Shown one piece after another: positions 1 through 64,000 of a DNA stretch of 64,000 bases (positions within the stretch are counted from its first letter, which is position 1; each line of letters opens with the position of its first letter). Both the position numbers and the translations under genes were made by a program. Source of the stretch: Streptantibioticus parmotrematis. Its GTDB lineage: Bacteria > Actinomycetota > Actinomycetes > Streptomycetales > Streptomycetaceae. The notes beneath the pieces were generated by a model. It did not search any database. It was given only the letters and a program-made list of their open reading frames with translations, and was not told the DNA's origin. The stretch is from NCBI RefSeq assembly GCF_019890615.1, contig NZ_JAINVZ010000002.1, positions 1 to 64,000 on the forward strand. Reading direction: 5' to 3'.

Positions 1-675
1 CTCCGCGATCCGCCGTTCCAGCTCGTCGGAGGGCGAGAGCAGCGCGCGGGCCATCGCCCGGTCGGCGTTGGCCAGCCCCCGCGCGACCCACGGCAGCACC
101 GGCCAGCCGACGATGACCAGGACGAGCATCAGGACGAACGTGAGGATGCCCCACGGCAGCCGGATCACGAAGTACAAGGCGTGCCGCCAGGCCACCGGAT
201 CCTTGATCGACGACCACAGCCAGCCGAAGAACCCCAGCCGCCCGGCCCGCAGCGGCCTCGGCTCGTCGATGCGCACACCCAGCAGCCCGCGCACCCGGCG
301 CCGCTCCAGCCGTCCCAGCCCCCGGCACCCGGCGAGCCCGCCCGCCAGCAGCGGCAGCCCGATCACCGTCACCGACAGCCCGGCGCCCAGCGACAGCAGC
401 ACCACCACGTAGAGGAAGCCGAACAGGTCCACGGGGAAATTGAGCAGTAGGTGCGCGACTTCCTTCCACGTCGCGCCGCTGAACGTCCGGGCGGGCGGCA
501 GCGGAGCGTCCCCCTGACCGGAGCGGCCGGACGGACCGGTGGCGAACGGGTCGGGGGCGGACGAGTCGGTGGCGGACGACCCCGCGCCGGACAGGCCCGC
601 GCCATCGAAGGCGCCGGAAGCGCCGGAAGCGCCGGAGCGGCCGGTGGAGCCGGCGGGAGTGGACGGGGTGTTCAT
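1..675 (-). CDS. Sensor histidine kinase-type protein, N-terminal sensor region (partial)
   Basis: Only the first 225 codons are present; the gene runs off the left edge. It starts at ATG (complement of 673-675). Residues 1 to about 55 are a low-complexity Ser/Gly/Ala/Asp segment. Hydrophobic segments follow, including LSLGAGLSVTVIGLPLLAGG, then a basic stretch (GLGRLERRRVRGLLGVR) and two more hydrophobic segments. This resembles the actinobacterial 'putative sensor' membrane domain found in front of DesK/NarL-type histidine kinases. No kinase core (H-box, N-box) is visible because it would lie outside the window. The gene is divergent from nuoA, and a two-component pair beside nuo2 is my recollection for Streptomyces. 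The alternative is another membrane protein with the same sensor domain. Confidence 0.7.
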   Translation of the reverse strand, partial: MNTPSTPAGSTGRSGASGASGAFDGAGLSGAGSSATDSSAPDPFATGPSGRSGQGDAPLPPARTFSGATWKEVAHLLLNFPVDLFGFLYVVVLLSLGAGLSVTVIGLPLLAGGLAGCRGLGRLERRRVRGLLGVRIDEPRPLRAGRLGFFGWLWSSIKDPVAWRHALYFVIRLPWGILTFVLMLVLVIVGWPVLPWVARGLANADRAMARALLSPSDELERRIAE

Positions 676-905
676 GCGCCCAGACTGCCCGGACGCGGGG
701 CCCCGGCGCCATGGGGAGCGTGGGGTGACGCGGGTGGGGTTTTCCCTACCGGCCGCCGCCCGCGGTTCCCCTCGTCCTCGCTCACGCAAGGCAGGCTCTA
801 GACTCCCGTGCGTACAGATCGTCTAAAGATTCGCCCAGGTGGCTGGACGGATACTGGGCGGACCCGACCGTATGCCGGTGGGGTCCCGACCGTGACGGAT
901 GAGGG

Positions 906-1328
906 GTGGACGTGCCGGAGTCGACCGTGGCAGCCGCGCGCGCCGAGAGCTACTTCGCCGAGAGCTACTTCCACACCTACTCGGTGGTGGGCCTGGTGGC
1001 GGTGGTCGGCGTGCTCTTCGTCGCCGTCGCCTTCGCGGCCGGTCACCTGCTGCGGCCGGTGGCGCCCACCCGCGAGAAAATGCTCACGTACGAATGCGGC
1101 GTCGACCCGGTCGGCGAGGGCTGGGCCCAGACCCAGATCCGCTACTACGTGTACGCGTTCCTCTACGTGATCTTCGCGGTGGACGCGATCTACCTGTTCC
1201 CCTGGGCCACGGTCTTCGCCGCGCCGGGATTCGGCGGCACGACTCTCGTCGAGATGTTCGTCTTCATCGGCTTCCTCGCCGTCGGCCTGCTGTACGCATG
1301 GAAGAAGGGTGTCCTGGAATGGACGTGA
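906..1328 (+). CDS. nuoA: NADH-quinone oxidoreductase subunit A (complex I, second copy type)
   Basis: Small membrane subunit of the proton-pumping arm of complex I. The 140-residue protein has three hydrophobic helices. It carries the NuoA-typical segment [16 protein letters not shown] (about residues 58-73), including the conserved loop Cys, and [20 protein letters not shown]. The start is uncertain: GTG at 906, or GTG at 912, which is better placed behind GAGGG (901-905). It is the first gene of a ten-gene operon, and its last 10 bases overlap nuoB. Confidence 0.9.
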
Positions 1329-2002
1329 ACCAGGACCACGCATCCGCCTCCGCCACGCCGGACCCGACCCCCGCGGCCGGGGCCACACCGGTGTACCTGC
1401 CCGAGCCCAAACGCCTGGGCACGCTGGCCCGGCTCGCCCCCGAGCCGATGAAGGTGGTCCTCAACTGGGGCCGCCGCTACAGCCTGTGGGTCTTCAACTT
1501 CGGCCTCGCCTGCTGCGCGATCGAGTTCATCGCCGCGTCGATGGCCCGGCACGACTTCATCCGGCTCGGCGTAATCCCCTTCGCGCCCGGCCCCCGGCAG
1601 GCCGATCTGATGATCGTCTCGGGCACCGTCACCGACAAGATGGCCCCGGCCGTCAAACGGCTGTACGAGCAGATGCCCGAGCCGAAGTACGTGATCTCGT
1701 TCGGCGCGTGCAGCAACTGCGGCGGCCCCTACTGGGACTCCTACGCGGTCACCAAGGGCGTCGACCAGATCATCCCGGTCGACGTCTACGTGCCCGGCTG
1801 CCCGCCGAGGCCCGAGGCGCTGCTCCAGGGCATCCTCAAGCTCCAGGAGAAGATCGCCCGCGAGTCGCTGGGCGAGCGGTACGGGAACGCCGCCGGGGCC
1901 ACGGACGCCGCCGCGGTCGACGCCGGTGCGCGTCCGTCCGCCGCCGCGCTCGGCAGCGGCCTGGTCGCCGCGCCGCCCACGCCGGGGGAGGAGCAGCGGT
2001 GA
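1319..2002 (+). CDS. nuoB: NADH-quinone oxidoreductase subunit B
   Basis: Hydrophilic subunit that carries Fe-S cluster N2, the last electron carrier before quinone. The protein has 227 residues. Cluster-ligand motifs are visible: the adjacent Cys pair in [11 protein letters not shown], Cys in [11 protein letters not shown], and Cys-Pro in [14 protein letters not shown]. The N-terminal 25 residues and an Ala-rich C-terminal tail of about 45 residues are extensions beyond the core. ATG overlaps the nuoA end, and its stop overlaps the nuoC start (GTGA). Its usual partner NuoD is not encoded in the operon. Confidence 0.95.
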
Positions 2003-2901
2003 ACGGCTTCGACCGGCTTCCGGACGCCGCCGCCGAGGTCTTCGGCGAGGGCGCCACGGCCGAGGAGGCGTACGGCCTGCTCACCGTGGACGTGCCCGCC
2101 GCGTCCTGGATCACGGCCCTCCAGGCCGCGCGCGACACGCTGGGCTGCACGTACTTCGACTGGCTGAGCGCGGTCGACGAGCCCGGCACGGGCTTCCGTA
2201 TCTGCGCCCACCTGGCCGCCCTGCCCGCCTCCGGCACGCCGCTGCGGCGCCTGGTGCTGCGCACCACCGTCCCGCACGAGGCGCCGGAACTGCCGACGGC
2301 CACCGGCGTCTACGCGGGCGCGGGCTGGCACGAGCGCGAGACGTACGAGATGTTCGGCGTCGCCTTCACCGGCCACCCGCACCTCGTTCCGCTGCTGCTG
2401 CCGGAGGGCTTCGAGGGGCATCCGCTGCGCAAGGACTTCGTGCTCGCCGCCCGGGTCGCCAAGGCGTGGCCCGGCGCCAAGGAGCCGGGGGAGTCCGACC
2501 ACGGCGGCCCCAAGCGCCGCCAGATGCTGCCGCCGGGCGTCCCCGACCCGAACGAGTGGGGACCGCTCAAGGGCCAGCTCCCGCCCGCGCCCGCCCGCCC
2601 GGCCCGTGGCGCCCGCGCGGCGGCGGCCCCCGGCGAACGCCCGGCCCGCCGCACCCGCAGCGTCAGCCAGGGTTCCGCGAGCCAGCAGGCGGCGGCAGGC
2701 GGCGAGGCCACGCCCGAGGCGGAGTCCACGCCGCCCGCACGCCCCACCCCGCGCAAGCGCCCGTCCGACGCCCCCTGGGCCCAGCAGACCGACCAACCGC
2801 AGACCGAGCAACCCCAGACCGAGCAACCGTCGCCCGAGGAGCCGAAGGCACCCGGTGCCGGGGACACCCCGCCCGAGACCGGAGAGGGAGGCGAAGCCTG
2901 A
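1999..2901 (+). CDS. nuoC: NADH-quinone oxidoreductase subunit C with long disordered tail
   Basis: The 30-kDa-type peripheral-arm subunit. The first 170 or so residues fit the family: [12 protein letters not shown], the signature region [18 protein letters not shown], and [14 protein letters not shown]. Residues from about 190 to 300 form an extension rich in Pro, Ala, Gln and Glu, with short repeats ([15 protein letters not shown] near residue 265), predicted to be disordered. Typical NuoC proteins end near the conserved core, so the tail roughly adds half again. GTG start overlaps the nuoB stop; the stop overlaps the nuoH ATG (TGATG). NuoD normally follows or is fused to NuoC but is absent here. 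Confidence 0.92.
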
Positions 2902-3863
2902 TGGACAGCACGCTCGACGTCGTCCTGCGGCTGGTCGCCGTCCTCGTCGTCTTCCTCGTCCTGCCACTGGTCGTCGGCCAGACCGAGCACAAGGTGATGG
3001 CCCACATGCAGGGCCGTCTCGGCCCGATGTACGCGGGCGGCTTCCACGGCTGGGCGCAACTCGTCGCCGACGGTGTGAAGTTCGCGCAGAAGGAGGACGT
3101 CGTCCCGGCCGCCGCCGACCGCCGCGTCTTCCAGCTCGCCCCCGCTGTCGCCCTGCTGCCGTACCTGCTCGTACTGATCGCGATCCCGGTGGGCCCGCAC
3201 GGCTTCGTCGGCGAAGCGGTCGACGCCGGGCTGTTCTTCGTGCTCGCCGTGATGGGCGTCGGCGTGCTCGGGTCGCTGATGGCGGGCTGGGCGTCGGCGA
3301 ACAAGTTCTCCCTGCTCGGCGGTGTGCGCACGGCCGCGCAGCTGATGGCGTACGAAGTGCCGATGCTGCTCACCGCCGCCTCGGTCGCGATGGCCGCCGG
3401 CACCGTCTCGCTGCCCGGCATCCTGGATGCCTTCCACTGGTGGTGGATCCCCTGGCAGATCGTCGGCGGGCTGGTCTTCTTCACCGCGGGCCTGGCCGAG
3501 CTGCAACGCCCGCCGTTCGACATGCCGGTGGCCGACTCCGAGATCATCTTCGGCGCCTACACCGAGTACACCGGGCTGCGCTTCGCGCTGTTCCTGCTCG
3601 CCGAGTACGCGGGCATCGTCGTGCTGTGCGCGCTGACCGCCGTGCTCTTCCTCGGCGGCTGGCACGGGCCGATGTCCGGCAGCCTCGGCTGGCTGTGGAC
3701 GCTGGTCAAGACCGGCCTGCTGGCGTTCGTCGTGATCTGGCTGCGGGTCAGCTACCCGCGGCTGCGCGAGGACCAGTTGCAGAAACTCGCCTGGACGATC
3801 CTGATCCCGCTCTCCCTCGCGCAGATCGCGCTCACCGGCGTCGTCAAGGTGGTGATCTCATGA
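2901..3863 (+). CDS. nuoH: NADH-quinone oxidoreductase subunit H
   Basis: Membrane subunit that links the quinone site to the proton-pumping arm. The 320-residue, multi-helix protein carries NuoH signatures: [14 protein letters not shown]-like [19 protein letters not shown] near residue 28, the [14 protein letters not shown] loop, AYEVPMLLT, and the acidic loop [23 protein letters not shown] overlaps the nuoC stop by one base, and the stop overlaps the nuoI ATG (ATGA), indicating translational coupling. Confidence 0.95.
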
Positions 3864-4516
3864 GTCCGGTCCCCGGCCGTGGCCTGGCCAAGGGCCTCGC
3901 CGTCACCCTGCGCACGATGACCCGGCGTTCGGTCACCGCGCAGTACCCCGACGCGCAGCCCGAACTGCCGCCGCGCACCCGTGGCGTCATCGGCCTGTTC
4001 GAGGAGAACTGCACGGTCTGCATGCTGTGCGCCCGCGAGTGCCCCGACTGGTGCATCTACATCGACTCCCACAAGGAGACGGTGCCGCCCGCCGCGCCCG
4101 GCGGACGCGAACGCAGCCGCAACGTCCTCGACCGCTTCGCCATCGACTTCGCGCTGTGCATGTACTGCGGCATCTGCATCGAGGTGTGCCCCTTCGACGC
4201 GCTGTTCTGGTCGCCGGAGTTCGAGTACGCGGAGACCGACATCCACGAGCTGACCCACGAGCGCGACAAGTTGCGCGAGTGGATGTGGACCGTCCCCGCG
4301 CCGCCCGCGCTGGACCCGGCGGCGGAGGATCCCAAGGAGATCGCCGCCGCCCGCAAGACCGCCGACAAGCTCGCCGCGGAACAGGCCGCGCAGGCACAGC
4401 AGGCAGAGCAGGCGCAGGCCGGTACGCAGGCGCAGGCCGACGACGGCACGCAGGCCGACTCGCCGCAGGCTCCCCAGGGCCCGCAGGCCGAACCCCCGCA
4501 GGAGGGCGACGCGTGA
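3860..4516 (+). CDS. nuoI: NADH-quinone oxidoreductase subunit I (2x[4Fe-4S])
   Basis: Ferredoxin-like subunit with two [4Fe-4S] clusters. Both ligand sets are visible: [12 protein letters not shown] (about residues 51-62) and [12 protein letters not shown] (about residues 100-111). After the core (about residue 150) there is a tail of about 65 residues rich in Ala, Gln and Pro, which is likely disordered. ATG overlaps the nuoH stop; the stop overlaps the nuoJ GTG. The retained NuoB and NuoI clusters suggest electrons still reach a membrane module even though the NADH-binding subunits are not encoded here. Confidence 0.95.
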
Positions 4517-5058
4517 ACCTCGCCGCCGCGCATCCGGGCTTCCTGTCCCCGACCGGGGTCGAGGTCGCCTTCGTCCTGGTCGGGCTCGCCACCCTCGGCG
4601 CCGCCCTGCTCACCGTGACGACCCGCCAACTGGTGCACGCCGCCTTGTGGCTGGTCGTCGCGCTCGGCGGGCTCGCCGTGGAGTACCTCCTGCTCACCGC
4701 GGAGTTCATCGCGTGGGTGCAGGTGCTGATCTACGTCGGTTCCGTGGTCGTCCTCCTGTTGTTCGGGCTGATGCTCACCAAGGCGCCCATCGGCCGCTCC
4801 CCGGACGCCGACTCGGGCAACCGCTGGGTGGCGCTCGCGGTGGCCGTCGCGGCGGCCGGGACCCTGGTCTGGGTGGTGGTGGACGCGTTCCGCACCACCT
4901 GGATCGACCTGGGCGGCCCGGCCCAGGGCTCGACCGAGGTCACCGGCGCGATCCTCTTCCGGCACTGGGTGCTGCCGTTCGAGGCGCTGTCGGTGCTGCT
5001 GCTCGCCGCGCTGGTCGGCGCGATCGTCCTGTCCAAGCGCACCGGCAGGGAGCGCTGA
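4513..5058 (+). CDS. nuoJ: NADH-quinone oxidoreductase subunit J
   Basis: Membrane subunit of 181 residues with about five hydrophobic helices. The family-typical segment [22 protein letters not shown] is followed by [26 protein letters not shown], which contains the conserved Gly/Val-rich helix. It starts at GTG 4513 inside the nuoI stop, and its stop shares one base with the nuoK ATG. Confidence 0.93.
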
Positions 5059-5486
5059 TGCACCTCGCCTATCCGGCCGTCCTCGCGGTCCTCCTGTTCT
5101 GCGTCGGCCTGTACGGCGTCCTCGCCAGGCGCAACGCGATCCTGGTGCTGATGTCCGTCGAGCTGATGCTCAACGCCGTCAACCTGAACCTCGTCGCGTT
5201 CGACGTCTGGCTCCGCGACACGCTGCACGCGGGCCAGGCGCTCACGCTCTTCACCATCACCATCGCCGCCGCCGAGATCGGCATCGGGCTGGCGATCGTG
5301 CTGCTCGTCCACCGCAACCGTGGGACCTCGGACGTGGACCAGCTCACCGACCTCGCCGACACCGGCACCGAACCCGGGCCCGTGCACTTCGGCGGCCCCG
5401 GCTCCGCCAGCATCGCACCCGGCACTGACAATCCCGATGAAACCACCGCCGACCAGGCACTTCCCGCCAGGGGGCAGACCGCGTGA
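5058..5486 (+). CDS. nuoK: NADH-quinone oxidoreductase subunit K with C-terminal extension
   Basis: Mrp-antiporter-like small membrane subunit. Three helices include the conserved glutamates in [17 protein letters not shown] and in [18 protein letters not shown]. NuoK is normally about 100 residues; here the protein has 142, because a polar tail of about 45 residues follows the last helix. ATG overlaps the nuoJ stop; the stop overlaps the nuoL GTG. Confidence 0.93.
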
Positions 5487-7519
5487 CCCTGACGACCCTC
5501 GCCGTCCTCGTCCCCCTGCTGCCCTTCCTCGGCGCCGTCGCGGGCCTGCTGCTCGGCCGCACCGCGCCCGGCTTCGTCCGGCCGCTCGCCGTGCTGCCGA
5601 CGCTGCTCGCGTTCGCCCTCGCGGTGACCGTCGCCGTCCGGCAGGGCACCGGCCCGGCCACCGACGCGGGAACGCGGCTGACCCCGACCGGCTCGGTCCC
5701 CGTCGACCTCGCCGTCCACCTCGACGGCTTCTCGGTACTGATCGCCGTCCTCGTCACGCTGGTCGCCTCCTGCGTGCAGATCTACTCCACCGGCTACCTG
5801 CGCGACGACCCGCGCTACTCCTCGTACGCCGCCCTGGTCTCGCTCTTCACCGCCGCCATGCTGCTGGTCGTCTACTCCGGCGACCTGATGGTGCTGCTGG
5901 TCGGCTGGGAGGTCATGGGCATCTGCTCGTACTTCCTGGTCGGCCACTACTGGGAGACGCCGGAGGCGCGGGCCGCCTCCCTGAAGGCGTTCCTGGTGAC
6001 CAAGCTCGGCGACGTGCCGTTCCTCATCGGCATCTTCGCGCTGGGCGCCGACGCCGGGACGTTCCGGATCAACGGCGTGCTGACCGCGGCCGCCTCCGGG
6101 CAGCTGCACCACCCCACCCTCATCGCGCTGCTGCTGCTCGGCGGCGTCGCGGGCAAGTCGGCGCAGTTCCCGCTGCACACCTGGCTGCCCGACGCGATGG
6201 CCGGTCCCACCCCGGTCTCCGCGCTGATCCACGCGGCCACCATGGTCGCCGCCGGCATCTACTTCGTCGCCCGGCTGCTGCCGGTCTTCGAGCTGTCCTC
6301 CGCCGCCCTGGCCGTCCTCGCCGCGATGGCCGCCGTGACGATGATCGGATCGGCGCTGTCGGCCCTCGCGCAGGACGACATCAAGCGGGTGCTCGCGTAC
6401 TCCACCATCGGCCAGCTCGGCTACATGGCGGGCGCCCTCGCCGTCGGCAACCGCTCGGCCGCCGTCTTCCACCTGCTCACCCACGGCGCGTTCAAGGCGC
6501 TGCTGTTCCTCGCCGCGGGCGTGGTCATCCACGCGGCGGGCACCAACTCGCTGGCCACCATGTCCCGCATGCGGGACTTGCGCTCCCGGGTGCCGGACGC
6601 CATGTGGACGATGGCCGTCGCGCTGGCCGCCCTCGCCGCCCTGCCGCCGTTCTCCGGCTTCTTCTCCAAGGAGTCGGTGCTGCGTGCCGCCGAGTACGCG
6701 GCCGAGGGCCACCAGGCCCACGTGCCGTCGGCGGTCGGCTGGACCGTACTGGTCGCGGGACTGCTCACCGCCCTGCTGACCGCCGCCTACGCGACGCGCC
6801 TGTTCCTGCTCGCGGGTTCACCTCCGCAGACGCGGAGAGCACGTCAGCAGCGCGATGGCGAGACGAGCGTACCGGCCCCCACTGACAACCACTTCCGCAC
6901 GCCGGTCGTGATGAACGCCGTCCTGTGGCTGCTCGCGATCCCCGCGCTCGCCCTCGGCGTGACCGCGGGCAAGCTGCCGCAGTGGTTCGACGGCACTTCA
7001 CTGGCGCCCACCCTCGCCACCTCCGTCCTCGGCGTCGGCCTCGCGCTGGTCGGCGTGCTGGTCACGTACGCCGCCTGGCGGCACACCGAGACGCGCGCCA
7101 ACCGGGTGCCGATCGGCGCGGTCGTCGCGCCCGACAGCGTCGAGCCCGCCGCCACCGAGGCCGCCGCGATCGCCGCGCACCCCCAGGTGTACGGCGACAT
7201 CGCCGGCGCGCCCGACCCCGCCGACCCCGGACGCCTGCTGCTCGGGCCGCTGCACCGGTACGCCGTGCACGGCTTCGGCCTCGACGTGCTCTACAGCAAG
7301 GCGTTCGTCCGCCCGGTGCTGGCCGCCGCGGGCCTGGTGCGGTTCCTGGACCGCGAGGTCGTCGAGACCTACGTGCGCACCGCGGGCGGCGTCCCCCGGC
7401 TGCTGGGCCTGCTGGTGCGCCGCGCCCAGACCGGCAACGTGCAGACCTACCTCAGCGTGCTGCTCGGCGGCTCGGTGGTCCTGGCCGTCCTCGCCGTCCT
7501 CGTCGCCAGCGGAGCGTGA
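5483..7519 (+). CDS. nuoL: NADH-quinone oxidoreductase subunit L
   Basis: Large antiporter-like proton-pumping subunit of 678 residues, the usual size. Visible motifs are [18 protein letters not shown] (conserved Glu of TM5), [31 protein letters not shown] (key Lys and His), and [20 protein letters not shown] polar insert near residues 450-470 precedes the C-terminal helices and the lateral-helix region. GTG 5483 overlaps the nuoK stop. Three bases separate its stop from nuoM. Confidence 0.96.
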
Positions 7520-7522
7520 GCC

Positions 7523-9082
7523 GTGAACCACACCGTCCTTCAGGTCCTGCTCCTGGCCGTCGTCGTCCTGCCGCTGCTCGGCGCCCTCGGCGCGCTGCTG
7601 CCCGCGCCCCCCGGACTCAAGGGCCGCGACCCCGAGCAGGCGGTGCTGCGCCACGGCGTCCTGGTGACCGGCGCCGTCCTCGCGCTGTCGATCGCGCTGG
7701 CCGTCGGCTTCGACCGCGCCCAGCCGTCCCGTATGCAGGGCACCACCGACGTCAGCTGGATCCCGGCGCTGCACATCCGCCTCCACCTCGGCGTGGACGG
7801 CGTGTCGTTGCCGCTGATCGTGCTGACCGCGCTGCTCACCTTCCTGTGCGCCCTGCACGCGTACTACAAGATGCCGGAAGGCCCGACGGCCAAGGCGTTC
7901 GTCGCGCTGATCCTGCTGCTCGAAGGCGGCACGCTCGCCTCGTTCGCCGTGCTGGACCTGATCCTGTTCTTCCTGGCGTTCGAGATGGTCCTCATCCCGA
8001 TGTACTTCCTCATCGGACGCTGGGGAGGCGACGGCAGGGAACGCGCCGCCTTCCGCTTCATCCTCTACACGCTGCTCGGCTCCGTCGTCATGCTGCTCGG
8101 CCTCCTGCTCGTCGGGTTCAAGGCGGGCACCTTCGACATGGTGACACTCGCCACTGACAAGGGATCGGGCCTCAGCCACAGCACGCAGATCATCGCCGCC
8201 CTCGCCATCGGCCTGGGCCTGGCGGTCAAGGCCCCGATGTGGCCGCTGCACAGCTGGCTGCCGGACGCCCACACTGCCGCGCCGACCACCGGCTCGGTCC
8301 TGCTCGCCGGTGTACTGCTGAAAATGGGCACCTACGGCTTCGTCCGCATCGTGCTGCCGATCACCCCTTACGGCGCGCACACCTTCGCGCCGTATCTGGC
8401 GGCGTTCGCGGTCGTCGGCATCCTCTACGGCTCGCTGGCCTGCCTCGCGCTGGCCCGCCAGGGCGCCGAGGGCGACCTGAAGCGGCTCATCGCGTACTCC
8501 TCGGTCGGCCACATGGGCTTCGTACTGCTCGGCATCGCCACCCTCACCCCGACCGGCGTCAACGGCGCGCTGTTCGCCAACGTCGCCCACGGCCTCATCA
8601 CCGGCCTGCTGTTCTTCCTGGTCGGCGCGGTCAAGGAGCGCTACGGCACGACCGACCTCGACCGGCTCTCCGGAGCCACCGGCGCCGCGCTGTACGGCGC
8701 CGCGCCACGCCTGGGCGGCCTGCTGGCGTTCGGCGCGGTCGCCTCCCTCGGACTGCCGGGGCTGGCCGGGTTCTGGGGCGAGATGCTGTCGATGTTCGGC
8801 GCCTTCCGGCCCGCCGCCGGGCTCGATCGCGGCGCGTATCTGACGTATATGACGCTCGCCGCCTTCGGCACGCTGCTGACCGCCGGCTATCTGCTCGTCG
8901 TCGTGCGGCGCGTATGCATGGGCGAGCGCGACGCCGAGGCCCGGGTGCTCACCGACGTGCACGGCTACGAGTTCGCCGCCTGGACGCCGCTGGTCGCCCT
9001 CACCGTCCTGGCCGGGCTGTGGCCCGCCGCCCTGCTCGGGCTGACCAACCCGGCCGTACGCACCCTCCTCGGAGGCAGCTGA
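7523..9082 (+). CDS. nuoM: NADH-quinone oxidoreductase subunit M
   Basis: Second antiporter-like subunit, 519 residues. Motifs include FFLAFEMVLIPMYFLIGRWGG (conserved Glu), KAPMWPLHSWLPDAHTAAPTTGSVLLAGVLLKMGTYG-type region (Lys at about 237), and EGDLKRLIAYSSVGHMGFV. It begins at GTG 7523, directly after nuoL, and its stop overlaps the nuoN ATG. Confidence 0.96.
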   Translation: MNHTVLQVLLLAVVVLPLLGALGALLPAPPGLKGRDPEQAVLRHGVLVTGAVLALSIALAVGFDRAQPSRMQGTTDVSWIPALHIRLHLGVDGVSLPLIVLTALLTFLCALHAYYKMPEGPTAKAFVALILLLEGGTLASFAVLDLILFFLAFEMVLIPMYFLIGRWGGDGRERAAFRFILYTLLGSVVMLLGLLLVGFKAGTFDMVTLATDKGSGLSHSTQIIAALAIGLGLAVKAPMWPLHSWLPDAHTAAPTTGSVLLAGVLLKMGTYGFVRIVLPITPYGAHTFAPYLAAFAVVGILYGSLACLALARQGAEGDLKRLIAYSSVGHMGFVLLGIATLTPTGVNGALFANVAHGLITGLLFFLVGAVKERYGTTDLDRLSGATGAALYGAAPRLGGLLAFGAVASLGLPGLAGFWGEMLSMFGAFRPAAGLDRGAYLTYMTLAAFGTLLTAGYLLVVVRRVCMGERDAEARVLTDVHGYEFAAWTPLVALTVLAGLWPAALLGLTNPAVRTLLGGS

Positions 9083-10668
9083 TGACCGAACTCGCCTCCG
9101 GCGTGGTGCAGTCCGTCGACTGGATCGCCGTCGCACCGCCCGCGATCACCGCGGTCGTCGCGCTGGCCGTCCTCGTCGCCGACCTGTTCGTGCCCGCCGC
9201 GCGCAAGCCCGTGCTCGGCTGGGTGTCGGTCGGCGGCCTGGTGCTCGCCCTGCTGTCGCTGCTACCGCTGACCAGCGGTGACCGGTCCACGTTCTGCGTC
9301 GTGGGCCGGGCGGGCCAGTGCAGTTACGTGGCCGATCACTTCACCGTCACCGTGCAGCTGCTGGTGCTCGGCGGCGCGCTGCTGACCGCGTTGCTGTCGC
9401 TGCACAACGCGGACGACCTGCCGCCCGGCGAGTTCTGGTTCCTGCTGCTGTCGTCCGCCGCGGGCGCCGCGCTGCTGCCCGCTTCCCGGGACCTGGCCAC
9501 CCTCGTCGTCGCCCTGGAGGTCACCTCACTGCCGTCGTTCGCCCTGGTCGGGCTGCGGCGCGGGGACCGGATGTCCGGCGAGGCGGCGCTGAAGTTCTTC
9601 CTGTCCTCCGTGACGGCGACCGCGGTCACACTGCTCGGCGTCAGCTTCGTGTACGCGGCGACCGGCTCCCTGCACCTGAACGCCGTCGCCGTGGGCCTGG
9701 CGCACGGCACCGGGCAGCTGACGGTGCTGGCCAGGACCGGCGTGATCCTCACTCTGGTCGGCTTCGCCTTCAAGCTGGCCGTCGCGCCCTTCCACTTCTG
9801 GGTGCCGGACACCTACGCGGGCGCGCCGCTGCCGGTCGCCGCCTACCTGTCGGTGGTCGGCAAGGCCGCCGGGTTCTCCGGGCTCATCCTGGTGTCGGTC
9901 ATCGCGTTCCGCCCGTACGCGGACGTGTGGGGGCCCGCGGTCGCCGTGCTCGCGGCGCTCACCATGAGCGTCGGCAACGTCGCCGCCCTGCGCCAGCGCA
10001 CCGGCCACCCGCGCAGCGCGGTACGGCTGCTGGCCTGGTCGTCGATCGGGCAGGCGGGCTACCTGCTGGTGCCGCTCGCCGCCGCCGGGTACGCCGCCGA
10101 CCCCGCGCACGAGGTCGGCACCACGGTCGCGTACGCGCTGATGTACGCGGTGGTCAACCTCGGCGCGTTCGCGGTGGTCGCCCTGGTCGCCGGGGCGCGG
10201 CGGATCGAGGACTTCCGCGGGCTGTACGCGACACGTCCCGCGGCGGCGCTCGCGCTGGCGTTCTTCCTGCTGTGCCTGGCGGGGCTGCCGCCCGGCGTGA
10301 TCGGGCTGTTCGCCAAGGTGGCGGTCTTCTCCACGGCGGTGGACGCGGGCCTGGGCTGGCTGGCGGTCGTCATGGCCGTCAATGTGGTGATCGCCCTGTA
10401 CTACTACCTGCGCTGGACGGCGCTGCTGTTCGCGCGGCCCGCCACCCGGACGGCGGATTCCGGCGCGGCGGAGGCCGCCGAGGCCGCCGAGGGCGTACCC
10501 GCCGCGTCCGACGTGTCCGGTGCGTCCGGAGCCGTCGCCGTGCCGCAGGCGCCCGGCCGGGTGCCGGTCTCCCTGACGGCCGCGATCGCCCTGGCCGCGC
10601 TCGTCGGCGTCGCCCTGTCGGGCGCACCGCAGCTCGTCCTGCGCTTCGCCTCCGGCAGCCTCTTCTGA
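9082..10668 (+). CDS. nuoN: NADH-quinone oxidoreductase subunit N
   Basis: Third antiporter-like subunit, 528 residues, ending the operon. Motifs are VVALEVTSLPSFALVGLRRGDRMSGEAALKFFL, FKLAVAPFHFWVPDTYAGAPLPVAAYLSVVGKAAGF-type region, and VRLLAWSSIGQAGYLLVPLAA. Near the C-terminus (about residues 455-490) is a hydrophilic Ala/Glu/Ser-rich insert between helices. The stop codon is the first TGA of a degenerate 20-bp repeat array. Confidence 0.95.
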   Translation: MTELASGVVQSVDWIAVAPPAITAVVALAVLVADLFVPAARKPVLGWVSVGGLVLALLSLLPLTSGDRSTFCVVGRAGQCSYVADHFTVTVQLLVLGGALLTALLSLHNADDLPPGEFWFLLLSSAAGAALLPASRDLATLVVALEVTSLPSFALVGLRRGDRMSGEAALKFFLSSVTATAVTLLGVSFVYAATGSLHLNAVAVGLAHGTGQLTVLARTGVILTLVGFAFKLAVAPFHFWVPDTYAGAPLPVAAYLSVVGKAAGFSGLILVSVIAFRPYADVWGPAVAVLAALTMSVGNVAALRQRTGHPRSAVRLLAWSSIGQAGYLLVPLAAAGYAADPAHEVGTTVAYALMYAVVNLGAFAVVALVAGARRIEDFRGLYATRPAAALALAFFLLCLAGLPPGVIGLFAKVAVFSTAVDAGLGWLAVVMAVNVVIALYYYLRWTALLFARPATRTADSGAAEAAEAAEGVPAASDVSGASGAVAVPQAPGRVPVSLTAAIALAALVGVALSGAPQLVLRFASGSLF

Positions 10669-10800
10669 GCCCAGCCGTCGTCTGCTGAGCCCAGCGGCCC
10701 GCCCGCTGCGCCCGGCCGTCGCCCTGCTGAGCGCCACCGGCGACCGCTGAGCCGGGCGGTCGCCCCCTGACCGCCGTCGCCGCTGAGCCTCCGCGACCGC
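10666..10800 (+). repeat. Degenerate ~20-bp tandem repeat starting at the nuoN stop codon
   Basis: Units beginning TGAGC(C/G) or a variant start at 10666, 10686, 10707 (TGC), 10728, 10748, 10768 and 10784, giving spacings of 20, 21, 21, 20, 20 and 16. The first two units share TGAGCCCAGC exactly; later units drift. The first TGA is the nuoN stop. No gene is visible between here and htpX. Confidence 0.6.
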
Positions 10801-10966
10801 TCGCCGAGCCCCGCCGCCGGTTGCCCGCCGCCCGCCCCGGCTCCCCCGCCCAGCGTGACCGGGCGGCCACGGGGCGGGAACCCCAGCCCTCCGCGTGGCG
10901 TTGACCAGTACAGGAGGGTCCACTGGAAGGTGGAAGAGGATCCCGCGTACGTCTGGGAGGGCGACC

Positions 10967-11827
10967 GTGCACCGCCGGCACAACGGGCTGAAGACCGCCG
11001 TACTGCTCGGAGCGCTGTCCGCGATCATCCTGATCGTCGGCAGCTTCTTCGGCCGTACCGGACTCCTCGTCGCCCTGGTGATCGCGCTCGGCACGAACGC
11101 GTACGCGTACTGGAACAGCGACAAGATGGCGCTGCGCGCGATGCGGGCCCGCCCGGTCAGCGAGTTCGAGGCGCCGGCGCTCTACCGGATCGTGCGCGAG
11201 CTGTCGACCACCGCCCGTCAGCCCATGCCCCGGCTCTACATATCGCCGACCGAGGCCCCCAACGCGTTCGCCACCGGCCGCAACCCGCGCAACGCCGCCG
11301 TCTGCTGCACCGAGGGCATCCTGCGGATGCTGGACGAGCGCGAGCTGCGCGGCGTCCTGGGCCACGAGCTGAGCCACGTCTACAACCGCGACATCCTCAT
11401 CTCGTCGGTCGCGGGCGCGCTCGCGTCCGTGGTGATGTTCCTGGTCAACTTCGCCTGGCTGATACCGATCGGCCGCTCGGAGGACGACGAGGGCCCTGGC
11501 ATCATCGGGCTGCTGATGATGATGGTGCTCGGCCCGCTGGCCGCCGGGCTGATCCAGCTCGCGGTCAGCCGCTCCCGGGAGTACGAGGCCGACGCCTCCG
11601 GTGCCCGGCTGACCGGTGACCCGCTGGCGCTCGCCTCGGCGCTGCGCAAGCTCGACGCGGGCACCCAGCGGCTCCCGCTGCCCCCCGAGCCGCGCCTGGA
11701 GACGACCAGTCACCTGATGATCGCGAACCCGTTCCGGGCGGCCGACGCCTCGAAGCTGTTCTCCACCCACCCGCCGATGGCGGACCGCATCTCGCGGTTG
11801 GAAGAAATGGCAGGTTGGCGACCATGA
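10967..11827 (+). CDS. htpX: Membrane zinc metalloprotease HtpX
   Basis: M48-family membrane protease for quality control of damaged membrane proteins. The 286-residue protein has N-terminal helices, then the zinc site HELSH (about residues 133-137) and the third ligand Glu at about 205 in SREYEAD. A further helix pair lies between them. GTG 10967 is chosen because GGGAGG sits 6 bases upstream and the product begins MHRRHNGLK as in other actinobacteria; an earlier in-frame start would add 24 residues of unlikely sequence. The stop overlaps the yccF ATG (ATGA). Confidence 0.92.
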
Positions 11828-12216
11828 GGACGATTCTCAACGTCATCTGGCTGGTCCTGTGCGGCCTGTGGATGGCCATCGGGTACGCGGTCGCCGGGAT
11901 CGTGATGTTCGTGCTGATCGTGACGATCCCGTTCGGCATCGCCGCGTTCCGCATCGCGGGCTACGCCCTGTGGCCGTTCGGCCGCACGACGGTCGAGCGA
12001 CGCGACGCGGGCGTGGGCTCGCTCATAGGCAACGTGATCTGGCTGGTCCTCGCGGGCATCTGGCTGGCCATCGGCCATGTCGTCACCGGCATCGCGCTGT
12101 GCTGCACGATCATCGGCATCCCGCTCGGCATCGCCAACTTCAAGCTGATCCCGCTGTCCCTGATGCCGCTGGGCCGCGAGATCGTGCCGACGGACGCGCC
12201 GTTCGCGACCCGCTGA
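11824..12216 (+). CDS. yccF: YccF-domain inner membrane protein
   Basis: A 130-residue protein made of two similar halves, each with the YccF signature: [16 protein letters not shown] near residue 5 and [16 protein letters not shown] near residue 64. Each half is followed by a TIPFGIA- or IGIPLGIA-type helix. Function is unknown. Translational coupling to htpX (ATGA overlap) suggests a linked membrane role. It ends in a degenerate repeat array. Confidence 0.88.
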
Positions 12217-12324
12217 CGCCTGAACGGAGCGGACGCGTGAACGGTGGCCCGTTGACCGGGCGGTCTGAACGGCGGCCCGCCTGAAGTGGCGACCTGAACG
12301 GCGGCTCGCTGACCGCGCGGGTGG
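12214..12324 (+). repeat. Degenerate ~15-bp tandem repeat starting at the yccF stop codon
   Basis: TGA occurs at 12214 (the yccF stop), 12221, 12238, 12253, 12266, 12282, 12295 and 12310. Several units read TGAACGG(C/T)GGC(C/T)CG. Spacing is 7 to 17, mostly 13-16. This fills most of the gap to the yajQ stop at 12387. Confidence 0.55.
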
Positions 12325-12386
12325 CGGCGCCCGGCGGGGCCGACGCCGCCGGGCGCGTGCGCCGGGCGGCGGCGGGCCGCCCCGGG

Positions 12387-12875
12387 TCAGCGGTAGTTGA
12401 CGAACTGGAGGGCGAAGTCGAGGTCCTTGCCCTTCAGCAGCGCCTGCACGGCCTGCAGGTCGTCGCGGCTCTTGGAGGTGACGCGCAGCTCCTCACCCTG
12501 GACCTGCGCCTTGACGCCCTTGGGGCCCTCGTCCCGGATGATCTTGGCGACCTTCTTGGCGTTCTCCTGGGAGATGCCCTCCTGGATGGAGGCGAAGATC
12601 TTGTACTCCTTGCCGGAGGCCTGCGGCTCGCCCGCGTCCAGGGCCTTCAGCGAGATGCCGCGCTTGACGAGCTTGGTCTCGAAGACGTCGAGGATCGCCT
12701 TGACCCGCTCCTCGGAGTTGGCCCGCATCTCGATCTTCTCGCCCGACCAGTCGATCGAGGCGCCCACGTTCTTGAAGTCGTAGCGCTGCGCGATCTCCCG
12801 CCCCGCCTGGTTGAGGGCGTTGTCGACCTCTTGCCGCTCGACCTTCGAGACGATGTCGAAACTGGAGTCGGCCAT
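12387..12875 (-). CDS. YajQ family nucleotide-binding protein
   Basis: A 162-residue cytosolic protein matching the YajQ family along its length: [20 protein letters not shown] at the start, [30 protein letters not shown], and an end in [11 protein letters not shown]. Family members bind nucleotides, and a Xanthomonas homologue binds cyclic di-GMP; the role here is inferred only. ATG is at the complement of 12873-12875, behind AGGAGCC. It converges on yccF. Confidence 0.93.
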
Positions 12876-13095
12876 GTTCAGTTGGCTCCTTGTGTGAGGT
12901 GTGTCAGGGTGCGCCGGATGCGTCGCGACTGCGTCGGGCGGTACGGCAGGGCCGCGCGCCCACAGCCGCAAGCCTAGCCACCGCGGACCGCCCCGGCGCA
13001 GATCAACCGGGTGGCGGACCACCCCCTGGCATCAGGTATCGTTTACGTCGTCGCCACGGAGCGCCGCACTGAGCGGTCCCGGGGTGATTTTTCCC

Positions 13096-13177
<82 letters not shown>

Positions 13178-13187
13178 CATGGAAAAC

Positions 13188-13233
13188 AAGACCCCGTGTG
13201 ACCTGCTAGATCTAGCAGGTCACACGGGGTCTT
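13188..13233. terminator. Perfect 46-bp palindrome terminator after tRNA-Tyr
   Basis: Arms 13188-13210 and 13211-13233 are perfectly complementary over 23 bp with no spacer (centre AGATCT). It starts 10 nt after the tRNA and has no T-tract. It is symmetrical, so it could also stop transcription from the minus-strand gene ending at 13394. Confidence 0.85.
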
Positions 13234-13393
13234 CTCGTTGGTGGGGCAGTCGTGCCGCCGGGCGGTGGGCCTTGCGCGCCGCGCCGATCAGGCGGTTCAC
13301 GCGCCTCCCGGATGCCCGGGGCGGCTGGGCGCCGCCGTCGTGGCCGGGCGGGTGCACAGCCTCCCGGGGGAGCAGTGGCGCCGCTGCGGGCCC

Positions 13394-13813
13394 TCACCGC
13401 TGGTGGGCCCGCAGCGGTGCGGTGGGGGCGGTCCGGCGGGTGCGCCGGGCGGTGATCATGCTGAGGATGCCCGCGACGAAGGTGACCGCGAGGCCGAGGG
13501 TCATGATGACGTTGCCCGTCACCGTGCCGGGGTTGTGCGAGGTCAGGTTGGGGGTCAGCTGACCCGCCAGGCCTCCGACGCCGACGATCCAGAACGCGAT
13601 GAACACCGCGAAGACCGGATGCCACCACCACTTGGCGGTGACCGCCGTCAGCAGCCCGAACACGATGAGGAACAGGATGCCGGGCGGGAAGCCGCCGAAC
13701 TTGGCCGGGTCCGCGAACCACTGGACGACCAGGCCCAGGATCCCGACGAGCAGACCGCCGAGCGAGACGAGGGTGCCGCGGCTGTGACGAAGCGGCTGAA
13801 GCGTACGAAGCAT
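13394..13813 (-). CDS. Small membrane protein, function unknown
   Basis: A 139-residue protein with about four hydrophobic segments: TLVSLGGLLVGILGLVV, GILFLIVFGLLTAV, FAVFIAFWIVGVGGLAG and VIMTLGLAVTFVAGILSMI. It ends in a basic tail (TARRTRRTAP). ATG is at the complement of 13811-13813 with AAGGGA 6 bases upstream. It lies 29 bp after another small membrane protein gene, so the two probably form an operon. I recognise no enzymatic motif. Confidence 0.75.
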   Translation of the reverse strand: MLRTLQPLRHSRGTLVSLGGLLVGILGLVVQWFADPAKFGGFPPGILFLIVFGLLTAVTAKWWWHPVFAVFIAFWIVGVGGLAGQLTPNLTSHNPGTVTGNVIMTLGLAVTFVAGILSMITARRTRRTAPTAPLRAHQR

Positions 13814-13842
13814 GATGGATCCCTTCACGGGTGGAACCGGGG

Positions 13843-14292
13843 TCAACGGGACGCGCGGCGGGCGTACCGGGCCGAGCGGGCCGCGAGGGTCACGAGGACG
13901 GCGGCGGCGACGAAGCCGAGCATCTGGAGCCAGCCGGCGGTGAAGTCCAGCACCTGGCCCGGCTCGACCAAGTGGGACGCGAACGCGGAGTCGGCGAACC
14001 CGCCGAAGACGAAGAACGCGCACATGGCGATGACGAGCGGCGGGACGAACCGCCACCACACCAGCGCCACCACCGCGGCGAACGCCAGGTCGACGAACGG
14101 CCCCGGCCCGTCGTAGCCGGTCGCCTCGTCGCCGATCGCGGCCAGGACCAGCGCCACGCAGGTGGCGATGAGGAGGGTCCGGTGACGGCCGTGGGCCCGG
14201 CCGATCGCCGTTCTGGCCGTGGCCTCGTCGCGTCGCGGTGTCCTCGCCGGGTCCGGCGAGCGCCGTTCGCCGGTCGATGTCCGCACGGTCAC
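13843..14292 (-). CDS. Small membrane protein, function unknown
   Basis: A 149-residue protein with a basic N-terminus (about 38 residues rich in Arg and Thr) and about four hydrophobic segments, including LLIATCVALVLAAIG, LAFAAVVALVWWRFVPPLVIAM-type region, and LQMLGFVAAAVLVTLAAR. GTG at the complement of 14290-14292 is chosen because AGGAGG lies 7 bases upstream. It is the first gene of a likely two-gene operon with the membrane protein at 13394-13813. No known function. Confidence 0.72.
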   Translation of the reverse strand: MTVRTSTGERRSPDPARTPRRDEATARTAIGRAHGRHRTLLIATCVALVLAAIGDEATGYDGPGPFVDLAFAAVVALVWWRFVPPLVIAMCAFFVFGGFADSAFASHLVEPGQVLDFTAGWLQMLGFVAAAVLVTLAARSARYARRASR

Positions 14293-14773
14293 GGGACGGC
14301 CTCCTTTGCCGAGAGGGTGGTGGGGTGGGTTGCTGACTCCCACCATCCTCATCGGGCGTCGCCGTCACGTCGTCGTATGGCGGGCGGCTTCCTGCGTACC
14401 CCCCTCGGCGTACGGCCCCCGGCCGCGATGTCTCCGGCCCGAGTAACCCGGGCAGACCTCCTGTGGGTTACTTGTGGGTCCCCCAGAACGCCGTCGCGCG
14501 GTCCCGGGGGCTCGAGTCGGCACCCCTGGTGACCTGCTCGCCTTGCCGCGCAAGGGTCCGTGTACCCGGTGTTGCGCGGCGCCGTCCGTACGCCGGGGCG
14601 CGCGTGCTCCGCTTGACCGGGTTGTGCATATGTCCGTGTTGTGTAACGCGGCCATCCAACCTTCAACATCCGGGCGTTCGGCACGACAAAGTGAGAGCCC
14701 TCGGCAACACGCCGGGATTTCGCACCATTTGGCACCGTCGCGAGGCTGTGCCCGCCCAAGGGGGTCTCACGTT
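14293..14773. other. Intergenic region between divergent genes
   Basis: No credible gene is visible in these 481 bases. An 8-bp inverted repeat AGTAACCC/GGGTTACT (14442-14449 and 14465-14472) with a 15-nt spacer is a possible operator. TTGACC at 14613-14618 could be a -35 element for the gene at 14774, but I see no well-spaced -10. Confidence 0.4.
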
Positions 14774-15235
14774 ATGTCCCGACTGTCACTCCGTCTTGCC
14801 GTGACCACCGCGGCCGTCGCCGCGATCGCCGCCTCCGCGGCCCTGCCGGCCGTCGCCGCTCCGCACACCCCGCACGCGCCGGCCCCGCGTCCCGCGGTCG
14901 CGATCACCAAGGTGCGGGCCGAGGGGCCCGGCACCAGCCGTTCGGCCCGGAGCCTGGACGCCGAGACGGTCACCCTCACCAACGAGGGCCGCACGTCCGT
15001 CAACCTCAAGGGGTGGACCCTCTCCGACACGGCCCTGCGGCACACCTACCGCTTCGGCAACGTGGTCCTGCGGGCGCACCAGTCCGTCGTCGTCCACACC
15101 GGCCCGGGCCGCAACACCGCCCGCGACCTCTACCAGGGCTCGCGCGGCTACGTGTTCAGCAAGCGCTTCGACACCGCTACGTTGCGCGACAACCACGGCA
15201 AGGTCGAGTCGGTGAAGGTCTGGGGGCACCGTTGA
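14774..15235 (+). CDS. Secreted lamin-tail (LTD) domain protein
   Basis: A 153-residue protein with a Sec signal peptide of about 33 residues (MSRLSLRLAVTTAAVAAIAA, probable cleavage near AVAAP). After a Pro/Ala linker comes one lamin-tail domain: ETVTLTNEGRTSVNLKGWTL, DTALRHTYRFGNVVL, GPGRNTARDLYQGS and DTATLRDNHGKVESVKVWGHR. Such small secreted LTD proteins are common in Streptomyces; the role is unknown. ATG has AGGGGG about 9 bases upstream. The stop codon is the first unit of an 11-bp repeat. Confidence 0.85.
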   Translation: MSRLSLRLAVTTAAVAAIAASAALPAVAAPHTPHAPAPRPAVAITKVRAEGPGTSRSARSLDAETVTLTNEGRTSVNLKGWTLSDTALRHTYRFGNVVLRAHQSVVVHTGPGRNTARDLYQGSRGYVFSKRFDTATLRDNHGKVESVKVWGHR

Positions 15236-15282
15236 TCAATAGTTGATCAACCACTGATCAGTCATTGATCAATGGTTGAGTG
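15233..15282. repeat. Exact 11-bp array of TGATCA palindromes
   Basis: TGATCA occurs at 15233, 15244, 15255 and 15266, each exactly 11 bp apart, with a decayed fifth unit (TGAGTG) at 15277. The first TGA is the stop codon of the LTD gene. Because 11 is not a multiple of 3 and TGATCA is palindromic, the array places stops in all six frames. Confidence 0.85.
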
Positions 15283-15335
15283 AGAGACGGCCGCCGCCCT
15301 GACCGGTCGGCGGGGGCCGCTCCTCCACGGTGAAC

Positions 15336-15379
15336 AGCTGCGCGCCACGGCCCACGAGGGAGGGCCGTGGCGCGCAGCT
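15336..15379. terminator. Strong hairpin terminator between convergent genes
   Basis: Perfect 18-bp stem (15336-15353 with 15362-15379) and an 8-nt loop ACGAGGGA. It lies between the convergent LTD gene and the mannosyltransferase-like gene and can serve both. A second 14-bp perfect palindrome, GTTCGGATCCGAAC, is at 15443-15456. Confidence 0.8.
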
Positions 15380-15470
15380 CACTGGTGCGCCGGAACGGCA
15401 CGGGACGGATTCGAACGCCTCAGTACGGGTCCGAACAGCCCGGTTCGGATCCGAACGGGTCCGGAACGGC

Positions 15471-17924
15471 TCAGTGTTGACGCGAGCAGTCGTACAACTG
15501 CTGTCCGCCCGCCGCGCTCCCGCCGTAGTCCTTGGCCGCGACGGCCGTGCACGAGGACGTCACCCAGCTGGAGATCCGCTGCGCGGCGCTGGTCGTACCG
15601 GACCCGCCGCCGGAGCCACCGAAGCCTCCGAAGCCGCCCATGCCGCCCCGTGTGCCGCCCGCCAGCACGTACTGGACCTGACCCGACGTCACCATCTTCT
15701 GGAACTGGGCGAGTGAGGGCGACGGCACCTTGCCGGTGAAACCGCCCAGCGGCAGGACGTCGGCGCCGGTGGCCAGTATGTACGGCGACGCCGTGCTCCA
15801 ACTCGTCGTCGCGAAGACGTACTCGGCCTTGCCGCGCCGGGCGTCGACGTAGGAGAGCAGCTGCTTCTGCGACGCGGTCAGCGTGCCCGAACCGGAACCG
15901 AAGCCGAACCCGCCCGCCGTGCCGCCGCCACGACCCGCACGAGTCGTCCCGGCCGGGGTACCGTGCGCGCCACCGGCGCCCGCCGCCCCCCGCGTCCCGG
16001 CGAAGCCGCCGGCCCCGCCGAACCCGCGGCCGCCCTGGGCGCCCGGCGTCGTCGGCCCGACCGACCCCATCATGCTCATCCGCCCGTACGTCGGGTTGAA
16101 CACCTGCGCCGCCCACGCGGACGGCGCGATCAGCATCGCCGCCAGGCCGGCGAGCAGCCCGGCCAGCGCGATCCGGCCGCGCGCGGTGACCCGGCCACCG
16201 GGCCTGGCGAGCGCCAGCAGCACGACCGCCACCACCCCGAGCCCGATCTCGGTCGGGGCGAGCCAAGGCAGGAACGAGGTGAACTGCAGGGCCAGGTACG
16301 CGCCCCACGTCACCGTCGCCGCCACGGCCGCGGGCAGCGCCCAGGAGCGCCGGCCGCCCGCCCGGTAGGCGCGCCAGAGCTGGACCACGCCGCCGCCGGT
16401 GAGCGCGGCGAGCGGGACCGCGACCACGCCCATGTAGTACGTGTGGCCGCCGACGCTGCCCGCGCTGAACACCAGGAAGTACGTGGCCAGCCACAGGCCC
16501 CACATCACGAACCCGGCGCGCACCAGGTCGGTGCGCGGCTTGCGGCGCCGCCACAGCAGGCCGCAGATCACCGCGATGGCGCCGATCGGGTACAGCCAGC
16601 CGGTCTGGGTGGCCAGCGACGTGCCGAACATCTTCGACCAGCCCTGCTGCCCCCCGCCGAACCCGCCGCCCCCGCCGCCGCGGTGGGCGCCCGTGGCGGT
16701 CGCCCCGCCACTGGCCCCGGCCGCCCCGCCACCAGCCCCGGTCACGCCGCCACCAGCCTGCCCCGAGCCGCCCGCCGCACCGGCCCGCTGACCGCCGTGG
16801 CCCGCGAACGCGCCGCCTCGGCCCGTACCCGTACCCGTGCCCGTACCCCCGAAGTGGTGGGTCCGGCCGTGGCCCGTGCCGTCGCCGCCGCCCCAGCCAC
16901 CGAAGCCGGAGGCGGCACCGGGACCGGCGCCCGCTCCCGAAGCGGCACCCGCACCGGAGGCAGCCCCCGCACCGGAAGCAGCCCCCGCTCCCGAGTGCGC
17001 CGGCGTCGATCCCCCGTGGCCGCCGAAGCCGCCCTGCGTCGCGCTGACGCTGCCCGTGGAGGCGGCGCTGATGCCGAGCGACGAGAAGCGGATCAGGAAG
17101 TTGTAGCCGACGACCATGCTGAAGACGGAGTTGTCCGTCGTGCCGTCCACGTAGGGCCGGTCCTTGGCCGGGGTCAGCGTCACGGCGAGCATCCAGGAGA
17201 CCGACACGGCGACCGTCACCAGCCCGGCCAGCAGCACGTGTCCGATCCGCTTGCGCCGCGAGACCGGCGCCGCCATGAGGTAGACGACGGCCAGCGCGGG
17301 CAGCACCGCCCACGCCTCCAGCATCTTGGCCTGGAAGCCGAGCCCGACCCACACGCCCGCGAGCAGCAGCGGCCGCAGCCGTCCCGAGGCGGCGGCGCGC
17401 TGGGTGGCGGAGGCGGCCAGGAGGACACAGAGAGTGAACGCGGGGTCCTCGACGGCGGTGCGGAAGAGGCCCGCGGCGACCGGCGTCACGAGGAAGGCCG
17501 CCGAGGCGATCAGCGCCGCGTTGACCCCGGCCCAGCGCCGTACGACGCGGTACAGCACGAGGACGCTCGCCACGCCTTCGAGGACCTGCGGCAGCGTCAC
17601 CGCCCACGGGTGAAAGCCGAAGACGCGGGCAGAAATCGCTTGCGGCCAGAGGAATCCGGGGAGTTTATCCAGGGTGATGGAATTACCGGGGTCGAATGAA
17701 CCGTAGAAGAACGCCTTCCAGCTCGTCGTCATGCTGCGGACGGCGTTGGCGTAGAACGAGTGGTACTGGCTGTGATTGATGCCCCACGCGTAGAGCACGG
17801 CCGCGCACGCGACGATGACCAGCAGCGCGGGCCTCGCGTAGGCCGGCTGGCCAACCGGCGATCTCCACGGCGCGCGGCGATCGGCGCTGTCGGGGACGGT
17901 CGGGGTGAGGACGGTTGTTGCCAT
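15471..17924 (-). CDS. GT-C membrane glycosyltransferase (ArnT/mannosyltransferase-like) with Gly/Ala-rich inserts
   Basis: A large polytopic membrane protein of 817 residues. The N-terminal part matches the ArnT/PMT-like GT-C family: YAWGINHSQYHSFYANAVRS, then FFYGSFDPGNSITLDKLPGF (acidic first loop), FGFHPWAVTLPQVLEGVASV and RWAGVNAALIASAAFLVTPV. Three low-complexity Gly/Ala-rich segments interrupt it, at about residues 293-425, 620-680 and 755-780; the first contains repeated AASGAG units. The C-terminus has an extracytoplasmic-like domain (DVLPLGGFTGKVPSPSL). A lipid-linked sugar donor is expected from the family; the acceptor is unknown. ATG is at the complement of 17922-17924. It is monocistronic. 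Confidence 0.85.
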   Translation of the reverse strand: MATTVLTPTVPDSADRRAPWRSPVGQPAYARPALLVIVACAAVLYAWGINHSQYHSFYANAVRSMTTSWKAFFYGSFDPGNSITLDKLPGFLWPQAISARVFGFHPWAVTLPQVLEGVASVLVLYRVVRRWAGVNAALIASAAFLVTPVAAGLFRTAVEDPAFTLCVLLAASATQRAAASGRLRPLLLAGVWVGLGFQAKMLEAWAVLPALAVVYLMAAPVSRRKRIGHVLLAGLVTVAVSVSWMLAVTLTPAKDRPYVDGTTDNSVFSMVVGYNFLIRFSSLGISAASTGSVSATQGGFGGHGGSTPAHSGAGAASGAGAASGAGAASGAGAGPGAASGFGGWGGGDGTGHGRTHHFGGTGTGTGTGRGGAFAGHGGQRAGAAGGSGQAGGGVTGAGGGAAGASGGATATGAHRGGGGGGFGGGQQGWSKMFGTSLATQTGWLYPIGAIAVICGLLWRRRKPRTDLVRAGFVMWGLWLATYFLVFSAGSVGGHTYYMGVVAVPLAALTGGGVVQLWRAYRAGGRRSWALPAAVAATVTWGAYLALQFTSFLPWLAPTEIGLGVVAVVLLALARPGGRVTARGRIALAGLLAGLAAMLIAPSAWAAQVFNPTYGRMSMMGSVGPTTPGAQGGRGFGGAGGFAGTRGAAGAGGAHGTPAGTTRAGRGGGTAGGFGFGSGSGTLTASQKQLLSYVDARRGKAEYVFATTSWSTASPYILATGADVLPLGGFTGKVPSPSLAQFQKMVTSGQVQYVLAGGTRGGMGGFGGFGGSGGGSGTTSAAQRISSWVTSSCTAVAAKDYGGSAAGGQQLYDCSRQH

Positions 17925-18328
17925 GCCCAGCAGTCTTCGGCACCCGACAGGGGGGATCGCGCCGATCGGCGGAGGGGTAAGGGTTTTTGAAGGAATTTCT
18001 CATCGTGCCGATAGCAAGGCTTTAACCGCCTGGACACGGTCTTTAGACACGGGGGTGCGGAGCATTACCCGGGCGGCACGGTGCGACGGAAACCGGCCGC
18101 GAGGCCGGAAAGGGCCGCGGTGTGATTTTTTCGTGCCCTTCTTCACCCTTACGGGTAACACGTTCACGCGGTCGTCTCCGTACGCGCAGGAGGTACGGCG
18201 CAGGAGGTACGCGCGTGGGAGGTACGCGCGCAGGAGGGACGGACGCGTGCGGGACGACCGGGCGGTGGATCCGGCTGATCCGGCGGTCCCGGCGGCGCTT
18301 GTCGGTGCCCCGGCGTACGGTCGTAACC
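17925..18328. other. Intergenic region between divergent genes
   Basis: No gene is supported in these 404 bases. It holds a small hairpin CCGGCC-GCGA-GGCCGG (18093-18108) and a tandem repeat (18180-18236). A -10-like TACGGT at 18316-18321 sits 7 bases before the ATG at 18329, which fits a leaderless transcript. Confidence 0.5.
18180..18236 (+). repeat. Short tandem repeat GTACGCGCGCAGGAG (4 units)
   Basis: Units start at 18180 (13 bp), 18193 (14 bp), 18207 (15 bp) and 18222 (15 bp), differing by single-base indels or substitutions. Each ends in a GGAG core, and most junctions read AGGAGG like a ribosome-binding site, but no start codon follows. Confidence 0.7.
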
Positions 18329-18988
18329 ATGCGTACGGTGATCGCCGGAGGACACGGAAAGATCGCGCTGCGACTGGAGACGGTCCTGAGCACGCGCGGT
18401 GACGAGGTGGCGGGCCTGATCCGCCGTCCCGAGCAGGCCGCCGACCTGCGGGAGCGGGGCGCCGAGCCGATCGTCTGCGACCTGGAGCAGGCCTCGGTGG
18501 ACGAGGTCGCCGCCCATCTGCGGGGCGCCGACGCCGTGGTCTTCGCGGCCGGCGCGGGCCCCGGCAGCGGCGCGGACCGCAAGAAGACGGTGGACCACGC
18601 GGCGGCGGTGCTGTTCGCCGACGCGGCGGAGCGGGCCGGGGTGCGGCGCTACGTGATCGTCTCCTCGATGGGCGCCGACAGCGAGCCGCGGCCCGGCACC
18701 GACCCGGTCTTCGCCGAGTACCTGCGGGCCAAGCGGGCGGCCGACGAGGACATCAAGGCCAGGCCGGGACTGGACTGGACGGTGCTGCGTCCCGGCGCGC
18801 TCACCGACGACGCGGGCAGCGGCTTCGTCGCCCTGGCCGAGCACACCGGACGCGGCGCGGTGCCGAGGGACGACGTGGCGGCCGTGCTGGCCGCGCTGCT
18901 CACCGAGCCGGGCACGGCGGGCCGCACCCTGGAGCTGATCGGCGGCCCGGTCCCGGTGACCGAGGCGGTCAAGGCCGCCACGGCGTAA
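18329..18988 (+). CDS. NAD(P)-binding SDR/NmrA-like protein
   Basis: A 219-residue cytosolic protein with a Rossmann N-terminus (MRTVIAGGHGKIALRLETVL, glycine motif GGHGKIA). It continues with VVFAAGAGPGSGADRKKTVDH, YVIVSSMGADSEP, LDWTVLRPGALTDD and DDVAAVLAALL. This pattern matches NAD(P)H-binding proteins of the YwnB/NmrA type, which may be reductases or redox sensors; the substrate is unknown. ATG lies 7 bases after a -10-like TACGGT, suggesting a leaderless mRNA. Longer in-frame readings upstream run through the tandem repeat and are unlikely. Confidence 0.85.
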   Translation: MRTVIAGGHGKIALRLETVLSTRGDEVAGLIRRPEQAADLRERGAEPIVCDLEQASVDEVAAHLRGADAVVFAAGAGPGSGADRKKTVDHAAAVLFADAAERAGVRRYVIVSSMGADSEPRPGTDPVFAEYLRAKRAADEDIKARPGLDWTVLRPGALTDDAGSGFVALAEHTGRGAVPRDDVAAVLAALLTEPGTAGRTLELIGGPVPVTEAVKAATA

Positions 18989-18993
18989 CGCGC

Positions 18994-19110
18994 GCGCCGT
19001 CCCGCCCTGCGCCGAGCGCCGTCCCGTCCCGCGCCGAGTCCTCTCCCGTGTCCCGCTCCGAGCACCCTCCTGTCCTGCGCCGGTGCGCGTCCGCTGCTCC
19101 TACGCCGGTG
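18994..19110 (+). repeat. Degenerate 22-25-bp tandem repeat after the SDR gene
   Basis: Units begin at about 18994, 19016, 19038, 19062 and 19084 and share GCGCCGTCCCG...GCGCCGA with drift. The array begins 5 nt after the SDR stop (18986-18988) and runs into the 3' end of the convergent amidohydrolase-like gene. Confidence 0.55.
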
Positions 19111-20371
19111 CGCCCCCGCTGCGCGACTGCCGGGGCAGGTCGAGCGCCGCGGTCGTGGCGCAGTCGGCGTACTCACGCACCGCGCTGGTGCGCGAGACCA
19201 CCCGGCCGCGGTGGATGACGATGCGGCTGTAGCCCAGGGACAGCACGCCGTCCACCCGCTGCCCGCGCACCGCGAGCAGTTCGGCGGGGAAGCCCGCCTC
19301 CACCCGGACCTCCGGCAGCCCCAGCACCTCCCGGGCCCGCCCGGCCACCGCCTCGTACGCGGTGCGCGCGCCGCACTCCCCGTACGACGCGAGCAGGAAG
19401 GCCGCCTCCAGCGGGTCGCCGCGCCCGACCGGGTTCGCCGCGTCGCGCAGCGCGCCGCTGCCCGCCGCCGCCCGGACCCCCGCGGCGCGCAACGTGCGGA
19501 AGACGCCCACGCCGGAGCCGCCGCGATCCAGCGCGCCGCAGCCGCCCTGCGGCAGGCAGACCACCGACACGCCCGCCGCGGCGAGTTGATGGGCGACGCG
19601 CTGCCGGGTGTCGGCGGGCAGCGCGCCGAGTCGGCCGCACGGTGAGATCGTCACACCGGGACGCAGGCCCCCGGCCATCGCCGCGAGCCGGGCGAGCCGT
19701 GCCGGGTCGCCGCCGTCGGTGTGCAGGTCCACCGGGCGCCCGGCCTCCGCCGCGACGCCCAGCACGGCCTCCACGTAACCGGTCGGGTCCGGGTCCAGGT
19801 CCGGGATGCCGCCGACCACGGCCGCGCCCATCTTGACCGCGTCGCGCAGCATCGCCAGCCCGTCCGCGCCCGCCACGCCGGTCAGCAGCCGGGGCATGGC
19901 GACGGCGGTCAGCTCCACCAGGCCGTGCAGCGAGCGCCGCGCCTTCAGCACCGCCTCCAGCGCGGCCAGCCCCTGCACGTCACCGACCCGCACGTGGGTG
20001 CGCACCGCCGTCGCGCCGTGGCCGAGCTGGAGCAACGCGGCCTCGGTGACCCGGCGCTGCACCTCCTCGGGGGCGTCGCTGGGCGGGCCGTCGGGGCCGG
20101 CGGTGAGCGCCGAGTCGAGGTGGGCGTGCGGCTCCGCGGGCGCGGGCAGCAGCAGGTAGCCGCCGAGGTCCACGCGGGCGTTCGGCTCGTCGGCGGTGGT
20201 GAGGCTGCCCGCGGTGCCCACCGCCTCGATCCGGCCGCCGCCCAGCCGGACGTCCACCACGCGGCCGTCGCCGAGCCGCGCGCCGGTCAGCAGCAGGGCC
20301 GGGGCGTCCAGCTCGCCGTGGGCGTCGGGACGGTCCGGTTGATGCGGCTGCGGGGGCACACTCTCGGTCAT
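19100..20371 (-). CDS. Amidohydrolase-like protein with incomplete metal site
   Basis: A 423-residue protein with the cytosine-deaminase-like amidohydrolase layout: an N-terminal beta-sandwich, then PAEPHAHLDSALT (His82, His84), VDLHTDGGDPARL (His217) and NPVGRGDPLEAAFLLASYGE. Two positions normally occupied by metal ligands differ: where the family has Ser-His-Cys the protein reads ISPCGRLGALP (Pro244), and where it has Gly-His-Asp-Asp it reads AGSGALRD (Gly306). It may therefore be inactive as a deaminase or use another chemistry. ATG is at the complement of 20369-20371, with GGAGG upstream. It stands alone, convergent with the SDR gene. Confidence 0.75.
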   Translation of the reverse strand: MTESVPPQPHQPDRPDAHGELDAPALLLTGARLGDGRVVDVRLGGGRIEAVGTAGSLTTADEPNARVDLGGYLLLPAPAEPHAHLDSALTAGPDGPPSDAPEEVQRRVTEAALLQLGHGATAVRTHVRVGDVQGLAALEAVLKARRSLHGLVELTAVAMPRLLTGVAGADGLAMLRDAVKMGAAVVGGIPDLDPDPTGYVEAVLGVAAEAGRPVDLHTDGGDPARLARLAAMAGGLRPGVTISPCGRLGALPADTRQRVAHQLAAAGVSVVCLPQGGCGALDRGGSGVGVFRTLRAAGVRAAAGSGALRDAANPVGRGDPLEAAFLLASYGECGARTAYEAVAGRAREVLGLPEVRVEAGFPAELLAVRGQRVDGVLSLGYSRIVIHRGRVVSRTSAVREYADCATTAALDLPRQSRSGGAPA

Positions 20372-20640
20372 CGCGCTCCTCCGGTCCGGGCCGTCGGCGG
20401 TCGCCGCGCAAGATCACGCGGGAACGAGCGTAGGGCGAGCGGGCCGAGGGTTCGCGCAGGAGAGCAATAGTCGTACCGGGCCCTGTCGGCCTCCCGAAGG
20501 GCGCCCGCCGGACACCTGGAGGGCGATGACGGTCGGTGACGAACGCCGGTCGCCGAAGGCCGCGGAGCCCGGGCCCGTACGCCCCGTACAGCCCGGGGGA
20601 ACGTTCCCGCACGACCCGTCCCGGCGGCTCCGATACGGAT

Positions 20641-20669
20641 TTCACGTATCGACGCGGAGCGTGTAATGT
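20641..20669 (+). promoter_or_regulatory. Probable promoter of the tRNA-Thr/tRNA-Met genes
   Basis: TTCACG (20641-20646), 17-bp spacer, TAATGT (20664-20669), 11 bp before the tRNA-Thr 5' end. The rest of the 20372-20680 gap shows no gene. Confidence 0.6.
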
Positions 20670-20680
20670 CTTCCTCGCTC

Positions 20681-20753
20681 GCCCCAATAGCTCAGTCGGT
20701 AGAGCGTCTCCATGGTAAGGAGAAGGTCTACGGTTCGATTCCGTATTGGGGCT
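20681..20753 (+). tRNA. tRNA-Thr (anticodon GGT)
   Basis: The 73-nt tRNA has acceptor GCCCCAA/TTGGGGC (20681-20687 and 20746-20752) and discriminator T. D-arm AGCTCAGTCGGTAGAGC, anticodon stem TCTCC/GGAGA with loop ATGGTAA and anticodon GGT at 20714-20716, and TΨC arm GGTTCGATTCC are all present. CCA is not encoded. Confidence 0.97.
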
Positions 20754-20810
20754 CTGATGTGACGGGAACCTCGTCCTCCATCGTTCATGGACGGGGTTTT
20801 CGCTCATCAA

Positions 20811-20883
20811 GGCGGTGTAGCTCAGTCGGTAGAGCAAGCGGCTCATAATCGCTGTGTCACCGGTTCAAGTCCGGTCACCGCTA
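20811..20883 (+). tRNA. tRNA-Met (elongator type, anticodon CAT)
   Basis: The 73-nt tRNA has acceptor GGCGGTG/CACCGCT (first pair G-T), anticodon stem AGCGG/TCGCT, loop CTCATAA and anticodon CAT at 20844-20846. The paired first acceptor base and the usual Thr-Met-rpmG order point to the elongator form rather than initiator tRNA. CCA is not encoded. Confidence 0.95.
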
Positions 20884-20967
20884 CTCCGTGTAGCCGATTG
20901 TGGGATCGGTCCTTCGATCGGCTACTCTTTCCTGCGTTCACCCGTCTGTCCGTCAAGGAGCACTCAC

Positions 20968-21132
20968 GTGGCTGCCACCGACGTCCGCCCGAAGATCACG
21001 CTGGCCTGCGTGGAGTGCAAGGAGCGGAACTACATCACCAAGAAGAACCGGCGCAACGACCCGGACCGTCTTGAGATGAAGAAGCACTGCCCCCGCTGCA
21101 ACGCGCACACCGCGCACCGCGAGACCCGCTGA
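20968..21132 (+). CDS. rpmG: 50S ribosomal protein L33, zinc-binding form
   Basis: A 54-residue protein with two Cys pairs, CVEC and CPRC, in [13 protein letters not shown] and [18 protein letters not shown], so it is the zinc-containing (C+) version. GTG 20968 follows AAGGAG at a normal distance. It lies just after tRNA-Thr and tRNA-Met, the standard Streptomyces arrangement, and ends in a strong terminator. Confidence 0.96.
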
Positions 21133-21196
21133 CCCTGGGCCCCCGGGCCCACCCAGCGGGTGATGAGACGCGCCGCGCGCGCATCCGGAACGCAGC

Positions 21197-21228
21197 CGAA
21201 GGCCGCCCCTCAGCAGGGGCGGCCTTCG
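21197..21228. terminator. Terminator after rpmG
   Basis: Perfect 14-bp stem (21197-21210 with 21215-21228) and a CAGC loop, without a T-tract. Confidence 0.85.
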
Positions 21229-21342
21229 CGCGTTCCGTAGGCTTCGTACGCCCCCGTCGCGCCCGGCCGGCCGTCACGCCGCGTGTGCCGGCGCCGGGCC
21301 GTCCGGCCGAGACCGGCCACGCAACGTCAACTGGAGGCGCCG

Positions 21343-21795
21343 ATGCCGCTCGACCCGTCCTTCGTCGGGCGTACGTACCCCCCCACCGCGCCGTACGAGG
21401 TGGGCCGCGAGAAGATCCGCGAGTTCGCCGAGGCGATCGGTGAGACCGACCCCGCGTACCTCGACCCCGAGGCCGCGCGGGCGCTCGGCCACCCGGACGT
21501 GATCGCGCCGCCGACCTTCCCGTTCGCCATCACCTACCGGGCCGCCGCCCAGGTGGTCGAGGACCCGGAGCTGAAGCTGGACTTCAGCCGGGTCGTGCAC
21601 GGCGACCAGAAGTTCACGTACACGCGCCCGGTGGCGGCAGGCGACCTGCTGTCGGTGACCGTGAGCATCGAGTCGGTCAAGTCGATGGCGGGCAACGACC
21701 TGATCACCGTGCGCGGTGAGGTGTACGACGCGGACGGCGCGCACGTCGTGACGTCGATGATGATGCTCGTGGTGCGTGCCGCGGAGGGTGAGTGA
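21343..21795 (+). CDS. MaoC-like N-terminal hot-dog dehydratase (UPF0336/HadA-like)
   Basis: A 150-residue hot-dog-fold protein with MPLDPSFVGRTYPPTAPYEVGREKIREFAEAIGETDPAYLD at its start, PPTFPFAITYRA, VVHGDQKFTYTRPVAAGD and SVTVSIESVKSMAG. This is the non-catalytic-type partner seen in HadAB/HadBC (R)-3-hydroxyacyl-ACP dehydratases, where the catalytic motif sits in the companion subunit. ATG has GGAGG 6 bases upstream. Its stop is followed one base later by the partner gene. Confidence 0.88.
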   Translation: MPLDPSFVGRTYPPTAPYEVGREKIREFAEAIGETDPAYLDPEAARALGHPDVIAPPTFPFAITYRAAAQVVEDPELKLDFSRVVHGDQKFTYTRPVAAGDLLSVTVSIESVKSMAGNDLITVRGEVYDADGAHVVTSMMMLVVRAAEGE

Positions 21796-21796
21796 G

Positions 21797-22231
21797 ATGG
21801 CCGCCAGGTTGACGTACGACGAGGTCGAGGTCGGCACCGAACTGCCGCCGCTGTCCGTGCCCGTGAGCCGGGCGACGCTGGTGCGTTACGCGGGCGCGTC
21901 CGGCGACTTCAACCCGATCCACTGGAACGAGCGGTTCGCCCGCGAGGTCGGGCTGCCGGACGTGATCGCGCACGGGATGTTCACCATGGCCTCCGCGGCC
22001 CGCGTGGTCACCGCGTGGGCGGGCGACCCGGGCGCGGTCGTCGAGTACGGGGTGCGCTTCACCAAGCCGGTCGTGGTCCCCGACGACGACAAGGGCGCCC
22101 TGATCGAGATCACCGGCAAGGTCGCGGCCAGGCTGGACGACGAGGCGCGCACGGTCCGCGTCGACCTGACGGTGACGGCGGCCGGCCAGAAGGTGCTGGG
22201 GATGTCCCGCGCGGTGGTCCGGCTGGCGTGA
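21797..22231 (+). CDS. MaoC-like dehydratase (HadB-like, catalytic subunit)
   Basis: A 144-residue hot-dog protein with the hydratase-2 motif: YAGASGDFNPIHWNERFAREVGLPDVIAHGMFTM. Asp52 (in DFNPIH) and His57 are the expected catalytic pair. It probably forms a heterodimer with the preceding gene product and dehydrates (R)-3-hydroxyacyl chains in fatty-acid synthesis. ATG 21797 lies one base after the previous stop. A hairpin terminator follows. Confidence 0.9.
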   Translation: MAARLTYDEVEVGTELPPLSVPVSRATLVRYAGASGDFNPIHWNERFAREVGLPDVIAHGMFTMASAARVVTAWAGDPGAVVEYGVRFTKPVVVPDDDKGALIEITGKVAARLDDEARTVRVDLTVTAAGQKVLGMSRAVVRLA

Positions 22232-22233
22232 AC

Positions 22234-22264
22234 GCGGGGCCCGCGCAGGGGGACGCGGGCCCGC
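22234..22264. terminator. Hairpin after the dehydratase pair
   Basis: GCCCGCG/CGCGGGC stem extended by GCGG/CCGC with one bulged G, loop of about nine bases. Confidence 0.55.
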
Positions 22265-22285
22265 TCCTCCCCGGTGGGACTCGCC

Positions 22286-22315
22286 TTGACAAGTTAGTAA
22301 TCAATTACTAACTTG
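22286..22315 (+). promoter_or_regulatory. tetR promoter overlapped by a perfect operator palindrome
   Basis: TTGACA (22286-22291), 17-bp spacer and TAACTT (22309-22314) predict a transcript starting at or next to the ATG at 22322, so tetR may be leaderless. A perfect 12-bp inverted repeat (22290-22301 and 22304-22315, centre CA) covers the promoter. Its core TTAGT-N8-ACTAA (22294-22311) recurs before the MFS gene. Confidence 0.8.
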
Positions 22316-22321
22316 AGGGTC

Positions 22322-22936
22322 ATGGCAGCGAACTCACCCAGGATGTCGGCGGAGGAACGGCGCGAGAGCGTCGTGCGCGCCGCCTTCGCCGAGTTCGCCA
22401 GGACCGGCTACCACGGCACCTCCACCGAGGCGATCGCCCGCCGGGCCGGGGTCTCCCAGCCCTACCTGTTCCGCCTCTTCCCCGGGAAGCAGGCGCTGTT
22501 CCGGGCGGCCGCCGAACGGTGCTTCGAGATCATCGTGGAGATGATGGAGACCGCCGCCGAGGGGCTGCACGGCGAGGAGGCGCGGGAAGCGATGGGCGAG
22601 GGGTACTCCCGGCTCATCCTCGACCGCGACGTGCTGCTGCTCCAGATGCAGCTGTACGTGACCGCGGCCTCGGCGGAGAACCCCGAGCTGACGGAGTTCA
22701 TCCGGCGGCGCTGGAGCGACCTGTGGGACATCGTCCGCGGTCGCAGCGGCGCCACGGACGAGGAGATGGCCGACTTCTTCGGGACCGGCATGCTCATCAA
22801 CACGCTCGTCTCCCTCGGCATCCCGGCCGAGGACCGCTGCTGGAACGGCCTGGACGGCTGCAAGGCCGCCGCCGGCATCACTCCCGCGACGGCCGGTACC
22901 ACCGAGGGCGACACCGGCACCGCCACCGTCGCCTGA
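22322..22936 (+). CDS. TetR family transcriptional regulator
   Basis: A 204-residue repressor. The N-terminal helix-turn-helix is at about residues 33-53 (TSTEAIARRAGVSQPYLFRLF), preceded by ESVVRAAFAEFARTGYHG and followed by GKQALFRAAAERCFE, typical of TetR/AcrR. The helical C-terminal ligand domain is not recognisable. ATG 22322 is chosen; TTG 22313 and ATG 22343 are alternatives. It most likely represses itself and the downstream MFS transporter through the shared TTAGT-N8-ACTAA motif. Confidence 0.9.
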   Translation: MAANSPRMSAEERRESVVRAAFAEFARTGYHGTSTEAIARRAGVSQPYLFRLFPGKQALFRAAAERCFEIIVEMMETAAEGLHGEEAREAMGEGYSRLILDRDVLLLQMQLYVTAASAENPELTEFIRRRWSDLWDIVRGRSGATDEEMADFFGTGMLINTLVSLGIPAEDRCWNGLDGCKAAAGITPATAGTTEGDTGTATVA

Positions 22937-22943
22937 CATCGTC

Positions 22944-22961
22944 CCCCTTCCCGGGAAGGGG
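22944..22961. terminator. Short palindrome after tetR
   Basis: Perfect 18-bp palindrome CCCCTTCCCGGGAAGGGG between tetR and the MFS gene; likely a weak terminator. Confidence 0.5.
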
Positions 22962-22981
22962 CGCGCGTATGGCCAGAAAAC

Positions 22982-22999
22982 TTAGTGACCGATAACTAA
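22982..22999. promoter_or_regulatory. Second copy of the TTAGT-N8-ACTAA operator
   Basis: TTAGTGACCGATAACTAA matches the tetR operator in both 5-bp half-sites with the same 8-bp spacing; the centre differs. It lies 22 bp before the MFS ATG. Confidence 0.7.
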
Positions 23000-23021
23000 T
23001 AAGGACTCTGCAGGGGGAGCC

Positions 23022-24470
23022 ATGCCGAAGCCGATACCCGAGGCGGACACCGCGCCGTCAAGCCGCTCCACGGTCGTGTGGGCGCTCATCGTGACCAGCG
23101 TCGCCGGATTCATGGCGGCTCTGGACAACCTGGTGGTCACCACCGCGCTGCCGTCGATCCGCAAGGACCTCGGTGGCGCGCTGACGGACCTGGAGTGGAC
23201 GGTCAGCGCGTACACGCTCACCTTCGCCGTCCTGCTGATGTTCGGCGCGGCGCTCGGCGACCGGTTCGGCCGCCGCCGGATGTTCGGCGCCGGACTCACC
23301 GTCTTCACCCTCGCCTCCGCGGGCGCCGCGCTCTCCTCCGGGATGGGCGAACTGATCGCCGCCCGGGCCGTCCAGGGCGTCGGCGCGGCGGTGATGATGC
23401 CGCTCACCCTCACCCTGCTGTCGGCGGCGGTGCCCGCGGAACGCCGGGGCATGGCCTTCGGCATCTGGGGCGCGGTCAACGGCCTCGCGGTCGCCAGCGG
23501 CCCGCTGATCGGCGGCACCCTGACCGAGCACTTCTCCTGGCAGTGGATCTTCTGGCTGAACGTGCCCATCGGCCTGCTCCTGCTGCCGTTCACCCGGCTG
23601 CGGCTCAACGAGAGCCACGGCCCCAATCCGCGCATCGACATCCCCGGCACCGCGCTGGTCAGCGCCGGCCTGTTCGGCATCGTCTACGCGCTGGTGCGCG
23701 GCAACTCCGACGGCTGGACCGCCGCGCCCGTGCTCACCGGCCTGATCGCGGGCCCGCTGCTGCTGGCCGCCTTCGTGGTCTACGAACTGCGGGCCGCCAA
23801 CCCGATGCTGCCGATGCGGCTCTTCCGCAGCCGGGCGTTCAGCGCGATCAACTCGGCGAGCATGCTGATGTTCCTCGGCATGTTCGGCTCGATCTTCCTG
23901 CTCAGCCAGTTCCTGCAGAGCGTGCAGGGCTACAGCCCGGTCGAGGCGGGGCTGCGGATGCTGCCGTGGACCGCGATGCCGCTGATCGTCGCGCCGATCG
24001 CCGGCGCGGTCTCCGACCGGATCGGCGGCCGCCCGGTCATCGCCCTCGGCCTCGCCCTCCAGGCGGCGGGACTCGCGGTCTTCGCGGTGATCAGCACGGT
24101 CCACGTCTCGTACGCGGCGCAGGTTCCGGCGCTGGCCATCAGCGGCATGGGCATGGCGATGTTCTTCGCGCCCAGCTCCAACGTGGTCATGAGCAGCGTC
24201 GCCGCCGAGGAACAGGGCATCGCCTCCGGCGCCAACAACGCCATGCGGGAGGTCGGCGGAGCGCTCGGCGTGGCGGTCCTGTCCTCGGTCTTCGCCCACA
24301 ACGGCGGCTACACCTCGGGCCAGGCCTTCATCGACGGCCTGCGGCCGGCCCTGTGGGCGGGAGCGGGCGCGGTCGCCCTGGGCGCGGTGGCGGCCGTGCT
24401 GATTCCGCGCCGCGCTCGGGTGGTGGCGGTGGCCGAGGGGGCGGGGGAGCGGGAGAAGGTTCTCGCCTGA
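23022..24470 (+). CDS. MFS drug-efflux transporter, DHA2 (14-TM) family
   Basis: A 482-residue membrane antiporter of the EmrB/QacA type. Motif D1 is seen as LDNLVVTTALPSIRKDL, motif A as GDRFGRRRMFG and antiporter motif C as NGLAVASGPLIGG. About 14 hydrophobic segments are visible, ending with a short basic/acidic tail. It probably exports a small toxic compound or antibiotic using the proton gradient; the substrate is unknown. ATG has GGGGGAG 5 bases upstream. Expression is likely controlled by the adjacent TetR protein. The stop codon lies inside a long inverted repeat. Confidence 0.92.
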   Translation: MPKPIPEADTAPSSRSTVVWALIVTSVAGFMAALDNLVVTTALPSIRKDLGGALTDLEWTVSAYTLTFAVLLMFGAALGDRFGRRRMFGAGLTVFTLASAGAALSSGMGELIAARAVQGVGAAVMMPLTLTLLSAAVPAERRGMAFGIWGAVNGLAVASGPLIGGTLTEHFSWQWIFWLNVPIGLLLLPFTRLRLNESHGPNPRIDIPGTALVSAGLFGIVYALVRGNSDGWTAAPVLTGLIAGPLLLAAFVVYELRAANPMLPMRLFRSRAFSAINSASMLMFLGMFGSIFLLSQFLQSVQGYSPVEAGLRMLPWTAMPLIVAPIAGAVSDRIGGRPVIALGLALQAAGLAVFAVISTVHVSYAAQVPALAISGMGMAMFFAPSSNVVMSSVAAEEQGIASGANNAMREVGGALGVAVLSSVFAHNGGYTSGQAFIDGLRPALWAGAGAVALGAVAAVLIPRRARVVAVAEGAGEREKVLA

Positions 24471-24726
24471 GGGGGCGGAGGCGGGGTGCCCACGGTGCTG
24501 CGCACCTGCCTTCGATACCCGGTCGCTTCGCGCCCGGCTTACGGGGTCCGGTTCGCGGATTAGTTGCTTCACCCTTGTCTCCGGCAACGAGTTGTCACCG
24601 CTAGGTGCTTGTCGGAGACAACGGTGAGACAGCTAATCCTCAAACCATTGCTCCCTCCCGGTCGCGCAGCGCCCGGGCTTCACAGGCAGGTGCGCAGCAC
24701 CGATGGCCCCCGCCTCCGCCCCCTCA
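24468..24726. repeat. Long imperfect inverted repeat (MITE-like) between the MFS gene and murB
   Basis: Left arm from 24468 and right arm ending at 24726 are similar in inverted orientation over roughly 120 bp each. Matching blocks include GGTGCTGCGCACCTGCC (24494-24510), mirrored at 24686-24702; GGATTAG (24557-24563), mirrored as CTAATCC (24633-24639); and TTGTCTCCG, mirrored as CGGAGACAA (24613-24621). The left end includes the TGA stop of the MFS gene. No ORF is supported inside. It fills the 335-base gap. Confidence 0.8.
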
Positions 24727-24793
24727 AGCCGCGCAGCGGCGCAGAAGGAACACTCCGCACTTACGGCCCGGCCCCCTGCTCCCATGGTCCCCG

Positions 24794-24806
24794 TAGGCTG
24801 TTCGCG
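24794..24806 (+). promoter_or_regulatory. -10 element for leaderless murB
   Basis: TAGGCT at 24794-24799 is 7 bases before GTG 24806, the spacing expected for a leaderless actinobacterial transcript. No ribosome-binding site is present. Confidence 0.55.
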
Positions 24807-25861
24807 TGCAGGTACTCCAGGACGCCCCCCTCGCTCCGCTCACCACCTTCCGGCTCGGCGGCCCCGCCGCAAGGCTCCTCGTCGCCACGACGGACGACGA
24901 GGTCGTGGCCGCCGTGCGCGAGGCCGACGACTCCGGTACGCCGCTGCTGGTCATCGGCGGCGGCAGCAACCTCGTCGTCGGCGACGACGGCTTCGACGGG
25001 ACCGCGCTGCGCGTCGCCACCCGCGGCTTCACCCTGGACGGCACCGCCCTGGAGCTGGCCGCCGGTGAGGTCTGGAGCGACGCCGTCGCCCGCACTGTCG
25101 AAGCGGGGCTCGGTGGTGTCGAGTGCCTGGCCGGCATCCCCGGTTCTGCCGGTGCCACGCCGATCCAGAACGTCGGCGCGTACGGCCAGGAGGTCGCCTC
25201 GACGATCACCGAGGTGATCGCCTACGACCGCGTCGCCCGTGAGACCGTCACCCTGTCGAACGCCGCCTGTGCCTTCGCCTACCGCGACAGCCGCTTCAAG
25301 CGCGAGCCGGGCCGCTACGTCGTCCTGCGCGTGCGCTATCGACTTGAGGACGCGGGCGGGCTGTCCGCCCCGGTCAAGTACGCCGAGGTGGCCCGCACGC
25401 TCGGGGTCGCCGCGGGGGAGCGCGTCGACGCCGCCCTCGCCCGCGAGACCGTGCTGCGGCTGCGGGCCGGAAAGGGCATGGTGCTGGACCCGGAGGACCA
25501 CGACACGTGGTCGGCGGGGTCGTTCTTCACCAACCCGATCGTCCCCGCACGCGAGTTCGACGCCTTCCTGGACCGCGCCCGCGCCCGCCTCGGCGCCGAC
25601 GTCGAGCCGCCCTCCTGGCCCGCCGGGGACGGCCTGGTCAAGACCTCCGCCGCCTGGCTGATCGACAAGGCGGGCTTCACCAAGGGGTACGGTGACGGCC
25701 CCGCGCGGATCTCCACCAAGCACACCCTCGCGCTCACCAACCGCGGCGCGGCCAAGACCGAGGACCTCCTCGCGCTTGCCCGGGAAGTGCGCGACGGGGT
25801 GCACGCGGCGTTCGGCATCACCCTCGTCAACGAGCCGGTGATGGTCGGCGCGCAACTCTGA
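24806..25861 (+). CDS. murB: UDP-N-acetylenolpyruvoylglucosamine reductase
   Basis: FAD enzyme that reduces UDP-GlcNAc-enolpyruvate to UDP-MurNAc with NADPH in peptidoglycan precursor synthesis. The 351-residue protein shows PLTTFRLGGPAARL, the FAD-binding GGGSNLVVGDDGF, GIPGSAGATPIQNVGAYGQE, the catalytic Ser (about 239) in AGSFFTNP, and the catalytic Glu (about 343) in NEPVMVG. GTG 24806 appears to be a leaderless start. It stands alone downstream of the inverted-repeat element. Confidence 0.96.
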   Translation: MQVLQDAPLAPLTTFRLGGPAARLLVATTDDEVVAAVREADDSGTPLLVIGGGSNLVVGDDGFDGTALRVATRGFTLDGTALELAAGEVWSDAVARTVEAGLGGVECLAGIPGSAGATPIQNVGAYGQEVASTITEVIAYDRVARETVTLSNAACAFAYRDSRFKREPGRYVVLRVRYRLEDAGGLSAPVKYAEVARTLGVAAGERVDAALARETVLRLRAGKGMVLDPEDHDTWSAGSFFTNPIVPAREFDAFLDRARARLGADVEPPSWPAGDGLVKTSAAWLIDKAGFTKGYGDGPARISTKHTLALTNRGAAKTEDLLALAREVRDGVHAAFGITLVNEPVMVGAQL

Positions 25862-25961
25862 CGGCCGTTCGCCCCTCTTCCTGCCCGAAGGATCTCCTGA
25901 AAACGTTCATGAGATTCTCATTCCGTCCGCCGACCGGCGGGCAGATTGGGGAGGACGACTC

Positions 25962-27266
25962 GTGCGCAACGCGGGGAACGCGTACCCGGGCACGGACTCG
26001 GCGGATGCCTCGGGGCCGCCCTCGGCGGGACACCTCGGCCGGATCGGCCGCTGGCCGGTGCGCTGGCACCACGCGCTGCTGACGCTGTGGACGATTCTCT
26101 GGTTCTGCATCGCGGGCCGGCACGGCGGGGTCTCCTGGCACTACCTCAAGCAGGGCGAGCAGCTGCTCTTCGGCCAGGTCGGCGGCGGTGGGCTCGCCCT
26201 GTACGCCAACCACCCCGAACTCCAGATCGGTCCGGTCAGCTTCCTGACCGCCGGACTGTTCGCGCCGTTCCCGGCCGGCGTCGGCGAGCGGCTCGCCGAG
26301 GCCACCATGTCCGGCCTCGGGATGTACATGCTGGTCCTGATCGGCCGCGCCGCCGCCGACCACTACCTGGGCACCGGCGTCAACCACAAGCGCCTCCAGC
26401 AGCGCGTGCTCATCGCCGGACTCGCCTTCATCCCCATGTGGGTCGAGGTCTCGGTGCGCTTCGCCCACCTCGACGACGTGATGGCGCTGTTCTTCACCAC
26501 GCTCGCGGTACGCGCGCTGGTGCGCGGGCGGACCGTCGCCGTCGGCGTCTTCCTGGCGCTGGCCGTCGACTCCAAACCCTGGGCGGTCGCCTTCCTGCCC
26601 CTCCTGCTGGCCCTGCCGAGACCCAACTGGCTGAGGGCCGGTGCCTGGGTGGTCGGCCTGGTCGCGGTGGCCTGGCTGCCGTTCTACCTGACCCACATCA
26701 ACACCGTCGCCGCGGCCCACTTCACCATCCCCAACCAGCCCGCCTCCTCGCTGCGCTGGTTCGGCGCCAACGACCCCGTGACGCCCTGGTGGGACCGGCC
26801 CGCGCAGATGGCGCTCGGACTCGGGCTCGGCGCGCTCGCGGTGCACCGGGGACGCTGGCCCGCCGTCGTGCTGCTCGCCGCCGACGCCCGCATCGTGCTC
26901 GACCCCAGCGTCTACACGTACTACAACGCCTCGGTGCTGCTCGGCACGCTGATCTGGGACGCCATCGGGCAGCGCAGGCTGGTGCCGTGGGTGAGCTGGA
27001 TCGCGCTGATCTCGCTGTACGGCAGCGCGCTGATCGTGCCGTCCGACTCGACGCGGGGGCTCATCCGGCTCGCGTTCGCCGTGGGATCGGCGGCGTACGC
27101 CCTGCTGTGGCCGGACCGCAGGACGCGCCGGGGGCGGGACGGGCGTGGCGGACGCCGGAGCCCGGCCGCAGTCATCCCGGCGCAGCGCGGCCCGGCCGAC
27201 GACGAGACCTGGACGCCGCCCGAGCAGCCGCCGAACCCCGGCCCGCTGTACGCCACCGGCACCTGA
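25962..27266 (+). CDS. Polytopic membrane protein, GT-C-like, function unknown
   Basis: A 434-residue protein with about ten hydrophobic segments after a polar N-terminus of 34 residues. Features include WTILWFCIAGRHGG, a first-loop acidic region (ANHPELQIGPVSF), VRFAHLDDVMALFFTTLAVRAL and LALAVDSKPWAVAFLPLLLA. The overall pattern suggests a GT-C-type membrane glycosyltransferase (DUF2029/GT87-like), but I see no decisive motif. A Pro-rich hydrophilic tail ends the protein. GTG 25962 has GGGGAGGA about 10 bases upstream. It is convergent with the adenosine deaminase gene. Confidence 0.7.
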   Translation: MRNAGNAYPGTDSADASGPPSAGHLGRIGRWPVRWHHALLTLWTILWFCIAGRHGGVSWHYLKQGEQLLFGQVGGGGLALYANHPELQIGPVSFLTAGLFAPFPAGVGERLAEATMSGLGMYMLVLIGRAAADHYLGTGVNHKRLQQRVLIAGLAFIPMWVEVSVRFAHLDDVMALFFTTLAVRALVRGRTVAVGVFLALAVDSKPWAVAFLPLLLALPRPNWLRAGAWVVGLVAVAWLPFYLTHINTVAAAHFTIPNQPASSLRWFGANDPVTPWWDRPAQMALGLGLGALAVHRGRWPAVVLLAADARIVLDPSVYTYYNASVLLGTLIWDAIGQRRLVPWVSWIALISLYGSALIVPSDSTRGLIRLAFAVGSAAYALLWPDRRTRRGRDGRGGRRSPAAVIPAQRGPADDETWTPPEQPPNPGPLYATGT

Positions 27267-27287
27267 CCGCCGCCGGGGCGAGGTGGC

Positions 27288-28307
27288 TCAGGCGGGCAGC
27301 GCCAGCCAGTCGTCGATCCCCGCCAGCAGGGTGCGCCGCACCTGCTCCGGAGCCCGCGAGCCCCGCACCGACTGCCGGGCCAGCTCCGCCAGCTCCTCGT
27401 CGGTGAACCCGTGGGCGTCGCGGGCCAGTTGGTACTGCGCCGCCAGCCGCGAGCCGAACAGCAGCGGGTCGTCGGCGCCCAGCGCCATCGGCACCCCGGC
27501 CGCGAACAGCGTGCGCAGCGGCACGTCCTCGGGCTTGTCGTAGACCCCGAGCGCCACGTTGGACGCCGGGCAGACCTCGCAGGTGACGCCCGCGTCCGCC
27601 AGCCGCGCCAGCAGCGCCGGATCCTCCGCCGCCCGCACCCCGTGCCCGATCCGGCCCGCGTGCAGGTCGTCCAGGCAGTCGCGGACGCTGTGCGCCCCGG
27701 CCAGCTCGCCGCCGTGCGGCGCGGCCAGCAGGCCGCCCTCCCGGGCGATCGCGAAGGCCCGGTCGAAGTCCCGGGCCAGGCCCCGGCGTTCGTCGTTGGA
27801 CAGTCCGAAGCCGACCACCCCGCGATCGGCGTGGCGCACCGCGAGGCGGGCCAGCGTACGGGCGTCCAAGGGGTGCTTCATGCGGTTGGCGGCCACCACG
27901 ACCGCGATGCCGAGGCCGGTCTCGCGGGAGGCGGACTCCACCGCGTCCAGGATGATCTCCAGCGCCGGGATCAGACCGCCCAGGCGCGGCGCGTACGAGG
28001 TCGGGTCGACCTGGATCTCCAGCCACCCCGACCCGTCGCGCACGTCCTCCTCGGCGCTCTCCCGCACCAGCCGCCGGATGTCCTCGGGGGAGCGCAGCAC
28101 CGAGCGGGCGATGTCGTACAGCCGCTGGAAGCGGAACCAGCCGCGCTCGTCGGTCGCCCGCAGCTTCGGCGGCTCGCCCGAGGTCAGCGCCTCCGGCAGG
28201 TGCACGCCGTGCTTGCCGGCCAGCTCCAGCAGGGTGGACGGCCGCATCGACCCGGTGAAGTGCAGGTGGAGGTGGGCCTTGGGGAGCAGAGTGAGGTCAC
28301 GCGCCAT
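27288..28307 (-). CDS. add: Adenosine deaminase
   Basis: Zinc enzyme converting adenosine to inosine in purine salvage. The 339-residue protein shows the metal-binding HLHLHFTGS (His14, His16), HGGE (third His and catalytic Glu), IGHGVRAAEDP, CPASNVALGV and GADDP (metal Asp). The segment FTGS replaces the more usual LDGS or LEGT, a mild variation. ATG is at the complement of 28305-28307 with AGGA 8 bases upstream; a longer reading by 34 residues is unlikely. Confidence 0.93.
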   Translation of the reverse strand: MARDLTLLPKAHLHLHFTGSMRPSTLLELAGKHGVHLPEALTSGEPPKLRATDERGWFRFQRLYDIARSVLRSPEDIRRLVRESAEEDVRDGSGWLEIQVDPTSYAPRLGGLIPALEIILDAVESASRETGLGIAVVVAANRMKHPLDARTLARLAVRHADRGVVGFGLSNDERRGLARDFDRAFAIAREGGLLAAPHGGELAGAHSVRDCLDDLHAGRIGHGVRAAEDPALLARLADAGVTCEVCPASNVALGVYDKPEDVPLRTLFAAGVPMALGADDPLLFGSRLAAQYQLARDAHGFTDEELAELARQSVRGSRAPEQVRRTLLAGIDDWLALPA

Positions 28308-28377
28308 TCCCAGATCCTGCCGTAACGGTTCCGCCGAGCGGTAGCCATATCCCCGAAAGGGGTGCCGTGAAAAGGTT

Positions 28378-28405
28378 CGGGCGGGCGTCCGAGGACGCCC
28401 GCCCG
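28378..28405. terminator. Terminator after the aminotransferase gene
   Basis: Thirteen-base complementary arms CGGGCGGGCGTCC/GGACGCCCGCCCG (28378-28390 and 28393-28405). It lies between the stop of the minus-strand aminotransferase gene and the start of add. Confidence 0.75.
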
Positions 28406-28427
28406 ACACCTGGAGACCTGCCGCGCG

Positions 28428-29666
28428 TCAGTCGCGCGCCTCGCCCAGCAGCTTCTGGATCCGCGAGACGCCCTCGACCAGGTCCTCGTCACCCAGCGCG
28501 TACGACAGCCGCAGGTAGCCGGGGGTGCCGAAGGCCTCACCCGGGACCACGGCGACCTCCGCCTCGTCCAGGATCAGCGCGGCCAGCTCCACCGAGTCCT
28601 GCGGCCGCTTGCCGCGGATCTCCTTGCCCAGCAGCGCCTTGACCGAGGGGTACGCGTAGAACGCGCCCTCCGGCTCCGGGCAGAGCACGCCGTCGATCTC
28701 GTTGAGCATCCGCACCATCGTGCGCCGGCGGCGGTCGAACGCCTCGCGCATCTCGGCCACCGCGGTCAGGTCGCCGGAGACCGCGGCGAGCGCGGCGGCC
28801 TGGGCGACGTTGGAGACGTTGGAGGTGGCGTGCGACTGGAGGTTGGTGGCCGCCTTCACGACGTCCTTCGGGCCGATGACCCAGCCCACCCGCCAGCCGG
28901 TCATCGCGTACGTCTTGGCGACACCGTTGACCACGACGCACTTGTCGGCCAGCTCGGGCACGACCACCGGCAGCGACGCGAACTCCGCGTCGCCGTAGAC
29001 CAGGTGCTCGTAGATCTCGTCGGTCAGGACCCACAGGCCCTTGTCCGCCGCCCAGCGGCCGACCTCCTCGACCTGCTCGCGGCTGTAGACCGCGCCGGTC
29101 GGGTTGGACGGCGAGACGAACAGCAGCACCTTGGTGTGCTCGGTGCGCGCCGCCTCCAACTGCTCGACGGAGACGCGGTAGCCGGTGGTCTCGTCGGCGA
29201 CCACCTCGACCGGCACACCACCGGCCAGCCGGATCGACTCCGGGTAGGTGGTCCAGTACGGCGCCGGGACGATGACCTCGTCACCCGGGTCGAGGATGGC
29301 GGCGAACGCCTCGTAGATCGCCTGCTTGCCGCCGTTGGTCACCAGCACCTGCGACGGGTCGACCCGGTAACCGGAGTCGCGCAGGGTCTTGTCGGCGATG
29401 GCCTGCTTCAGCTCGGGCAGGCCGCCGGCCGGGGTGTAGCGGTGGAAGCGCGGGGTGCGGCAGGCCTCGACGGCGGCGTCGACGATGTAGTCCGGCGTCG
29501 GGAAGTCCGGTTCGCCGGCGCCGAAGCCGATGACCGGGCGTCCGGCGGCCTTGAGCGCCTTCGCCTTGGCGTCCACGGCGAGCGTCGCGGACTCGGAGAT
29601 CGACCCGACACGGGCCGAGACCCGTCGGTCGGTGGGGGACTGAACGGGGGGAGTGGCTGCGGTCAT
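28428..29666 (-). CDS. aspC: Pyridoxal-phosphate aminotransferase, probably aspartate aminotransferase
   Basis: A 412-residue class I aminotransferase (AspB/Aro8 type) that interconverts aspartate and oxaloacetate with 2-oxoglutarate. Visible are [68 protein letters not shown], the PLP lysine (about 251) in [15 protein letters not shown], and [13 protein letters not shown] near the end. ATG at the complement of 29664-29666 gives MTAATPP; the ATG nine bases upstream ([10 protein letters not shown]) is a possible alternative. Confidence 0.9.
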
Positions 29667-29926
29667 GACTGCCATCGTCGCAGACCGGCCGCGCGGGCGG
29701 CGAAGCGGTTTCACGGGTCGGACCCCAACGAGTGAGACGTGTGCCGCGGACCCGTCCCCGACATGCGGCCGAGGGACGCCCGGCGGGCCCGCGCGACCCG
29801 CTTCGGCGGTTGTCGTTCGACGCCCGGGCCCTGAACCCGTACACTCATCCCTCGTGGTCCCCGGCGAGGTGATCCGTGCTGCGCACCCAGTGCGACGCAT
29901 CGGATGCGATACGTTGGGGAAGACAA

Positions 29927-29999
29927 AGGGTCGTAGCTCAATTGGTAGAGCACTGGTCTCCAAAACCAGCGGTTGGGGGTTCAAGTCCCTCCGGCCCTG
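29927..29999 (+). tRNA. tRNA-Trp (anticodon CCA)
   Basis: The 73-nt tRNA has acceptor AGGGTCG/CGGCCCT (29927-29933 and 29992-29998, one T-G pair) and discriminator G. D-arm AGCTCAATTGGTAGAGC, anticodon stem CTGGT/ACCAG with loop CTCCAAA and anticodon CCA at 29960-29962, and TΨC GGTTCAAGTCC are present. TACGTT at 29910-29915 may be its -10. Confidence 0.97.
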
Positions 30000-30107
30000 C
30001 TACGCGCATTGGTCACGTGATGCGTGCACGCGTACGTTTGTAGTAGATGCACCGCCGTGCGACCGGGCAGGGCGCGCGGCTCACGACCCGGATTCAGGTG
30101 AGGACGA

Positions 30108-30413
30108 GTGACGGAAGCCCTGGGCTCCACCGCGACGCCTGAAAGTGGTCGTCCCGAGGACGAGGCGGACGAACTCCTCGACTCGAAGGCGAAGAAGAAG
30201 CGCGGCGGCAAGCGCGGCAAGAAGGGCCCGTTCGCGAGGATGGGTCTGTTCTACCGGCAGATCGTCGCGGAACTTCGCAAGGTCGTCTGGCCCACGCGCA
30301 GCGACCTGATGTCGTACACCACCGTTGTGATTGTCTTCGTAGCCGTCATGATCGGTATCGTGACTCTGGTCGACTACGGATTCACCAACCTCGTGAAGTA
30401 CGTCTTCGGCTGA
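30108..30413 (+). CDS. secE: Preprotein translocase subunit SecE
   Basis: Single-spanning essential partner of SecY in the Sec channel. The 101-residue protein has an acidic N-terminus, a very basic patch (SKAKKKRGGKRGKKG), the conserved amphipathic region FYRQIVAELRKVVWPTRSDLMSYT, and one C-terminal transmembrane helix (VVIVFVAVMIGIVTLVDY). GTG 30108 has GTGAGGA upstream. It sits between tRNA-Trp and nusG, the standard order. Confidence 0.96.
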   Translation: MTEALGSTATPESGRPEDEADELLDSKAKKKRGGKRGKKGPFARMGLFYRQIVAELRKVVWPTRSDLMSYTTVVIVFVAVMIGIVTLVDYGFTNLVKYVFG

Positions 30414-30490
30414 TGATCCGCGAGGCGGGCGTCCCAGTGGCGCCCGTTCGCCCGTTCAACCCTTAGAAAAGTCAGGAAGAAGCAGCCATC

Positions 30491-31453
30491 GTGTCTGACC
30501 CGAACCTGTACGACGCCGACCAGCCCCTCGAGGCCGACGCGGCCGACGAGGCTGCGGCGACGGCCGCCACGGCCGAGGTCGAGGGCGATGACACCGACAC
30601 GGACATCGTCGAGGCGGCGGACGCCGACCTGACCGACGAGACGGACGCGGCTGCCGGCACCGACGCGGACGAGCCGGCCGAGCAGGCCGCCGTCCACGAG
30701 GCCGAAGAAGGCGAAGAGGCCGGAGAGGCCGCCGAAGGCGAAGGAGCCGTCGCGGACGAAGCAGTCGCGGAAGAGGCCGTCGCCGAAGAGGCCGTTGCGG
30801 AAGAGGCCGTCGCCGAAGAGGCCGAGGCCCAGCCCGCCGCCGACCCGGTCGCCGCCTTCCGCGAGGAGCTGCGCACCCTCCCCGGCGAGTGGTACGTCAT
30901 CCACACCTACGCGGGCTACGAGAACCGGGTGAAGGCCAACCTGGAGCAGCGCGCGGTCTCGCTGAACGTCGAGGACTACATCTACCAGGCCGAGGTGCCG
31001 CAGGAAGAGGTCGTCCAGATCAAGAACGGCGACCGCCGCACCGTCCGCCAGAACAAGCTCCCCGGCTACGTGCTGGTCCGCATGGACCTGACCAACGAGT
31101 CCTGGGGCGTCGTCCGCAACACCCCGGGCGTCACCGGCTTCGTCGGCAACGCCTACGACCCGTACCCGCTGACCCTGGACGAGATCGTCAAGATGCTCGC
31201 CCCGGAGGTCGAGGAGCAGGCCGCGGCCGCCGCCGAGGGCGGCGAGGCCGTGGCGCCGAAGCGCAAGGTCGAGGTCCAGGTGCTGGACTTCGAGGTGGGC
31301 GACTCGGTGACGGTGACGGACGGCCCGTTCGCCACCCTCCAGGCGACGATCAACGAGATCAACGCCGACTCCAAGAAGGTCAAGGGCCTGGTCGAGATCT
31401 TCGGCCGGGAGACCCCGGTCGAGCTGTCCTTCGACCAGATCCAGAAGAACTGA
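30491..31453 (+). CDS. nusG: Transcription elongation/antitermination factor NusG with acidic repeat N-terminus
   Basis: Binds RNA polymerase across the cleft and links it to Rho and the ribosome. The protein has 320 residues. The NGN domain begins at about residue 133 ([20 protein letters not shown]) and continues through [32 protein letters not shown]. The KOW domain is at the end ([23 protein letters not shown]-like [12 protein letters not shown]). Residues 1-130 are highly acidic and carry five AVAEE-type units. GTG 30491 has AGGAAGAAG upstream. Confidence 0.96.
30756..30830 (+). repeat. In-frame 15/30-bp repeat in nusG
   Basis: The unit GAAGAGGCCGT(C/T)GC(C/G) is repeated five times in frame, with alternate units nearly identical, so the underlying period is 30 bp. 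It encodes repeated AVAEE. Confidence 0.8.
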
Positions 31454-31487
31454 CGGTTCCTCGGGACCTTCCCCAGCAGCTTCCGCC

Positions 31488-31525
31488 CAGGTCAGGCAGG
31501 CTCTTCCCGGAGCCGGTCTGACCTG
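31488..31525 (+). terminator. Hairpin between nusG and rplK
   Basis: Outer stem CAGGTCAG/CTGACCTG (31488-31495 and 31518-31525) and inner stem GGCTC/GAGCC separated by a 3-nt internal loop. It may end secE-nusG transcripts or attenuate rplK-rplA. Confidence 0.55.
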
Positions 31526-31622
31526 CGCGGTTTCAGGCCACGCCGCGATACCCGTTATCGTGGTGCGGTATGCCTGCTCGCAGGCAAGAACACTCTCGAC
31601 ACAGGACCCGGAGAGAGAGCAC

Positions 31623-32057
31623 ATGCCTCCCAAGAAGAAGAAGGTCACTGGGCTTATCAAGCTCCAGATCCAGGCCGGCGCGGCCAACCCGGCGCCGCCG
31701 GTCGGTCCGGCGCTCGGTCAGCACGGCGTCAACATCATGGAGTTCTGCAAGGCCTACAACGCCGCGACCGAGTCGCAGCGTGGCATGGTCGTGCCGGTGG
31801 AGATCACGGTCTACGAGGACCGTTCCTTCACCTTCATCACCAAGACCCCGCCGGCCGCGAAGCTGATCCTGAAGGCCGCGGGCGTGGACAAGGGCTCCGG
31901 CGAGCCGCACGTCAAGAAGGTCGCGAAGATCACCCGCGACCAGGTGCGGGAGATCGCCACCACCAAGATGCCCGACCTGAACGCCAACGACCTGGACGCC
32001 GCCGAGAAGATCATCGCCGGCACCGCCCGTTCCATGGGCGTCACGGTCGAGGGCTGA
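31623..32057 (+). CDS. rplK: 50S ribosomal protein L11
   Basis: Binds 23S rRNA in the GTPase-associated centre; with thiostrepton producers it is the drug-site protein. The 144-residue protein has the full family pattern: [40 protein letters not shown]-type start with the Pro-rich thiostrepton region, and [24 protein letters not shown] at the end. ATG has GGAGAG upstream. It pairs with rplA. Confidence 0.97.
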
Positions 32058-32136
32058 CACCCCCCGCCAGACCTTCCGTGGCAGGGCCACGCGCTGGCCC
32101 GCACCACGACTCCGAACCACTCCCACAGGAGCAGCA

Positions 32137-32856
32137 GTGAAGCGCAGCAAGAACCTCCGCGCTGCGGACGCCAAGATCGACCGGGAGCGTCTGTACGCCC
32201 CGCTCGAGGCCGTCCGTATCGCCAAGGACACCTCCTCGACCAAGTTCGACTCGACCGTCGAGGTCGCCATGCGCCTGGGTGTCGACCCGCGCAAGGCCGA
32301 CCAGATGGTCCGCGGCACCGTGAACCTTCCGCACGGCACCGGCAAGACCGCCCGGGTCCTGGTCTTCGCGACCGGTGACCGTGCTGCGGCCGCGGAAGCC
32401 GCGGGCGCCGACATCGTCGGCTCCGACGAACTGATCGACGAGGTGGCCAAGGGCCGTCTGGACTTCGACGCCGTCGTCGCCACCCCGGACCTCATGGGCA
32501 AGGTCGGCCGCCTCGGCCGCGTGCTCGGTCCGCGTGGCCTGATGCCGAACCCGAAGACCGGCACCGTGACCCCGGACGTGGCCAAGGCCGTGACCGAGAT
32601 CAAGGGCGGCAAGATCGAGTTCCGCGTCGACAAGCACTCGAACCTGCACTTCATCATCGGCAAGGCGTCCTTCGGCGAGCAGCAGCTCGTCGAGAACTAC
32701 GCCGCCGCGCTGGACGAGGTGCTGCGTCTGAAGCCGTCCGCCGCCAAGGGCCGCTACATCAAGAAGGCCGCGATCAGCACCACGATGGGCCCCGGCATCC
32801 CGGTGGACCCGAACCGCACGCGCAACCTCCTCAACGAGGAGGACCTCGCCGTCTGA
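32137..32856 (+). CDS. rplA: 50S ribosomal protein L1
   Basis: L1-stalk protein and, in many bacteria, a translational repressor of its own operon. The 239-residue protein shows [57 protein letters not shown] and [12 protein letters not shown] 32137 has CAGGAGCAG upstream. The stop is followed by a terminator before the lipoprotein gene. Confidence 0.97.
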
Positions 32857-32946
32857 CGCCCGAGCGAGCTTGCGAGTGAGCAGGAAGACTGCGCGAGCAA
32901 GCGAGTGTCGGTCCGACGCCGAGTTCTCTGAACGCGGATCGCTGAG

Positions 32947-32974
32947 AGGGGTCCGGGGTCTTCCCCGGGCCCCT
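32947..32974 (+). terminator. Terminator after rplA
   Basis: Twelve-pair stem (32947-32958 with 32963-32974, one T-G wobble), TCTT loop, followed by TTCG. Confidence 0.75.
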
Positions 32975-33034
32975 TTCGCATGCGTTAGCGTCGAAGCGAC
33001 CTACCGGCACGGGGGCAGCATGGGGGAGGGGCAC

Positions 33035-33937
33035 ATGAAGCACGCGAGCGCGATACGCCGCATCGTGGCGGCGACGGCGGTGGTCGCCGCCCTGGGCACC
33101 GTCTCGGCCTGCGGCGGCGACGCCAAGGCCGGCCACGCGACGGGCACGGGCACGGCCACGTCGCAAGCGAGGAACGCGGCGTCCACGGACGACCTGACCG
33201 CGTTGCGCCAGGTCGTGAAGGCCACCGGTGACGCGCACTCCGCGAAGGTGGAGGGCGACATCACGATGGGCAGCGCGGCGTCGATGTCCGCCGACGGCAA
33301 GCTGGACTGGGCGCACGGCCTGACCGGCGACATGACCATGAGCCACATCGGTGGCGCGGTCAGCACGGCCGTCCCCGGCTCGATGAGCGTCCGCTACCTG
33401 CCGGACGCCGCCTACGCCGACCTCGGTGCCGCGGCCGCCGCGCAGCTGGACGGCAGGCACTGGGTGAAGTACACCTACGCCGACCTGAGCAAGCTCGTCG
33501 GCGCCGGGGCCGGTTCCGACATGCAGCAGCTCATGCGGAACGACGACCCGGTGCACAACGTGCAGTTGCTCCTGGCCTCCGGCACGTTGCACCGCGTCGG
33601 CACCGAGACGGTGCGCGGGGTGAGCGCCACGCACTACGAGGGCACCGAGAACACCGCCGGCCTGGCCACCGCCCCCGGTCTGACCGCGGCGCAGCGCCAG
33701 CAGCTCCAGCAGCAGCTGAAGCAGGCGGGCGTGACCTCCGGCACCGTCGACCTGTGGGTGGACGCGCACAACCTGCCGGTGAAGGTGGCCACCCGCATGC
33801 AGACGTCGCAGGGCACGGTCAGCTCGACGCTGTACTACTCCGACTACGGCGTCGCCGTCTCCGAGACCGCGCCGCCCGCCTCCGACACCGCGGACCTGAC
33901 CGCGCTGCTGAAGGAGGCGCAGGGCTCGTCGTCCTGA
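33035..33937 (+). CDS. Predicted lipoprotein (LppX/LprG-like)
   Basis: A 300-residue exported lipoprotein. The signal peptide KHASAIRRIVAATAVVAALG ends in lipobox VSAC, with Cys at about residue 25, then a Gly/Thr/Ala linker. The remainder (DLTALRQVVKATGDAHSAKVEGDITM, YLPDAAYADLG, HYEGTENTAGL, VDLWVDAHNLPVKVATRM) resembles the LppX/LprAFG/LolA-like fold that binds lipids or hydrophobic molecules; this is an inference from pattern. ATG 33035 follows GGGGGAGGGG. It lies between rplA and rplJ with its own spacers. Confidence 0.8.
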   Translation: MKHASAIRRIVAATAVVAALGTVSACGGDAKAGHATGTGTATSQARNAASTDDLTALRQVVKATGDAHSAKVEGDITMGSAASMSADGKLDWAHGLTGDMTMSHIGGAVSTAVPGSMSVRYLPDAAYADLGAAAAAQLDGRHWVKYTYADLSKLVGAGAGSDMQQLMRNDDPVHNVQLLLASGTLHRVGTETVRGVSATHYEGTENTAGLATAPGLTAAQRQQLQQQLKQAGVTSGTVDLWVDAHNLPVKVATRMQTSQGTVSSTLYYSDYGVAVSETAPPASDTADLTALLKEAQGSSS

Positions 33938-33972
33938 GCCGCCTGCCGCGGGTGCGCCCGGGTGGGGGCGAT

Positions 33973-34002
33973 TTGCCTCCCGCCCGGGCGCTCCCGTACT
34001 CT
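33973..34002 (+). promoter_or_regulatory. Probable rplJ-rplL promoter
   Basis: TTGCCT (33973-33978), 18-bp spacer, TACTCT (33997-34002). A start near 34009 would give an mRNA leader of about 227 nt. Confidence 0.6.
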
Positions 34003-34008
34003 CATCCC

Positions 34009-34235
34009 GAAGCCAGAGACCGCTGGTCGCCGCCGTGCCCGATTCCGGACGTGGTGGCCGAAGGATCCGCTAGACGCGGACGGCCCGCGCAGGTGTCGTG
34101 AGGATGTAGCTCCCGGAGACGGTTCCCGTCGCTGGTCGAGCCCCGCCCCGTGCGCCTGCGCCGGGGCGTTTCGTATGTACTGCCTCCTCCTTCAGTCCGT
34201 GCGGTCCGCACACACCCGGAAGGAGGCCGAGGCTC
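34009..34235 (+). promoter_or_regulatory. Ribosomal protein L10 leader (autoregulatory mRNA element)
   Basis: Long untranslated leader in the position of the L10 leader, where the L10-(L7/L12) complex binds and represses translation. It begins near CCAGAGACCGCTGG (34012-34025) and has several pairings, including a G/C hairpin CGCCCCG/CGGGGCG (34144-34150 and 34162-34168) followed by TTTCGT. Family membership is inferred from position and folding. Confidence 0.65.
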
Positions 34236-34796
34236 ATGGCGAGGCCCGACAAGGCTGCCGCGGTTGCCGAGCTGACGGACAAGTTCCGCAGCTCGAACGC
34301 CGCCGTGCTGACCGAGTACACCGGTCTCACCGTGGCGCAGCTCAAGCAGCTGCGTCGTTCGCTCGGTGAGAACGCTCAGTACAGCGTGGCGAAGAACACG
34401 CTGTCCAAGATCGCGGCCAACGAGGCCGGGATCACGTCGCTCGACGACCTGTTCGCGGGTTCGACGGCGATCGCCTTCGTCACCGGTGACCCGGTGACCT
34501 CGGCGAAGGGACTGCGCGACTTCGCCAAGGAGAACCCCGCCCTCGTCATCAAGGGCGGCGTCATGGACGGCAAGGCGCTGTCCGCCGACGAGATCAAGAA
34601 GCTCGCGGACCTCGAGTCCCGCGAGGTGCTGCTCGCCAAGCTGGCGGGTGCCATGAAGGCCAAGCAGTCCCAGGCTGCCGCGCTCTTCCAGGCACTGCCC
34701 TCGAAGTTCGTCCGCACCGCGGAGGCGCTTCGTGCCAAGCAGGCCGAGCAGGGCGGTGCCGGTACGCCGGCTCCCGCCGAGGCCGACGCCGAGTAG
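34236..34796 (+). CDS. rplJ: 50S ribosomal protein L10
   Basis: Base of the ribosomal stalk; its C-terminal helix holds L7/L12 dimers. The 186-residue protein shows [55 protein letters not shown] and the helical tail [20 protein letters not shown]-like segment. ATG 34236 has AAGGAGG 12 bases upstream. It is co-transcribed with rplL. Confidence 0.97.
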
Positions 34797-34906
34797 TTCG
34801 CGCGTCGCGTCGCAGCGGGCCCCGTACGAAGTGATGCCGTAAGGCATTCGCCCGCCCCAGCAATCCGTACATCCGGCACCAGCCGATTTAGTGGAAGGAC
34901 GCCATC

Positions 34907-35293
34907 ATGGCGCAGCTCAGCACCGAAGAGCTCCTCGAGCAGTTCGAGAACCTCACCCTGATCCAGCTCTCCGAGTTCGTGAAGGCGTTCGAGGAGAAGT
35001 TCGACGTCACCGCCGCCGCTCCGGTCGCCGTCGCCGCCGCCGGTGGCGCGGGCGCCCCGGCCGCCGAGGCCGCCGAGGAGCAGGACGAGTTCGACGTCAT
35101 CCTCACCGGCGCCGGCGACAAGAAGATCCAGGTCATCAAGGTCGTCCGCGAGCTGACCTCCCTCGGCCTGAAGGAGGCCAAGGACCTGGTCGACGGCACC
35201 CCGAAGCCGGTCCTGGAGAAGGTCAAGAAGGAGGACGCGGAGAAGGCCGCCGAGTCCCTCAAGGCCGCCGGCGCCTCCGTCGAGGTCAAGTGA
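34907..35293 (+). CDS. rplL: 50S ribosomal protein L7/L12
   Basis: Mobile stalk protein that recruits translational GTPases. The 128-residue protein has the N-terminal dimer domain ([29 protein letters not shown]), an Ala/Gly-rich hinge (residues about 40-55) and the C-terminal domain ([37 protein letters not shown]). ATG has GGAAGGA upstream. A very strong terminator separates it from rpoB. Confidence 0.97.
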
Positions 35294-35344
35294 CCCCTCG
35301 CGCGACCCGCGTGTCGTGCGTGCCCCGTTCGAGGGGCTGATCAG

Positions 35345-35382
35345 CCGCAGGGCGGCCACCCGATCGGGTGGCCGCCCTGCGG
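35345..35382. terminator. Perfect 38-bp palindrome terminator after rplL
   Basis: Nineteen-base arms meet without a spacer at 35363/35364 (centre CGATCG). Confidence 0.85.
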
Positions 35383-35945
35383 TGTTCCGGTGGTCCTGCC
35401 CGGGCTTGAGTGGCGTTGTCGGTGGGGGCGGGTATGGTGATCTTCGCTGGTTCGCCGAGGGGCTCGGCAGCGGCTCGACGGTGAACCGGCGAGCGGTCCG
35501 CCCGGCGGTCCGGCCCCCCCGGCGGGACGGCCGGTGTGAGGATCTCCGACGGGCCGGGGCCTTGACGAACCGCACGCGGCGCGCAATTCTCAGGACGCGT
35601 CGTGAAGCGGTCGGTGCCGCCAGGCATGGATCGCGGCCGATGCGGGAATGACTGAGGTCGAAGCGCAGGACGAAGCCGCGGGACCTGGTCGAGTGCCGGT
35701 TCCGCCGGATGACGAGGGGGAGATGATTCGGTCCCCGAATCTCTGCTCTGGACATCAGTGTGCCAAGTGGCTACACTGACCCTTTGCGCTGCCTGTTAGC
35801 TGTTGCCTGGCCCGTCACCAGGGACAAGCACCACGTCTGAGCACTGAACCGACATGGAGACATCCCCTCATCCGGGACGTCGCCTGTGTGCTCAGGGGGG
35901 ACCGGTACGCGCGTAGTGAGTCCGAGCCCTCGGAAGGACCCCCTC
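35383..35945 (+). promoter_or_regulatory. rpoB-rpoC promoter and leader region
   Basis: No gene is supported here. The best promoter is TGGACA (35750-35755), 16-bp spacer, TACACT (35772-35777), giving a leader of about 160 nt. A possible second one is TTGACG (35562-35567), 17 bp, AATTCT (35585-35590). A 7-bp hairpin GATTCGG/CCGAATC (35726-35742) lies just before the main promoter. GGAAGGA near 35930 is the ribosome-binding site for the TTG start. Confidence 0.6.
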
Positions 35946-39431
<3,486 letters not shown>

Positions 39432-39441
39432 CGGGTTGCCG

Positions 39442-39471
39442 GCCGGGCCTCCACCGAGGAGGAGGCCCGGC
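39442..39471 (+). terminator. Hairpin between rpoB and rpoC
   Basis: Eleven-bp stem GCCGGGCCTCC/GGAGGCCCGGC with an 8-nt loop. It has no T-tract, so it is more likely an attenuator or RNA-processing site than a full terminator. Confidence 0.6.
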
Positions 39472-39561
39472 GGCGCTCCCGGACCCGTTCAGACCATGAT
39501 TGAGACACGACCCCGACAGCGTCTGTGTGTCGGGTAACCACGAAGGTGGGATTGACGACAA

Positions 39562-43461
<3,900 letters not shown>

Positions 43462-43485
43462 GTCCCTCCTGGCACAGCACGCTGA

Positions 43486-43521
43486 CGAGGCGGCCGTCCC
43501 CTTCGGGGGACGGCCGCCTCG
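43486..43521. terminator. Terminator after rpoC
   Basis: Perfect 16-bp stem (43486-43501 with 43506-43521) and a TTCG tetraloop. Confidence 0.9.
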
Positions 43522-43727
43522 GTCGTGTCCGGGGGTGCCCCTCGTGTTCGGGGTGCCGGCCGTACCGGACGGGGCCGTCGTACCGGCGGGACCCGCGGCC
43601 GGAGGCTTTGCGAAACGAATCCGTACCGCATCCGTCGTACGAACGGCCGGGGAAAACCGTCCGTACCGCCGATTCGCGTGGGTCGGGGCGTGGGGGAGGC
43701 TGAGGTGTTCCCCCTGAGCGGCGTGCG

Positions 43728-44174
43728 GTGAGGATGGCGATGATGGGCTGCCCCATGGACTCGGAGCGCCTGGCGCCCCTGATCGCGGTGACGCCCGCGG
43801 TCGTCGCCGGGCCGCTCGGGTTCCGGGCGGCGCGGGGGACCGGGGGACGGGCGGCGCTCGAAGTGCTGGACGGGGACGAGGTGATCGGCGCCTACGTCGA
43901 CACCGCGTTCACCGCGAGCGTGCTGGGGGCGTTGCGCGGGCGGGGCTGGGCGGTCGTCTGGGGCCGGGTCGCGCGGGACGGGGAGCCGCCCGCGGTGGTG
44001 TTCACCGGGTCCGGCCGGCGCAGGCGGGCGACCGGCACGCCCGCGGCGGTGGTCCGGGTGGGGGAGCGCTTCTGGGTGGCGTCCGCGTCCGGTGAGCACC
44101 GGGTGGCCACCGTGTCCGACGGCGCGCGGGCGCAGGAATGGCGGCTGGGACCGTACGGGAGCAGCGCGGCCTGA
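43728..44174 (+). CDS. Conserved-position hypothetical protein
   Basis: A 148-residue protein of unknown function between rpoC and the str operon. It has no signal peptide or clear membrane helix. It looks like a small beta-rich domain: ALEVLDGDEVIGAYVDTAFTASVLGALRGRGW, then VVWGRVARDGEPPAVVFTGSGRRRR, VGERFWVASASGEHRVATVS. The start is uncertain among GTG 43728 and ATG 43734, 43740 and 43743; no good ribosome-binding site is seen. The reading frame shows normal high third-position GC. Confidence 0.65.
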   Translation: MRMAMMGCPMDSERLAPLIAVTPAVVAGPLGFRAARGTGGRAALEVLDGDEVIGAYVDTAFTASVLGALRGRGWAVVWGRVARDGEPPAVVFTGSGRRRRATGTPAAVVRVGERFWVASASGEHRVATVSDGARAQEWRLGPYGSSAA

Positions 44175-44259
44175 TCGCGCGGCAACCTCCCGCGACCGTC
44201 CCGCGTCCAGCAATATAGGGGGGTAGCGGATCCCTGACGCGGGGGAGGCGGTCGGCGGA

Positions 44260-44778
44260 ATGGCGAACAACGGAGGGTTCCCCTCCTGGGACAGTACGCA
44301 CCAGTCGATGATGCGCGCGGGGCACGTCGACCGTGAGCGCACGGTGGACCTGCTCAAGGCGGCGTTCACCGAGGGCAGGCTCGGCCAGGACGAGTACGAG
44401 CAGCGGGTGGCCGCCGCGTACCGGGCGCAGACCTACGGGGAGTTGGGCGCGCTGGTGGCCGACGTGCCGCAGGGCCCGGTGCCGATGCAGCCCCCGATGG
44501 CGCCGCCGTACCCGGTGGCCCCGATGCCCGCGACCTTCCTGCCGGTACCGCGTCGGCCGACCAACGGGCTGGCGGTGGCCTCGCTGCTGTGCGGCCTGGG
44601 CGGCCTGTTCCTCGTGGTCCCGACGGTCCCGGCGATCGTGCTGGGCCACGTGGCGCGGGGCCAGGTGCACCAGCGCAAGGAGGCCGGCGAGGGCATGGCC
44701 ACCACGGGCCTGGTCCTCGGCTGGCTGGGCGCGGTGTTCTGGACGCTGGTGATCATCGTGTCGGTCGCGGGAGCCTGA
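44260..44778 (+). CDS. DUF1707 / DUF4190 domain membrane protein
   Basis: A 172-residue protein. The N-terminal SHOCT-like DUF1707 domain (MRAGHVDRERTVDLLKAAFTEGRLGQDEYEQRVAAAYRAQTYGELGAL-type region, about residues 18-65) is followed by a Pro-rich linker and a DUF4190 module with two transmembrane helices (LAVASLLCGLGGLFLVVPTVPAIVLGHVA and TTGLVLGWLGAVFWTLVIIVS). Such proteins are common in actinobacteria and have no established biochemical role. ATG 44260 has GGCGGA upstream. Confidence 0.85.
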   Translation: MANNGGFPSWDSTHQSMMRAGHVDRERTVDLLKAAFTEGRLGQDEYEQRVAAAYRAQTYGELGALVADVPQGPVPMQPPMAPPYPVAPMPATFLPVPRRPTNGLAVASLLCGLGGLFLVVPTVPAIVLGHVARGQVHQRKEAGEGMATTGLVLGWLGAVFWTLVIIVSVAGA

Positions 44779-45023
44779 AACGGCGGGCGCGGGGGGCGGA
44801 GCGCCGGGGAGCGGGGTGCCCGGGCGCGGGCGCCGGAGCGCCGGGGACGCTCGGACCGTGGGGCGCCGGGGACGCTCGGCCCCGGGTGCCGTGTGAAAGT
44901 GCCGTATCACCGTGTGAACGCCGCGTCCCGCGCGGTGGACACCGTCTTCCCCCGCGCTCGCGCGGGCGTTACCGTGGGCTCGCGTGCCCGTGGCCCGGCG
45001 TGTCCTTCGCGTGTGCATTTGTT
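44779..45023. other. Intergenic region before the str promoter, with short GC-rich repeats
   Basis: No gene is supported. GG(A/G)GCGCCGGGGA occurs at 44798, 44835 and 44860, and the 17-mer GCGCCGGGGACGCTCGG occurs twice (44838-44854 and 44863-44879). Confidence 0.55.
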
Positions 45024-45052
45024 TTGACCGGAGCCGATGCGCTAGGTACGCT
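45024..45052 (+). promoter_or_regulatory. Strong promoter of the str operon
   Basis: TTGACC (45024-45029), 17-bp spacer, TACGCT (45047-45052). A start near 45059 gives an rpsL leader of about 248 nt. Confidence 0.75.
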
Positions 45053-45196
45053 CTGACCTTGTGCCTGGGGTGTCCCCGGGTCTTTGTGCGTGCGCCCTCG
45101 GCCTCCGGCCGGGCGGCACTCCTCTCGTACAGGACACCGAGACTGCGGCATCCAGACGATGTGCGCCTACCCGCTCGCGGGTATCCGCGAAGTCTC

Positions 45197-45221
45197 CGAC
45201 ACACCCGACCGCGTGGGTCGG
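45197..45221 (+). promoter_or_regulatory. 25-nt leader element shared with the S10 operon
   Basis: The block 45197-45221 matches 50345-50369 at 23 of 25 positions (core CCCGACCGCGTGGGTC). Here it folds as a 7-bp stem CCCGACC/GGTCGGG with loop GCGTG. It lies 85 nt before the rpsL start. Confidence 0.75.
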
Positions 45222-45232
45222 GGAACGTGGCG

Positions 45233-45307
45233 GTGACCAGCGTGAACGGCCAGCAAACACCCCAGGTTAGCTTTAACGAGATCGGCACACAGAAACCGGA
45301 GAAGTAG
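45233..45307 (+). CDS. Possible 24-residue leader peptide overlapping the rpsL start
   Basis: GTG 45233 opens a frame of 24 codons ([20 protein letters not shown] then KPEK) that ends in TAG at 45305-45307, sharing one base with the rpsL GTG (TAGTG). Its last codons contain the rpsL ribosome-binding site GGAGAAG. The overlap would permit translational coupling. There is no strong ribosome-binding site for the small frame itself, so expression is unproven. Confidence 0.4.
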
Positions 45308-45678
45308 TGCCTACGATCCAGCAGCTGGTCCGCAAGGGCCGGCAGGACAAGGTCGAGAAGAACAAGACGCCCGCACTGAAGGGTTCCCCTCAGCGCCGCG
45401 GCGTCTGCACGCGCGTCTACACGACCACCCCGAAGAAGCCGAACTCGGCCCTGCGTAAGGTCGCGCGTGTGCGTCTGACCAGCGGGATCGAGGTCACCGC
45501 TTACATCCCGGGTGAGGGCCACAACCTGCAGGAGCACTCGATCGTGCTCGTGCGCGGCGGTCGTGTGAAGGACCTGCCGGGTGTCCGCTACAAGATCATC
45601 CGCGGTTCGCTCGACACCCAGGGTGTCAAGAACCGCAAGCAGGCCCGCAGCCGCTACGGCGCCAAGAAGGAGAAGTAA
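45307..45678 (+). CDS. rpsL: 30S ribosomal protein S12
   Basis: Decoding-site protein, 123 residues. Lys43 ([13 protein letters not shown]) and Lys88 ([10 protein letters not shown]) are the streptomycin-sensitive residues. Other motifs are [11 protein letters not shown] and [21 protein letters not shown] 45307 follows GGAGAAG and overlaps the stop of the small upstream frame. First gene of the str operon. Confidence 0.98.
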
Positions 45679-45681
45679 GCC

Positions 45682-46152
45682 ATGCCTCGTAAGGGCCCTG
45701 CCCCGAAGCGGCCGGTCATCGTCGACCCGGTCTACAGCTCCCCGCTTGTCACGTCGCTGGTCAACAAGGTCCTGCTGAACGGCAAGCGCTCCACCGCCGA
45801 GCGCATCGTCTACGGCGCCCTCGAAGGCCTGCGGGAGAAGACCGGCAACGACCCGGTCATCACCCTCAAGCGCGCGCTGGAGAACATCAAGCCGACTCTT
45901 GAGGTGAAGTCCCGCCGCGTCGGTGGCGCCACCTACCAGGTGCCGGTCGAGGTCCGCCCCGCTCGTGCGTCGACGCTGGCGCTGCGCTGGCTGGTCGGCT
46001 ACTCCCGTGCCCGTCGCGAGAAGACCATGACCGAGCGCCTCATGAACGAGCTGCTCGACGCGTCCAACGGTCTTGGCGCCTCCGTCAAGCGCCGCGAGGA
46101 CACCCACAAGATGGCCGAGTCCAACAAGGCCTTCGCGCACTACCGCTGGTAG
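45682..46152 (+). CDS. rpsG: 30S ribosomal protein S7
   Basis: Primary 16S rRNA-binding protein that nucleates the 30S head, 156 residues. Visible are [39 protein letters not shown]-like segment, [37 protein letters not shown] and [23 protein letters not shown] lies 3 bases after the rpsL stop. In other bacteria S7 is the repressor of the str operon. Confidence 0.98.
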
Positions 46153-46191
46153 TCGCTACCCCTATCGAGACCGAGAGAAGACTGAAGCCTT

Positions 46192-48294
<2,103 letters not shown>

Positions 48295-48331
48295 GGGACT
48301 CCGTTCTCGGAGACCCTGGCAAGCCTTAGGC

Positions 48332-48360
48332 TTGACGGCAGGCAGTCCGGGGCATACCGC
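48332..48360 (+). promoter_or_regulatory. Possible tuf-specific promoter
   Basis: TTGACG (48332-48337), 17-bp spacer, TACCGC (48355-48360) in the 222-bp fusA-tuf gap. Streptomyces tuf1 is known to have its own promoter in this gap in addition to operon read-through. Confidence 0.5.
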
Positions 48361-48516
48361 CGCAAACCGTAAGGTTGTGGCGGGTGTCCCGGCCGCCGGC
48401 ACCTAAATCCGCGGGTTGGTCACAGCAAGGCCCTTCGGGGTCCTCGCCAACCCGGCAACGATCACCTGGCGGCATACGGCGTATGGCGCACAGACTCAGT
48501 CCACAGGAGGACCCCA

Positions 48517-49710
<1,194 letters not shown>

Positions 49711-49729
49711 CCTCGCGCTGACGCTGGTC

Positions 49730-49767
49730 GAGACCCCGTTCACCCCTTCGAGGGTGAGCGGGGTCTC
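49730..49767. terminator. Terminator after tuf
   Basis: Stem of about 16 pairs (from 49730 to 49767, one T-G wobble) with a short CTTCG-type loop. Confidence 0.85.
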
Positions 49768-49787
49768 GCCTTTCGGCTGCGGTTCTC

Positions 49788-50080
49788 TAGGGGGTGCGGG
49801 GGCTGTTCTTTTGAGGAGTGCGGGGGCTGTTCTTTCAAGGGGCGCGGGGGGTGTTCTTTTAGGGGCGCGGGGAACTGCGCGCGCAACCGACCACCGGTCG
49901 GTGGCCGCCCACCGACCGCAGCAACGACGGCGATTGGCCCCCTGCCGCCCGGTATGTGGCTGGTCGCGCAGTTCCCCGCGCCCCTGAAGGAAAACAGCCC
50001 CCGCGGTCCATCAAAGAACGTCCCCCGCGGCCCTTCAAAGAACATCCCCGCAGCCCCGAAGGGCGAAGGGGCGGGTGCGG
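49788..50080. repeat. Nested inverted/tandem repeat element between tuf and rpsJ
   Basis: Perfect 21-bp arms (49861-49881 and 49965-49985, core GCGCGGGGAACTGCGCG) are 83 bp apart. Outward from each arm run about three ~24-bp direct repeats, unit (A/G)(G/T)GCGGGGGCTGTTCTTT on the left (49792-49860) and its complement type AAAGAAC(A/G)TCCCC on the right (49986-50060). Inside is a smaller palindrome ACCGACCACCGGTCGGT. The 21-bp core belongs to a palindrome family I recall as widely dispersed in Streptomyces genomes. No ORF is supported. Confidence 0.8.
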
Positions 50081-50439
50081 TCGTCAACCTCGCGGGGGCC
50101 CGATTAGCCCGAGTGGCCAACGGTATGGCACACTGTCCAGGTTGCTCGGTTGAGTGCCGATGCTGCGCGCCTCCCGTCGGGAGGACCGGAAGCGAGTCCC
50201 ACAGTACTCGTCGCCCCTCATCAGGGGCGGACGTACGGGAATCTTCCGGGAAGCGTCGCGCGGGGCTCACCAGGCGCCCGGTGGATGTCTTCCCCAACCT
50301 CCTGACAAGGGAATTCCGCATGCGGATTTTTCCTGACGGGGGCGCGACACGCCCGACCGCGTGGGTCAGCGAGAAGCGGCAGGGAAGCGCCATTCGCCGG
50401 AGCCCAGAGCGTTACGAGAGACAGGACTACGGAGTAGCC
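50081..50439 (+). promoter_or_regulatory. S10 operon leader region
   Basis: No gene is supported. Possible structure includes GCCTCCCGTCGGGAGG (50169-50184) and TCCGCATGCGGATTTTT (50316-50332), the latter resembling an intrinsic attenuator. The shared leader element is at 50345-50369. I could not place the promoter with confidence. Confidence 0.5.
50345..50369 (+). promoter_or_regulatory. 25-nt leader element shared with the str operon
   Basis: Second copy of the block at 45197-45221, 23 of 25 bases identical, here 70 nt before the rpsJ ATG. The stem is shorter because one pairing base differs (GGTCAG instead of GGTCGG). Confidence 0.75.
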
Positions 50440-50748
50440 ATGGCGGGACAGAAGATCCGCATCCGGCTCAAGGCCTACGACCACGAGGTCATCGACTCCT
50501 CGGCGAAGAAGATCGTCGAGACGGTGACCCGCACTGGTGCGCAGGTCGCGGGCCCGGTGCCGCTGCCCACTGAGAAGAACGTGTACTGCGTCATCAAGTC
50601 GCCGCACAAGTACAAGGACGCGCGCGAGCACTTCGAGATGCGTACGCACAAGCGCCTCATCGACATCCTCGACCCCACGCCGAAGACGGTTGACTCGCTG
50701 ATGCGTCTCGACCTGCCGGCCGGCGTCGACATCGAGATCAAGCTCTGA
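50440..50748 (+). CDS. rpsJ: 30S ribosomal protein S10
   Basis: The 102-residue protein sits in the 30S head and also acts in antitermination (NusE). Sequence spans [20 protein letters not shown] through [23 protein letters not shown] 50440 follows GGAG; the frame is open upstream (ATG 50321) but that extension is not S10-like. First gene of the S10 operon. Confidence 0.97.
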
Positions 50749-50761
50749 GGTGACGCGCGAG

Positions 50762-51424
50762 ATGGCCAAGCAGCAGAAGACTGCCAAGCAGATCAAGGGC
50801 GTCCTGGGCGAGAAGCTCGGCATGACCCAGGTCTGGGACGAGAACAACCGTGTCGTCCCGGTGACCGTGGTCAAGGCCGGCCCCTGTGTCGTCACCCAGG
50901 TCCGCACGGGCGACGCCGACGGCTACGAAGCCGTCCAGATCGCCTTCGGCGAGATCGACCCGCGCAAGGTGAACAAGCCCCTCAAGGGCCACTTCGCCAA
51001 GGCCGACGTCACCCCGCGCCGCCACCTGGTGGAGCTGCGGACCTCCGACGCCAGCGAGTACACGCTCGGCCAGGAGATCACCGCCGCCGCCTTCGAGGCC
51101 GGCGTCAAGGTCGACGTGACCGGCAAGAGCAAGGGCAAGGGCTTCGCCGGTGTCATGAAGCGTCACAACTTCAAGGGCCTCGGCGCCGGACACGGCACCC
51201 AGCGCAAGCACCGCTCGCCCGGTTCCATCGGCGGCTGCGCCACCCCGGGCCGCGTGTTCAAGGGCCTGCGCATGGCGGGTCGCATGGGCAACGAGCGGGT
51301 CACCACCCAGAACCTGACCGTCCACGCCGTTGACGCGGAGAAGGGTCTGCTGCTCATCAAGGGCGCGGTTCCCGGTCCGAACGGCGGCCTCGTCCTGGTC
51401 CGTACCGCGGCCAAGGGGGCCTGA
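50762..51424 (+). CDS. rplC: 50S ribosomal protein L3
   Basis: Early-assembly 23S rRNA-binding protein, 220 residues: [61 protein letters not shown]. The N-terminus [13 protein letters not shown] appears to contain a duplicated AKQ unit, slightly longer than usual. ATG 50762 is chosen over GTG 50750 because GAGGTGA is 8 bases upstream. Confidence 0.96.
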
Positions 51425-51432
51425 GGTAACCC

Positions 51433-52083
51433 ATGAGCACCATTGACATCCTTTCGCCGGCCGGCGACAAGGCCGGGACCGTCGAGCTCCCCACGGAGAT
51501 CTTCGACGCGAAGGTCAGCGTTCCGCTGATCCACCAGGTCGTCGTCGCCCAGCTGGCCGCTGCCCGTCAGGGCACGCACAAGACCAAGACCCGTGGCGAG
51601 GTCCGCGGCGGTGGCAAGAAGCCGTACCGCCAGAAGGGCACCGGCCGCGCCCGTCAGGGCTCGACCCGCGCGCCGCAGTTCGCCGGTGGTGGCGTCGTGC
51701 ACGGTCCCGTGCCGCGTGACTACTCGCAGCGGACCCCCAAGAAGATGATCAAGGCCGCCCTGCGTGGCGCCCTGACCGACCGCGCGCGTCACAGCCGCAT
51801 CCACGTCGTGTCCGGCGTCGTCGAGGGTTCCGCCCCGTCGACCAAGGACGCCAAGGCGCTGCTGGGCAAGATCAGCGAGCGCAAGAACGTCCTGCTGGTC
51901 GTCGAGCGTGCCGACGAGCTGTCGTGGCTTTCCGCCCGCAACCTGCCCCAGGTCCACATCCTGGAGGCCGGTCAGCTGAACGCCTACGACGTGCTCGTCT
52001 CCGACGACGTGGTCTTCACCAAGGACGCCTTCGACCGCTTCACCGGTAACGGCGCCGCCGAGACCGAAGGGAGCGCCGCCTGA
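51433..52083 (+). CDS. rplD: 50S ribosomal protein L4
   Basis: Lines the exit tunnel; in E. coli it represses the S10 operon. The 216-residue protein has [20 protein letters not shown], the tunnel-loop region [20 protein letters not shown] and [19 protein letters not shown]. Its stop shares a base with the rplW ATG (TGATG). Confidence 0.97.
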
Positions 52084-52415
52084 TGAGCGAGGCGACTGCG
52101 ACCACCGTCACCAGCAAGACCTTCACGGACCCCCGTGACGTCCTGCTCAAGCCGGTGGTTTCCGAGAAGAGCTACGCGCTGCTCGACGAGAACAAGTACA
52201 CCTTCGTCGTCGACCCGCGTGCCAACAAGACCCAGATCAAGCAGGCCGTCGAGGCGGTCTTCTCGGTCAAGGTCACCGGGGTCAACACGATCAACCGGCA
52301 GGGCAAGCGCAAGCGCACCAAGACCGGTTTCGGCAAGCGCAAGGACACCAAGCGCGCCATCGTGACCCTCGCCGAGGGCGACCGCATCGACATCTTCGGC
52401 GGCCCGGTCTCCTAA
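52083..52415 (+). CDS. rplW: 50S ribosomal protein L23
   Basis: Tunnel-exit protein that docks SRP and trigger factor, 110 residues: [42 protein letters not shown]-type pattern, [23 protein letters not shown] overlaps the rplD stop. Confidence 0.97.
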
Positions 52416-52462
52416 CGGGGATCGGAACGTCCAGAAGTCCGGAATCTTCCGAGGACTGAGAA

Positions 52463-53299
52463 ATGGGTATCCGCAAGTACAAGCCGACGACTCCTGGCCG
52501 TCGTGGCGCCAGCGTCGCCGACTTCGTCGAGATCACGCGGTCCACGCCGGAGAAGTCGCTGGTCCGCCCGCTGCACAGCAAGGGCGGCCGTAACAACGCC
52601 GGTCGTGTGACCGTCCGTCACCAGGGCGGCGGCCACAAGCGCGCCTTCCGTGTGATCGACTTCCGTCGTCACGACAAGGACGGTGTGCCGGCCAAGGTCG
52701 CGCACATCGAGTACGACCCGAACCGCACCGCCCGCATCGCGCTGCTGCACTACGCGGACGGCGAGAAGCGCTACATCCTGGCCCCGGCCAAGCTGGCCCA
52801 GGGCGACCGCGTGGAGAACGGCCCCGGCGCCGACATCAAGCCGGGCAACAACCTCCCGCTGCGCAACATCCCGGTCGGTACCACGATCCACGCGATCGAG
52901 CTCCGCCCGGGCGGCGGCGCCAAGATGGCCCGTTCCGCGGGTGCGTCGGTGCAGCTGCTGGCGAAGGAGGGCTCCATGGCCACCCTTCGTATGCCGTCCG
53001 GCGAGGTTCGCATGGTCGACGTCCGCTGCCGCGCCACCGTTGGCGAGGTCGGCAACGCCGAGCAGTCGAACATCAACTGGGGCAAGGCCGGCCGCATGCG
53101 CTGGAAGGGCGTCCGCCCGACCGTTCGTGGTGTCGCGATGAACCCGGTTGACCACCCGCACGGTGGTGGTGAGGGCAAGACCTCCGGTGGTCGCCACCCG
53201 GTCAGCCCGTGGGGTCAGAAGGAAGGACGTACTCGCCGGCCGAAGAAGGCCAGCGACAAGCTCATCGTCCGCCGCCGCAAGACGAACAAGAAGCGCTAG
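52463..53299 (+). CDS. rplB: 50S ribosomal protein L2
   Basis: Peptidyl-transferase-centre scaffold protein, 278 residues. Visible are [38 protein letters not shown] and the catalytic-centre loop with the conserved His in [17 protein letters not shown], then [17 protein letters not shown]. Confidence 0.97.
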
Positions 53300-53311
53300 G
53301 AGCGGGTTTAG

Positions 53312-53593
53312 ATGCCGCGCAGTCTCAAGAAGGGGCCCTTCGTCGACGACCACCTCATCAAGAAGGTGGATGTCCAGAACGAAGCCGGCACCAAGAACGT
53401 CATCAAGACCTGGTCCCGCCGCTCCATGATCATCCCGGCCATGCTGGGCCACACGATCGCGGTGCACGACGGCCGCAAGCACGTCCCGGTGTTCGTCACC
53501 GAGTCGATGGTCGGCCACAAGCTCGGCGAGTTCGCGCCGACCCGCACCTTCCGCGGCCATGAGAAGGACGACCGCAAGTCGCGTCGTCGCTGA
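53312..53593 (+). CDS. rpsS: 30S ribosomal protein S19
   Basis: 30S head protein that forms a bridge to the 50S, 93 residues: [53 protein letters not shown] has AGGAGC upstream. Twelve bases separate it from rplB. Confidence 0.97.
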
Positions 53594-53639
53594 TCTGCGG
53601 AGATAGCGAAGACCAATGACTGACACCGAAGGGACAACC

Positions 53640-53987
53640 ATGGAAGCCAGGGCCCAGGCGCGGTACATCCGCGTCACGCCCATGAAGGCCCGCCGGGTGG
53701 TGGACCTCATCCGTGGCATGAACGCCACGGAGGCTCAGGCGGTCCTGCGATTCGCTCCGCAGGCCGCGAGCGTGCCGGTGGGCAAGGTGCTGGACAGCGC
53801 CATCGCCAACGCCGCGCACAACTACGACCACACCGACGCCGGTTCGCTGTACATCAGCGAGGCGTACGTGGACGAGGGTCCGACCCTGAAGCGGTTCCGG
53901 CCGCGTGCCCAGGGCCGTGCCTACCGGATCCGTAAGCGGACCAGCCACATCACCGTGGTCGTCGCCAGCAAGGAAGGGACCCGGTAA
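53640..53987 (+). CDS. rplV: 50S ribosomal protein L22
   Basis: Tunnel-constriction protein, 115 residues: [63 protein letters not shown] 53640 is chosen because AAGGGA is 6 bases upstream; the ATG at 53616 would add eight residues. The stop overlaps the rpsC ATG. Confidence 0.95.
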
Positions 53988-54823
53988 TGGGCCAGAAGGT
54001 TAACCCGCACGGGTTCCGGCTCGGCATCACCACGGACTTCAAGTCCCGGTGGTACGCCGACAAGCTGTACAAGGACTACGTCAAGGAAGACGTCGCCATC
54101 CGCCGGATGATGACGCAGGGCATGGAGCGGGCCGGCATCTCCAAGGTGGAGATCGAGCGTACCCGTGACCGCGTCCGCGTCGACATCCACACCGCCCGGC
54201 CGGGCATCGTCATCGGCCGTCGCGGCGCGGAGGCCGACCGTATCCGCGGCGACCTGGAGAAGCTGACCGGCAAGCAGGTCCAGCTGAACATCCTCGAGGT
54301 CAAGAACCCGGAGACCGACGCTCAGCTGGTGGCCCAGGCCGTCGCCGAGCAGCTGGCCTCCCGCGTCTCCTTCCGCCGTGCCATGCGCAAGAGCATGCAG
54401 GGCACCATGAAGGCCGGCGCCAAGGGCATCAAGATCCAGTGCGGTGGCCGTCTCGGCGGCGCCGAGATGTCCCGCTCGGAGTTCTACCGCGAGGGCCGGG
54501 TTCCGCTGCACACGCTGCGGGCCAACGTGGACTACGGCTTCTTCGAGGCCAAGACCACCTTCGGCCGCATCGGCGTGAAGGTGTGGATCTACAAGGGCGA
54601 CGTGAAGAACATCGCCGAGGTCCGCGCCGAAGGCGCCGCCGCCCGCGCGGGCAACCGCCCGTCGCGTGGTCCCGGTGGCAGTGACCGTCCGCAGCGCCGC
54701 GGTGGCGAGCGCGGCGGCCGTGGCCGCAGGCCGCAGCAGTCCGGTGAGGCCCAGGCTCCCAAGGCCGACGCTCCCGCCGCCGCTGAGGCCCCGGCCCCGG
54801 AGACCACCGGAACGGAGGCCTGA
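53987..54823 (+). CDS. rpsC: 30S ribosomal protein S3
   Basis: mRNA-entry protein with helicase role, 278 residues. The KH-domain segment [21 protein letters not shown] and [16 protein letters not shown] are conserved. The last 70 residues form an Ala/Gly/Arg/Pro-rich tail ([20 protein letters not shown]) typical of actinobacterial S3. Confidence 0.97.
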
Positions 54824-54828
54824 CCCCC

Positions 54829-55248
54829 ATGCTGATCCCCCGTAGGGTCAAGCACCGCAAGCAGCACCATCCGAAGCGCGACGGCATGGCCAAGGGCGGC
54901 ACCGAGCTGGCGTTCGGTGAGTACGGCATCCAGGCCGTCACCCCGGCCTACGTGACGAACCGGCAGATCGAGTCCGCTCGTATCGCCATCACCCGTCACA
55001 TCCGCCGTGGCGGCAAGGTGTGGATCAACATCTACCCGGACCGTCCGCTGACCAAGAAGCCGGCCGAAACCCGCATGGGTTCCGGTAAGGGCTCTCCCGA
55101 GTGGTGGGTCGCGAACGTCAAGCCCGGTCGGGTGATGTTCGAGCTGTCTTTCCCGAACGAGAAGGTTGCGAAGGAGGCGCTGACCCGCGCCGCCCACAAG
55201 CTTCCGATGAAGTGCCGGATCGTCCGGCGCGAGGCAGGTGAGTCGTGA
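54829..55248 (+). CDS. rplP: 50S ribosomal protein L16
   Basis: Contacts the A-site tRNA elbow, 139 residues: [59 protein letters not shown]. The stop overlaps the rpmC start (GTGATG). Confidence 0.97.
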
Positions 55249-55472
55249 TGGCGGCCGGTACCACGGCGTCCGAGCTGCGCGAGCTGAACAGCGAGGATCT
55301 CCTCGGCAAGCTCCGTGAGGCGAAGGAGGAGCTGTTCAACCTCCGCTTCCAGGCGGCCACGGGACAGCTCGAGAACAACACCCGTCTCAAGGTTGTCCGC
55401 AAGGACATCGCCCGGATCTACACCCTCATGCGTGAGCGTGAGCTCGGCATCGAGACGGTGGAGAGCGCCTGA
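55248..55472 (+). CDS. rpmC: 50S ribosomal protein L29
   Basis: Tunnel-exit protein, 74 residues: [58 protein letters not shown] 55248 is preferred to GTG 55245. The stop shares a base with rpsQ. Confidence 0.95.
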
Positions 55473-55753
55473 TGAGCGAGAAGAATGTGACTGAGACGAA
55501 CACCCGCGGCTTCCGCAAGACCCGCGAGGGTCTGGTCGTCAGCGACAAGATGGACAAGACCGTCGTCGTCGCCGTCGAGGACCGCGTCAAGCACGCGCTG
55601 TACGGCAAGGTCATCCGCCGTACCAACAAGCTCAAGGCGCACGACGAGCAGAACGCCGCCGGTATCGGCGACCGCGTCCTCCTGATGGAGACCCGGCCGC
55701 TGTCCGCGACCAAGCGCTGGCGCGTCGTCGAGATCCTCGAGAAGGCCAAGTAA
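55472..55753 (+). CDS. rpsQ: 30S ribosomal protein S17
   Basis: Primary 16S-binding protein, 93 residues: [43 protein letters not shown]. It is the last gene of the S10 operon; its stop lies in the first of three hairpins. Confidence 0.97.
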
Positions 55754-55850
55754 TTCCCGTAGGGAATTCCGAAGCGACAATGCATCCCTGAGGGTTTTTC
55801 CTCAGGACCGTTCCGTCAGGCTCGGTCGGGGGCCGCGCAAGTGGCCCCCG
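55752..55850 (+). promoter_or_regulatory. Three consecutive hairpins between the S10 and spc operons
   Basis: AATTCCC-GTA-GGGAATT (55752-55768, includes the rpsQ stop), CCTGAGG-GTTTTT-CCTCAGG (55787-55806) and CGGGGGCC/GGCCCCCG (55827-55834 and 55843-55850). All stems are perfect. They may attenuate or process read-through mRNA. Confidence 0.7.
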
Positions 55851-55884
55851 CACCGGGAACCGACGCGACAATCAGGAGATAGAC

Positions 55885-56253
55885 GTGATCCAGCAGGAGT
55901 CGCGACTGCGTGTCGCCGACAACACTGGTGCCAAGGAGATCCTTTGCATCCGTGTTCTCGGTGGCTCCGGTCGCCGCTACGCGGGAATCGGTGACGTCAT
56001 CGTCGCCACCGTCAAGGACGCGATCCCCGGTGGCAACGTGAAGAAGGGCGAGGTCGTCAAGGCGGTCATCGTCCGCACCGTCAAGGAGCGGCGCCGTCCC
56101 GACGGCTCGTACATCCGGTTCGACGAGAACGCCGCGGTCATCCTCAAGAACGACGGTGACCCCCGCGGCACCCGTATCTTCGGGCCCGTCGGGCGCGAGC
56201 TGCGTGAGAAGCGGTTCATGAAGATCGTTTCTCTCGCGCCGGAGGTGCTGTAA
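55885..56253 (+). CDS. rplN: 50S ribosomal protein L14
   Basis: Subunit-interface protein, 122 residues: [66 protein letters not shown] 55885 follows AGGAGA. First gene of the spc operon. Confidence 0.97.
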
Positions 56254-56256
56254 CCG

Positions 56257-56580
56257 ATGAAGATCAAGAAGGGCGACCTGGTCCAGGTCATCACCGGCAA
56301 GGACAAGGGCAAGCAGGGCAAGGTCATCCAGGCCTTCCCCCGCGAGGACCGCGTCCTGGTCGAGGGTGTCAACCGGGTCAAGAAGCACACCAAGGTCGGC
56401 CAGACCGCGCGTGGGTCGAAGACCGGCGGCATCGTGACCACCGAGGCCCCCATCCACGTCAGCAACGTGCAGCTCGTCGTGGAGAAGGACGGCAACAAGG
56501 TCGTCACCCGCGTCGGCTACCGCTTCGACGAGGACGGCAACAAGATCCGCGTTGCCAAGCGGACCGGTGAGGACATCTGA
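56257..56580 (+). CDS. rplX: 50S ribosomal protein L24
   Basis: Assembly-initiator KOW protein, 107 residues: [38 protein letters not shown] lies 3 bases after rplN; its stop overlaps rplE (TGATG). Confidence 0.97.
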
Positions 56581-57143
56581 TGACTGCCACCACTGCTACG
56601 TCCCCGCGCCTGAAGCAGCGCTACCGCGAAGAGATCGCGGGCAAGATGCGTGACGAGTTCAGCTACGAGAACGTCATGCAGATCCCGGGTCTCACCAAGA
56701 TCGTGGTCAACATGGGTGTGGGCGACGCCGCCCGCGACTCCAAGCTGATCGAGGGCGCGATCCGCGACCTCGCCACGATCACCGGTCAGAAGCCGGCCGT
56801 GACCAAGGCCCGCAAGTCCATCGCGCAGTTCAAGCTGCGTGAGGGTCAGCCGATCGGTGCCCACGTCACCCTTCGCGGTGACCGCATGTGGGAGTTCCTG
56901 GACCGCCTGCTGTCGCTCGCGCTCCCGCGCATCCGCGACTTCCGCGGTCTGTCGCCGAAGCAGTTCGACGGCCGGGGCAACTACACCTTCGGTCTCACGG
57001 AGCAGGTCATGTTCCACGAGATCGACCAGGACAAGATCGACCGCGTCCGGGGTATGGACATCACCGTGGTCACCACGGCGACCAACGACGACGAGGGCCG
57101 TGCCCTGCTGCGTCACCTCGGCTTCCCGTTCAAGGAGGCGTGA
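56580..57143 (+). CDS. rplE: 50S ribosomal protein L5
   Basis: 5S rRNA-binding protein of the central protuberance, 187 residues: [50 protein letters not shown]-like [20 protein letters not shown]. Confidence 0.97.
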
Positions 57144-57146
57144 GCC

Positions 57147-57332
57147 GTGGCGAAGAAGGCTCTCATTGCCAAGGCCGCTCGCAAGCCCAAGTTCGGCGTG
57201 CGCGCGTACACCCGCTGCCAGCGCTGCGGTCGTCCGCACTCCGTCTACCGCAAGTTCGGCCTGTGCCGTGTGTGCCTCCGTGAGATGGCGCACCGCGGTG
57301 AACTGCCGGGCGTGACCAAGAGCTCCTGGTAA
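57147..57332 (+). CDS. rpsN: 30S ribosomal protein S14, zinc-binding type
   Basis: A 61-residue type-Z S14 with CQRC and CRVC zinc pairs in [23 protein letters not shown] 57147 follows AAGGAGG. The short, Cys-containing form contrasts with the longer Cys-free paralogues used under zinc starvation, none of which is in this window. Confidence 0.96.
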
Positions 57333-57350
57333 CCGGAGCCCTGACAGCCA

Positions 57351-57413
57351 TAGGTGGGCGGGTAGCCCTCCTCTCTCCCGTAAGGTAGAGGGGTTGGGCG
57401 CCCGCCGCCCATG
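57351..57413 (+). promoter_or_regulatory. Structured spacer before rpsH
   Basis: GTGGGCGGGTAGCCC with TCCTCT pairs imperfectly with AGAGGG and GGGCGCCCGCCGCCCAT in the 187-bp rpsN-rpsH spacer, making a long hairpin. A feedback site in this position would fit S8, which represses the spc operon in E. coli; this is inference. Confidence 0.45.
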
Positions 57414-57519
57414 ACCATCACTACGCCGAAGGTCCCCGCGCCCACCCGTCCCCACGCAGTTGGTTGGGGGAGAGGGACGCGCATACAGGAAACCGCGGCG
57501 AGAGAGGCCACAGGCCATC

Positions 57520-57918
57520 ATGACCATGACCGACCCCATCGCAGACATGCTCACGCGTCTGCGGAACGCGAACTCGGCCTACCACGACGACGTCGTGATG
57601 CCGTTCAGCAAGATCAAGTCGCACATCGCGGAGATCCTCCAGCAGGAGGGTTACATCACCGGCTGGAAGGTCGAGGACGCCGAGGTCGGCAAGAACCTCA
57701 TCCTCGACCTGAAGTTCGGCCCGAACCGCGAGCGCTCGATCGCCGGCATCAAGCGGATCAGCAAGCCGGGTCTGCGGGTCTACGCAAAGTCCACCAACCT
57801 GCCGAAGGTGCTCGGCGGCCTGGGCGTGGCGATCATCTCCACGTCGCAGGGTCTGCTCACCGGCCAGCAGGCCGCCAAGAAGGGCGTAGGCGGGGAAGTC
57901 CTCGCTTACGTCTGGTAA
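57520..57918 (+). CDS. rpsH: 30S ribosomal protein S8
   Basis: 16S central-domain protein, 132 residues: [75 protein letters not shown] 57520 has AGAGG upstream. Confidence 0.97.
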
Positions 57919-57940
57919 CTCGGGAAACGGAGGTTTAGCC

Positions 57941-58480
57941 ATGTCGCGTATTGGACGGCTGCCCATCCCGGTTCCCGCCGGCGTGGACGTCACCATCGAT
58001 GGCCGCACGGTCCAGGTGAAGGGTCCCAAGGGCTCCCTCTCCCACACCGTGGCCGCACCCATCGAGATCGCCAAGGGCGAGGACGGCACCCTCGTGGTGT
58101 CCCGCCCGAATGATGAGCGTCAGTCGAAGGCCCTGCACGGCCTGTCGCGCACGCTGGTGGCGAACATGATCACCGGCGTGACCGCGGGCTACAGCAAGGC
58201 GCTCGAAATCAGCGGTGTCGGCTACCGCGTCCAGGCGAAGGGCTCCAACCTGGAGTTCTCCCTGGGGTACAGCCACCCGATCCTCGTTGAGGCCCCTGAG
58301 GGCATCTCCTTCAAGGTCGAGTCGCCCACCAAGCTCAGCGTCGAGGGCATCGACAAGCAGAAGGTCGGCGAAGTCGCCGCGAACATCCGCAAGCTGCGCA
58401 AGCCCGACCCCTACAAGGCCAAGGGCGTGAAGTACGCGGGCGAGGTCATCCGCCGCAAGGTCGGAAAGGCTGGTAAGTAA
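57941..58480 (+). CDS. rplF: 50S ribosomal protein L6
   Basis: Factor-binding-region protein, 179 residues: [63 protein letters not shown] follows GGAGG. Confidence 0.97.
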
Positions 58481-58483
58481 GCC

Positions 58484-58867
58484 ATGGCATACGGTGTCAA
58501 GATTGCCAAGGGCAACGCGTACAAGGGCGCCGCGCGCAAGCGTCGTCACATCCGCGTGCGCAAGCACGTGCACGGTTCCGTCGAGCGTCCGCGCCTCGTG
58601 GTGACCCGGTCCAACCGGGGCATCGTCGCGCAGGTCATCGACGACAACGCGGGTCACACGCTCGCCTCGGCCTCCACGCTGGACGCCTCCATCCGTGGTG
58701 GCGAGGGCGACAAGAGCGCCAAGGCGAAGCTGGTCGGCGCGCTCGTGGCCGAGCGTGCGAAGGCCGCGGGCATCGAGGCGGTCGTGTTCGACCGCGGTGG
58801 CAACCGGTACGCCGGTCGCATCGCCGCGCTGGCCGACGCCGCCCGCGAGGCCGGGCTCAAGTTCTGA
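58484..58867 (+). CDS. rplR: 50S ribosomal protein L18
   Basis: 5S rRNA-binding protein, 127 residues: [40 protein letters not shown]. It starts 3 bases after rplF. Confidence 0.97.
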
Positions 58868-58910
58868 GCCGCTCCGTAGCTAGCGGAAGCAACGAAGAGA
58901 GGTAATTCCA

Positions 58911-59516
58911 ATGGCTGGACCCCAGCGCCGCGGAAGCGGTGCCGGTGGCGGCGAGCGGCGGGACCGGAAGGACCGGCGCGACGGCGGCGCCGCGGCTGAG
59001 AAGACCGCGTACGTCGAGCGCGTCGTCGCGATCAACCGCGTCGCCAAGGTTGTCAAGGGTGGTCGTCGTTTCAGCTTCACCGCGCTGGTCGTGGTGGGCG
59101 ACGGTGACGGTCAGGTCGGTGTCGGCTACGGCAAGGCGAAGGAGGTGCCGGCCGCCATCGCCAAGGGTGTTGAGGAGGCCAAGAAGCACTTCTTCCGCGT
59201 CCCCCGTATCCAGGGCACCATCCCGCACCCGATCCAGGGCGAGAAGGCGGCCGGTGTCGTGCTGCTCAAGCCGGCGTCCCCCGGTACCGGTGTGATCGCC
59301 GGTGGCCCGGTGCGCGCCGTGCTCGAGTGCGCCGGCATCCACGACGTCCTCAGCAAGTCGCTCGGGTCGTCGAACCCGATCAACATCGTGCACGCCACGG
59401 TGGCCGCGCTCCAGGGCCTTCAGCGGCCCGAGGAGATCGCCGCCCGCCGCGGTCTGCCGCTGGAGGACGTGGCTCCCGCCGCTCTGCTGCGGGCGCGTGC
59501 AGGGGCGGGTGCGTAA
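58911..59516 (+). CDS. rpsE: 30S ribosomal protein S5
   Basis: Decoding-fidelity protein, 201 residues. After a Gly/Arg-rich N-terminus, it shows [20 protein letters not shown] (spectinomycin loop), [20 protein letters not shown] and [21 protein letters not shown] has AGAGAGG upstream. Confidence 0.97.
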
Positions 59517-59518
59517 TC

Positions 59519-59701
59519 ATGGCCCGTCTGAAGATCACGCAGACCAAGTCCTACATCGGTAGCAAGCAGAACCACCGTGACACCCTGCGTTCGCTCGGGC
59601 TCAAGCGCCTGCACGACGTGGTCGTCAAGGAGGACCGCCCGGAGATCCGCGGCATGGCGCACACCGTGCGTCACCTCGTCACGGTCGAGGAGGTGGACTG
59701 A
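59519..59701 (+). CDS. rpmD: 50S ribosomal protein L30
   Basis: A 60-residue protein: [54 protein letters not shown]. It starts 2 bases after rpsE; rplO begins 1 base after its stop. Confidence 0.97.
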
Positions 59702-59702
59702 C

Positions 59703-60161
59703 ATGTCGCAGGAATCCAAGCCGCTGAAGGTCCACAACCTCCGTCCGGCTCCCGGCGCCAAGACCGCCAAGACCCGCGTGGGTCGTGGTGAGGCGTCGAA
59801 GGGCAAGACGGCCGGTCGTGGCACCAAGGGCACCAAGGCCCGTTACCAGGTTCCGGAGCGCTTCGAGGGCGGGCAGATGCCCCTCCACATGCGTCTCCCG
59901 AAGCTGAAGGGCTTCAAGAACCCCGCCCACAAGCAGTTCCAGGTCGTCAACCTGGACAAGCTGGCCGAGCTCTACCCGCAGGGTGGCGAGGTCACGGTGG
60001 CCGACCTGGTCGCCAAGGGCGCCGTTCGCAAGAACGAGCTCGTCAAGGTGCTCGGCTCCGGCGAGGTCTCGGTGGCGCTGACGGTGACGGTCGACGCCGT
60101 CTCCGGCTCCGCCAAGGAGAAGATCGCCGCTGCCGGCGGTACCGTCACCGAGCTGCTGTAA
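59703..60161 (+). CDS. rplO: 50S ribosomal protein L15
   Basis: A 152-residue protein: [61 protein letters not shown] strong hairpin separates it from secY. Confidence 0.97.
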
Positions 60162-60187
60162 GGCTCGTTGAGCTGTAGTACGGCCTA

Positions 60188-60219
60188 CCGGGGGTGTCCC
60201 AGATTCGGGGCATCCCCGG
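60188..60219 (+). terminator. Hairpin between rplO and secY
   Basis: Thirteen-pair stem (60188-60200 with 60207-60219, two G-T pairs) and a 6-nt loop AGATTC. A -10-like TAAGGT at 60251-60256 suggests secY has its own promoter. Confidence 0.75.
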
Positions 60220-60330
60220 TTGGTCATTCCTAGGGGTACTCCGTCGCCGGTAAGGTGGCGAGGACCGCATAACCAGCCACCCTCACGACCGACCCTTCCG
60301 CGCGACGCCGCGGGGGGCGCAGGAGGCACC

Positions 60331-61647
60331 GTGCTCACCGCGTTCGCCCGGGCGTTCAGGACGCCCGACCTGCGCAAGAAGCTGCTGTTCACCTTGGGCA
60401 TCCTGGTGCTGTTCCGGCTCGGCGCGACCATCCCGATCCCCGGCGTGGACTACGCGAACGTCAACCAGTGCATCAAGGAAGCCGGCGGCAACGGCGGCCT
60501 CTTCGGCATGATCAACATGTTCAGCGGCGGCGCGCTGCTCCAGCTGACGATCTTCGCCCTCGGCATCATGCCGTACATCACGGCGAGCATCATCCTCCAG
60601 CTGCTGACCGTGGTCATCCCGCGTCTGGAAGCCCTCAAGAAGGAGGGCCAGGCCGGCACCACGAAGATCACCCAGTACACCCGGTACCTGACGCTGGCGC
60701 TCGCCATCCTCCAGGGCACCGGCCTGGTGGCCACCGCCCAGAGCGGCACGCTCTTCCGCACCTGCCAGGTCGGCAACCAGATCATCCCGGACACCTCGAT
60801 CTTCCGCACCGCCGTCATGGTCATCACCATGACCGCCGGCACCGTGATGATCATGTGGCTCGGCGAGCTGATCACCGACCGCGGCATCGGCAACGGCATG
60901 TCGATCCTGATGTTCACCTCGATCGCGGCCGGCTTCCCCGGCTCGCTGTGGGCGATCAAGCAGTCCGGCAAGATCCTCGGCGGCTGGGGCGAGTTCTTCG
61001 GCGTGATCATCGTCGGCCTGGCCATCGTCTGCCTGGTGGTCTTCGTCGAGCAGGCGCAGCGGCGGGTGCCGGTGCAGTACGCGAAGCGCATGATCGGCCG
61101 CCGGTCCTACGGCGGGACCTCGACGTACATCCCGCTCAAGGTCAACCAGGCCGGTGTGATTCCCGTCATCTTCGCGTCGTCGCTGCTCTACATTCCGGCG
61201 CTGATCGTGCAGTTCAGCGGTAACACCACGTCCGGATGGGCCCAGTGGATCAGCACGAATCTCACCAAGGGTGACCACCCGGTCTACCTGGCCCTGTACT
61301 TCCTCCTGATTGTTTTCTTCGCCTTCTTCTACGTGGCCATTTCCTTCAACCCCGAAGAAGTTGCCGACAACATGAAGAAGTATGGTGGGTTCATCCCGGG
61401 CATCCGGGCGGGACGACCCACGGCGGAGTACCTGGGCTACGTGCTCAACCGGATCACCTGGCCGGGTTCGCTGTACCTGGGTCTGATCGCCCTTGTTCCC
61501 ACGGTGGCGATCGCGCTGTTCAACGGGAGCCAGAACTTCCCGTTCGGCGGCACGAGCATTCTCATCATCGTGGGCGTCGGTCTGGAGACCGTGAAGCAGA
61601 TCGAGAGCCAGCTTCAGCAGCGTAACTACGAAGGGTTCCTCCGCTGA
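60331..61647 (+). CDS. secY: Preprotein translocase subunit SecY
   Basis: Ten-helix protein-conducting channel, 438 residues. Visible are LFTLGILVLFRLGATIPIPG, GALLQLTIFALGIMPYITAS, IVCLVVFVEQAQRRVPVQYA, RSYGGTSTYIPLKVNQAGVI, and ITWPGSLYLGLIALVP. GTG 60331 follows AGGAGG. The stop overlaps adk (TGATG). Confidence 0.97.
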   Translation: MLTAFARAFRTPDLRKKLLFTLGILVLFRLGATIPIPGVDYANVNQCIKEAGGNGGLFGMINMFSGGALLQLTIFALGIMPYITASIILQLLTVVIPRLEALKKEGQAGTTKITQYTRYLTLALAILQGTGLVATAQSGTLFRTCQVGNQIIPDTSIFRTAVMVITMTAGTVMIMWLGELITDRGIGNGMSILMFTSIAAGFPGSLWAIKQSGKILGGWGEFFGVIIVGLAIVCLVVFVEQAQRRVPVQYAKRMIGRRSYGGTSTYIPLKVNQAGVIPVIFASSLLYIPALIVQFSGNTTSGWAQWISTNLTKGDHPVYLALYFLLIVFFAFFYVAISFNPEEVADNMKKYGGFIPGIRAGRPTAEYLGYVLNRITWPGSLYLGLIALVPTVAIALFNGSQNFPFGGTSILIIVGVGLETVKQIESQLQQRNYEGFLR

Positions 61648-62306
61648 TGAGAATCGTCCTCGTCGGGCCCCCTGGCGCGGGTAAGGGCACGCAGGCCCAG
61701 TACCTCGCCAAGAACCTGTCGATCCCGCACATCTCCACCGGGGATCTCTTCCGCAGCAACATCAGCCAGGGCACCGCCCTCGGCAGGAAGGCCCAGGAGT
61801 ACACCAGCTCCGGGCGGCTGGTACCGGACGAGGTCACCATCGCGATGGCGAAGGACCGGCTGGAGGAGGCGGACGCCGCCGAGGGCTTCCTGCTGGACGG
61901 TTTCCCGCGCAACCTCGGCCAGGCCGAGGCGCTCGACGCCTACCTGCGGGACAAGGAGGTCACGCTCGACGGCGTGCTCGACCTGGAGGTCCCCGAGGAC
62001 GAGGTCGTCAAGCGGATCGCCGGCCGCCGGCTGTGCCGCAAGGACGGCGCCCACGTCTACCACGTGAGCTACAACCCGCCGAAGACCGAGGGCGTCTGCG
62101 ACGTGTGCGGCGGCGAGCTGTACCAGCGCGACGACGACACCGAGGACAAGGTGCGGGTGCGGCTGGAGGTCTACCACAGCGAGACCGAGCCGATCATCGA
62201 CTACTACAAGGCGCAGGACCTGGTGGTCACGATCTCGGCGCTCGGCACGGTGGACGAGGTCACCCGCCGCGCGATGGAGGCCCTCGGCGCCGCCGAGTCG
62301 GTCTGA
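61647..62306 (+). CDS. adk: Adenylate kinase
   Basis: Converts ATP plus AMP to two ADP; 219 residues. The P-loop is GPPGAGKGTQAQYLA (residues 7-21), followed by STGDLFR, the LLDGFPRN motif and the LID with CRKDGAHVYHVSYNPPK and CDVCGG. The LID has three Cys plus an Asp instead of four Cys, as in other streptomycete enzymes that I recall. Co-transcribed with secY. Confidence 0.97.
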   Translation: MRIVLVGPPGAGKGTQAQYLAKNLSIPHISTGDLFRSNISQGTALGRKAQEYTSSGRLVPDEVTIAMAKDRLEEADAAEGFLLDGFPRNLGQAEALDAYLRDKEVTLDGVLDLEVPEDEVVKRIAGRRLCRKDGAHVYHVSYNPPKTEGVCDVCGGELYQRDDDTEDKVRVRLEVYHSETEPIIDYYKAQDLVVTISALGTVDEVTRRAMEALGAAESV

Positions 62307-62353
62307 CCCCGCCGCGCGCGGCCGCTCGCCGCGCGTGTGCCCGCAGTACGACG

Positions 62354-62387
62354 ACGGCCGCGGTGCCCCTGGGGGCGCCGCGGCCGT
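62354..62387 (+). terminator. Hairpin between adk and map
   Basis: Sixteen-pair stem (62354-62369 with 62372-62387, one T-G pair), minimal loop, followed by ACATTTG. Confidence 0.75.
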
Positions 62388-62447
62388 ACATTTGTGGGAA
62401 CCGGCCCGCGGCCGCACCACTCACGAGACCAGGGAAGGCGCAACGCC

Positions 62448-63284
62448 ATGGTGGAGATCAAGACCCCCGAGCAGATCGCGAAGATGCGCGAGGCGGGACT
62501 GGTCGTCGCCGCGATCCACCGGGCCTGCGGTGAGGCCGCCCAGCCGGGGACGTCCACCAAGGAGCTGGACGAGATCGCCGCGAAGGTGATCGCCGACCAC
62601 GGTGCCAAGCCGAACTTCCTGGGTTACGGCGGCTTCCCCGGCAACATCTGCACCTCGGTCAACGAGGTCGTGGTGCACGGCATCCCGGACCGCGAGACCG
62701 TGCTGAAGTCCGGCGACATCATCTCGATCGACGCGGGCGCCATCGTCGACGGCTGGCACGGCGACGCGGCCTTCACCGCGTTCGTCGGCTCCGGGCACGC
62801 GCCCGAGGTGGTCGAGCTGAGCCGGGTCACCGAGGAGTCGATGTGGGCGGGCATCGCCGCGTTCCGCAACGGTGACCGGCTGGTCGACATCTCCAAGGCC
62901 ATCGAGAACTACATCCGCCGCCAGCCGCGTCCGGCGACCGGCAAGTACGGGATCATCGAGGACTACGGCGGCCACGGCATCGGCACCCAGATGCACATGG
63001 ACCCGCACCTGCTCAACTACGTCTCCCGCAAGCGCGGCCGCGGCCCCAAGCTGGTGCCGGGCATGTGCCTGGCGATCGAGCCGATGGTCTCCCTGGGCAC
63101 CCCCCGCACCCACGTGCTGGAGGACGAGTGGACGGTGCTCACCGACGACGGCACCTGGGCCTGTCACTGGGAGCACTCCATCGCGTTGACCGAGCGGGGT
63201 CCGCTGGTGCTCACCGCGCCGGACGGCGGCCGGGCGAAGCTCGCCGAGATGGGCATCGAGGCGGCGCCGGACCCGCTGGGCTGA
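62448..63284 (+). CDS. map: Methionine aminopeptidase type I
   Basis: Removes initiator Met from nascent proteins; 278 residues. The metal ligands are visible: Asp in ISIDAGAIVDGWHGDAAF (two Asp), His in DYGGHGIGTQMHMDPH, Glu in CLAIEPM and Glu in HWEHSIALTERG. ATG 62448 has GGAAGG upstream. Confidence 0.97.
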   Translation: MVEIKTPEQIAKMREAGLVVAAIHRACGEAAQPGTSTKELDEIAAKVIADHGAKPNFLGYGGFPGNICTSVNEVVVHGIPDRETVLKSGDIISIDAGAIVDGWHGDAAFTAFVGSGHAPEVVELSRVTEESMWAGIAAFRNGDRLVDISKAIENYIRRQPRPATGKYGIIEDYGGHGIGTQMHMDPHLLNYVSRKRGRGPKLVPGMCLAIEPMVSLGTPRTHVLEDEWTVLTDDGTWACHWEHSIALTERGPLVLTAPDGGRAKLAEMGIEAAPDPLG

Positions 63285-63310
63285 GCCCGCGGGGGGCGCG
63301 CGAGAACGGG

Positions 63311-63337
63311 AGTGCGCCGGGCCGGACGCCCGGCACT
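63311..63337 (+). terminator. Hairpin after map
   Basis: AGTGC-CCGGGC pairs with GCCCGG-GCACT around a short loop, one bulged G. Confidence 0.6.
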
Positions 63338-63387
63338 TCCGCGTAACGATCTTGGAACCGGGGCAGGCTGCGGGGAACGACCCCGGA

Positions 63388-63417
63388 TTAGTCTTTCCGG
63401 ATGGGCTGACGTAGACT
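63388..63417 (+). promoter_or_regulatory. Possible infA promoter
   Basis: TTAGTC (63388-63393), 18-bp spacer, TAGACT (63412-63417), about 100 bp before infA. Confidence 0.45.
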
Positions 63418-63515
63418 GACACGTCGGCTCACGTGTGTCCTCAGGCTTGCCTCTTTCCGGGCGGGTCCGCCGGGTGCCCGGGAGCCACCAAGGTAGCCGA
63501 TCCCGAAAGCAGGAC

Positions 63516-63737
63516 ATGGCCAAGAAGCAAGGCGCCATCGAAATCGAGGGCACCGTGATCGAGTCTCTGCCGAACGCGATGTTCAAGGTGGAGCTGCAGA
63601 ACGGTCACAAGGTCCTCGCGCACATCAGCGGCAAGATGCGTATGCACTACATCCGCATCCTCCCCGATGACCGGGTCGTGGTGGAGCTGTCTCCTTACGA
63701 CCTGACGCGCGGACGGATCGTCTACCGCTACAAGTAG
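63516..63737 (+). CDS. infA: Translation initiation factor IF-1
   Basis: OB-fold A-site factor, 73 residues, complete: [55 protein letters not shown] 63516 follows AGGA. Confidence 0.98.
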
Positions 63738-63774
63738 CAACGAGTAGATCTCACGACCCGGAGAACCTCATCCC

Positions 63775-63888
63775 ATGAAGGTCAAGCCGAGCGTCAAGAA
63801 GATCTGCGACAAGTGCAAGGTGATCCGCCGTCACGGCCGGGTCATGGTCATCTGCGACAACCTGCGCCACAAGCAGCGCCAGGGCTGA
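63775..63888 (+). CDS. rpmJ: 50S ribosomal protein L36, zinc-binding type
   Basis: A 37-residue protein, [20 protein letters not shown] then [17 protein letters not shown], with the CxxC-C-H zinc ligands (Cys11, Cys14, Cys27, His32). ATG 63775 follows GGAGAA. Placed between infA and the expected rpsM, which must start beyond the window; 63889-64000 holds no start that I can support. Confidence 0.97.
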
Positions 63889-64000
63889 CGCACGACCCGC
63901 ACCTCGCAGAACTTCGCGCGACGCAAGCAGCGACACGTACATACGCAGTCACCCGACCCCTCGCTCGGCGCGGGGACGACACCCCCGGTGGAGGCCGGGG

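Follow-up and report, generated by a model that had tools for sequence, protein, structure and literature searches.

Layout of the tuf-rpsJ intergenic region

The stretch of DNA that was analysed (called 'the window') comprises 64,000 nucleotides of Streptantibioticus parmotrematis (contig NZ_JAINVZ010000002.1, positions 1 to 64,000). The genes for elongation factor Tu (tuf) and ribosomal protein S10 (rpsJ) were separated in it by 729 bp, a spacing given in the initial annotation and confirmed here from the ORFs and the Pfam-identified neighbours. The gap contained a probable tuf terminator hairpin (16-nt arms with 15 Watson-Crick pairs and one G-T, by eye), a nested repeat element, and a conserved rpsJ promoter/leader block, the nested element lying entirely upstream of the latter (Table 1). 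The nested arrangement that had been described previously, with 24-nt direct repeats around perfect 21-nt inverted arms, was borne out by repeat analysis, the third right-hand repeat being degenerate.

Table 1. Features of the tuf-rpsJ region (positions refer to the window)
Feature	Position	Strand	Basis and remarks
tuf, elongation factor Tu, upstream neighbour	48517..49710	+	ORF; Pfam PF00009, PF03143, PF03144
Probable tuf terminator hairpin	49730..49767	+	Within inverted repeat I3; similar hairpin in the sister species (G001)
Left outer array, three 24-nt direct repeats	49791..49862	+	Repeat analysis; local to the site
Left 21-nt arm, REP-like unit reading inwards	49861..49881	+	Repeat and core search
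Doublet interior, differs between copies	49882..49964	+	13-copy alignment; interiors of other genomes differ
Right 21-nt arm, matching the left arm perfectly in inverted orientation	49965..49985	-	Repeat and core search
Right outer array of inverted 24-nt repeats, two of them clear (49993-50040) and the third degenerate	49993..50062	-	Repeat analysis
rpsJ (S10) promoter/leader block, conserved in relatives	50101..50439	+	Alignment with the corresponding gap in 11 relatives
rpsJ, ribosomal protein S10, downstream neighbour	50440..50748	+	Pfam PF00338

From arm to arm (49861-49985) the element formed a 125-bp inverted doublet, the arms reading AGGGGCGCGGGGAACTGCGCG and enclosing a 17-nt core (49865-49881 on the forward and 49965-49981 on the reverse strand). 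These 21 nt were the longest perfect inverted repeat in 49785-50066, the maximum in 200 first-order random sequences being 13. In the left array (49791-49814, 49815-49838 and 49839-49862) the second and third repeats were 88% and 83% identical to the first, respectively; the two clear right-hand repeats (49993-50016 and 50017-50040) were 83% alike, and the third reached to about 50062 (partly by eye). The 24-nt flanking unit is local to the tuf-rpsJ site: a search with 17 nt of it, allowing up to two mismatches, gave four matches in the genome, three of which were the left-hand copies, and the reversed control gave three. Copying of the 24-nt units from arm to arm through the hairpin was unsupported, since left units were more alike among themselves (identity 0.79-0.88) than across the arms (0.67-0.79). 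An Rfam scan of 48000-51500 returned nothing at the gathering score.

The whole nested segment, folded as single-stranded RNA, was predicted to form one long hairpin (z = -12.1; none of 200 shuffles as good), and the 126-nt element alone, folded as DNA, gave z = -7.7. The predicted folding of single units barely surpassed that of shuffled letters (-22.6 versus -20.7 kcal/mol, 60/171). No conserved fold of the interior is claimed, because the RNAalifold covariation term was slightly unfavourable (+0.72); two-sided changes occurred in 5 of 36 pairs.

Copy number, taxonomic range and forms of the repeat family

A count of the core over the genome, proposed in the initial annotation together with a check for strand and position bias, gave 32 exact copies of the 17-nt core in 7.4 Mb (14 forward and 18 reverse) and no copy of the reversed pattern. 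One exact core (L016) was inside a called gene. A covariance model built from 13 copies produced 28 hits at 15 places in the same genome, 13 of them matched on both strands because the element closely resembles its own reverse complement; 12 of the 13 source copies came from this genome, and therefore match by construction.

Across 200 genomes of the same taxonomic family, the core was found in 120, at 0-478 copies each (80 genomes with none, 30 with 1-9, 34 with 10-49, 43 with 50-199 and 13 with at least 200). Class-wide, 21 of 296 genomes had matches: 17 of the 28 that belong to the same family, and 4 of the 268 that do not, the latter with one match each, about the level of the reversed control (three genomes with one). 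A collection of named genomes contained at least 120 core-bearing stretches, several of those listed coming from one and the same genome; the 80 titles among the matches listed were Streptomyces (75), Kitasatospora (2), Actinacidiphila (2) and Streptacidiphilus (1), all of which we take to be Streptomycetaceae. Carriage by phages was unsupported, with no exact 20-mer match to the element in viral contigs, and three Streptomyces plasmids had partial matches only (25-35% of the query, E up to 1e-5).

The basic unit measured about 43 nt, AGGGGCGCGGGGAACTGCGCG being followed approximately by ACCAGCCACCACCGGCCCGCAG, the sequence in which the single-unit consensus ran inwards in the 120 loci listed from named genomes. 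Copies occurred as single units, tandem arrays and inverted doublets. Among 160 usable arms in these 120 loci, 120 stood alone with no inner partner, 22 had an outer-arm partner only and 18 were in doublets. Doublets with exact arms at a spacing of 65-95, the criterion used, numbered 10 in the S. parmotrematis genome, 81 in G031 (among 201 cores), 63 in G004, 31 in G007 and 17 in G134; by the same criterion G199 and G029 had none, despite 330 and 264 cores, respectively. The perfection of the arms is partly a selection effect, the sites having been picked by exact arm matches. Interiors, compared by eye among the copies listed, were similar within a genome and different between genomes, even within one genus (in genus g7, G031 differed from G007 and G134), and a doublet of Actinacidiphila alni (L172) had an interior of the G031 type.

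The repeat family was described nowhere in the portions of the literature covered by our search; subscription papers, figures and supplements lay outside its scope, so the family is possibly known to others. Core strings retrieved a single unrelated clam study containing one 13-letter string, and the family was absent from the available portions of PMC3733652, PMC2817692, PMC3765725, PMC1525189, PMC1590033, PMC3116915, PMC4681348, PMC8780764 and PMC8269248.

Position of the copies relative to genes

Gene calls came from a codon-usage script of our own and not from annotation; the script recovered the expected ribosomal genes of the window. After exclusion of 22 arms at locus ends, the 120 loci listed contained 118 sites, 110 intergenic and 8 in ORFs. 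The intergenic sites fell in 50 convergent, 52 codirectional and 8 divergent gaps, and the baseline consisted of 475 gaps of at least 60 bp from the same loci (77 convergent, 267 codirectional and 131 divergent). Against this baseline, which includes the element gaps themselves, convergent gaps were enriched (OR 4.3, p 3.7e-10) and divergent gaps depleted (OR 0.21, p 1.5e-6). At 38 of the 52 codirectional sites, the copy was closer to the upstream stop than to the downstream start. In a further 28 loci of three kb each (16 from the S. parmotrematis genome and 12 from four other genomes), there were 13 convergent, 14 codirectional and no divergent sites (n = 27 intergenic) and 2 genic ones, but the baseline contained a high share of convergent gaps as well (15 of 47), many of which were element gaps. 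Copies of the element thus lie mostly behind genes, with a bias to gene 3' ends.

In the 120 loci listed, 11 of 167 arm ends had a short T run, as did 6 of 30 in the loci of the S. parmotrematis genome and 1 of 34 in the other doublet loci. A T-tract terminator was rejected as an account of most copies, which are not canonical terminators of this type because T runs follow so few arm ends; a minority could qualify.

The tuf-rpsJ interval in related genomes

The initial annotation had suggested that the element marks an insertion hotspot in the tuf-rpsJ gap or the scar of an excision, citing S. coelicolor as a species with dozens of genes between tuf1 and rpsJ (SCO4663-SCO4700). Stretches around the gap were fetched from 60 of 199 matching genomes, which were selected by hand to cover various copy numbers and gap sizes and are not a random sample. 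The gap was below 1 kb in 19 of them (437-834 bp) and 1.2-19.2 kb in 37 (21 at 1-5 kb and 16 at 5-20 kb), and four had no tuf within the 15-20 kb taken; in genome G070, the tuf and rpsJ matches were separated by about 38 kb. The interval is a variable slot among relatives. In one genome of another genus (L032, G034), the slot contained an unrelated tandem repeat in which a unit resembling GGTCTCGGGAGCTTGCCCCCAA recurred about three times (by eye).

Exact cores were present in the tuf-rpsJ stretch of five of the 60 genomes, namely G001 (the sister species, with three cores), G004, G007 (without tuf in the stretch), G031 and G062, and the gap of G077 contained one core copy with two mismatches. 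Leaving G001 aside, no core occurred in 18 compact gaps (0.03 expected from genome density), and eight occurred in the other 41 genomes (four carriers), compared with 6.9 expected from each genome's own density. The core being no commoner in insertion-bearing gaps than density predicts, the hotspot or scar reading is unsupported at this site in the genomes sampled. No excision is visible at tuf-rpsJ either, because the sister species has copies at the same tuf spot and no gene-scale insertion there. The element was nevertheless neither absent from all insertion-bearing genomes nor random elsewhere: a few carriers had it at background density, and its copies elsewhere are 3'-biased. In G004 and G031, which belong to other genera, half-elements lay about 100 bp behind tuf, past what looks by eye like the tuf hairpin, which fits the 3'-end habit.

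Changes between sister species

Eleven element sites of the S. parmotrematis genome were compared with G001 (L003, L005, L007, L009, L011, L013, L014, L020/L023 taken as one, L025, L027 and L030). For L001, L016, L017 and L029 no counterpart was matched in G001, and L022 lay inside a segment absent from it. Element copies were present in both species at all 11 sites, a comparison in which absent copies were hardly detectable because 10 of the sites came from G001 stretches picked around its exact cores; the sole site reached by map position, L003, was shared, with degenerate arms in G001. Neither an insertion event nor a clean empty site was recognised among the 11. G001 also had a single unit of its own near a synteny break.

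The number of units differed at several shared sites. One doublet in S. parmotrematis corresponded to three units in G001, some of them incomplete, at both L009 and L030, and an extra half unit was found in G001 at L027. At the tuf site the copies were rearranged relative to G001, and the 24-nt arrays were longer in S. parmotrematis. Three further observations concern individual stretches. In G001, at about 1470-1540 of L251, just upstream of an element, the 3' hairpin half and T tract of the upstream gene appeared duplicated, the duplicated half resembling the 24-nt units of the tuf site. At L029 the right arm was degenerate, and the sequence beyond it may be an insertion sequence. In the window, positions 13383-64000 were collinear with the compared G001 stretch and positions 1-13382 lacked any collinear match of 300 bp or more, placing a synteny break at about 13.4 kb.

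Gene-scale differences were found at two element sites. On contig 21 (L263:2250-7469), 5.2 kb between two element copies were missing in G001, where the junction lay in one element copy, so that a deletion or a gain by recombination between copies is possible; judged by eye, the proteins encoded in the segment resemble a MerR regulator, a PP2C-type phosphatase and an asparagine synthase. On contig 8, about 1.55 kb were missing in G001, with the break at an element. About 73 kb of collinear comparison elsewhere contained no indel above 500 bp between matched blocks. The resulting contrast (2 of 11 element sites versus none of an assumed 85 gaps with an indel, p 0.012) is a rough one and no more than suggestive. 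The part of the hotspot idea in which copies act as breakpoints thus gained some support, although not at tuf-rpsJ.

Alternative explanations

RAYT transposases explain REP repeats. The occurrence of inverted doublets alongside singles and tandem clusters, which the available part of PMC3116915 describes for REPINs, would suit a genuine REPIN whose mobiliser, a RAYT tyrosine transposase, has since been lost from this strain, but the searches for such an enzyme argue the other way and we consider this origin highly improbable. The RAYT model NF047646 exceeded its cut-off in none of the 200 genomes of the family, with 22 weak matches below it (6 of 14 control genomes matched, one over the cut-off). 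The Y1 transposase family PF01797 had no match in the S. parmotrematis genome and matches in 66 of the 200, with no link to copy number (Mann-Whitney p 0.46 over the 200 genomes; at least 50 copies in 19 of 66 Y1 genomes versus 37 of 134 others, Fisher p 0.87). Neither GTAG nor CGTC, one of which at one end is the rule for most REPs according to the available part of PMC3733652, occurred in the majority consensus of flank plus inward part over 167 arms. Perfect terminal inverted arms together with divergent interiors might instead point to a MITE-like origin, in which a DDE-type insertion sequence that has the same 21-bp arms moved the element. This we regard as unlikely, given that three quarters of the usable arms (120 of 160) stood alone, that inspection of 15 flanks by eye revealed no target duplication, and that no transposase was among the Pfam families matching at least two of the neighbour proteins scanned (100 of 189; 134 families, none matching more than four proteins, single-protein families not all being listed).

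The element may also act as a signal at RNA 3' ends, either as a U-poor terminator working in both directions or as a hairpin that protects mRNA. Such a signal would have been copied behind genes and retained by selection, and would insulate tuf from rpsJ at this site. The bias to convergent gaps and gene 3' ends and the very stable predicted hairpin would agree with such a role, as would the transcript 3' ends of S. avermitilis, which according to the available part of PMC8780764 show GC-rich palindromes and in most cases lack a U tail. The rarity of T runs, the hairpin that tuf already has, the absence of the exact core from all 18 compact gaps outside the genus and from 80 of the 200 genomes speak against it, leaving the role possible but doubtful; it is compatible with a REP-like origin and does not exclude it. 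An insertion hotspot or excision scar between tuf and rpsJ, with the element as its mark, is hardly plausible: the variable size of the gap and the indels at two other element sites favour the idea, and the core's lack of enrichment in insertion-bearing gaps and the insertion-free copies of the sister species contradict it.

Discussion

The element is probably one copy of a REP-like dispersed repeat family of Streptomycetaceae, with a mobiliser that either was not a RAYT or has been lost, with copies tolerated at gene 3' ends and remodelled by recombination. The traits observed are dispersal, patchy copy number, occurrence as singles, tandems and doublets, 3'-end placement, and a number of units at one site that differs between sister species. 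The locus itself is a REP-like doublet within a local tandem array, resembling a REP/REPIN repeat in form and placement, with neither a RAYT over the cut-off in 200 genomes nor the end tags in its consensus. Most likely the tuf-rpsJ copy has little function beyond that of a structured non-coding 3' spacer.

Several known systems resemble the family in part. The REP and BIME sequences of enterobacteria and pseudomonads share with it short GC-rich palindromic units, many extragenic copies (here 110 of 118 sites in the 120 loci listed were intergenic), 3'-end placement, and tandem and inverted clusters. Unlike them, the element has a different sequence, a consensus without GTAG or CGTC and no RAYT over the cut-off, and it was confined to Streptomycetaceae among the genomes searched, bar single control-level matches. 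REPINs are likewise inverted doublets of two units around a variable interior with a single predicted hairpin, the doublet being taken as the replicating unit (PMC3116915, available part), whereas in the present family single units dominate the 120 loci listed and no RAYT exceeded the cut-off in 200 genomes. MITEs are similarly small and non-coding with terminal inverted arms, but many copies of the element are half-elements, and neither a cognate insertion sequence (100 neighbour proteins) nor a target duplication (15 flanks) was recognised. Intrinsic bidirectional terminators likewise form stable hairpins of high GC content, located behind genes and in the gaps of convergent pairs; in contrast, the element belongs to a dispersed sequence family with fixed arms, and T tracts seldom follow its stem.

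We envisage that two units of about 43 nt facing each other around an interior make up a doublet, which as a single strand (DNA, or RNA if read through) would fold into a long hairpin. The family would have multiplied replicatively in several lineages, presumably by means of a mobiliser other than a RAYT, or one now lost, and copies would persist mainly behind genes because no promoter is harmed there. Slipped replication and recombination would then add or remove tandem units, such as the 24-nt arrays beside the tuf-rpsJ element, and recombination may occasionally delete the sequence between two copies. A more speculative thought is that this REP-like family never used a RAYT, its arms being recognised and copied by an unrelated enzyme or by recombination on the hairpin; such recognition could account for arms that are constant across genera around interiors that are genome-specific.

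As a REP-like family with no RAYT over the cut-off in 200 genomes, ranging from 0 to 478 copies within one bacterial family, these repeats offer a natural contrast in which to find another route of spreading. The family would give Streptomyces genomics a common cause for many of the GC-rich hairpins behind genes, and would also explain some of the gene gains and losses between sister species.
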